Shown: positions 1 to 34,048 of the stretch, piece by piece | Numbering within the stretch: the first letter of the stretch is position 1 | Layout of the letters: each line of letters begins with the position of its first letter | Assembly (NCBI GenBank): GCA_022572725.1 | Contig: JACZVJ010000022.1 | Coordinates: 1-34,048 of the forward strand | Reading direction: 5' to 3' | From: Nitrospinota bacterium | Lineage (GTDB): Bacteria; Nitrospirota; Nitrospiria; Nitrospirales; UBA8639 | Length of the DNA: 34,048 nucleotides | Notes under the pieces: model-generated | What the model was told of the DNA's origin: nothing | Seen by the model: only the letters and a program-made list of their open reading frames with translations | Databases searched by the model: none | Program-made: the position numbers and the translations under genes

Positions 1-5
1 GGGTA

Positions 6-710
6 TTGAACTTTAGTCAGTTGCCCCTCGAGGCTGTGAGCGAAGGAGACCTGCTTAATCACAAACACGAAATCCATGCTTTTGGTGTCACGAGTGGGTT
101 GCCGTCGGCTCTATTAGAATCCAAAGAGCCCTTTTTTACTTATTCTTTCGAGATTCCCATTTCCGGGAAAGTACCGATGCCCACCCTCCTCCGCCGCATG
201 CATCATAGGATTTTAGAAGGCCCTCCTCTGCCCACACTTGAAGCGCTCCGTGAATGTCAGGCCATGGTGAAGGAGGCCCTGGAGGCCATTTTGGATAAGA
301 GAGGATGGTGGTTTGAAATGCCCGCCATGAAACCACTCGTTCTCAATCCCATATCGGTGGGAGATTCGGATCCCACCTGGCATGTGTTTAACCTTGACGG
401 TCGCCCCGCAGTCGCTTTCCGGCTTTCTCTCCTCAACCTTTTGGCGGGAGGTGCTCAGCGTGTCCGAAGGTGCCCTGCCTGTCAGACGATCTTTCTTATT
501 GACCGCCGCAATCAAGAGTATTGTTCAACCCGGTGCCAAAGCCGCCAGGCTACGCAGGCGTATCGGGAGCGCCATGGGATGGTGACGGGACGGCCACGAG
601 GACGACCCCGCAAAGCAGCAGTGAAGAAGGCCCAGAAAGTCAAACCCTCCAAGAAAGGAGAAACCAAACATCATGGCAAGAAAAGGAAACCCCAATCGCG
701 GCATCGTTGA
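6..710 (+). CDS. CGNR-type zinc-finger protein with AT-hook-like tail, integrase companion (5' end may be outside window)
   Basis: The protein has a poorly recognisable N-terminal region (about residues 1-150) and then a zinc-finger pattern: C156-x2-C159, 13 residues, C173-x3-C177, followed by a basic helix with QAYRER. This matches the C-terminal CGNR/treble-clef type finger seen in bacterial DNA-binding proteins. After it comes GRPRGRPRK (residues 195-203), which looks like an AT-hook minor-groove binding motif, and a very lysine-rich tail. The first possible start is a TTG at base 6, but the frame is open to the window edge, so the gene may begin further left. It overlaps the integrase start by 38 bases, so the two are probably co-expressed. 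A role as regulator or excision/directionality factor of the element is inference only; no enzymatic function is visible. Confidence 0.75.
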   Translation: MNFSQLPLEAVSEGDLLNHKHEIHAFGVTSGLPSALLESKEPFFTYSFEIPISGKVPMPTLLRRMHHRILEGPPLPTLEALRECQAMVKEALEAILDKRGWWFEMPAMKPLVLNPISVGDSDPTWHVFNLDGRPAVAFRLSLLNLLAGGAQRVRRCPACQTIFLIDRRNQEYCSTRCQSRQATQAYRERHGMVTGRPRGRPRKAAVKKAQKVKPSKKGETKHHGKKRKPQSRHR

Positions 711-1824
711 AAAGCCGCCAGGCTCAGGGAAGTGGTGGGTCCGTATCTTCCTTAATGGAAGAGAGCGGTGGTTTCGGTGTGAGAATAAAACGCAGGCTAA
801 GGCTCTATACGGACGCCTGAAAGCAGAGGCACGAGAAGGGCAGTATTTTACGAAGGAAAAGCCCCTGCCTTTCCGTCAACTCGCCAAAGACTACGCGGAA
901 GAGGTTGATACCACCCGGCGAGGCCGAACCGGTGATGATCGGGCAAGAATTCAGCGTTGGGTCACCGCCTTCGGAGATCAGGACGCGAAAACCTTGACTG
1001 TGTCTCAAATCCGAGCGGTCCTACGGTCGCTCAGGAAGGAACAAAGGAAACCCGCCACCATTCACCGGCACCTAACAGTTCTCAAGGCCATTCTCAACCA
1101 CGCGGATGGCTTGGAGACCCTTCTGACTGAAATCCGCAAGAAGATCAAAGTGCCTCAGGGTGACAATAAATTGGTCAGGTATTTGACTCCAGAGCAGGAA
1201 TCCACACTGAGTAACAACCTTCCACCAAAGTACCAGCCTATCGTAGTTGTGGCCATCAATACCGGATGCCGACAAGGGGAATTGCTCAAGGTAAGGTGGG
1301 CAGACCTAGACTGGAATTTGGGCATTATGACGATCAGAGAGAGTAAGGCAGGGGAAAGCCGACGTGCCCCACTCAACTCCCTTGTGCAGGCCGTTCTGGC
1401 GAAGATTCAGGCTAATCTATCGCCGTCACCAACAGATCTGATCTTTCCTTTGGATGCCAGACACCTCAGAAGGACGTTTGACAAGGCTGTCATAGAATCG
1501 GGCCTAGCCCCGTTCCGGTTTCATGACCTTCGGCATACCTTTGCCTCTCGCCTTGCCATGCAAGGGGCCAATGATCGAACGCTTATGGCTCTTGGAGGGT
1601 GGAAATCCCCGGCCATGCTATCTCGGTATGCCCACCTCTCGCCGACCCACCTTTGGCAGGCTGTGGAGGGCTTAACCAAACTTGGAACTGGGAGTAAAAC
1701 TGGGAGTGAGGAAAAGGGAGAGCAGGTAGAGGGCGTGCAACCTATTGAAAAGACTGGTGAGCCGCCCGGGATTCGAACCCGGGACCCTCGCCTTAAAAGG
1801 GCGATGCTCTACCACCTGAGCTAG
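673..1824 (+). CDS. Tyrosine recombinase/integrase of a tRNA-Lys-borne island
   Basis: This is a phage/ICE-type site-specific recombinase. An N-terminal arm-binding-like part (about residues 1-60) and a SAM-like core-binding domain (about 65-160) precede the catalytic domain. Visible catalytic residues are R200 (in TGCRQGE), K225, H284 and R287 (in HDLRH), W310 in the place of the second His, and the nucleophile Y319 (SRYAH). The set is complete, so the enzyme is probably active. The start ATG at 673 has AGGAG about 12 bases upstream. The last ~22 residues (from GEPPGIRTRD on) are antisense tRNA-Lys sequence, and the stop codon lies inside the tRNA gene. That is the normal picture when an integrase gene abuts its attachment site. 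Since the tRNA 3' end faces left, the element it mobilises lies to the left of the window. Confidence 0.95.
   Translation: MARKGNPNRGIVEKPPGSGKWWVRIFLNGRERWFRCENKTQAKALYGRLKAEAREGQYFTKEKPLPFRQLAKDYAEEVDTTRRGRTGDDRARIQRWVTAFGDQDAKTLTVSQIRAVLRSLRKEQRKPATIHRHLTVLKAILNHADGLETLLTEIRKKIKVPQGDNKLVRYLTPEQESTLSNNLPPKYQPIVVVAINTGCRQGELLKVRWADLDWNLGIMTIRESKAGESRRAPLNSLVQAVLAKIQANLSPSPTDLIFPLDARHLRRTFDKAVIESGLAPFRFHDLRHTFASRLAMQGANDRTLMALGGWKSPAMLSRYAHLSPTHLWQAVEGLTKLGTGSKTGSEEKGEQVEGVQPIEKTGEPPGIRTRDPRLKRAMLYHLS
1755..1800. other. Probable island attachment site (att) within the tRNA-Lys 3' half
   Basis: Tyrosine integrases of this kind recombine at tRNA 3' halves. The integrase gene directly abuts and enters this tRNA, which is strong positional evidence that the crossover core lies between the anticodon loop and the CCA end. 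The exact core cannot be defined because the partner repeat at the other end of the element lies outside the window. Confidence 0.65.
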
Positions 1825-1830
1825 CGGCCC
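1755..1830 (-). tRNA. tRNA-Lys (anticodon UUU)
   Basis: The reverse complement folds as a 76-nt cloverleaf. It has a 7-bp acceptor stem (GGGCCGC with GCGGCTC, one G-U), a D-arm with GGTGG, an anticodon loop CTTTTAA giving UUU, a T-arm CCGGG-TTCGAAT-CCCGG, discriminator A and a genomically encoded CCA (1755-1757). It decodes AAA/AAG. Its 3' half is the integration target of the island and is overlapped on the other strand by the end of the integrase gene. The tRNA is intact despite integration. Confidence 0.97.
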
Positions 1831-1841
1831 ACCGAGCGGCG

Positions 1842-1870
1842 ATGCTAGCAACCACTCTCCAGCTTGTCAA
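1842..1870 (-). promoter_or_regulatory. Sigma70-like promoter of tRNA-Lys
   Basis: On the minus strand there is a perfect TTGACA (1870-1865), a 17-base spacer and TAGCAT (1847-1842, 4 of 6 matches to TATAAT). Transcription would start about 5-8 bases before the mature tRNA 5' end at 1830. It lies just downstream of the purA stop, so the tRNA has its own promoter and need not depend on purA read-through. Confidence 0.7.
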
Positions 1871-1889
1871 ACGAAGGCTCTTGTTCCTG

Positions 1890-3218
1890 TTAGGCACTTG
1901 CTCTGGGAACTTTCACACGTGGCCGGGTTCGGGTGAGCGGATTTCTGAGGGTAATGGTTTGCTCCCGCCCAGAGCCGGTGGAAATAATATCGATTGGGCA
2001 CCCCGTTAAACCTTCAATGCAAGCCAAGTAGCGTTTTGCCTCTACAGGAAGTGCGCGATATGAGGACACGCCGGTCGTAGAAGCGAACCATCCCGGTAAC
2101 ACCTTATAGACAGGTTCACACTCAGACAGAATGTGAAGATCGGAAGGCATCTCCTTGTACAATTTCCCAGCATGCCTGTATCCCACGGCAATCTTCAGAT
2201 GCCGGCACCCATCAAGAACATCCAACTTGGTCACGGCCAGAGAGGAAAACCCGTTCACCCGGACGGCATATCGGAGGACCACCGCATCCAGCCACCCACA
2301 CCGTCGGGGTCGTCCCGTAGTGGCGCCAAACTCTTGCCCCCGCTCTTGAAGCCCTTCGCCAACATCATCGGACAATTCCGTGGGGAATGGACCGCTTCCC
2401 ACACGGGTGGTATAGGCCTTCGTCACCCCAAGAACCGCATCAATCTTGGTGGGCCCCACACCGGTACCCGTGCACGCTCCACCGGCACAGGCATTTGAAG
2501 AGGTCACATAAGGATAGGTTCCAAGATCCACATCCAGATGTGTGCCCTGCGCCCCTTCAAACAATACACTTTGCCCACTTTCCATGGCCCTATGCAAAAG
2601 CAGGGAATCATCCGCCACAAACTGTTTGAGTCGTTCCGCATATGGGAGGTACTCTTCACACACTTTCTCGGCGATGAACCCCTTCGCGTTATACACACGG
2701 CGAAGGAAGCTGTTAATTTCAACCAGGTTTTCCTCCACCTTGTGTCGAAAGACCTCCGGAGCCAGCAAATCCCCGATGCGAATGCCGAGGCGGGCCATCT
2801 TATCGACATAGGCCGGACCAATCCCCTTTCCCGTCGTCCCAATCCGGCGAGCCCCCTTCGCTTTTTCAGCGGCTTTGTCAATAGCTTTGTGGTAGGGCAT
2901 GATCAGATGAGCCCGTGGGCTGATGGCGAGATTCCGGCCTATTTTGATCCCCTGCCCTTGCAGAAAATCCAGCTCTTCGATTAGGGCACCAGGGTCAATG
3001 ACCACCCCATTTCCTAAAATACACAGCTTGCCTCGTGATAAAATTCCAGAGGGAATCAAATGAAACACGTAGGTGGCTTTTTTCGTCACGACCGTATGGC
3101 CAGCATTCGACCCGCCCTGGAACCGGACGATGACATCCGCATCATGGGCGAGGAAATCCACAATTTTACCCTTCCCCTCATCCCCCCATTGGGAACCGAC
3201 AACCACCACATTCGCCAT
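1890..3218 (-). CDS. purA: Adenylosuccinate synthetase
   Basis: PurA joins IMP and aspartate at the expense of GTP, the first committed step to AMP, in the cytoplasm. The N-terminus carries the family P-loop GSQWGDEGKGK (residues 8-18) with catalytic D13, and the GSNAGHT motif with H41. EGAQGTHLDVDLGTYPYVT and the C-terminal GREQT motif are also present. At 442 residues it is slightly longer than the usual ~430, owing to a short basic C-terminal tail. The ATG at 3218 is preceded by AAGGG about 10 bases upstream. The gene stands alone between tRNA-Lys and panB, with its own promoter and a terminator-like hairpin in the leader (see those entries). Confidence 0.98.
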   Translation of the reverse strand: MANVVVVGSQWGDEGKGKIVDFLAHDADVIVRFQGGSNAGHTVVTKKATYVFHLIPSGILSRGKLCILGNGVVIDPGALIEELDFLQGQGIKIGRNLAISPRAHLIMPYHKAIDKAAEKAKGARRIGTTGKGIGPAYVDKMARLGIRIGDLLAPEVFRHKVEENLVEINSFLRRVYNAKGFIAEKVCEEYLPYAERLKQFVADDSLLLHRAMESGQSVLFEGAQGTHLDVDLGTYPYVTSSNACAGGACTGTGVGPTKIDAVLGVTKAYTTRVGSGPFPTELSDDVGEGLQERGQEFGATTGRPRRCGWLDAVVLRYAVRVNGFSSLAVTKLDVLDGCRHLKIAVGYRHAGKLYKEMPSDLHILSECEPVYKVLPGWFASTTGVSSYRALPVEAKRYLACIEGLTGCPIDIISTGSGREQTITLRNPLTRTRPRVKVPRASA

Positions 3219-3245
3219 ACCGGATTCACCCTTCGATAAAATGCC

Positions 3246-3279
3246 AAAAAAATGCTCTGACCTACCTCCAAGTCAGAGC
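3246..3279 (-). terminator. Intrinsic-terminator hairpin in the purA leader (possible attenuator)
   Basis: Read on the minus strand, a perfect 8-bp stem GCTCTGAC/GTCAGAGC (3279-3272 with 3261-3254) encloses a 10-base loop containing GGAGG. An A and seven T residues (3252-3246) follow at once. This is a textbook Rho-independent terminator. It lies after the purA promoter and before the purA start codon, with only 27 bases left before the ATG, so every purA transcript must cross it. It may also end transcripts arriving from panB. Confidence 0.8.
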
Positions 3280-3289
3280 CAAGCCTGAG

Positions 3290-3319
3290 ATGATATTGAG
3301 GGATTTAATTAATTGTCAA
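3290..3319 (-). promoter_or_regulatory. Sigma70-like purA promoter
   Basis: The minus strand shows perfect TTGACA (3319-3314), an 18-base AT-rich spacer and TATCAT (3295-3290, 5 of 6 matches). The predicted start near 3283 is only a few bases before the terminator hairpin. The rest of the 266-bp panB-purA gap holds only a short dyad near the panB stop and an A/T run. Confidence 0.7.
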
Positions 3320-3452
3320 TAGAGCAACCTCTCTTGCCAGAGATGGAATGATGTTGTTTCCCCGATCCAAATTTCACCAGAAAAAAAAGGGTTGGCAATG
3401 AGATTGAAGGCAACAATCGATGCAAAGGGTTTGAGGAGCGAGCACCATTCCA

Positions 3453-3474
3453 GTTGGGACTAAGAATTCCCAAC
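3453..3474 (-). other. Short hairpin downstream of panB
   Basis: GTTGGGA (3453-3459) and TCCCAAC (3468-3474) form a 7-bp stem with an 8-base loop, about 10 bases beyond the panB stop. No T-run follows on either strand, so it is not a classical intrinsic terminator. It could protect the mRNA end or be chance. Confidence 0.35.
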
Positions 3475-3484
3475 ATCCCTCTCC

Positions 3485-4273
3485 CTAATGATAGCTTTCC
3501 AAATCAGTAGGAAACTTTTGACACTCGACTTCCTCTTTGTAGCGGCGGAGGGCTTGGAGAGCATCGGCCTTCAGATGGGCATAGGGTTTCACGAATTTTG
3601 GGACAAAGTCATCGAAAAGGCCGAGGAGGTCATAGAGAACCAGCACTTGGCCGTCACAGTGGGGACCTGCCCCAATTCCAATGGTGGGAATCGAAATCGT
3701 TTGCGTGATGGACTTCGCTAATCCAGCCGGCACGGCTTCCAAGACCAAGGAGAAAGCTCCGGCTGATTCGAGCGCCTTCGCATCGGCCAGCAGTGCATCC
3801 GCCCGTGCCCCGTTTTTTCCCTGAACCTTATATCCCCCATATTGATTGACTGACTGTGGGGTCATTCCCAAGTGCCCCATCACGGGAATTCCTACGCGGG
3901 TCATCGTGTGGACCCGATCCATGACCGGAGCCCCACCTTCCAACTTCACCGCCGCGGCTCCAGCCTGGATGAGCCGACCGGCATTGCGCACCGCTTCTTC
4001 CACGCTGACCTGGTAGGACATAAACGGCATATCCGCAATGACTAAGGCCTGGTCCGCCGCTCCCGCAACCAGGCGTGTGTGGTACACCATCTCGTCCATT
4101 GTCACGGTCAGGGTATCTTTCTTTCCCTGCACGACAACACCGAGCGAGTCCCCGACTAAAATCGCCTCGATGCCGGCCTGCTCCACGATGCGGGTAAACA
4201 AGGCGTCATAAGCCGTGACAACCACGAGTTTTTTGCCCGTCAGTTTGTGCCGTTGAAATTCCGGAACGGTCAT
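3485..4273 (-). CDS. panB: 3-methyl-2-oxobutanoate hydroxymethyltransferase
   Basis: PanB transfers a hydroxymethyl group from 5,10-methylene-tetrahydrofolate to alpha-ketoisovalerate, giving ketopantoate for pantothenate and CoA. The sequence shows the expected TIM-barrel motifs: VTAYDALFTRIVEQAG near the N-terminus, VGDSLG (metal-site Asp), ADMPFMSY, AVKLEGG, PVMGHLGMTPQSV, and LVLEAVP with the catalytic Glu. GIGAGPHCDGQVLVLYDLLG comes near the end. The length of 262 residues is typical. Its ATG overlaps the metF stop by one base (TGATG), so translation is probably coupled to metF. Confidence 0.97.
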   Translation of the reverse strand: MTVPEFQRHKLTGKKLVVVTAYDALFTRIVEQAGIEAILVGDSLGVVVQGKKDTLTVTMDEMVYHTRLVAGAADQALVIADMPFMSYQVSVEEAVRNAGRLIQAGAAAVKLEGGAPVMDRVHTMTRVGIPVMGHLGMTPQSVNQYGGYKVQGKNGARADALLADAKALESAGAFSLVLEAVPAGLAKSITQTISIPTIGIGAGPHCDGQVLVLYDLLGLFDDFVPKFVKPYAHLKADALQALRRYKEEVECQKFPTDLESYH

Positions 4274-5163
4274 CAGCTCAACTCCGCTTTCCTTAAAATT
4301 TCCGGAAGCCGGCTCACCCCCCTCGTAGCCATGATATGGACACCATCACAGTAGGGGCGAATGGCCTTAATGGTTCGGACGGCGATCTCGATCCCCACAT
4401 CCTGCTCGTGGGCTTCCCCCGCTTTCCGCAACTCGGTCAATAGGACTTCCGGGACCTCAATGCCCGGAATATTCGCATTGAGATATTCTGCCATTCTGGC
4501 TGAGTGAAGGACCAACACTCCACCCAATACCTTCCCTTCGTGATGCCTGGCCTCCTTCATAAAAAGGCGAAATTTGTCTGGACAAAAAATGGCCTGAGTT
4601 TGAAAAAACTTGGCGCCGGCTTTTACCTTCGCCGCAAACTTTTGATGCATGATGGCCACCGAATCAGCTTCGGGCGCTACCGCTCCACCGATGAAAAATT
4701 CCGTCGCCCCGTCCAAGGCCTTCCCGGCCAAATCCCGACCATTATTTAATTGCCTAATCGTTTCCATCACTTGAACCGAGTCCAAATCGTACACCGGCTT
4801 GGCCTCTTTATGGTCCCCCACGTTCGGATCATCTCCTGTCAAGCACAACACATTACGAATGCCAAGGAGATGCCCTCCTAACAGATCCGACTGAATACCT
4901 ATCCGGTTTCGATCTCGACAAGTCACCTGCATGACGGGATCATGCCCCTGTTCGTAAAGGAGGCGGCAGACAGCCAATGATCCTGCTCGCATGACCGCCG
5001 CCGTATTATCGGTCACATTGACTCCATGCACACGCCCTAGGAGGGCCTTGGTAGCTTCAAGCATTGCCCCCACGTTGGTCCCCTTAGGCGGGTTGACCTC
5101 CACAGTGACGGCGAACTCACGGCGCTCCAGGGCTGGTTTGAGAGTGGGTCTTCCATTGGTCAT
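4273..5163 (-). CDS. metF: Methylenetetrahydrofolate reductase, MetF family
   Basis: This 296-residue protein has the single TIM-barrel MTHFR domain that reduces 5,10-methylene-THF to 5-methyl-THF for methionine synthesis. Family features are TVEVNPPKGTN with the catalytic-type Glu near the N-terminus, HGVNVTDN, a CLTGDDP loop, and the GAKFFQTQAIF strand near the middle. The protein is compact and no separate zinc/MetV-like partner is visible. The start at 5163 lacks a clear Shine-Dalgarno, so a neighbouring start is possible. It lies 63 bases after folD and overlaps panB by one base. All three enzymes draw on the same one-carbon folate pool. The natural electron donor (NADH or ferredoxin) cannot be told from the sequence. 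Confidence 0.92.
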   Translation of the reverse strand: MTNGRPTLKPALERREFAVTVEVNPPKGTNVGAMLEATKALLGRVHGVNVTDNTAAVMRAGSLAVCRLLYEQGHDPVMQVTCRDRNRIGIQSDLLGGHLLGIRNVLCLTGDDPNVGDHKEAKPVYDLDSVQVMETIRQLNNGRDLAGKALDGATEFFIGGAVAPEADSVAIMHQKFAAKVKAGAKFFQTQAIFCPDKFRLFMKEARHHEGKVLGGVLVLHSARMAEYLNANIPGIEVPEVLLTELRKAGEAHEQDVGIEIAVRTIKAIRPYCDGVHIMATRGVSRLPEILRKAELS

Positions 5164-5226
5164 GAGGTTAATATCTGGAGGCTTGTAGGGACCTGAATTC
5201 TTCGGGAGTGTCTCCGATCGCCGACT

Positions 5227-6105
5227 TTAAACCCTTCCCTCGGTTGCTGCTCTTTGGGCAGCTTCGAGGGTATTGGCCAGCAACATGGCAATGGTCATGG
5301 GCCCCACGCCGCCCGGGACGGGAGAAATCCAACCAGCTCGCTCACGCACCGATTCAAAATCCACATCGCCGACCAAACGCCCATCATCAAGCCGATTGAT
5401 CCCAACGTCTACCACTGTGGCGCCTTCCTTGACCATATCCGCCTTTACGAACTGTGCTCGTCCGATGGCGGCTACCAAAATATCCGCTTCTCGGCACACT
5501 GCAGGAAGATCCTTGGTGCGCGAATGGCAGACTGTCACGGTCGCATGCCGATGAATCAACAACATGGCGACGGGCTTGCCAACGATATGACTCCGCCCGA
5601 TCACAACCGCCCGTTTGCCCTCAATCGGTATGCCGGTAGACTCAATCATCCGAACGACACCTTTGGGGGTGCAAGGGGTAAACACCGGATCACCTTCAAC
5701 CAGACGGCCGATATTGTAGGGATGAAATCCATCTGCATCTTTCATGGGTGAGACTGCCCGGAGAACAAGCCCACTGTCAATGTGGGGAGGAAGGGGAAGT
5801 TGGACAAGAATTCCGTGAATCCTTGGATCGGCATTCGCCTTTTCAATAAGGGCCAACAGGTCCGGCTGGCTGATCGTAGCAGGGAGTGCATGGTCCTCGA
5901 CATAGAATCCGGCAATATCACAAGCCTTTTTTTTGTTTCTGACATACACGGCAGAAGCCGGATTATCCCCCACCAGAAAGACCGCCAATCCAGGCCGGAT
6001 GCCTGATTGGCTGTACAACTCGGTTACATCCTTGGCGATAGCTTCCCTGGTGGCCTGAGCCAACCTTTTCCCATCTATCAACTGTGCAGGCACCAATTTC
6101 TCCAA
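5227..6105 (-). CDS. folD: Bifunctional methylene-THF dehydrogenase/methenyl-THF cyclohydrolase
   Basis: FolD interconverts 5,10-methylene-, methenyl- and 10-formyl-THF with NADP(H) in the cytoplasm. The N-terminal catalytic domain has [12 protein letters not shown], with Y54 and K58 of the YxxxK motif, then GILVQLPLP and DADGFHP. The Rossmann domain shows [17 protein letters not shown], and PGGVGPMT lies near the C-terminus. At 292 residues it is of normal length. It is the first gene of the folD-metF-panB run, and the divergent gap before it is the likely promoter site. Confidence 0.98.
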
Positions 6106-6193
6106 AGGAATTGGTATTCTTTGACAAGAGTGGACTCACGATAACAGGGCCTCCAAATTCAAGTCAATTATACTGGCCAATCGTGCCACTTTC
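6106..6193. promoter_or_regulatory. Divergent promoter region between folD and the beta-propeller gene
   Basis: This 88-bp gap holds a perfect TATAAT on the minus strand (6172-6167), facing folD but with a weak -35. An overlapping TATACT lies on the plus strand (6169-6174). Two TTGACA hexamers (6121 and 6194, plus strand) are also present; the second coincides with the TTG start proposed for the downstream gene. Promoter activity is likely, but the exact pairing of elements is uncertain. Confidence 0.45.
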
Positions 6194-7276
6194 TTGACAC
6201 GTTCGAAACCCCTCTCGTACCATGCCAGGGTGTTCACCAATCAAGTTCCTCGTCTTTTTCGTCGATTTCATTCACAAATAATCAATAGTCCCTCCGTCGT
6301 TTTGAGACCCTCCTGGGGCACAGCCCTTGTCGTTCTGCTCATGTCCGGCCTATGGGGCCTGTTCTTCCCGCTCAATTCCTTTCCCGCCGCAATTGGAAAT
6401 CTCCAGGCCCCTCAAAGCTTCATTGCCGACCCTTCCCACGATCAATACTTCATCGCCAATGCTAATGGGAACCCGGGGGAGCGTGATCATAATGGGTTCA
6501 TTTCCAAGCTTGACAGCAAAGGCAATGTCATAGATCTCCATTTCATTCAAGGCGGGAAGGGAACCACCGTGTTACACTCCCCAAGCGGAATGGTCGTCGT
6601 CAATGAAACCCTTTACGTGGCCGACCTCGACTCGGTGAGAGGGTTTAAGACCACGACCGGCGAGCCAACCATCACCATTTCGTTGACGCGATCCCAAGCT
6701 AGGGAGCTGACTGGGCTCACCGCTGACCAGACCGGGGTTCTGTTTGTCTCGGATAGGCAAGGAAACGCCATTTACCGGATCGACCCAAGCCGGGACCACA
6801 GAGTTTCTCTTCTGATTCATGATGAAAGGCTGGGAGGACCGCATGGCCTGGCCATGCATCCAAAAACCGGGCGGTTGGTCGTCACGAGTTTCCAAAACGG
6901 CACGGTGTTAGAGGTGGATCACACTGGTGCCCTCACGGAGCTGGTGTCGAACTCGTTCTTCACCGGACGGTTCCGCAATCTCAGCGGGATCGACTTTGAC
7001 CAGTATGGCACCATGTATGTTTCAGACATGACGGCTGGAAAAATTTGGCGGATCCACCAGGACTATAAAATGGAAGTGATTGCAGAATTTCTGATTTCTC
7101 CGGCCAGCGTCAACGTGGATCGTAGAAACCACTTGATTTTGGTTCCATATCTTTACGCCAATGGAGCGGAAATCAATGGATTAGAACGGCCTGCCAACGT
7201 GAGGAGTCCCAAGAAGAAAAGAAGAACACTCTCCCACTATGGCATGAGAGCCTTCGAAGGAGCTCAGGCCCAATGA
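6194..7276 (+). CDS. Exported six-bladed beta-propeller (SMP-30/NHL-like) protein
   Basis: A basic N-terminal stretch is followed by a hydrophobic segment (about residues 42-60, WGTALVVLLMSGLWGLFF) and small residues, fitting a signal peptide or membrane anchor. The rest is a repeating pattern of propeller blades: GFISKLDSKGNV, PSGMVVVNETLYVADL, GVLFVSDRQGNAIYRID, GPHGLAMHPKTGRLVVTS, GIDFDQYGTMYVSDM. These resemble SMP-30/gluconolactonase and NHL repeats. The specific role is unknown. The TTG start is doubtful: it coincides with a TTGACA hexamer. GTG at 6230 or TTG at 6302 would also leave a signal sequence. The stop overlaps the next gene by four bases (ATGA), implying translational coupling. 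Confidence 0.75.
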   Translation: MTRSKPLSYHARVFTNQVPRLFRRFHSQIINSPSVVLRPSWGTALVVLLMSGLWGLFFPLNSFPAAIGNLQAPQSFIADPSHDQYFIANANGNPGERDHNGFISKLDSKGNVIDLHFIQGGKGTTVLHSPSGMVVVNETLYVADLDSVRGFKTTTGEPTITISLTRSQARELTGLTADQTGVLFVSDRQGNAIYRIDPSRDHRVSLLIHDERLGGPHGLAMHPKTGRLVVTSFQNGTVLEVDHTGALTELVSNSFFTGRFRNLSGIDFDQYGTMYVSDMTAGKIWRIHQDYKMEVIAEFLISPASVNVDRRNHLILVPYLYANGAEINGLERPANVRSPKKKRRTLSHYGMRAFEGAQAQ

Positions 7277-7941
7277 GTAAATGCATCTATTGCCACGAAC
7301 GCAAGGGGAAACGTTCTTGCCCAGCCCTCAGTGGCCTCATCTGCAGTCAATGTTGCGGGACCCACCGAATGGCAAGCATCACCTGCCCCCCTGACTGCGT
7401 GTACCTCGATTCGAACGTTGAATACCAACAGAAGCGGGTGGGGGTTCAGTTTGAACAAGACCGCCGGGCTTTGTACAAAGAGTTGTTAGAATTTGGTGGG
7501 GATAAAGCCGGCGAGATTTTCTACTTATTGGAGGCGATTACCTTTAAACATTTTCACGCGCGCCGGGATGCCCAAGATGGGGATGTCATCACCGCGATTC
7601 AATCGCTCCGGCGATCATTCAGCCCCATTCATATCTCCGAACTCGCCTCGCCGGCCTTTACCGAGGTGTTGAAAAAAGAATACAAAGCGTTTACGGACGG
7701 CCAAAAAGTGGATTCGCAAATGGTGAGCGAGGTATTAGATCGCGGGTTAACCTTCATCAACCAATTCTCAGGCAGTGGCCTTCGCTCCACCCGTTTCTTG
7801 AGCGGCCTCATCGGGTTCTTCAAGAGCCGCCACCCCGACGTCGCTGACCAACTCATGAAACTTGGAGACTCGGGCGGGCGAATCATTTTACCCAGTGGCG
7901 TTCAAATGGGGGGTCAGCACGCTCCTCTTCCCACTTCCTGA
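7273..7941 (+). CDS. Cysteine-rich N-terminal zinc-binding-like protein of unknown function
   Basis: The first 45 residues contain eight cysteines (C4, C7, C16, C24, C27, C28, C38, C42) in the pattern CxxC, SCPALSGLICSQCCG, CPPDCVYL. This suggests one or two bound zinc ions. The remaining ~175 residues look alpha-helical and carry no motif that I recognise. Similar cysteine clusters occur at the N-terminus of uncharacterised proteins in several phyla, to my knowledge without an assigned role. The start codon lies inside the stop of the upstream beta-propeller gene (ATGA), so the pair is probably one transcriptional unit. It ends facing the cyclophilin gene, and no hairpin is evident in the 47-bp convergent gap. 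Confidence 0.8.
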   Translation: MSKCIYCHERKGKRSCPALSGLICSQCCGTHRMASITCPPDCVYLDSNVEYQQKRVGVQFEQDRRALYKELLEFGGDKAGEIFYLLEAITFKHFHARRDAQDGDVITAIQSLRRSFSPIHISELASPAFTEVLKKEYKAFTDGQKVDSQMVSEVLDRGLTFINQFSGSGLRSTRFLSGLIGFFKSRHPDVADQLMKLGDSGGRIILPSGVQMGGQHAPLPTS

Positions 7942-7988
7942 TTACTCCCCTAGCCACCCACCTCGTTCTCCCAGCTCTCCTTTGGCAA

Positions 7989-8612
7989 TTATTCAACGAT
8001 CTCAACCGTCATTTCGATGCGCTCAAGTGGCATGTGGTCACGCTGGTCCCGTTTCTGATTCACAATTCGGTCCGCCACTTCGATGCCTTTGATCACCTCA
8101 CCAAAAACCGTGTATTGCCCATCGAGGTGTGGCGCCATTCCGACCATGATGAAAAACTGCGACCCTGCACTGTTAGGATCTGCCGTTCGGGCTGCGGACA
8201 CAATCCCCCGTTCATGGCGGATTTTATTGAATTCAGCAGGAAGCGTATACCCCGGGCCCCCCGTGCCATAACGATCTCGCTTACTCGGGTCTTTCGTGTT
8301 GGGATCTCCGCCTTGAATCATAAAGCCCGGAAGGACCCGATGAAAAATGGTGCCGTTATAAAATCCGGACTTGGCCAGTTTCATAAAACTTTCCACATGC
8401 TTGGGGGCCAACTCCTGGAAAAGAACGAGTTCCATTTCGCCAAACTTGGTTTTGATGATAGCGTGAGGGGCATGTTTACCAGCGTCCTTTTCACCAGCCA
8501 CCTGGGTCACCCAGGAATTCCCAGCTACCACAAAACCAGCTAAACTCCAATACACGATCAAGGTCATAGCCACCCCGAGGGCTGTTTGGGTTACTCGACG
8601 CTTGCCTGCCAT
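7989..8612 (-). CDS. Exported cyclophilin-type peptidyl-prolyl cis-trans isomerase
   Basis: Cyclophilins catalyse prolyl isomerisation during folding. The N-terminus has basic residues and a hydrophobic stretch (about residues 10-30), consistent with export to the periplasm. The catalytic core has FHRVLPGFMIQGGDP with the key Arg at 92 and Gln at 100, SAGSQFFI with F153, and LDGQYTVFGEV. The position of the cyclosporin-contact Trp is His (H162), as in many bacterial forms. The 207-residue size fits a PpiA-like secreted protein. The gene follows rnc by 44 bases on the same strand and may be read from it. Confidence 0.93.
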   Translation of the reverse strand: MAGKRRVTQTALGVAMTLIVYWSLAGFVVAGNSWVTQVAGEKDAGKHAPHAIIKTKFGEMELVLFQELAPKHVESFMKLAKSGFYNGTIFHRVLPGFMIQGGDPNTKDPSKRDRYGTGGPGYTLPAEFNKIRHERGIVSAARTADPNSAGSQFFIMVGMAPHLDGQYTVFGEVIKGIEVADRIVNQKRDQRDHMPLERIEMTVEIVE

Positions 8613-8656
8613 GCCCTTGCCTCCCTTCTTTGCTTTGTCCTCACCCTCTACCAGCT

Positions 8657-9358
8657 TTACGTGCTGAAGAGTTGGTCCAAAGCCTGCTTCGCTGCCATTT
8701 GCTCGGCCTCTTTTTTGTTCCTCCCCAGGCCCCAGCCATATATCTTACCCCTAATCCCCACCTCAACTTCAAACGCCTTGTTGTGATCGGGACCAGACTC
8801 ACGCCTGACAGTATAGACCGGAAGGGCCTCAAACCGCTGTTGACACTGTTCCTGAAACTGGCTTTTGAAGTCTTGGTTATAGGCGAGGAGGGTCATGCCT
8901 TGCAACGTCCCGAATTCTTCGCTTAAGGTTCTCAGAACAAAGGACCGTGCCGGTTCCAGGCCTCCATCCAGGTATATCGCGGCAATCACCGCTTCCAACG
9001 CATTGGCGAGGAGGGAACTTTTTCCACGCCCCTTCGTCACTTCTTCTCCACGGCCCAAGCGAAGTAATTGCCCGAGCTTTAGCCGACTGGCGGCCTGAGC
9101 CAGTGAAACCCTGCTGACCAGCCGCGCTCTCACCTTCGACAACTCACCCTCAGTAAAAGTCGGATAAGCCGCGCTCAAATACTCACTGACCACCAAGGAA
9201 AGGACCGCATCCCCCAAAAACTCCAGCCGCTCGTTGTCTTTTTGTTCTGTGGAATGCTTTCCCTGGAGATGGGACCTATGGGTCAACGCCTCATCAAGTA
9301 AAGCCGATTGGCGAAACGTGTAGCCAATGGATTCTTGGGCTTCATGGGTAAACGTCAT
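8657..9358 (-). CDS. rnc: Ribonuclease III
   Basis: RNase III cuts double-stranded RNA in rRNA processing and mRNA turnover. The nuclease signature NERLEFLGDAVL is at residues 42-53 with E46 and D50, and the second catalytic strand is LANALEAVIAAIYLDGG with E122. A double-stranded RNA-binding domain fills about residues 158-231 (DFKSQFQE through AEQMAAKQALDQL). At the position of E. coli D114 there is N119, a substitution I believe some homologues share. No clear Shine-Dalgarno precedes the ATG at 9358. The gene ends the fatty-acid run, 189 bases after fabF; that gap holds no structure I can identify. The fab-rnc linkage is common in bacteria. Confidence 0.96.
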   Translation of the reverse strand: MTFTHEAQESIGYTFRQSALLDEALTHRSHLQGKHSTEQKDNERLEFLGDAVLSLVVSEYLSAAYPTFTEGELSKVRARLVSRVSLAQAASRLKLGQLLRLGRGEEVTKGRGKSSLLANALEAVIAAIYLDGGLEPARSFVLRTLSEEFGTLQGMTLLAYNQDFKSQFQEQCQQRFEALPVYTVRRESGPDHNKAFEVEVGIRGKIYGWGLGRNKKEAEQMAAKQALDQLFST

Positions 9359-9547
9359 CTGGAGAGTTTACGAAGGGAACCCCGGGGGGCCTTCACCCAG
9401 GCATCAACCCAGGAAAGGGCATACGCAGTCCCAGTGGCCCTGGATGGGAAGAACGTGGTCGCACTGTGAATTGGAGAGGCAATCCCTGTTATCAGCGAAA
9501 GAGCCACTCAAAAGATGTATGGCAAAGAACTGAACAATAGTGCTTCC

Positions 9548-10807
9548 TTAGTTTTCTAAGGGATCCAGCCGCTTCATCACCAAGCACGCATTCACGCCAC
9601 CAAACCCGAAGGCGTTGGAAATGGCAGCTCGGATGGAGGCGTTGCGGGCTTGTCCTACGACGTAATCCAAATCACATTCCGGGTCTTGATTCTCCAGATT
9701 GATCGTGGGGGGCAAAACCCCCTGGTAGAGGGCCAACATGGTAAACACCGCTTCGACCCCCCCAGCCGCCCCTAGGAGATGCCCAGTCATCGACTTAGTC
9801 GAGCTCACCGGAAGGCGGTAGGCATGCTCCCCGAAAACCTGCTTGATGACCTGGGTCTCAATTTTATCCGCAAAGGTTGAGGTGGCATGGGCATTCACGT
9901 ACCCGACTTCTTCTTTGGCTACTCCAGCATCTTGGATTGCCTTTTCCATGCATTGGACGGCCCCCACCCCGTCATCAGGCGGAGCAGTAATGTGAAAGGC
10001 GTCACTCGTCATCCCATACCCAGCCATTTCACCATATATTCGGACCCCACGGCGGCGAGCCTGGTCCAGTTCCTCCAATACCACCACTCCCGCGCCCTCT
10101 CCAATGACAAAGCCATCCCGATCCCGGTCAAAAGGACGACTGGCATGCTCGGGATCATCGTTCCGTCGAGACAAGGCCTTGGCTGCCGCAAATCCCGCCA
10201 CCCCTGTGGGACACACAACCGATTCCGTTCCCCCAGCCAGCATGACATCCGCTTCCCCACGCTGGATAATGCGAAAGGCATCCCCGATGCAGTGGTTACC
10301 AGTGGCACAGGCAGTCACCGCACAAGAATTAGGCCCACGGGCCCCAAACCGGATTGCCACCCACCCGGAGATTAAATTGATAATGACCATGGGAATAAAG
10401 AAAGGAGTCACGCGACCCGGGCCCTTTTCCAGCAGCACTTTATGGTACCGTTCAATAGCCGGCAGGCCGCCAATCCCCGCCCCAATATAGACCCCCACGC
10501 GATCCCTATTTTCCGGGGTCACCTTCAATCCAGCGTCATCCACCGCTTCTTGGCTGGCAGCCACGGCATACTGAATGAACGTGTCCATTTTCTTAATATC
10601 TTTTTTCTCAATGTAATCAGCCGGATTAAAATCTTTCACCTCACCGGCGATGCGGACGGGATAGTCCGAGGCATCAAACCGGGTAATCGGCCCGACGCCC
10701 GGTTGGCCCGACAAGATCGCCGACCAGGTCTTGGGCACACCGATACCCAGAGGCGTGACCAACCCCAAGCCGGTAATCACCACTCGTCGTCGCAGCCCGT
10801 CAGACAT
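9548..10807 (-). CDS. fabF: 3-oxoacyl-ACP synthase II
   Basis: FabF condenses malonyl-ACP with acyl-ACP in fatty-acid elongation. The thiolase-fold active site is intact: C167 in AVTACATG, H307 in NAHATST and H343 in SMTGHLLGAAGG form the Cys-His-His triad. The usual TSTPxxD sequence reads TSTFAD here. The length of 419 is normal. It begins 12 bases after acpP, as in many fab operons, so the carrier protein and its condensing enzyme are made together. Confidence 0.97.
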   Translation of the reverse strand: MSDGLRRRVVITGLGLVTPLGIGVPKTWSAILSGQPGVGPITRFDASDYPVRIAGEVKDFNPADYIEKKDIKKMDTFIQYAVAASQEAVDDAGLKVTPENRDRVGVYIGAGIGGLPAIERYHKVLLEKGPGRVTPFFIPMVIINLISGWVAIRFGARGPNSCAVTACATGNHCIGDAFRIIQRGEADVMLAGGTESVVCPTGVAGFAAAKALSRRNDDPEHASRPFDRDRDGFVIGEGAGVVVLEELDQARRRGVRIYGEMAGYGMTSDAFHITAPPDDGVGAVQCMEKAIQDAGVAKEEVGYVNAHATSTFADKIETQVIKQVFGEHAYRLPVSSTKSMTGHLLGAAGGVEAVFTMLALYQGVLPPTINLENQDPECDLDYVVGQARNASIRAAISNAFGFGGVNACLVMKRLDPLEN

Positions 10808-10819
10808 GAGGACTAGGGA

Positions 10820-11056
10820 TTAGGACTTTTCCTTGATGTAGTCGATGGCCTGGGACACTTTTTGCATCTTCTCCGCCTCGTCATCGGGAATTTCAATGTC
10901 AAATTCTTCTTCGAGCGCCATCACGAGTTCGACTGTATCGAGGGAATCAGCTCCAAGATCTTGAACGAACGAAGCCTCGGGAACCACTTCATCTTCCTCA
11001 ACACCCAATTGCTCCGCAATGATTTTTTTAACACGATCCTCTACCGCCATTGCCAT
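10820..11056 (-). CDS. acpP: Acyl carrier protein
   Basis: This small acidic helical protein carries growing acyl chains on a 4'-phosphopantetheine. The attachment Ser is S38 in GADSLD, within the family core [21 protein letters not shown] strong GAGGAGGT precedes the start. It fits either ATG 11056 (short spacing) or ATG 11050 (MAVEDR...), so the first two residues are uncertain. It lies between fabG and fabF. Confidence 0.98.
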
Positions 11057-11116
11057 TCCTACCTCCTCAATAAAAGACTGTTCCTGAATGACTCTTCACT
11101 CCCCAGTTTGATTTTT

Positions 11117-11863
11117 TCATCCCATGTGCAACCCACCATTGACGTGGAGGACCTGGCCAGTAAGATAGCTGGCCGCATCCGACACCAGAAACCGAACGGC
11201 CTCAGCCACATCAGTGGGCTGGCCCAAACGACCGATGGGGATCTGTTTGAGGAGTACCTCCTTAACTTCCGGGGTAAGCCCTTGTGTCATGGCCGTATCG
11301 ATGAACCCCGGGGCTACCGCATTGACCGTGATGTTTCGACTGGCGTACTCCCGTGCCACCGTCTTGGTAAATCCAATCACCGCCGCTTTGGAGGCGGCAT
11401 AATTGGCTTGCCCGACATTGCCCATGACCCCGACGACCGAGGCCATATTGACTATTCGACCATACCGCTGTTTAGACATCGTGCTGAGCACCGCTTTGGT
11501 GCAGTAAAAGGTTCCTGTCACATTGACCTGAATCACAACGTTCCAATCCTCCTCCCTCATTCGCACAAGGAGGCTGTCTCTTGTGACTCCCGCGTTGTTG
11601 ACCAAAATATCGGTGCGCCCCCACGCCTTGAGCACCTGATCGGCCATCCCCTTGACGTCAGGCCAACTCCCTACATTGGCCTTAAGGGCCATGGCCCGCC
11701 GGCCAACTTTCTGTACACGCTCCACGGTTTCCTGGCACCGTGCCGTATCAAGATCCACCACAGCCACATCCGCACCGGCGCGTGCGAGACATTCCGCAAT
11801 GGCTTGGCCAATCCCCTGTGCTCCCCCGGTGACAATCGACACTTTTCCTTCAAGCGACATCAA
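11117..11863 (-). CDS. fabG: 3-oxoacyl-ACP reductase
   Basis: FabG is the NADPH-dependent reductase of 3-oxoacyl-ACP in each elongation cycle. It is a classical SDR: TGGAQGIG (residues 12-19) binds the cofactor, NNAG follows at 89-92, and the triad is S142, Y155 and K159 in the YxxxK spacing. The C-terminal GQVLHVNGGLHMG is typical of FabG. At 248 residues it is of standard size. It sits between fabD and acpP, 37 bases after fabD. Confidence 0.97.
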   Translation of the reverse strand: MMSLEGKVSIVTGGAQGIGQAIAECLARAGADVAVVDLDTARCQETVERVQKVGRRAMALKANVGSWPDVKGMADQVLKAWGRTDILVNNAGVTRDSLLVRMREEDWNVVIQVNVTGTFYCTKAVLSTMSKQRYGRIVNMASVVGVMGNVGQANYAASKAAVIGFTKTVAREYASRNITVNAVAPGFIDTAMTQGLTPEVKEVLLKQIPIGRLGQPTDVAEAVRFLVSDAASYLTGQVLHVNGGLHMG

Positions 11864-11900
11864 TGGTTCCCATTTACAAGGTTCATCATCATACAGGCCT

Positions 11901-12845
11901 TCAGGGAGGGGAATTCACCCGTTGGAGGGTTGATTCCAGTGAGGCAGAATCCTGCACGTTTAGGGTGACGGCCTCGGGGAGAATACGCTTTGCCAATCCG
12001 GTCAGCACGACCCCTGGTCCAACCTCAATAAACGTGGTAATTCCCATTTCCCACATCCTGCGCATCGATTGTTCCCAGAGCACAGGAGAAGGAAGTTGCC
12101 GAACCAGAGACGCACGGATCTCTCCTGCCTTCTGAAGGGGTTGGGCATCGGCATTGTTAATCAAGGGAACTTGCAAATCATCGAGCTGCACATCTTGAAG
12201 GTCCGACGCAAGCCGATCGGCGGCTATTTGCATGAGGGAGGTATGGACGGGCACACTCACCGGCAAGGGAATGACCCGACGGCACCCCCGTTCCTTCAAC
12301 AATTCGATGGCCCGCTCAACAGCCGCTTTCTCCCCCGCAATCACCACCTGACCCGGGCCGTTAAAATTGGCAGCCGAGACCACACCAACGGACTGAGCCT
12401 CTACACACACCTCCTGAACTCTCTCATGAGCTAACCCCAACACAGCCGCCACAAGGCCGCTTCCTGAGGGAACAGCTTGAGCCATGTACTGCGCACGCTT
12501 CTGGACCAGCCCTACCGCGGATGGAAAGGAGAACCCTTTGGCAGCCACAAGAGCGGAATACTCCCCCAAGCTATGCCCCGCCACTGCCGCAGGTTGAACA
12601 TTCGAGCCTTCGAGCAGCCGGAGAACGACGATACTGGTGACGAGCAAGGCCGGCTGGGTGTATTCGGTTTGGTTCAGTTGATCCGCCGGTCCCTTAAAAC
12701 AAAGAGAGGCAAGATCGTATCCCAAAATGCCGCTGGCCTCATCATACAAGTTGCGCAGAGAGGGGTCGGCCTCCCATATCTTTCGTCCCATTCCCACAGC
12801 CTGTGAACCTTGGCCGGGGAAAAGGAATCCAACGGATCCGGACAT
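11901..12845 (-). CDS. fabD: Malonyl-CoA:ACP transacylase
   Basis: FabD loads malonyl from CoA onto ACP. The nucleophile elbow GHSLGE places S92, and H201 in VPVHTSLM completes the dyad. The N-terminal FPGQGSQAVGMG loop and QPALL motif (residues 64-68) are typical. The length of 314 residues is normal. It follows the reductase-like gene by 77 bases and precedes fabG. Confidence 0.97.
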   Translation of the reverse strand: MSGSVGFLFPGQGSQAVGMGRKIWEADPSLRNLYDEASGILGYDLASLCFKGPADQLNQTEYTQPALLVTSIVVLRLLEGSNVQPAAVAGHSLGEYSALVAAKGFSFPSAVGLVQKRAQYMAQAVPSGSGLVAAVLGLAHERVQEVCVEAQSVGVVSAANFNGPGQVVIAGEKAAVERAIELLKERGCRRVIPLPVSVPVHTSLMQIAADRLASDLQDVQLDDLQVPLINNADAQPLQKAGEIRASLVRQLPSPVLWEQSMRRMWEMGITTFIEVGPGVVLTGLAKRILPEAVTLNVQDSASLESTLQRVNSPP

Positions 12846-12922
12846 AGGGGCTAAGATATGAGAAAAAAACCTGGCATTGTCAACGGGAAAATCAACCGTT
12901 CCTCACTTGACAAAGAACCCAG

Positions 12923-13741
12923 CTAATCAACGACAAACTCCCCACCATCGACGCAGATCACGTTTCCCGTTACCCACTGCGACTTCGGATGACTCAACAG
13001 CCCAATAGCTTCTGCGACATCCCGGGGCGTTGTGAGTCGTCCAGATGGATTTTTCCGTTGAGCCAGCGTGAGCATGGCCTCGGAACCAGGAATCTTCCGC
13101 AATGCCGGCGTGTCGGTGACCCCAGCCATAATGGCATTCGCTGTAATTCCCAGAGGGGCAAGCTCCAGCGCCAGTTGGCGAATATGGGATTCCAGGGCCG
13201 CTTTGGCCGCAGACACTGGCCCATACGTCGGCCAAACACGGGACCCTCCAGCGCTCGTCATAGCAAAAATACGCCCACCCCTCCCCATCCACCCCGAAGC
13301 AACCAGATCCTGAACCCAGTACACCAGGCTGTTGGCCATAACATCCAAGGTCATATCCAGTTGGGCTTTATTCGCAGCCTCAGGAGCCGATTTGGCCAAA
13401 AACGGCTTCAAGGTCCCAAAGGCAAGCGAATGAAGGAGAACTCGGATACTCCCTGACATCCCCGGTTCTCCCAGTTTTGCCCGAACCGTCTCAAGAATTT
13501 CCTGTCGCTTTTCTCCATCAGCCGCGTTGGCGTTAAAAAACACCGCCTCCCGTCGGAGCGCTCGGATCTGTCCGACAATTCGCTCAACATTCGGAAGCGT
13601 CCCTTTCCGGTCAAGATGAACGCCGAAGATATGCATTCCCAGTGAGGCCAATTCCAGCGCCACCGCCTCTCCAAACCCACTCGAGGCCCCCAGTATCATC
13701 GCCCATTCGCCCTCTAACGGCCGATCGTCGGCTCCCATCAT
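12923..13741 (-). CDS. SDR-family probable enoyl-ACP reductase (FabL/FabI-like)
   Basis: This is a 272-residue short-chain dehydrogenase with GASSGFG near residue 18 and the catalytic pair spaced as Y173-x6-K180. The YX6K spacing marks enoyl-ACP reductases (FabI, FabL), not FabG-like SDRs (YX3K). HSLAFG at 104-109 recalls the FabI HSIAFA segment. The classical nucleotide loop and the lack of FabI's extra Tyr before the catalytic one are more like FabL. The position between fabH and fabD supports a role in the final reduction of the elongation cycle. No other enoyl reductase is in the window. Substrate and cofactor are inference. Confidence 0.75.
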   Translation of the reverse strand: MMGADDRPLEGEWAMILGASSGFGEAVALELASLGMHIFGVHLDRKGTLPNVERIVGQIRALRREAVFFNANAADGEKRQEILETVRAKLGEPGMSGSIRVLLHSLAFGTLKPFLAKSAPEAANKAQLDMTLDVMANSLVYWVQDLVASGWMGRGGRIFAMTSAGGSRVWPTYGPVSAAKAALESHIRQLALELAPLGITANAIMAGVTDTPALRKIPGSEAMLTLAQRKNPSGRLTTPRDVAEAIGLLSHPKSQWVTGNVICVDGGEFVVD

Positions 13742-13862
13742 GCTCCTCTTGTTATTCGTTCACACATCGAAGACCTGACCCGCCGGGAAATGAATGTTGG
13801 GGCATGCGGCATGATGGCACTCACCGATGACCCACTTCCCCCCCACTCCTGTTTCTCCAACT

Positions 13863-14837
13863 CTACCACCGAATTACCCCAGATGCCCAGGTAAGCCCAG
13901 CACCAAAGGCCGCCAAAAGAATGAGGCTGCCCTCTTTCACCTGTCCGGCCCTCACCGCTTCATCCAGCGCGAGCGGGATGGAAGCGGCAGAGGTATTCCC
14001 AAAGCGATCAAGATTTATTGCGATCCGGTCAAGGGGTAACCCCAAGCGTTGAGCCACAGCCTTCAAAATCCTGAAATTCGCCTGATGGGGGACAAAGAGG
14101 TCCACCTCCTCAACCGTCAAGGCATTGGCCGTCAATGCCTCTCGGGCCGCATCTTCCATGGTTTTTACGGCTATTTTAAACGTTTCATTGCCCTTCATTT
14201 TCATATATTGAAGGCGCTGAGCAAGCATGTTTTCGGAGGCGGGGATGGTGGACCCGCCTCCAGGAATGAAAATGAGATCGGAAAGATGACCATCGGCATG
14301 GAGGTGGATGGACAGGATTCCATTCCCGCCCTCTCCCCGGCCAACCACCACCGCCCCTGCTCCATCTCCAAACAAGACACAGGTTTTCCGGTCGGTCCAA
14401 TCCATCACAGTCGACATCACCTCCGATCCGATCACTAACACATACCGATGACCGGTCTTCACGTAGGCATCGGCCACGGAGAGCGCGTACAGAAACCCGC
14501 AACAGGCCGCCGAAATATCACAGGCAGCAGCCTGCAGAGCACCAAGACGATGTTGAATCCGACAGGCGGTCGCAGGAAGGGGTGAATCTCCGGTACAGGT
14601 GGCAACCAGTATTAAGTCAAGTTCTGAAGCCTGGACTTTGGCCTCAGCCAAGGCTTGCTGGGCAGCATGGGTACCCAGGTCTGAACAGGCTTCACCAGGA
14701 GCGGCGAGGCGACGTTCACGGATTCCCGTCCGCTCCACGATCCAGGCGTCGGAGGTAGCCACCATTTTTTCCAGATCGGCATTGGACAGCACCCGTTTGG
14801 GAACATAGGAGCCTGTGCCAAGAATTCGGCTCTTCAT
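13863..14837 (-). CDS. fabH: 3-oxoacyl-ACP synthase III
   Basis: FabH starts fatty-acid synthesis by condensing acetyl-CoA with malonyl-ACP. The catalytic triad is visible as C112 (ISAACCGF), H251 (VPHQAN) and N281 (FGNTSAAS). WIVERTGIRERR and the GDGAGAVV motif also match the family. At 324 residues it is of normal size. The start ATG overlaps the plsX stop (ATGA), indicating translational coupling with plsX. A 121-bp gap with no clear signal separates its stop from the next gene. Confidence 0.97.
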   Translation of the reverse strand: MKSRILGTGSYVPKRVLSNADLEKMVATSDAWIVERTGIRERRLAAPGEACSDLGTHAAQQALAEAKVQASELDLILVATCTGDSPLPATACRIQHRLGALQAAACDISAACCGFLYALSVADAYVKTGHRYVLVIGSEVMSTVMDWTDRKTCVLFGDGAGAVVVGRGEGGNGILSIHLHADGHLSDLIFIPGGGSTIPASENMLAQRLQYMKMKGNETFKIAVKTMEDAAREALTANALTVEEVDLFVPHQANFRILKAVAQRLGLPLDRIAINLDRFGNTSAASIPLALDEAVRAGQVKEGSLILLAAFGAGLTWASGVIRW

Positions 14838-15865
14838 TCACATGCCAACTTGGGGTTATCCCTCAGGGATTGGGTCAAACTACCTTCGATGTCATGTTGA
14901 ATCAATTCAATCATGCCGCCCTCGGCAAGTCTTTGAGCCCGACGGATAGCGTTTTTGATGGCCTTGGACGACGACCGACCATGGCAGATCATGCTGATCC
15001 CATTCACACCCAGGAGAGGGGCCCCTCCAAATTCGGCATAATCAGTTCGCCGACGCAGCCGCATGAGAGGGCCTGCCAGGATCAAAAACGAAAGCCGTCC
15101 GAATCGTGAAGCGACGATCTCTTTCATCAACATTTTCTTCATGGCCTCTGCCAACCCCTCGGAGATCTTGAGGGAAACATTCCCCATAAACCCATCACAC
15201 ACAATAACATCCGCCGCCCCGCTGTAAACATCCCGCCCTTCAAGATTACCAATGAAGTTCATGGAACTTTTCCGAAGAAGACGAAAGGCTTCCTTGGTCA
15301 CTTCATTGCCTTTCGTGTCCTCTTGCCCGATACTCAAAAGGCCCACCCTCGGAGTGGGTTTACCCAACAGGTGTTTCCCGTACTCATGCCCCATAATACC
15401 GAACTGGTACAACTGCTGAGCCGTACAATCCACCGTGGCTCCCACATCCAACATCACAGCAGTGCCTTGCAGCGTTGGCAGGGTTGCCGCAATGGCAGGA
15501 CGCTCCACCCCTTTGATCGCTCCAAGGAGGAAAAAGGCTGACACCATGGTGGCACCGGTATTCCCCGCGCTAACCACCGCCTCAGCTTCACCTGATTTCA
15601 CTAAGCTTGTGGCTACCCAAATAGAGGAGTTCCGTTTTTTTCTTGCCACTTGAGTCGGTGACTCGTGCATACCAACCGTTTGGGCGGCGTGACGAATCGT
15701 GAGGCGGGGATCAGTGCAATTCAAGCGGTCCAATTCACTCCGGAGTTGATCCTGGTCTCCCACCAAGACCAGCTCCAGGTCGAATTCCTTGGCCGCTTGA
15801 ACTGCGCCTTCGATGATGGGGACCACTCCGTGATCCCCACCCATCGCATCGATTGCAATTCTCAT
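14834..15865 (-). CDS. plsX: Phosphate acyltransferase
   Basis: PlsX makes acyl-phosphate from acyl-ACP for phospholipid synthesis and links the fab pathway to membrane lipid assembly. The family N-terminus IAIDAMGGDHG is present, as are ESPTQVARKKRNSS, VSAGNTGATM, PAIAATLPT and DVGATVDC. The later VVCDGFMGNVSLKISEG and GAPLLGVNG motifs complete the match. The length of 343 residues is typical. It lies 43 bases after rpmF and overlaps fabH by four bases. Confidence 0.97.
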   Translation of the reverse strand: MRIAIDAMGGDHGVVPIIEGAVQAAKEFDLELVLVGDQDQLRSELDRLNCTDPRLTIRHAAQTVGMHESPTQVARKKRNSSIWVATSLVKSGEAEAVVSAGNTGATMVSAFFLLGAIKGVERPAIAATLPTLQGTAVMLDVGATVDCTAQQLYQFGIMGHEYGKHLLGKPTPRVGLLSIGQEDTKGNEVTKEAFRLLRKSSMNFIGNLEGRDVYSGAADVIVCDGFMGNVSLKISEGLAEAMKKMLMKEIVASRFGRLSFLILAGPLMRLRRRTDYAEFGGAPLLGVNGISMICHGRSSSKAIKNAIRRAQRLAEGGMIELIQHDIEGSLTQSLRDNPKLACE

Positions 15866-15908
15866 GAATCGCGTGGCCCAACCCGGTCCGGGTCGGGGGA
15901 GGAGGGCC

Positions 15909-16091
15909 TTAACCTTCTTCTATGGCAATGACCGCCATGCGTTTGTAGTACCCGCAAGATAGGCAGGTCTTATGAGGAAGCATCGGCTCATGGCATTGAG
16001 GACAAATTGAAAAATTGGGAGCGGTGAGCTTTTTATGGGTCCTTCGTTTGTCTCGCCTTGCTTTGGAAATTTTGTGTTTAGGATTTGCCAT
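15909..16091 (-). CDS. rpmF: Ribosomal protein bL32
   Basis: This is a 60-residue basic protein with the L32 N-terminus MANPKHKISKARRDKRR and a zinc-binding region: CPQC, then CLSCGYYKR. The four cysteines make it a zinc-containing (C+) form. It follows yceD by 74 bases, the near-universal yceD-rpmF pair, with GGGAG before the ATG. Confidence 0.97.
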   Translation of the reverse strand: MANPKHKISKARRDKRRTHKKLTAPNFSICPQCHEPMLPHKTCLSCGYYKRMAVIAIEEG

Positions 16092-16165
16092 TGTACTCCC
16101 TCGACAACCTTGGGAAAGGGGGCTTCTTCCCCTCCATCACCCTCATGTGAGGTCAAAGCGGAAGA

Positions 16166-16726
16166 CTAAGGCTTAGGAGGTGTGCCCATCCTCTTTAACA
16201 AAATTGAAAACGGGGATCCAGCCTGAGCCTCTCGGCAGCGACACGAGCCTCGGTTAAGATCTTGCCCACAAACCTGGCAAAGGCCCCGGCATTCCAAGCT
16301 GCATAGTGTTTGCATGGGAACTGCCAGAATGACCTGCTCGTGGAGCATCTCAGCCAAATTAACCCGATTCGCAATAATAGTATAGCCTTCCGCTTCATCA
16401 ATATCACTGACTTCGTTATCCTGATCCGAACCCTTATTCGATCTGCGAAACTCTGGATCGCGGCTGTGATAATGTACGAGGAAAGGAATCTTTACAAAGT
16501 TTTTATAGTCTCCTAAGCACCGCACACATTCATACACCAGGGTTCCTTCGAGCTTTCCTCTTGCCCTGGCTCCAGTCCTAGTTTTAACAATATCTGCGGT
16601 GACCTTCAGGGCGCCTTGTATTTGAGGATCGTCCTTCCCAAACTCCAGGTCAGCCTGCCCCACCTCACAGGCAAGGTGAAGGCCTTCCTGAGGGATTTCA
16701 TTCAAATGCACGCTCAGCGAGGCCAT
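16166..16726 (-). CDS. YceD/DUF177 family protein
   Basis: This family sits upstream of rpmF in most bacteria and has been linked to 23S rRNA or L32 metabolism; its precise role is still poorly defined. The protein has VYECVRCLGDYKN in the middle and a C-terminal cysteine cluster, LCSLECRGLCQVCGQDLNRGSCRC, that may bind zinc. The length of 186 residues is typical. GGAGG lies close to the ATG. A 112-bp gap separates it from rpsR; I see no clear terminator there. Confidence 0.9.
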   Translation of the reverse strand: MASLSVHLNEIPQEGLHLACEVGQADLEFGKDDPQIQGALKVTADIVKTRTGARARGKLEGTLVYECVRCLGDYKNFVKIPFLVHYHSRDPEFRRSNKGSDQDNEVSDIDEAEGYTIIANRVNLAEMLHEQVILAVPMQTLCSLECRGLCQVCGQDLNRGSCRCREAQAGSPFSILLKRMGTPPKP

Positions 16727-16838
16727 CCTGGTACCTCCTCGCCAATATTTATGTGAATTGGGGGAAACGGGTCAGACTCGTGACACCGCCGAAGGTAGGG
16801 TATAAACCTCCACTTTCCTAAAGGAGTGTCAGGGTTTG

Positions 16839-17066
16839 TTATCGCTCCTCGGCAAATGCCAGTAATGCGATGCTTCGAGCCCTTTTTATGGCAACGGTCA
16901 GCTTTCGTTGATGCCGCATGCAGTTTCCAGATGTCCGTCTGGGAATGATCCGGCCACGCTCTGTAAGAAAACTTCGCAATAAGGCCACGTCCTTATAGTC
17001 GAGAGGGATCTTTTCATGACAGAATCGACAAACTCGGCGTCTCTGGAAAAATCGTCCGCGCTCCAC
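16839..17066 (-). CDS. rpsR: Ribosomal protein bS18
   Basis: bS18 binds the 30S platform together with bS6. The family core [25 protein letters not shown] and [18 protein letters not shown] is present. C13, C16, C49 and H52 form a zinc-binding set (CRFC, CMRH), so this is a zinc-containing form. It follows ssb by 23 bases. The usual next gene, rplI (bL9), is missing and yceD takes its place. Confidence 0.97.
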
Positions 17067-17089
17067 TCTACGATCTCCTGACTACTAGG

Positions 17090-17482
17090 CTATGAATAAC
17101 CTTCCGATTCGTACCCTGGGTCGGCAGGGACCTCCCCTTCTGGACCCTGCCCCTGCTTTTTCGGAAGAAAGGTGACCGACTGAGCCACGACTTCATGTTT
17201 ACTCCGGCGTTGCCCATCGTCGGTTTCCCACCGACGCTGTTGAAGCCGTCCATCGATAATAGCCCCATCTCCCTTATTCAAATACTGGCCACAGTTCTCA
17301 GCCTGTTTCCCAAACACCACGATATCGATGTAACAGACCTCTTCCTTTTGTTCCTCAGCTTGGCGAAATCGGCGATTTATCGCTAAGCCGAAGTTGGCGA
17401 CCGGCGTTCCACTGGGGGTATATCGAAGTTCAGGATTCCTGGTCAGGTTGCCTATCAAGATAACTTTATTAAACCCCACCAC
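17090..17482 (-). CDS. ssb: Single-stranded DNA-binding protein
   Basis: SSB coats single-stranded DNA in replication and repair. Residues ~3-105 form the OB fold: NKVILIGNLTRNPELRYTPSG, FGLAINRR, CYIDIVVFGKQAENC, YLNKGDGAIIDGRLQQRRW. The protein is short (130 residues), has almost no glycine-rich linker, and ends ADPGYESEGYS. The acidic tip (consensus DDDIPF) that recruits partner proteins is absent. No other reading frame after the core restores it. The start is GTG at 17482 or 17479, inside the end of rpsF (14-base overlap), so translation is coupled. A second, canonical ssb elsewhere in the genome is possible. Confidence 0.95.
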   Translation of the reverse strand: MVGFNKVILIGNLTRNPELRYTPSGTPVANFGLAINRRFRQAEEQKEEVCYIDIVVFGKQAENCGQYLNKGDGAIIDGRLQQRRWETDDGQRRSKHEVVAQSVTFLPKKQGQGPEGEVPADPGYESEGYS

Positions 17483-17810
17483 TGCTTGACTCCGCCTTTC
17501 CGCTGGCCACCTCTAAGGGTTTCTCCTCCTCAACCCTTATCGTCAGGAACTTCAGGACCGAATCTTCCAGCCGATAGACCCGTTCTAACTGGCCCACGAC
17601 CATCCCCTCCGCCTCAAACTGAAGGAACAGGTAAGTACCCCGTCGATCATGTTGAATTTCATACGCTAATTTTTTCTTTCCCCAATTCTCAGCCTTGGCA
17701 ATAGTAGCCCCATTCCTTTCCAAAGTCGACTTCACTTTTTCAAGAATGGCGGTTACCTCTTCATCAGAAAGAGACGACCGTAGGATGCAAAGGGATTCAT
17801 AAAACGGCAT
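17469..17810 (-). CDS. rpsF: Ribosomal protein bS6
   Basis: bS6 is a 30S platform protein that pairs with bS18. The sequence has the family pattern YESLCILRSSLSDEEV at the start and AENWGKKKLAYEIQHDRRGTY and LEDSVLKFLTIRVEEE later. At 113 residues it is of usual size. It leads an rpsF-ssb-rpsR unit. The 120-bp leader after ychF holds TTGACA (17925-17920) with a poor -10 (TAGGTT) 18 bases away. In many bacteria this leader carries an S6:S18-binding RNA; I cannot confirm one here by eye. Confidence 0.97.
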   Translation of the reverse strand: MPFYESLCILRSSLSDEEVTAILEKVKSTLERNGATIAKAENWGKKKLAYEIQHDRRGTYLFLQFEAEGMVVGQLERVYRLEDSVLKFLTIRVEEEKPLEVASGKAESSSGGV

Positions 17811-17930
17811 ACAAAAACCCTCTCAGACCAAATAGAAATCCACCCAAACGCCGAGCGCCGATTCGCCCTTTAGTGGCCATGTCAAAAGAGGAGGGAACCT
17901 AACACAGCCCAAAAGGGACTGTCAATGAAG

Positions 17931-19022
17931 CTACACATTAAACCGGAAATACATGACGTCCCCGTCTTGCACCGCGTAATCTCGCCCTTCCAGCCGAATG
18001 AGTCCTTTCTCTCGCAACGCGGTGGAACTCCCATATTTCACAAGGTCCGGGTAGGCAAATACTTCCGCTCGGATGAATCCCCGCTGCATGTCAGAGTGGA
18101 CTTTCCCCGCGGCAAGTTGAGCGGGCATCCCTTTTGTAACGGTCCAAGCCCGTGCCTCTTCCTCCCCTACGGTAAAAAAGGTACTCAAGCCAAGCACTTC
18201 ATAGGCCGTAGCCCATAGCCGCTGAAGACCAGATTCCTTCAGACCCAGGTCCATAAAAAACTCCTCCCGATCGGATTCATTGAGGGTAGCCAATTCCGCT
18301 TCGATTTGCCCTTGGAGGACAATGGGCTTGCCCCCATTCTTCGCTCCATGTGTCAACACAGACTGGGCGAGTGGGTCATCGGCTCCAACTCCCTCGGGAA
18401 CGTTTGCCACATAGATTACCGGTTTATTGGACAGCAGCTGGTATTCTCTTAACCACTCACTTTCCTCAAGAGAAAAATTCTGGCGAGAAAGCCCCACTCC
18501 TTGATTCAGCAACTCTTCAAGCCTGCACACCAAGGAAAGTTCTTTTTGAGCGAGGCCTTCACCAGTTTTAGCCCGCCTTTCCAGTCGGTCCCGTCGCCGT
18601 TCCAGGGTTTCCAGATCGGCGAACACGAGTTCTGCCTCGATCACTGCAATATCGCGGAGAGGGTTGACTTCATCAATGACATGAACCACATTCGGGTCCT
18701 GAAAACACCGGACGAGATGAAGCAAAGCATCGACTTCTCGAATTTGTGCCAAAAACTGGTTGCCCAATCCTTCACCCCGGCTGGCCCCTTGTACGAGCCC
18801 TGCGATATCACGAACCTCAAGGGTGCTCGGGGTGATTTTCTTCGATCGAAAGATTTTCCCCAACTGAGACAAACGGGAATCGTAAACAGCGGATACCCCT
18901 ACATTGGTCTCAACTGTAGAGAAAGGATAGTTGGCCACGACACCTCTCGCACCAACCAGAGCATTAAAGACGGTGGTCTTCCCCACGTTCGGGAGCCCAA
19001 TCATTCCGCAACAGAGTCCCAT
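17931..19022 (-). CDS. ychF: Redox/stress-related GTPase-family ATPase YchF
   Basis: YchF is an Obg-related, ribosome-associated nucleotide hydrolase that prefers ATP. The P-loop GLPNVGKTT is at residues 9-17, followed by [12 protein letters not shown] and [17 protein letters not shown]. The specificity motif reads [10 protein letters not shown], the NxxE form of this family that replaces NKxD. A C-terminal TGS domain (about residues 280-363) ends [17 protein letters not shown]. The length of 363 is standard. It follows pth by three bases, the usual pth-ychF pairing. Confidence 0.97.
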
Positions 19023-19025
19023 GGG

Positions 19026-19607
19026 TTACAGTTCGTCAACCTCCTTGTTCCGCTTATTAAACCTGTTCATGGCAACGACCGGACCCTGTGTGACCAGGCA
19101 TTCTGCTGCATCAACAGCCTGAGTCACCGCAGCTTCTATGTCCGAGGTTTCGGAGGGAAGGAATGGGGAAAGGACGTAATCAGCAGCCTCTTGACCGCCC
19201 AAAGGGCGGCCAACGCCCACTTTCAATCGGATAAACTCGCCGGTGCCGAGAGCAGTGACTATGGACCGGATGCCGTTATGACCACCCGATCCTCCACGAC
19301 GCTTTACCCGAATCAAGCCAGCTTCCAGATCCAGGTCATCGTGTACGACAATGAGGTGATTGAGATTGACTCCGAGCTTCCCAACCAGTTCCTGGACAAC
19401 CCCTCCAGCCAGGTTCATCCATGTTCGCGGCAACGCGAGTGTGACAGCTTCCTCGCCAAGCCAGGCTTCCCCGACCCGTGCAGCAAGGCTGGGGACTAAC
19501 TTGGCCGACCACTGGGAAGCAGCTTCTTCAACAACTTTCCAACCGATATTGTGACGAGTGGGACCATACCGCTTGCCCGGGTTCCCTAGCCCTATGATCA
19601 AATACAA
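19026..19607 (-). CDS. pth: Peptidyl-tRNA hydrolase
   Basis: Pth releases peptides from peptidyl-tRNA dropped by stalled ribosomes. The N-terminal IGLGNPGKRYGPTRHNIGW contains the substrate-binding Asn and the catalytic His (H19). VVHDDLDLEAGLIRVKRRGGSGGHNGIRS supplies the conserved Asp and the glycine-rich loop. The length of 193 is typical. It lies three bases after rplY and three before ychF, a tight translation-related unit. Confidence 0.97.
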   Translation of the reverse strand: MYLIIGLGNPGKRYGPTRHNIGWKVVEEAASQWSAKLVPSLAARVGEAWLGEEAVTLALPRTWMNLAGGVVQELVGKLGVNLNHLIVVHDDLDLEAGLIRVKRRGGSGGHNGIRSIVTALGTGEFIRLKVGVGRPLGGQEAADYVLSPFLPSETSDIEAAVTQAVDAAECLVTQGPVVAMNRFNKRNKEVDEL

Positions 19608-19610
19608 GGG

Positions 19611-20318
19611 TTATTTCTTGCCCTCACTTGATTTAGGAGGCGCGGGGGTCGGCTCGGCCTTCCCCTTTTCATCTTCCACTGGGGCCCCAGCTTCTACCGC
19701 GGGAGTCACTTCTGCTGGCTCACTCCCCAGCATAGCGGCTAGCTTGGCTTCGGTAATGGGTGCGGAGACATTGACGACCATGGCTTCCGGATCATCAAGG
19801 ATCTTGATCCCTTCACCTGGCTGCACCTCGCGAACATGGATCCCTTGCCCAATCCTGAGGGATGAGGCATCCACCTCAATTTGATTCGGGATCGCTCCCG
19901 GGAGGCACTCAATATGGAGTTCGCGGTGGATATGGTGAAGAACACCTTGATCCTGCCTCACTCCAATGGGCACATCTCCAACCAGATACACTTGGACTGT
20001 GACCCGAACCGGTTTATCCATCGACACTTCAAAAAAGTCCACGTGGAGAAGATGCCCTGTAATCGGATCAACTTGATAGTCCTGGATCACTGCCATTTGG
20101 TGTCGTTCTCCCCCCTCGTCCGTGACCCGAACTGAAATTAATCCCGTACTCCCAGCTTGTGCCAGCAGAATCCTTCGAACCGTTGCTGGGTCCATCACTA
20201 ACCGGAGCGATTTGCCCTGGCCATAGAGAACAGCCGGAATCTTACCATTTCGTCGCAGTTGCCGGGCTGCTCCCTTGCCCGCTACCGTGCGCACCTGTGC
20301 GTCCGCTTCAAATTTCAT
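19611..20318 (-). CDS. rplY: Ribosomal protein bL25 (long CTC form)
   Basis: bL25 binds 5S rRNA. Residues ~1-90 form the L25 domain (GKGAARQLRRNGKIPAVLYG, HLLHVDFFEV). A TL5/CTC-type C-terminal domain follows, and the protein ends in a low-complexity Pro/Glu/Lys tail. I choose the ATG at 20318 (235 residues) because GGGGGA lies just upstream. A GTG at 20330 would add four residues. It lies between prs and pth, a common order. The 120-bp gap to prs holds no clear terminator. Confidence 0.95.
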   Translation of the reverse strand: MKFEADAQVRTVAGKGAARQLRRNGKIPAVLYGQGKSLRLVMDPATVRRILLAQAGSTGLISVRVTDEGGERHQMAVIQDYQVDPITGHLLHVDFFEVSMDKPVRVTVQVYLVGDVPIGVRQDQGVLHHIHRELHIECLPGAIPNQIEVDASSLRIGQGIHVREVQPGEGIKILDDPEAMVVNVSAPITEAKLAAMLGSEPAEVTPAVEAGAPVEDEKGKAEPTPAPPKSSEGKK

Positions 20319-20450
20319 AGCTTCCCCCACATGCAGTTAGATTTATTCAACGAAAGCCCATATCCCCCCCCCAGGCCAGGGTCTTCTGCACAAGAAGGGG
20401 CACATGGGAGTCGTGTATTGTACCGCGTCTTAAAAGAGAATAAAAAGGTC

Positions 20451-21392
20451 CTACACGAAGAGCGAGGTGACGGACTGTTCTTGGTGAATGCGACTGATGG
20501 CTTCCCCCAGTAAGGGAGCCACTGAAAGAACCCGAATCTTAGGACACACTTGCTCCTTGCCGTGAAGCGGGATGGTATTCGTGACCACGACCTCGGTAAG
20601 GCAAGACCCTTGAATGCGTTCGATGGCAGGGCCAGAGAGGACCGGATGGGTACACACAGCCCACACCATTGAAGCCCCATTATCGGCACAGGCTCGAGCC
20701 GTCTCGACAATGGTGCCTGCGGTATCAATCATATCGTCCAGCAGAAGCGCATGCCGCCCTTGTACCTTACCGATGATATTCATCACCTGCGTCTGATTCG
20801 GTCCCTCCCGGCGCTTATCAATAATAGCCAAATTCGCCCCTAATCGCTTCGCGAACGCCCGGGCTCGCTCCACCCCGCCCGCGTCAGGAGAAACAACCAC
20901 CAATTCTTCAACACGGCCCTTCTTGACGTAATCCAACAGAATAGGCATGGCAAAAAGGTGATCCACCGGGATATCAAAAAATCCCTGAATAGGCCCGGCA
21001 TGCAGATCCATCGCGAGCACACGATGAGTCCCTGCCGCTGTGATGAGATCCGCCATGAGCTTGGCCGTGATGGGCACCCGGGGCTGATCCTTTCTATCCT
21101 GCCGAGCATAGCCAAAGTAAGGGATCACAGCGGTGATGCGGGCGGCGGAAGATCGTTTCAGCGCATCGATCATAATGAGTAATTCCATGATCGACGTATT
21201 CACCGGATGACAACACGACTGAATGACAAAGACATCGCCCCCCCGGACAGTTTCTTCAATTTGGACTCGGATTTCCCCATCACTGAACGTTGAAACGGTG
21301 GCCTTGGCCAACCCCATTCCCAAATACTCACTAATTTCCTGAGCAAGCTCCGGGTTAGAGTTTCCGGAAAAGATTTTAAGTTCACCGGCCAT
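20451..21392 (-). CDS. prs: Ribose-phosphate pyrophosphokinase
   Basis: Prs makes PRPP from ribose 5-phosphate and ATP for purines, pyrimidines, NAD, His and Trp. Expected motifs are present: [10 protein letters not shown] near residue 38, the flexible-loop segment [35 protein letters not shown] and the PRPP-binding [12 protein letters not shown]. The length of 313 is typical. It is followed by rplY-pth-ychF and preceded by ispE, a very common ispE-prs-rplY-pth order. Confidence 0.98.
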
Positions 21393-21447
21393 GGGGATGG
21401 TTCAAAAAAAAGAGAGTGAAAGCCTTGATCGGGAGGTCAGTCTGGAA

Positions 21448-21476
21448 TATTTAGGCCATTACCTCAAGGTTGTCAA
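21448..21476 (-). promoter_or_regulatory. Candidate promoter of prs
   Basis: The 213-bp ispE-prs gap contains, on the minus strand, a perfect TTGACA (21476-21471), a 17-base spacer and TAAATA (21453-21448), a weak -10; AATATT two bases further on is an alternative. It lies about 55 bases before the prs start. I see no tRNA gene, which is sometimes found in this gap in other bacteria. Confidence 0.45.
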
Positions 21477-21605
21477 CTGGAAGTCACCCTGGTCCCGTCA
21501 AGAGTTGTGTGCACATTCCAGAAGGGGTGCCTCCTCCCACGATTCGTTGAGGAAAAGCTTTGACATTCTGCCATGCCGACAAAACAGGAGGAGAAGGAGG
21601 TCATC

Positions 21606-22511
21606 TCAGGCTTGCACCCCCGGCGGGTCTCCAGAACTGACACGCACTAGGTAAGCGAGCCTTCCAGAAGTTCCACCGAGTCCCATCTTGGCCTTAACCG
21701 CAGCTTCTTCATGACGAAAGACCCCGAAGACCGTCGCACCGCTTCCAGAAACCAAAGCGCCTTCGGCTCCCGCCTTCAACAACCCTGATTTCACTTGGGA
21801 CAAAACAGGATACAAGGGTAGGAGAACCGACTCAAAATCATTCTCCATGAGCGGGATGATATCCTCCCACGACAAGGGCAAGGAGGGATCAATTCCACTG
21901 AGGCACCCCGGCAGAGGCTCCACAGATTTCCTGGCTCTATCCAAGTGTTGATAGGCGACTTGAGTGTCGATGGGAAACCCCGGATTCACCAACACAATCC
22001 ACCGCATGCCAGTAAGGCGGATCGGGACCACCTTTTGCCCCCACCCTTGAACGATGGCACTGGGGGGCGCAAAAAAAAATGGAATATCACTCCCCAAGGT
22101 TTGCCCGAGCGCGGCCATCTTTTCCCCTGACCATCCCAGGCCAAGAAGCCGATTGAGTCCTAACATGGTAGCCGCAGCATCGCTACTGCCACCACCCAGA
22201 CCGGCGCCAACAGGGATCTGTTTACGAAGCACGATGTCCACTCCGACTTTTGCCTCAACCTGATTCAGCATAAGCTCAGCGGCCCGGTGGACGAGATTCT
22301 CCCTGCCATCCGGCAAGCCCTGGCCTTGGCAAAGGAATGTGACCTTGTCGGAATGGGGATTCAGACGAATCTCCAATTCATCCTCGAGTTCAATGGTATG
22401 CATCAGAGACCACAAATTGTGATAGCCATTGGGGAGTCGATCCAATACTTTGAGGATCAGGTTGATCTTTGCAGGGGGTTGAAGGGAGACCATTGTGTTG
22501 CTATCTGCCAT
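21606..22511 (-). CDS. ispE: 4-diphosphocytidyl-2-C-methyl-D-erythritol kinase
   Basis: IspE is the GHMP-family kinase of the non-mevalonate isoprenoid pathway. It has PAKINLILKV with the active-site Lys near the start, and the ATP loop PVGAGLGGGSSDAA at residues 100-113. The C-terminal ALVSGSGATVFGVF motif is also present. The length of 301 is slightly above average. The ATG at 22511 is preceded by GAAGGA. Only 14 bases upstream begins the foldback element, so the native upstream region has been displaced and any promoter must lie within or beyond that element. Confidence 0.96.
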   Translation of the reverse strand: MADSNTMVSLQPPAKINLILKVLDRLPNGYHNLWSLMHTIELEDELEIRLNPHSDKVTFLCQGQGLPDGRENLVHRAAELMLNQVEAKVGVDIVLRKQIPVGAGLGGGSSDAAATMLGLNRLLGLGWSGEKMAALGQTLGSDIPFFFAPPSAIVQGWGQKVVPIRLTGMRWIVLVNPGFPIDTQVAYQHLDRARKSVEPLPGCLSGIDPSLPLSWEDIIPLMENDFESVLLPLYPVLSQVKSGLLKAGAEGALVSGSGATVFGVFRHEEAAVKAKMGLGGTSGRLAYLVRVSSGDPPGVQA

Positions 22512-22525
22512 TTGTTCCTTCGTAC

Positions 22526-22694
22526 CTAGGAGGCTGTCCCAGATTAGGTTGATCTACTACGGTTGCGCCGGATTTGGCCAGATTCTCCGATCCTTTTCGT
22601 TTAATAGATCCCACGATACGCTTCAAACGATCGAAAAATCTGCCTCAAACCGACACAACCTCGTGACGATCACTAATCTCGGACAGCCTCCTAG
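22526..22694. mobile_element. Foldback MITE-like element with terminal inverted repeats and CTAG ends
   Basis: Both ends carry CTAG (22526-22529 and 22691-22694), followed inward by matching terminal repeats. Each begins GAGGCTGTCC-N-AGATTAG and runs on to TGATC, with a 2-base insertion in the left copy. The interior also pairs: GGTTG, CGG, CAGATT and CGATC on the left match the reverse complement of the right half. The whole 161-bp body can therefore form one long imperfect hairpin. No coding capacity is present. CTAG could be a 4-bp target duplication of the YTAR type known for IS5-subgroup elements; that family assignment is inference. It sits between pilC and ispE. Confidence 0.75.
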
Positions 22695-22734
22695 CAGAAA
22701 AGGATGAATGGCATTCCAAAACTATCCTTTCCTG
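22695..22734 (-). repeat. Inverted repeat downstream of pilC, abutting the foldback element
   Basis: CAGAAAAGGAT (22695-22705) and ATCCTTTCCTG (22724-22734) form an 11-bp stem with one G-U and an 18-base loop. It starts directly after the element's right CTAG. On the minus strand it follows pilC and could act as a transcription-end or mRNA-stabilising hairpin, but no T-run follows. Before the insertion it would have lain close to the ispE ribosome-binding site. Confidence 0.5.
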
Positions 22735-22770
22735 TCTTGTCTCAGTAAACCCAAACCTGAGTCCCTTGTC

Positions 22771-23982
22771 TTACCCGAGAACCGACGCCATGGTAAAGAT
22801 AGGAAGATACATGGCGACCACGATAAACCCGATCCCGACTCCAAGCACGACGATGATAAGGGGTTCAATCAAAGTGGTGAGAGAAGCCACGGCCTCATTG
22901 ACTTCATGTTCGTAAAGATCTGCGATTTTCTCCAACATCGAGTCCAACGCTCCGGCTGACTCACCCACCGCGATCATGTGAGTGACCAGTGGTGGGAAAA
23001 CCCCACAGTTCGCCAGGGGCTCCGCGATCGTGTGGCCTTCACCAATGCTGATTCGCGCCTCGTTCAGCGCCTTCTCAATCACGATATGCCCCGAGGTCCT
23101 GGCCGCAATGGAAAGCCCCTCCAGAATGGGAACTCCGTTGCTTAACAACGAACTCAAGGTCCGGGTAAGCTGAACAACAGCAGACTTCCGAATAAGGTCC
23201 CCAACCAGGGGAATTTTCAAAAGCCATCGGTCCCAATACTCTCGTCCTTTCCCTGTTCCCCTGGCCCACTCTACCGCCAACCCCAACCCCCCAAGTAGGA
23301 CCAACAGGGACAAAAAATTGCCCTTGAGGAACAGGCTCACCTCAAGGACCACCATTGTCGGCCAGGGAAGTGCATTGCCAAATTCAGAGAACAGCGAGCC
23401 AAAGAGGGGGATAATCCCTATGAGCAGAAAGAGGAGCACAGCCACAGCGATCCCGAACACAACCACAGGGTAGGCCAGAGCGGACTTCACCCGTTGCTTG
23501 ATCTTCAGGTCATTCTCCAGGAGCTTGGCGAGCCTGGCCAGGACCGTATCCAACGCCCCTCCGGCTTCACCAGCCTCGACCATACTGACGTACCTATGGT
23601 CAAAAACCTTGTGATGAGACCGGAGTGACTCGGCCAACACACGGCCACCTTCCACCTGCAGACGCACGTCTTCCACCACAATGCGGAGGGTAGGATTTTC
23701 AGAATGGTTGGAAAGAATGTCCAAGCACCGGGCCAGAGGAATCCCTGCTTTAATCATCGCAGCAAATTGGAGGGTGAACACGACAAGGTCTTTCCCCTTT
23801 ACCCGGCCACCCCATGAAGAAGGAAACCACGCAACCCGGCGCCCTGGTTTTTCCCGAATGGAAGTCACCGCCACCTGTCGTTGTCGCAGAAGCCGGATGG
23901 CTTCTTGCTGATCCCTGGCGATTAACTCCCCACGCTGAATCACCCCTCGAACTGTTTTTCCCCGGTAGACGAAGACAGGCAT
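22771..23982 (-). CDS. pilC: Type IV pilus inner-membrane platform protein PilC (GspF family)
   Basis: PilC/GspF is the inner-membrane platform on which the pilus ATPases act. Two T2SSF repeats are visible, each with the LARCLDIL/PILEGLSIA type helix and the conserved G..G.L.....L pattern (EAGEAGGALDTVLARLA; GESAGALDSMLEKIA). Membrane segments lie near residues 165-195, 215-235 and at the C-terminus (LIIVVLGVGIGFIVVAMYLPIF). The length of 403 is normal. It is the third gene after pilB and pilT, 121 bases beyond pilT. A general-secretion GspF is the alternative, but the PilT neighbour favours a pilus. Confidence 0.93.
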   Translation of the reverse strand: MPVFVYRGKTVRGVIQRGELIARDQQEAIRLLRQRQVAVTSIREKPGRRVAWFPSSWGGRVKGKDLVVFTLQFAAMIKAGIPLARCLDILSNHSENPTLRIVVEDVRLQVEGGRVLAESLRSHHKVFDHRYVSMVEAGEAGGALDTVLARLAKLLENDLKIKQRVKSALAYPVVVFGIAVAVLLFLLIGIIPLFGSLFSEFGNALPWPTMVVLEVSLFLKGNFLSLLVLLGGLGLAVEWARGTGKGREYWDRWLLKIPLVGDLIRKSAVVQLTRTLSSLLSNGVPILEGLSIAARTSGHIVIEKALNEARISIGEGHTIAEPLANCGVFPPLVTHMIAVGESAGALDSMLEKIADLYEHEVNEAVASLTTLIEPLIIVVLGVGIGFIVVAMYLPIFTMASVLG

Positions 23983-24103
23983 CCAAAAATCCTATTGGGC
24001 AAAATCGTGTAGCCGTGATGAATAGATGGGATGGGGCAGAATGGGGGAAAAACCACAATTGCCTAACTTGACCAACCCCTCCACGGCCTACACCAACCTG
24101 CCC

Positions 24104-25219
24104 CTACGAGAAAGACCGGGAAATGGTCGAACGAACTCTAGAATCTGTTCGATGAACCATTCCTTGGAGTTCATCGGGAAGGTTGGAGAATTCCATGGCC
24201 GCAGAAACGGGAATCAGTCGCTTCCTGGATAAGTCCAAGAGGGCCTGATTCATCGTTTGCATGCCGTACCTGGCTTGGCCAGTCTGCATCACGGAATAAA
24301 CCTGGTGGATCTTGTCATCACGAATAAGATTACGAACCGCCGGGGTGGGAATTAAAATCTCCAGGGCAAGGACACGGCCCGGGCCCTCTAATTTTGGGAC
24401 CAATGCCTGCGAGACAATTCCTCCCAAGACCAAGGCCAGTTGAGTACGGATCTGTGCCTGCTGATGCGGGGGAAACACACCGATCATGTGATGAAGGGTC
24501 TGCACACAAGAATGAGTATGCAGGGTCGCCAGGGTCAGGTGTCCGGTTTCCGCAAGCGTCAGTCCAATTTCCACCGTGTCCCGATCACCCATTTCGTCGA
24601 AGAATACGACGTCGGGATCCTCCCGCAGAATGGACTTGAGTAAAGAAGGACCCGTCCTGGCATCCGCCCCGATTTCCCGCTGGGATACCAATCCTTTTTT
24701 GTGGGTATGGAGAAATTCTATAGGATCTTCAATCGTCAGGATATGAGCACGACTCTCTTCATTCACCTTATCCACCAACGCTGCCAGGGTGGTACTTTTG
24801 CCGCTTCCGGACGGCCCGGTCACCAGAAAAAGTCCTCGGGGTTTTTTGACCAAGTCTCCCAGTACCGCTGGCAACCCAAGGTTTTCGAAGGAAGGGACTT
24901 GAAGAGGGATCGCCCGGATGGCCAGTGCCGTCTCCCCGGCCTGCCGGTAGACATGGCACCGAAAGCGCCCGATACCCGCTAAGCCAAACGAACAGTCGAC
25001 ATCCGTGGAGTTCTCCAAGGAAGCACCCGTTTGGACCGTTCGGCAGGCCATCTGCACTTGCTCAAAGAGATGTTGGGTGTCAGATTGAGAAAGGGGCAGG
25101 CCTTCGGGCGGAAGGAGTCGCCCATCCACTCGCAGGCGTGGCGGACTCCCTGGGATGAGATGTAAGTCCGACCCGCCCTTTTCAACCATCATGGTCAGCA
25201 ACACCGTCAGTTCGGACAT
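24104..25219 (-). CDS. pilT: Type IV pilus retraction ATPase PilT, variant Walker B
   Basis: PilT powers pilus retraction. The N-terminal domain has GSDLHL (residues 16-21). The motor domain has Walker A GPSGSGKST (135-143, K141), Asp box IEDPIEF (163-169), H226 in ETGH and H234 in TLHT. AVRNLIRD at 294-301 corresponds to the PilT-specific AIRNLIRE motif, which separates it from PilB. The Walker B segment reads DPDVVFFDEMGDRDT where PilT normally has a GEMRDLET-like sequence, so the usual Arg is Gly. It follows pilB by 24 bases. Confidence 0.93.
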   Translation of the reverse strand: MSELTVLLTMMVEKGGSDLHLIPGSPPRLRVDGRLLPPEGLPLSQSDTQHLFEQVQMACRTVQTGASLENSTDVDCSFGLAGIGRFRCHVYRQAGETALAIRAIPLQVPSFENLGLPAVLGDLVKKPRGLFLVTGPSGSGKSTTLAALVDKVNEESRAHILTIEDPIEFLHTHKKGLVSQREIGADARTGPSLLKSILREDPDVVFFDEMGDRDTVEIGLTLAETGHLTLATLHTHSCVQTLHHMIGVFPPHQQAQIRTQLALVLGGIVSQALVPKLEGPGRVLALEILIPTPAVRNLIRDDKIHQVYSVMQTGQARYGMQTMNQALLDLSRKRLIPVSAAMEFSNLPDELQGMVHRTDSRVRSTISRSFS

Positions 25220-25243
25220 GCTCCCCCCTCACTCAACCGTCGC

Positions 25244-27076
25244 TCAGCCACCTGAGAGATCCAAAGAGGTGGCCCCCACGACTTCCTCCACTGTGGTGAC
25301 CCCGCTTGTAATTTTGTTCAACCCTTTCCGGCGAAGAGTCGTCAATCCAGCCCGTACCGCACTCTTTCTCAGTTCATCCAGCGAATGCCGGCGAAGGATG
25401 ACAGATTGGAGTTCTTCGGAAAAGGGAAGGACCTCAAACAATGCCACCCGCCCCTTATATCCGGTGTGGTGGCACCCAGGACAACCCTGGCCTCGCCTGG
25501 GCACCACCGCTTCTGCTTCAGCCGGCGTAAACCCCAGTTTGGTGAGCTGATCGGGAGGCAGGGGCGCTGCTGTGTGACACCGGGAGCAAATCCGCCGCAC
25601 CAACCGTTGGGCCAGGATCAAACTGACCGACGAGGAGATCAGGAATGGCTCAATACCCATATCAAGAAGCCGAGTCACTGAGCGGACAGCATCATTAGTA
25701 TGAAGCGTAGAAAGAACGCGATGCCCTGTGAGAGCGGCCTTAATGGCAATGCGGGCGGTTTCCTGATCCCGGATCTCCCCAACCATCATCACATCAGGGT
25801 CCTGGCGGAGGAAGGCGCGAAGGACCGTGGAGAAATTCAGGCCAATATGTTCCTTAATTTGAACTTGAGTGATTCCCGGGAAACTGTACTCAACCGGATC
25901 TTCGGCCGTGACGATATTGATATCCGGGGTATTCAGAACCTGGAGGGCGGCATAAAGGGTCGTGGTTTTTCCACTCCCTGTCGGTCCAGTTACCAAGATC
26001 ATCCCATCGGGATTGTCCAAAGCAGCAAGAAGTTTGGCCAAATCCTCCTCTTCAAACCCTAGCCTGGCTAAATCCAGGGAAAGACCAGACCGGTCTAAGA
26101 GCCGAAGCACGGCCTTCTCCCCGTGGAGACTCGGAAGCAAAGATACCCGGACATCGATCCCACCAGATTCCCCCCCCTTGAACCTCATTCGGCCATCCTG
26201 GGGAAGGCGTCGTTCGGCAATATCCAAGCTCGCCATGATTTTCAGCCGGGAAATCACTGCGTTACGAAGACTGAGCGCATAAGTCATGACCGTATGGAGG
26301 ACACCATCCAATCGGTACCGAACTCGCACAGAAGCTTCATAGGGTTCTAAATGGATATCACTGGCACCCAATTCAGCAGCGGCTTGGAGAATCTGATTGA
26401 CCAATTCCACAATTGGTGCTTTCTCCTCGACCAATGGTTCCCCACCAACGACCGGATCGCCATACGAAAGACTCGAAGAGGCCTTCTCCAGTAAGGCCTC
26501 CATTTCTTTAGAGTTCAGGGCGGCCTGCGGGCCCAAGAGTAAGGTTCGTCTCCCCTCGGCTGGCCCAGAACCATCAAGACTCCTCTCATCAGCTTTACCC
26601 ACAGGCGGAATGCCATCGGCTTCAGACGAAACCGCTTGAGCTCGTAGGTCGTCATCGTAAAGAAGGCGAATCCGCTCCAAGACTAGGCTTTCCAGGGCCA
26701 CCATGGGGACGATGTGACAGCCGGTACGAAATTTGAGTTCATCGATGAGCCCGACATTCGACGGATCCACCATCGCGAGCGTCACACGAGTGCCGATTCG
26801 CTGAAGAGGCGCCACCAAAAACTCCCTCGCCAGGTCACAAGGGACGAGTTGAGCAAGCTCCGGCCCAGGTTGATGTGGAAATTGCTCGACGATCGGGACG
26901 CCGTACTGATGACCCAGGAACTGAAGTAATGTCCCATCTGATATGGCCCTTTGGCGAACCAGGACACTTCCAAGGCGAGCCTTGGTTTGACGCTGAGTGT
27001 CCAAGGCCTTCTGGAGCTGTTGTTCGGAGATCAGCCCCGCTTCCAATAACAGTTTCCCGATCCTCTCCCGAATCAT
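25244..27076 (-). CDS. pilB: Type IV pilus assembly ATPase PilB (GspE family)
   Basis: PilB drives pilin polymerisation at the inner membrane. Residues ~1-140 are a GspE N-terminal (MshEN-like) domain starting RIGKLLLEAGLISEQQLQKAL, and a variable linker runs from ~145 to 215. The motor domain has Walker A GPTGSGKTT (364-372, K370), Asp box AEDPVEY (391-397), Walker B with GEIRDQET (433-440), and STLHTNDA. A zinc-binding four-Cys set is present (C497, C500, C532, C535). The length of 610 is slightly above average. It follows pgsA by 28 bases, so the pilus genes share its transcript. Confidence 0.94.
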   Translation of the reverse strand: MIRERIGKLLLEAGLISEQQLQKALDTQRQTKARLGSVLVRQRAISDGTLLQFLGHQYGVPIVEQFPHQPGPELAQLVPCDLAREFLVAPLQRIGTRVTLAMVDPSNVGLIDELKFRTGCHIVPMVALESLVLERIRLLYDDDLRAQAVSSEADGIPPVGKADERSLDGSGPAEGRRTLLLGPQAALNSKEMEALLEKASSSLSYGDPVVGGEPLVEEKAPIVELVNQILQAAAELGASDIHLEPYEASVRVRYRLDGVLHTVMTYALSLRNAVISRLKIMASLDIAERRLPQDGRMRFKGGESGGIDVRVSLLPSLHGEKAVLRLLDRSGLSLDLARLGFEEEDLAKLLAALDNPDGMILVTGPTGSGKTTTLYAALQVLNTPDINIVTAEDPVEYSFPGITQVQIKEHIGLNFSTVLRAFLRQDPDVMMVGEIRDQETARIAIKAALTGHRVLSTLHTNDAVRSVTRLLDMGIEPFLISSSVSLILAQRLVRRICSRCHTAAPLPPDQLTKLGFTPAEAEAVVPRRGQGCPGCHHTGYKGRVALFEVLPFSEELQSVILRRHSLDELRKSAVRAGLTTLRRKGLNKITSGVTTVEEVVGATSLDLSGG

Positions 27077-27104
27077 GGTTCCTCCGGATGGGAGTCCATC
27101 AACT

Positions 27105-27707
27105 TCACCCTTGGGGAAGGCTTGACTGCCTCACTCCTCGGACAATGTAATAGAAGCCAGACGTAAACGTTAGGGCGCTCATCAGATAAAGGAGGGGAGA
27201 AAGAAGCACCGGATCGAGCTGGCGGGAAGCCAACACGAGGGTCAGAATGATGTAAAGGAGCTGAGCAAAGGTGGTCACCTTCCCCAGCATGGTTGGCGAC
27301 ACATCGACGCGGGTCTCGGTGAGACGGGCCAAGAGAGTCCCCGTCAGTAAAATCGCATCTCGGCTGACCACCAGAATGACACTCCACACGGGAACCAAAT
27401 CCAAGATCGCAAAGGTCACAAACGCCGACATCAACAAGAGTTTATCGGCGAGGGGATCCAAGTAGGCGCCGAACTGAGTCCGCTGGTTCGCCAAACGTGC
27501 AATGGTGCCATCCAACCCGTCGGTCAGGGCCGCGATAAGCAGGGTCACCAGCGCATAACTATAATGACCATAAACCAGGAACCCGACTAATACCGGGATC
27601 AGGAGGATTCTCAGAATGGTCAGGCTATTCGGGATGTTGAGGGGGAACGCAGAGGTGGCTGATTGGCGATTCTCCATAGCTTCCCACGCACGAGAATCCT
27701 TCGGCAT
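27105..27707 (-). CDS. pgsA: CDP-diacylglycerol-glycerol-3-phosphate 3-phosphatidyltransferase
   Basis: PgsA makes phosphatidylglycerol phosphate in the inner membrane. The CDP-alcohol phosphatidyltransferase signature is complete: D63, D66-G67, A70-R71, then G80, D84 and D88 (from LTDGLDGTIAR to LDPLADK). The NIPNSLTILRI start of the first helix and several hydrophobic membrane spans fit the family. The length of 200 includes a ~20-residue polar N-terminal extension. The ATG at 27707 has AAGGAG at good spacing. It is the first gene of the pgsA-pilB-pilT-pilC run. Another CDP-alcohol transferase specificity is possible. Confidence 0.92.
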   Translation of the reverse strand: MPKDSRAWEAMENRQSATSAFPLNIPNSLTILRILLIPVLVGFLVYGHYSYALVTLLIAALTDGLDGTIARLANQRTQFGAYLDPLADKLLLMSAFVTFAILDLVPVWSVILVVSRDAILLTGTLLARLTETRVDVSPTMLGKVTTFAQLLYIILTLVLASRQLDPVLLSPLLYLMSALTFTSGFYYIVRGVRQSSLPQG

Positions 27708-27722
27708 TGGAGCACTCCTTGA

Positions 27723-27760
27723 ATTAAAAAATGGTAAGTGTAGACAGTCAAGGAAGTCAA
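27723..27760 (-). promoter_or_regulatory. Candidate promoter(s) of pgsA-pilBTC
   Basis: Two overlapping candidates lie on the minus strand: TTGACT (27760-27755), 18 bases, TACCAT (27736-27731); and TTGACT (27751-27746), 17 bases, TTTAAT (27728-27723, 5 of 6). The second would start almost on the AAGGAG ribosome-binding site, so the first gives the more usual leader. They lie in the 126-bp gap after the AddB-like gene, which shows no terminator. Confidence 0.5.
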
Positions 27761-27833
27761 CTCAGGTGAGGATCAGGGACCAGTCACATTGCTAAAGGCC
27801 AGTGTTCTTCTAAGTTCGGTGAGCAGGTAACAT

Positions 27834-30800
27834 TCACATAATTTCGTGCTGGACATCATGAGGTTGGGCCCGGCGAAGCGCACGATGTAGCCTAACCCGT
27901 TCGTGGTCAGTCCGAGCCCTCCACGCACTCATGGGGTGGGTCTTGTGGCAAATCTGCTCGAAGTGACACCATCCACAGTAGTCTCCGGGAAAAATAAAAA
28001 ACTGCCCCCCCTGGATCCCTTCCAAGATATAGCGAATGGCCCTTTCCATAGGTGATTTTAAAGGTGAGTCCCAGGCATCGCCTGGAAACCGCACACGGGT
28101 CAGCGGGCCATCGACTGCTGACCGATTTAATGCCACCACATAAAACCAGACCCCCTCACAACGTAGCCCGGTGGGGCTCCTTGTCGGTGCTTTGATGTCG
28201 TCAATCATACCCGGCACAGTCCCGTTGGCCAGGGCCAGGTAAAAGGGCGGTTGAAGACGGGTTCCCCGTACCGCCTCGCGAACCAGGTTTTTGTCAGAAG
28301 GACGAGGGCCAGTTCCCTCCGTGAATTTGTAATCAATCACTCGATAGGCCTGTTTTGACGCGGACCAATCGACCCGATCCACCCGACCCGAGATTGGAAA
28401 GACTTCCGAAGTATTGGCCATGGGAACCGTGAGTGAACCCTTCAGGAGCTCTTCAAATAGGATGGGTTCCCAACCCTCAGCCATTTCTAAAAGATCCTGC
28501 GCCAACATTTCCCCAAGCACGGAAAGAAGTCGTTCTTGTTGAAGTTCCCAGATGAGCGGGTACCCTACGGGATTGGCGTTGGCAAACTCCTCAAAAACCG
28601 GAGCAGCCACCTTTTCCAAAATCTGGTGAGGGTCGACCGAGGTCGGAGACTCCTTACTGAAATATCCCGCCTCCCTCACTGTCTTTACACAATCCCTTAA
28701 AATTTGATGACCCAGCGTCCCAAGTTCCATGGGGCCAACCTGGTACACCGCTTCAGGAACCATAAGCGGCTCCAATCGCAGGACCTGACCGGCAAAGTAT
28801 TGGAATGGGCAACGGGCATAGCGTTCAAGGGCCGTCGGTGAAAGGCCTCGTCTTCGCAAGGCGACCCAAAAATTCTCCAGGGAACCAGTGATTCCGTCAA
28901 ACATCCCAAGTCGAGGGGTTGCAATTTCTTGTTCTCCGATAACCTGCAAGCCCTGTGCGAGAAGGCTCCAAGACGGTTGAGTTTCCGGCCACAATCCATT
29001 GGGAACCTGACAATCCAACAAACATGTGATCCCCACCTCTTGAGGTGTCAGTCGATGCCCAGGATGCCAGGGCGACCGTTTTATTTTTTCGGTCAGGCGT
29101 CGGGGCACCACAACATTCGGGACACCATCCAATATTCGCTGGACCTCACCCAAATACACAGAGGGAATCTGGCTTCTTCCCTTCCCATCCGAATGCTGGT
29201 ACAGCAGGGTAAGAAATTCCCTGGCGGAATTGACCACGAGATAAAATAAAAGAGTTTCTTCCTCGACACCTGACAATTTCTCCTGAATTTTGAACCCGAG
29301 GGTCACTTCCAAAAACCGCCGCAGTCGATCTGGGAGAAAAGGATCTTCCTGGATAGAACGAGGGAAGACTTTCTCGGTTAGCCCCAGCACAAATAGGGCT
29401 CGAAACGGCAGTCCCCTCGCTGCCATCGCATCCAAGACAGACACACCTACCCAGTTCTGTGTGGTAGATGGTATGGGTACAGAGGGCTCGTCCATAAGTC
29501 GGCGAAAGGCAGCCACAAAATCGGTGAGGGGGATACTGGGACTCATCTGGCCAAGTGCCCGCAACTCCTCAATCCGTTCAAGAAAGCGCCCACCGATTGA
29601 AAGCTCAAAGTCAGGCTCCCCACCCGCAAAACCGGGAATACACTCCTTCCTGATCCAGTCTGGCCCATTGCTCTCCCCAAGACCGAAATCCAGCAAACGT
29701 TCAAAAAGGTCCTTAGCAAGATCGACATAATCCTCCCAAGAGGCTTGGTCGGGAAACACGCCCAGCGCCTGATTCAACGCGGACAAAGCAGACCACAGTC
29801 CAGAAACCTGGTCTGCAGGGATTCGGGAATTCCACTCCTCTTCTTCCCTACCACGATGGAGCGGTAGGCCCGTGTGTGAAAACCCTTGGATACGTTGCCA
29901 CTCCTGGAAACCCTTGATGATTCCGAGGCGCCGACTGACCAGATCCCACAAATCAGGACGAGGTCGCTCAAGGTCAGGGCACAGGACCTTCAAACGAAGA
30001 ACTGGCGAAGCCAAAAGATCGATGGTATGGGCACGAGGGAATCCCACATTCCGAAGCTCCAACAACTGAATCGCAGTTTTAACCAGGGGGAACGTGATGA
30101 GGGCTCGATTCATCGTCGAATGGAATGGAATGCCATGTTGGGAAAAAATGCGTGGGACAACGGTTTCATATCCAGCAAGCGTGCGTCCCACCACACCAAT
30201 TTCATGAAACCCAACATTCCGTTCTTCCACGAGGGCAAGAATCTCTTTGGCGATCACCGCAACTTCATCCTCTATTCCCGAGACCTGAACAACCTGACAC
30301 CGAGGTTGGTAAGAGACCTTGCCCCCGGAGGGTACATCAAACGAATCTGTCCCTGGACCCCAAGGGAGCTGGTCAGACCTTTGAGGCGATGGTGTAATTC
30401 CCTCTGAGGAGGAGAAAGGCTCCGGAGCCCGAACATCATCACCGGATGGCCTAAAAAGGTTGAAGAGGAACGAACGGGACCGTGAGATCGGCAATTCCCT
30501 AATTGTGCCGGTGGCCATACCGTGAATGTAACGTTCGAAAAACCGACTGGAGAACAGAAATGCTGGATGACCTCGGATCAAGGGAAAATACAAGGTGGTC
30601 GGATAGGTTCGGGCAATCTTCTGAAAAAGATCGAGTTGGACCTGAGTCAGGTCATAAAATCCGTAATAGAGGATGTGGGTTTGGCGACTCAGAAAGGCCG
30701 AGTGAGTCACATCCTCCAGGGCCAGGACGGCACAATCGTCACGGTCATACATTTGGCGCCGAGCCCTCTCTTCCATCAGCCATTGGTACACCCGAAACAG

Positions 30801-31268
30801 GGATCGCCTCCCCGATTCAAAACCAAGACTGCTCTGATTCAAGGCTTCAACGGCAGGTCCGGCTTCAACCGCGGCATCTTTCAGGTCTTTGAGTGTAGCC
30901 CACAGGGCAGCCCACGCCCCGGGCATTTCGATTAAGCTCTCCCATTCTGGAAGAGCATCAACGCGGTCCCGAAGATGCTGATGGAGCCAATTTTTAAAAA
31001 AGAAATCTGATCGAATTGAAAGGGGGGTACCCCGCCCCTGTTCGTCGACTACGCGGAGGGCAACCTGGAAAAACGTGTGAAAGTGGACGTTGAGGAGGGC
31101 ATAGTCTTGCTCTGCGCAAAGGAGCCATTTCAGGCGTGTGCGGAGGGGTTCAGAGGGAACAATGATAAGGACAGAAGAAAACGGATGGGAGGCCTTGATC
31201 CGCCGAAGATCTTCGGTAACGGCCTGCTCAAGGTCAGGATGGAAGCACCCGGTAACGACGTTGAACAT
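27834..31268 (-). CDS. AddB-like PD-(D/E)XK Fe-S exonuclease
   Basis: This large protein (1144 residues) resembles the AddB subunit of AddAB helicase-nucleases that process double-strand breaks. The N-terminal helicase-like part (about residues 1-800) lacks a recognisable Walker A P-loop (VVTGCFHPD in its place) but keeps segments such as ALFVLGLTEKVFP (624-636). The C-terminal nuclease has H854, D967 in GRVDRVD, D979 and K981 in VIDYKF, and QPPFYL (1006-1011). Four cysteines (C820, and C1098, C1101, C1107 near the end) match the 4Fe-4S staple of AddB nucleases. No AddA-type helicase gene is adjacent: upstream is a tiny zinc-ribbon gene and downstream is pgsA. Confidence 0.85.
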   Translation of the reverse strand: MFNVVTGCFHPDLEQAVTEDLRRIKASHPFSSVLIIVPSEPLRTRLKWLLCAEQDYALLNVHFHTFFQVALRVVDEQGRGTPLSIRSDFFFKNWLHQHLRDRVDALPEWESLIEMPGAWAALWATLKDLKDAAVEAGPAVEALNQSSLGFESGRRSLFRVYQWLMEERARRQMYDRDDCAVLALEDVTHSAFLSRQTHILYYGFYDLTQVQLDLFQKIARTYPTTLYFPLIRGHPAFLFSSRFFERYIHGMATGTIRELPISRSRSFLFNLFRPSGDDVRAPEPFSSSEGITPSPQRSDQLPWGPGTDSFDVPSGGKVSYQPRCQVVQVSGIEDEVAVIAKEILALVEERNVGFHEIGVVGRTLAGYETVVPRIFSQHGIPFHSTMNRALITFPLVKTAIQLLELRNVGFPRAHTIDLLASPVLRLKVLCPDLERPRPDLWDLVSRRLGIIKGFQEWQRIQGFSHTGLPLHRGREEEEWNSRIPADQVSGLWSALSALNQALGVFPDQASWEDYVDLAKDLFERLLDFGLGESNGPDWIRKECIPGFAGGEPDFELSIGGRFLERIEELRALGQMSPSIPLTDFVAAFRRLMDEPSVPIPSTTQNWVGVSVLDAMAARGLPFRALFVLGLTEKVFPRSIQEDPFLPDRLRRFLEVTLGFKIQEKLSGVEEETLLFYLVVNSAREFLTLLYQHSDGKGRSQIPSVYLGEVQRILDGVPNVVVPRRLTEKIKRSPWHPGHRLTPQEVGITCLLDCQVPNGLWPETQPSWSLLAQGLQVIGEQEIATPRLGMFDGITGSLENFWVALRRRGLSPTALERYARCPFQYFAGQVLRLEPLMVPEAVYQVGPMELGTLGHQILRDCVKTVREAGYFSKESPTSVDPHQILEKVAAPVFEEFANANPVGYPLIWELQQERLLSVLGEMLAQDLLEMAEGWEPILFEELLKGSLTVPMANTSEVFPISGRVDRVDWSASKQAYRVIDYKFTEGTGPRPSDKNLVREAVRGTRLQPPFYLALANGTVPGMIDDIKAPTRSPTGLRCEGVWFYVVALNRSAVDGPLTRVRFPGDAWDSPLKSPMERAIRYILEGIQGGQFFIFPGDYCGWCHFEQICHKTHPMSAWRARTDHERVRLHRALRRAQPHDVQHEIM

Positions 31269-31324
31269 AGAAGGCCCGGGATGCTGAATCGACGGTCAGG
31301 TGGGTTTTTGAATTCTCAAACCGA

Positions 31325-31510
31325 TTACCCGGTCTCCGGCCCTATGCTCTCTCCATTACAGTCCGAACACACCCAGTCCCCATCAACGAACGACATGGGA
31401 TCACCGCAAAACACACATTCCGGGGGTGGCCCCTTTTCTATTTTGGGAAGCACGGGTAACTCAATATCAACCTCGTCCTCATCCATTCCAAAGGGGCGTC
31501 CAGTATTCAT
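31325..31510 (-). CDS. Small zinc-ribbon protein
   Basis: This 61-residue protein has an acidic N-terminal half and a C-terminal CVFC...VCSDC set, a zinc-ribbon pattern (C-x2-C, 13 residues, C-x2-C). It begins 19 bases after the redoxin gene and ends 56 bases before the AddB-like gene, all on the minus strand. No function can be named. The ribosome-binding site is weak, but the cysteine spacing and operon position support a real gene. Confidence 0.65.
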   Translation of the reverse strand: MNTGRPFGMDEDEVDIELPVLPKIEKGPPPECVFCGDPMSFVDGDWVCSDCNGESIGPETG

Positions 31511-31529
31511 GGCTTCAAACCCAATAATC

Positions 31530-31784
31530 CTAACTGGCCCTCAAAGCCAGAGCCTTTTCGGCGCTCTGCCGGCTGGGGACCCCCACAAAAGTCAGGCGGC
31601 CATTGATAATCGTCGCTGGAACGGCACGAACGGCATGGCGATCAGCTAGCTCCTGCCCATCCGGAGAGGAGATGTCAATTTCGCGGTAACTAAAACTGTA
31701 TTTAACCCGAAGCCCCTTCCAGAGACTCTTGGCGGATGGGCAAGCACCGCAAGAGGAGGACACCAGCAAGGTCACATTTGCCAT
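31530..31784 (-). CDS. Small thioredoxin-fold/glutaredoxin-like protein
   Basis: This 84-residue protein has a beta-strand start (NVTLLVSSSCGACPSAKSLW) with a C-G-A-C active-site motif, then YREIDISSPDGQELADRHAVRAVPATIINGRLTFVG, containing the cis-Pro strand typical of the thioredoxin fold. It could reduce a disulfide or act as a small thiol redox partner; the substrate is unknown. AAGGAAGGA precedes the ATG. It is the first gene of a short run with the zinc-ribbon gene, and a 25-bp palindrome lies just upstream. Confidence 0.85.
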   Translation of the reverse strand: MANVTLLVSSSCGACPSAKSLWKGLRVKYSFSYREIDISSPDGQELADRHAVRAVPATIINGRLTFVGVPSRQSAEKALALRAS

Positions 31785-31803
31785 GGTATTTCCTTCCTTT
31801 CTT

Positions 31804-31828
31804 TCAGGTGAACCATGTTACCACCTGA
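31804..31828. promoter_or_regulatory. Palindrome upstream of the redoxin gene (possible operator or leader hairpin)
   Basis: The arms TCAGGTGAAC and GTT-ac-CACCTGA (plus strand) form a 10-bp imperfect dyad around CAT, with a 2-base bulge in one arm. It ends about 20 bases before the redoxin start and next to its ribosome-binding site. It could bind a repressor dimer or fold in the mRNA leader; neither is shown. Confidence 0.45.
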
Positions 31829-31950
31829 GAAAAGCCACCCGCAAGCCAATCACCCAGGATCGAAAGGGGAACCCCGCTTCATCAAGACGGCAAAGAACGA
31901 GGAACTCAAAAAAAGGAAGGCTCAACGACCGGAACTGGCGGACCCTTCAA

Positions 31951-32029
31951 GAAAATGGGGACTGGCTCCGGCACAGAAGGGGGACAGTCCCGATCAGGAC
32001 AGTCCCCGCCGGTGCCGGTCCCCATTTTC
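31951..32029. repeat. REP/RAYT-type foldback repeat
   Basis: This 79-bp structure has outer arms GAAAATGGGGAC and GTCCCCATTTTC, followed inward by CCGGCAC and GTGCCGG. Two copies of GGACAGTCCC sit in the middle around GATCA. The GGGGAC-AGTCCCC palindrome is the kind of sequence that accompanies Y1-type REP-associated transposases in several phyla (recalled, not searched). No such transposase is in the window. It lies in the 282-bp gap between the response regulator and the redoxin gene; the only other structures in that gap are the redoxin palindrome and a short hairpin. Confidence 0.75.
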
Positions 32030-32035
32030 ATGATG

Positions 32036-32058
32036 CATGGGTGGGCGGCACGCCCATG
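32036..32058. repeat. Short hairpin between the REP-like repeat and the regulator stop
   Basis: TGGGCG (32042-32047) and CGCCCA (32051-32056) form a tight stem with a 3-base loop. An alternative outer pairing is CATGGG with CCCATG. It lies just after the response regulator stop, next to the REP-like repeat. No T-run follows, so terminator activity is unproven. Confidence 0.4.
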
Positions 32059-32066
32059 ACGAACTG

Positions 32067-32741
32067 CTAAGGATAAGGCTCGAGATCAATAATCCCCTTA
32101 CGAATCGCGAGAATGGCTGCTTGGGTGCGGTCGTAGACATGCAACTTATGGAAGATATTGCGCACATGATTTTTGACGGTCTTCTCACTCAGATCAAGAA
32201 CATTGGCGATTTCCTTGTTGGTTTTCCCTTCAGCAACCAATCTGAGGACGGTGAGTTCTCGTTCCGTGAGGTCATGCTCCAGGAAGGATCGTTTCTTTCC
32301 CTTTCCTTCAGACAACAACGAGAACTCCGCCAGGATCTTGCTGGCCACTGATGGATGAATGAGGGATTCACCATGAGAGACAGCTCGGATCGCGGAGACA
32401 ATTTGGGCTGAATCCGCGTCCTTCAGGAGGTAACCCGTGGCCCCCGCACGCACGAAGTCGAAGATGTATTGCTGATCGTCATACATGGTCAGGGCAATGA
32501 TCCCAATATGAGGGAGCTCGCGTTTGATGATGCGGGTCGCCTCGACCCCACCCATGCCGGGCATGCTGACGTCCATGACAATGACATCCGGCATGAGCGT
32601 GCGCGCCTTTTCTACTGCCTCTCCTCCGTCCGCGGCCTCGCCCACGATTTGGATGTCGTCTTTCATCTCCAAAATCGCGGTGAGGCCTTCACGGACGACA
32701 CGGTGGTCGTCAGCAATTAAAACCTTAACTTTTTTGGCCAT
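32067..32741 (-). CDS. NarL/FixJ-family response regulator
   Basis: This DNA-binding regulator has an N-terminal receiver domain with the acidic pocket D11-D12, phospho-acceptor D57 (VIVMDVSMPG), T85 and K107. The C-terminal LuxR/NarL helix-turn-helix is at about residues 156-210 (LTERELTVLRLVAEGKTNKEIANVLDLSEKTVKNHV). At 224 residues it has the usual two-domain size. Its start overlaps the end of the kinase gene by 17 bases, so kinase and regulator form one co-translated two-component pair. Target genes are not evident from the window. Confidence 0.95.
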   Translation of the reverse strand: MAKKVKVLIADDHRVVREGLTAILEMKDDIQIVGEAADGGEAVEKARTLMPDVIVMDVSMPGMGGVEATRIIKRELPHIGIIALTMYDDQQYIFDFVRAGATGYLLKDADSAQIVSAIRAVSHGESLIHPSVASKILAEFSLLSEGKGKKRSFLEHDLTERELTVLRLVAEGKTNKEIANVLDLSEKTVKNHVRNIFHKLHVYDRTQAAILAIRKGIIDLEPYP

Positions 32742-33888
32742 TCCAGATCCTATCCCTTCTACCCAGGGGGATGTTGATCGTCACCGTGGTGCCTTGACCT
32801 TTGACGGATTCCCATTGGGCTTCCCCCCCGAGCAGACGGGCTCGCTCCTTCATGCCGCGAAGCCCAAAGTGATCCCATTTTTCCGGATCTTTGGAAACCG
32901 CTTGGACGTCAAATCCAATGCCATTGTCTGTCACGGACCCCGTCAGCATATCATGGCCAATCTTCAGGTGCACGGCCACACGGGTGGCTTTGGCATGCTT
33001 GTGGGCATTACTGAGCGCCTCCTGTATGATCCGGAAGAGAAAAACCTTGGTCTTTGAATCGAGGACCGCGTCTTTCCCTGATGGAACAAATTCAACCTGA
33101 ACGCCATTTTGCTGTTCGTAGGATTTCAGATAGCTGGACAAGGCAGCCATGAGATCCAAACGTTCATACTGCCCGGGACGCAAATTGAACACGACCTGCC
33201 TGGCTTCCTGAATCCCGTGCTTCAAATGCCTTTTTCCCTGCTGCATCAAAGCCAGGCATTTGTCGGGTTCCTGTTCAATCAGCTCAGTGCACCGTTCCAT
33301 TTTAAAATTGAGGCCCACAAGGGTTTGTACCAATCCATCATGGATTTCGCAGGCAATTCTGGTGCGCTCTTCATCAACGGCACTTTCCGCTTCCTCTTTC
33401 ACATAGCGACGGAATAGCGACTGATAGCGCATCAAAGTTTTTTCTATTTCAGAGGTCGCTCGAATCCTGGCATCGATCAACTGCCACATGAATTTGGCAC
33501 TGGGCCCGCCGATAATGGCGAGATTGGGGCGATGAATCTTTTGAAGGGCCCTCTCCACAAGAGGATTGCCCGTCACGTCAATGACGAGATCGACATGTTT
33601 CATCTTCAAGAATTCACGATAATCTCGAACCACGGGCACACCAAATTTTTGTGCGAGATCGGCGCCCGGGGCTTTGGATTTAATTTCCGCCATTCCGACA
33701 ACTTTGGCCAAAGGGTCTTTGGCAAAAATTTCCATGAGGGCTTTCCCTCCTCGCCCTCCACCAATGATGGCCACGTGGGTAGACCTAGACGACCGCTTCT
33801 TTGGAGCGGATCGGGCTTTCCTTTTCATTTTCTGACTCATCATCCGATTGAGAGATCGGCTATTGCCAGATTTTGAGGGGCTAGGCAT
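32725..33888 (-). CDS. Cytoplasmic histidine kinase with N-terminal NAD-binding-like Rossmann domain
   Basis: The protein has no membrane segment. After a basic leader (1-36), residues ~37-140 form a Rossmann-like domain: THVAIIGGGRGGKALMEIF with the GGGRGG nucleotide loop at 43-48, GMAEIK, APGADLAQKFGVPVVRDY and DLVIDVTGNPLVERAL. A coiled linker leads to a HisKA_3 domain with phospho-acceptor H183 (RIACEIHDGLVQTL). A HATPase domain follows with N294 (QEALSNAHKHA), DNGIGFD (321-327) and GLRGMKERA (342-350). The arrangement suggests a soluble kinase responding to NAD(P)(H) or another nucleotide; ligand binding is inference. It precedes and overlaps the regulator gene. GGGAG precedes the ATG at 33888. 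Confidence 0.93.
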   Translation of the reverse strand: MPSPSKSGNSRSLNRMMSQKMKRKARSAPKKRSSRSTHVAIIGGGRGGKALMEIFAKDPLAKVVGMAEIKSKAPGADLAQKFGVPVVRDYREFLKMKHVDLVIDVTGNPLVERALQKIHRPNLAIIGGPSAKFMWQLIDARIRATSEIEKTLMRYQSLFRRYVKEEAESAVDEERTRIACEIHDGLVQTLVGLNFKMERCTELIEQEPDKCLALMQQGKRHLKHGIQEARQVVFNLRPGQYERLDLMAALSSYLKSYEQQNGVQVEFVPSGKDAVLDSKTKVFLFRIIQEALSNAHKHAKATRVAVHLKIGHDMLTGSVTDNGIGFDVQAVSKDPEKWDHFGLRGMKERARLLGGEAQWESVKGQGTTVTINIPLGRRDRIWNGQKS

Positions 33889-33959
33889 CTTGTCGCTCCC
33901 AACAAATTTCTAGCGGGACGCCACGGAGGCGGGACAGCTCAGAACGGTCCACGTCCCAA

Positions 33960-34048
33960 TCACCGGCGCTCTTGTGCCAAGGCCTTAATGGTGTCCATAA
34001 ACTGGTCAATATCTTTAAATTCCCTGTACACCGAAGCGAATCGAACGT
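33960..34048 (-). CDS. nrdR: Transcriptional repressor NrdR, C-terminal fragment (5' part outside window)
   Basis: The last 28 codons before the TGA at 33962-33960 read VRFASVYREFKDIDQFMDTI and then KALAQERR. RFASVYREFKD is the highly conserved C-terminus of NrdR, the ATP-cone repressor of ribonucleotide reductase genes. The zinc-ribbon and ATP-cone parts lie to the right of the window. The stop is 71 bases before the kinase start, so the two could share a transcript. Confidence 0.85.
   Translation of the reverse strand, partial: VRFASVYREFKDIDQFMDTIKALAQERR

Follow-up and report, generated by a model that had tools for sequence, protein, structure and literature searches.

A likely IS1182-mobilised foldback element in the pilC-ispE gap and the conserved hairpin of its family

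A foldback between pilC and ispE

What is the 169-bp foldback that lies just upstream of ispE in the window (the whole 34,048-bp stretch of DNA analysed here): a mobile element that entered the locus, or a structured RNA that belongs to it? A preliminary description, made from the sequence letters, had placed a non-coding foldback with CTAG ends at 22526-22694, beginning 14 bases from the ispE start (22511). These coordinates proved exact, and no ORF of at least 100 aa was found inside 22526-22694. The features of the locus are as follows.

22526..22694, no strand: whole copy of the likely MITE, including both outer CTAG 4-mers; core 22530-22690, 161 bp
22526..22529, no strand: left CTAG, presumed target site; palindromic, indistinguishable from an extension of the inverted repeat
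22530..22547, plus: left terminal inverted repeat GAGGCTGTCCCAGATTAG, IS1182-type end, type P
22553..22562, plus: left subterminal box TCTACTACGG; family consensus TCTACTGCGG, conserved in both phyla and in the 189-bp group
22598..22621, minus: hairpin apex, family consensus CGTTAAATAG...ACTATTCGC; the window copy is partly decayed here
22659..22669, minus: right subterminal box, CCTCGTGACGA read on plus
22673..22690, minus: right terminal inverted repeat, CTAATCTCGGACAGCCTC read on plus
22691..22694, no strand: right CTAG
21606..22511, minus: ispE, encoding GHMP kinase domains; lies downstream, its start codon 14 bp from the element
22771..23982, minus: pilC-like, encoding T2SSF domains; lies upstream, its stop codon 76 bp from the element

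The sequence CTAGGAGGCTGTCC (22526-22539) is perfectly inverted at 22681-22694, and the element and its reverse complement are 70% identical over 169 bp (E 5e-10). The stretch 22516-22704 (189 nt) folds at -72.7 kcal/mol, compared to -42.0 ± 4.0 kcal/mol in 200 dinucleotide shuffles, none of which was as good (z -7.74). The interior alone, on the plus strand, was mildly better than mononucleotide shuffles (z -1.9). The fold of the minus strand, which is the sense strand of pilC and ispE, is much stronger than that of the plus strand (-94.0 vs -67.7 kcal/mol), and the earlier statement that the internal arms pair as well holds mainly for this strand. The element had no Rfam match at the gathering score (the single Rfam match of the window is a tRNA), and its matches below that level were at chance level.

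We compared the ispE loci of the best 29 of 57 matching relatives. In 21/29 of these loci pilC lies just upstream of ispE, 2-154 bp away (median 34), while the gap in the window is 259 bp, or 90 bp when the element is subtracted. The remaining eight loci showed no pilC match, and in two of them (L168 and L171) there is too little upstream sequence to judge. The element was found at 0/29 of the loci. These results support an insertion between pilC and ispE, at the level of the locus and short of a base-exact empty site; an empty site with a single CTAG was not found in these relatives. The insertion into what was a short gap would postdate the separation of this lineage from the sampled relatives, and it would have left both coding sequences untouched. 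The likely ribosome-binding site of ispE, GTACGAAGGAACAA (22525-22512 on the minus strand, read by eye), lies outside the element. The preliminary suggestion that the element could donate a promoter was not borne out, as neither a promoter-like nor a terminator-like site, including a terminator-like tail, was found in it. Any RNA reading through from pilC into ispE would carry the -94 kcal/mol hairpin; the consequence of the finding for ispE itself is minor.

Dispersal of the family and its IS1182-type ends

In the own genome (3.17 Mb in 221 contigs), a DNA search matched the element at 40 places on the main strand with 86-100% identity (40 of 61 first-look candidates were scored). An end-pattern search gave 13 further loci, 12 of which match the element, and several of these are halves at contig ends; the genome thus holds 40 copies or more, at up to 52 places. 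The element is dispersed and multi-copy, about 169 bp long and without a transposase gene, as expected of a MITE. Both outer 4-mers are CTAG in 30/35 own-genome copies in which both are visible, the exceptions being L002, L022, L024, L026 and L030. The ORFs that cross copies L002, L027 and L023 resemble chance read-through, and gene disruption by these examined copies was rejected. Five contigs (C5, C78, C93, C98 and C101) begin or end 127 bases into a MITE copy, which would fit a break of the assembly graph (k = 127) at the repeat. At about 13960-15310 of contig C123 (L084:1960-3310), an IS630-family IS with a 361-aa DDE_3 transposase and ends TAGTGTA... lies exactly at the CTAG that ends one MITE copy, and the MITE's own CTAG seems to have been its target.

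The element is also found beyond this genome. Among the relatives, own genome included, it was matched in 17/59 genomes (5/19 genera). An exact 20-base pattern hit 30 stretches in named genomes, which come from Nitrospinota and Nitrospirae MAGs, Endozoicomonas, a Nitrosomonas MAG, a Proteobacteria MAG and one Daejeonella contig; at the six loci beyond the Nitrospinota and Nitrospirae records, an inverted end was seen nearby by eye in five, and not in Daejeonella. The named relatives in this search indicate that the own phylum is Nitrospirota. A covariance model, built from 21 intact copies on the plus strand, matched 38/245 genomes of the own phylum (12/116 genera), 4/4 outside genomes reached via the named loci and 88/369 genomes in the class to which the Nitrosomonas MAG belongs, a class that we take to be Gammaproteobacteria in GTDB. 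In the gammaproteobacterial set the core measures 158-161 bp in 43/44 rows. A Pseudomonas plasmid carries a full-length copy that is 75% identical, and this was the one plasmid record matched among 72,556; 0/50,697 phage records matched, and the E. coli genomes searched gave no match. A second group of foldback MITEs, of about 189 bp, occurs in family f3 of the same order (L199-L225), where the phylum search gave as many as 9 match rows for one genome. It shares the ends and the boxes TCTACTGCGG and CCTCGTNACGA and has a different centre.

The ends of the element, CTAG followed by GAG[GC]CTGTCCGA, match those of intact IS1182-family ISs. In a relative (L112), an intact IS has perfect ends, CTAG followed by GAGCCTGTCCGACATT, flanking a 495-aa transposase that scores 353.9 bits against the NCBIfam IS1182 model NF033551 (cut-off 270; E 1.5e-105). 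CTAG and the same type of end were found in 6/7 IS1182 loci (five of them named plasmid elements, one annotated ISMno38), and the end search in the seventh, from Marinobacter, yielded none. At E 1e-60, 24/295 Nitrospirota genomes have a relative of the transposase, and 11/20 Nitrospirota IS1182 loci, counted by eye, have both ends with CTAG; L243, with the alternative end GTCGGACTT, is among these. The further copies, the ISs that share the terminal repeats and the relatives whose pilC-ispE gap lacks the element thus all agree with the non-autonomous MITE of the preliminary description. Taken together, these results make it very probable, as far as sequence comparison can tell, that the element belongs to a MITE family which IS1182-family DDE transposases move in trans, and that this copy was inserted in the pilC-ispE gap. 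The matching ends suggest that the 14-18 bp ends GAG[GC]CTGTCCGA... are what these transposases would recognise, and CTAG where they would insert; the ends would carry the transposase recognition.

No intact IS1182 gene was found in the own 221-contig assembly, neither with the PF13751 model nor with a transposase search at E 1e-60, and none in same-family genomes among the matches listed. The only trace in the own assembly is a decayed IS1182 end (C146), so that the own-genome copies can probably no longer move, unless assembly has dropped the partner. Copies often end at contig breaks, and the failure to find a partner may thus come from the assembly. The MITE interior was not found in the IS ends that were read, and descent of the MITE by simple deletion is therefore not supported. 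A 227-bp element at L113:488-714 consists of both ends of the L112 IS and is an evident internal-deletion derivative, unlike the MITE of the window.

Because CTAG is palindromic and reads the same as an extra inverted repeat, a direct target duplication is unproven. CTAG stands on both sides in 28/44 rows of the gammaproteobacterial set, in which two rows repeat a place (L295 = L248, L296 = L249) and from which 18 further loci, with ends cut off or outside the end pattern, had been set aside. The 16 rows that depart from CTAG/CTAG include 0 direct repeats and 6 (5 distinct) inverted 4-mers, CCAG/CTGG, seen in several genomes (L248, L251, L260, L267 and L271). This may mean that the 4-mer is part of the element itself. 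Very-short-patch repair on CTAGG at both ends could also yield CCAG/CTGG.

Two types of ends, P and Q, occur in the family. In 123 copies, type-P ends are present on both sides in 78 and type-Q ends on both sides in 37; 0 of the 115 copies typed at both ends are mixed, and 8 are untypable on one side. On the tree of interiors the end type changes about 7 times, compared to 31.7 times if shuffled, so that interior and end type are for the most part inherited together. Exchange is clearest in two Endozoicomonas copies, which have interiors 91% identical and different ends. Ends and interior are separable.

Covariation and strand preference of the hairpin

In a set of 24 copies gathered without a structural model, by BLAST and one DNA pattern, the hairpin of the window paired in 84.3% of cells, compared to 28-40% when it was slid, and both-side changes occurred in 61 cells compared to 23.5 when shuffled (0/500). 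In the 189-bp group 89.0% of cells pair, with 62 both-side changes compared to 24.3. The model with which the gammaproteobacterial and 189-bp copies were collected (R1) takes structure into account and is biased towards copies in which the pairs are retained; the first set has the same covariation. RNAalifold gave 18 pairs on that first set, which includes decayed copies, and 45 on the intact set.

Covariation was also scored in 123 distinct copies against a phylogeny-aware null, simulated by parsimony on a tree from the same alignment. The hairpin diagonal holds 13/14 of the best-scoring pairs (E up to 0.5). In the interior alone, where the pairing set was derived from folds of the same sequences, the top 10 covarying pairs are all hairpin pairs (0.07 expected), as are 15 of the top 20, and 30 simulations never placed more than one hairpin pair in the top 20. 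Hairpin pairs make up 7 of the top 10 in the 189-bp group. Several unpaired columns are at least 90% conserved, such as TACT at columns 30-33 and AC at 140-141. The preliminary description had set a MITE against a structured RNA; judging by the covariation, an element can be mobile and under structural constraint at once, so that these alternatives are not exclusive.

The minus strand (the pilC-ispE sense strand in the window copy) folds better in 122/123 copies, with a mean of -92.3 vs -73.0 kcal/mol, and in 25/25 copies of the 189-bp group. Wobble states were counted with a strand-neutral pair set, in which A-C is a wobble on the minus strand, and ranges span the tie-breaking. On internal branches, changes from Watson-Crick to A-C numbered 49-51 compared to 12-17 to G-T, and on terminal branches 82-85 compared to 42. 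The matching transitions at unpaired columns (17 to 30-32, in only 13 columns) showed no such excess, and mutation bias is therefore not an obvious cause of the A-C surplus. A model built on the plus strand would favour G-T over A-C, opposite to what was observed. The asymmetry is weak or suggestive within the Nitrospirota-side subset (63 copies) alone and within the 189-bp group alone, and a stronger bias on internal than on terminal branches was not robust to tie-breaking (p 0.04-0.33). Since the minus strand is the one that folds and the A-C excess lies on paired and not on unpaired columns, a single strand, as RNA or as single-stranded DNA, appears to be what stays folded.

We then compared the structured strand with the direction of neighbouring genes in 32 of the 40 own-genome copies, using a crude ORF list. 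Among the genes reading into these copies, 21 are sense and 21 antisense, that is, there is no orientation bias, and the selection is therefore probably not directed at the host. The own-genome insertions lie between convergent genes in 16 cases and divergent genes in 6 (p 0.05). Selection on one single strand would keep the interior of about 120 bp as a hairpin, and this selection would most likely serve the element's own spread and not the neighbouring genes.

Explanations for the hairpin and related elements

MITE interiors are usually seen as passive, drifting filler. In this family the interior can be aligned between Nitrospirota and Gammaproteobacteria, the hairpin is held by compensatory changes, wobble falls mostly on one strand, and there are two kinds of ends. 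Our tentative proposal, which we rate as possible but rather doubtful in its entirety, is that these are cross-phylum mobile hairpins in which selection acts on the single-stranded fold of one strand in addition to the terminal repeats, with IS1182-type transposases recognising the folded arm, and in which the interior has repeatedly swapped end pairs, always both together, in passing between transposase subtypes. Structure-guided movement is plausible here because IS1272 is reported to target inverted repeats or stem-loops, with no target duplication, in the part of PMC5678879 that was available; a reference quoted there places IS1272 in the IS1182 family. By this description IS1272 is a full IS with an IS1182-family transposase that replaces inverted repeats, whereas in the window family the foldback itself is the mobile unit. 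Should movement depend on the structure, it would become directly testable whether IS1182-type transposases are guided by structure; if the element acts as RNA, it would be an unrecognised and very widespread structured RNA.

The hairpin might also persist without selection. In quasipalindrome correction, one arm is copied from the other through a hairpin template during replication, and paired changes are expected from this mechanism alone; the concerted exchange of both ends would fit such copying too. This process should, however, erase conserved unpaired columns, yet TACT 30-33 and AC 140-141 are kept across phyla, and it does not predict wobble states biased to one strand, so we regard it as an unlikely source of the palindrome. 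A benefit to the host is less probable still. The hairpin could be an RNase III site, an mRNA stabiliser or a terminator that spreads by transposition and is kept where useful, and the preference for single-strand structure, the excess of convergent insertions and the reported cutting of Correia-containing transcripts by RNase III (PMC10969869, seen in part) are in line with this; the even 21 to 21 count of genes reading in and the want of a terminator-like tail speak against it.

A regulatory RNA proper to the pilC-ispE operon would account for the strong sense-strand hairpin and for covariation. The preliminary description would have turned to such an RNA on finding no second copy and conservation at the locus; what was found is an element dispersed in many copies in its own genome, absent from all 29 relatives' ispE loci examined and without an Rfam match above chance, and a locus-specific RNA is refuted, with hardly any probability left to it. 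Scarcely more can be said for an IS630-type MITE with a TA target duplication. The CTAG sites, the TTAG or CTAA ends of a few copies and the position of the C123 IS would suit it, but that IS ends in TAGTGTA... and not in GAGGCTGTCC, and the element's ends are those carried by IS1182-family ISs. IS630 parentage was rejected on the ends of the C123 IS630, one of two DDE_3 matches (the other is L041).

The nearest known elements are MITEPye1 and the ISMac2-associated MITEs. MITEPye1 of Paracoccus yeei, as far as its description in PMC11578231 was available, is an intergenic element of 159 bp with no ORF, 18-bp terminal repeats similar to those of IS1182-family ISs, 4-bp flanking repeats and a long stem-loop fold, found in one species at 1-3 copies per chromosome. 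By description, it resembles the window family in size, kind and IS1182-type ends. The ISMac2-associated (IS1182) MITEs of Methanosarcina acetivorans are given in the accessible part of PMC3852290 as 160 and 169 bp long, in 14 and 7 copies, with inverted repeats of 25-26 bp, and compared on this description they are similar in kind, size and ends but archaeal. The conserved covarying interior that extends across phyla, the single-strand bias and the paired exchange of ends set the window family apart from both, as these are described in the parts seen. The Correia repeats of Neisseria, by their partial description in PMC10969869, are likewise multi-copy MITEs and possible RNase III substrates; they differ in host and in that promoters are reported for them, compared to none detected in the window element. 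No paper describing the window element was recognised in the partial literature listings.

Some copies of the family have themselves received DNA. About 1 kb of DNA interrupts the MITE copy at L129:2123-3319 (JADFRB010000073.1), and the beginning of this DNA is similar to a group II intron (RF02003, at 42.1 bits short of the gathering score of 49). Extra DNA of about 100-200 bp lies within the element copies L049, L054 and L050 (genomes G018, G021 and G014).
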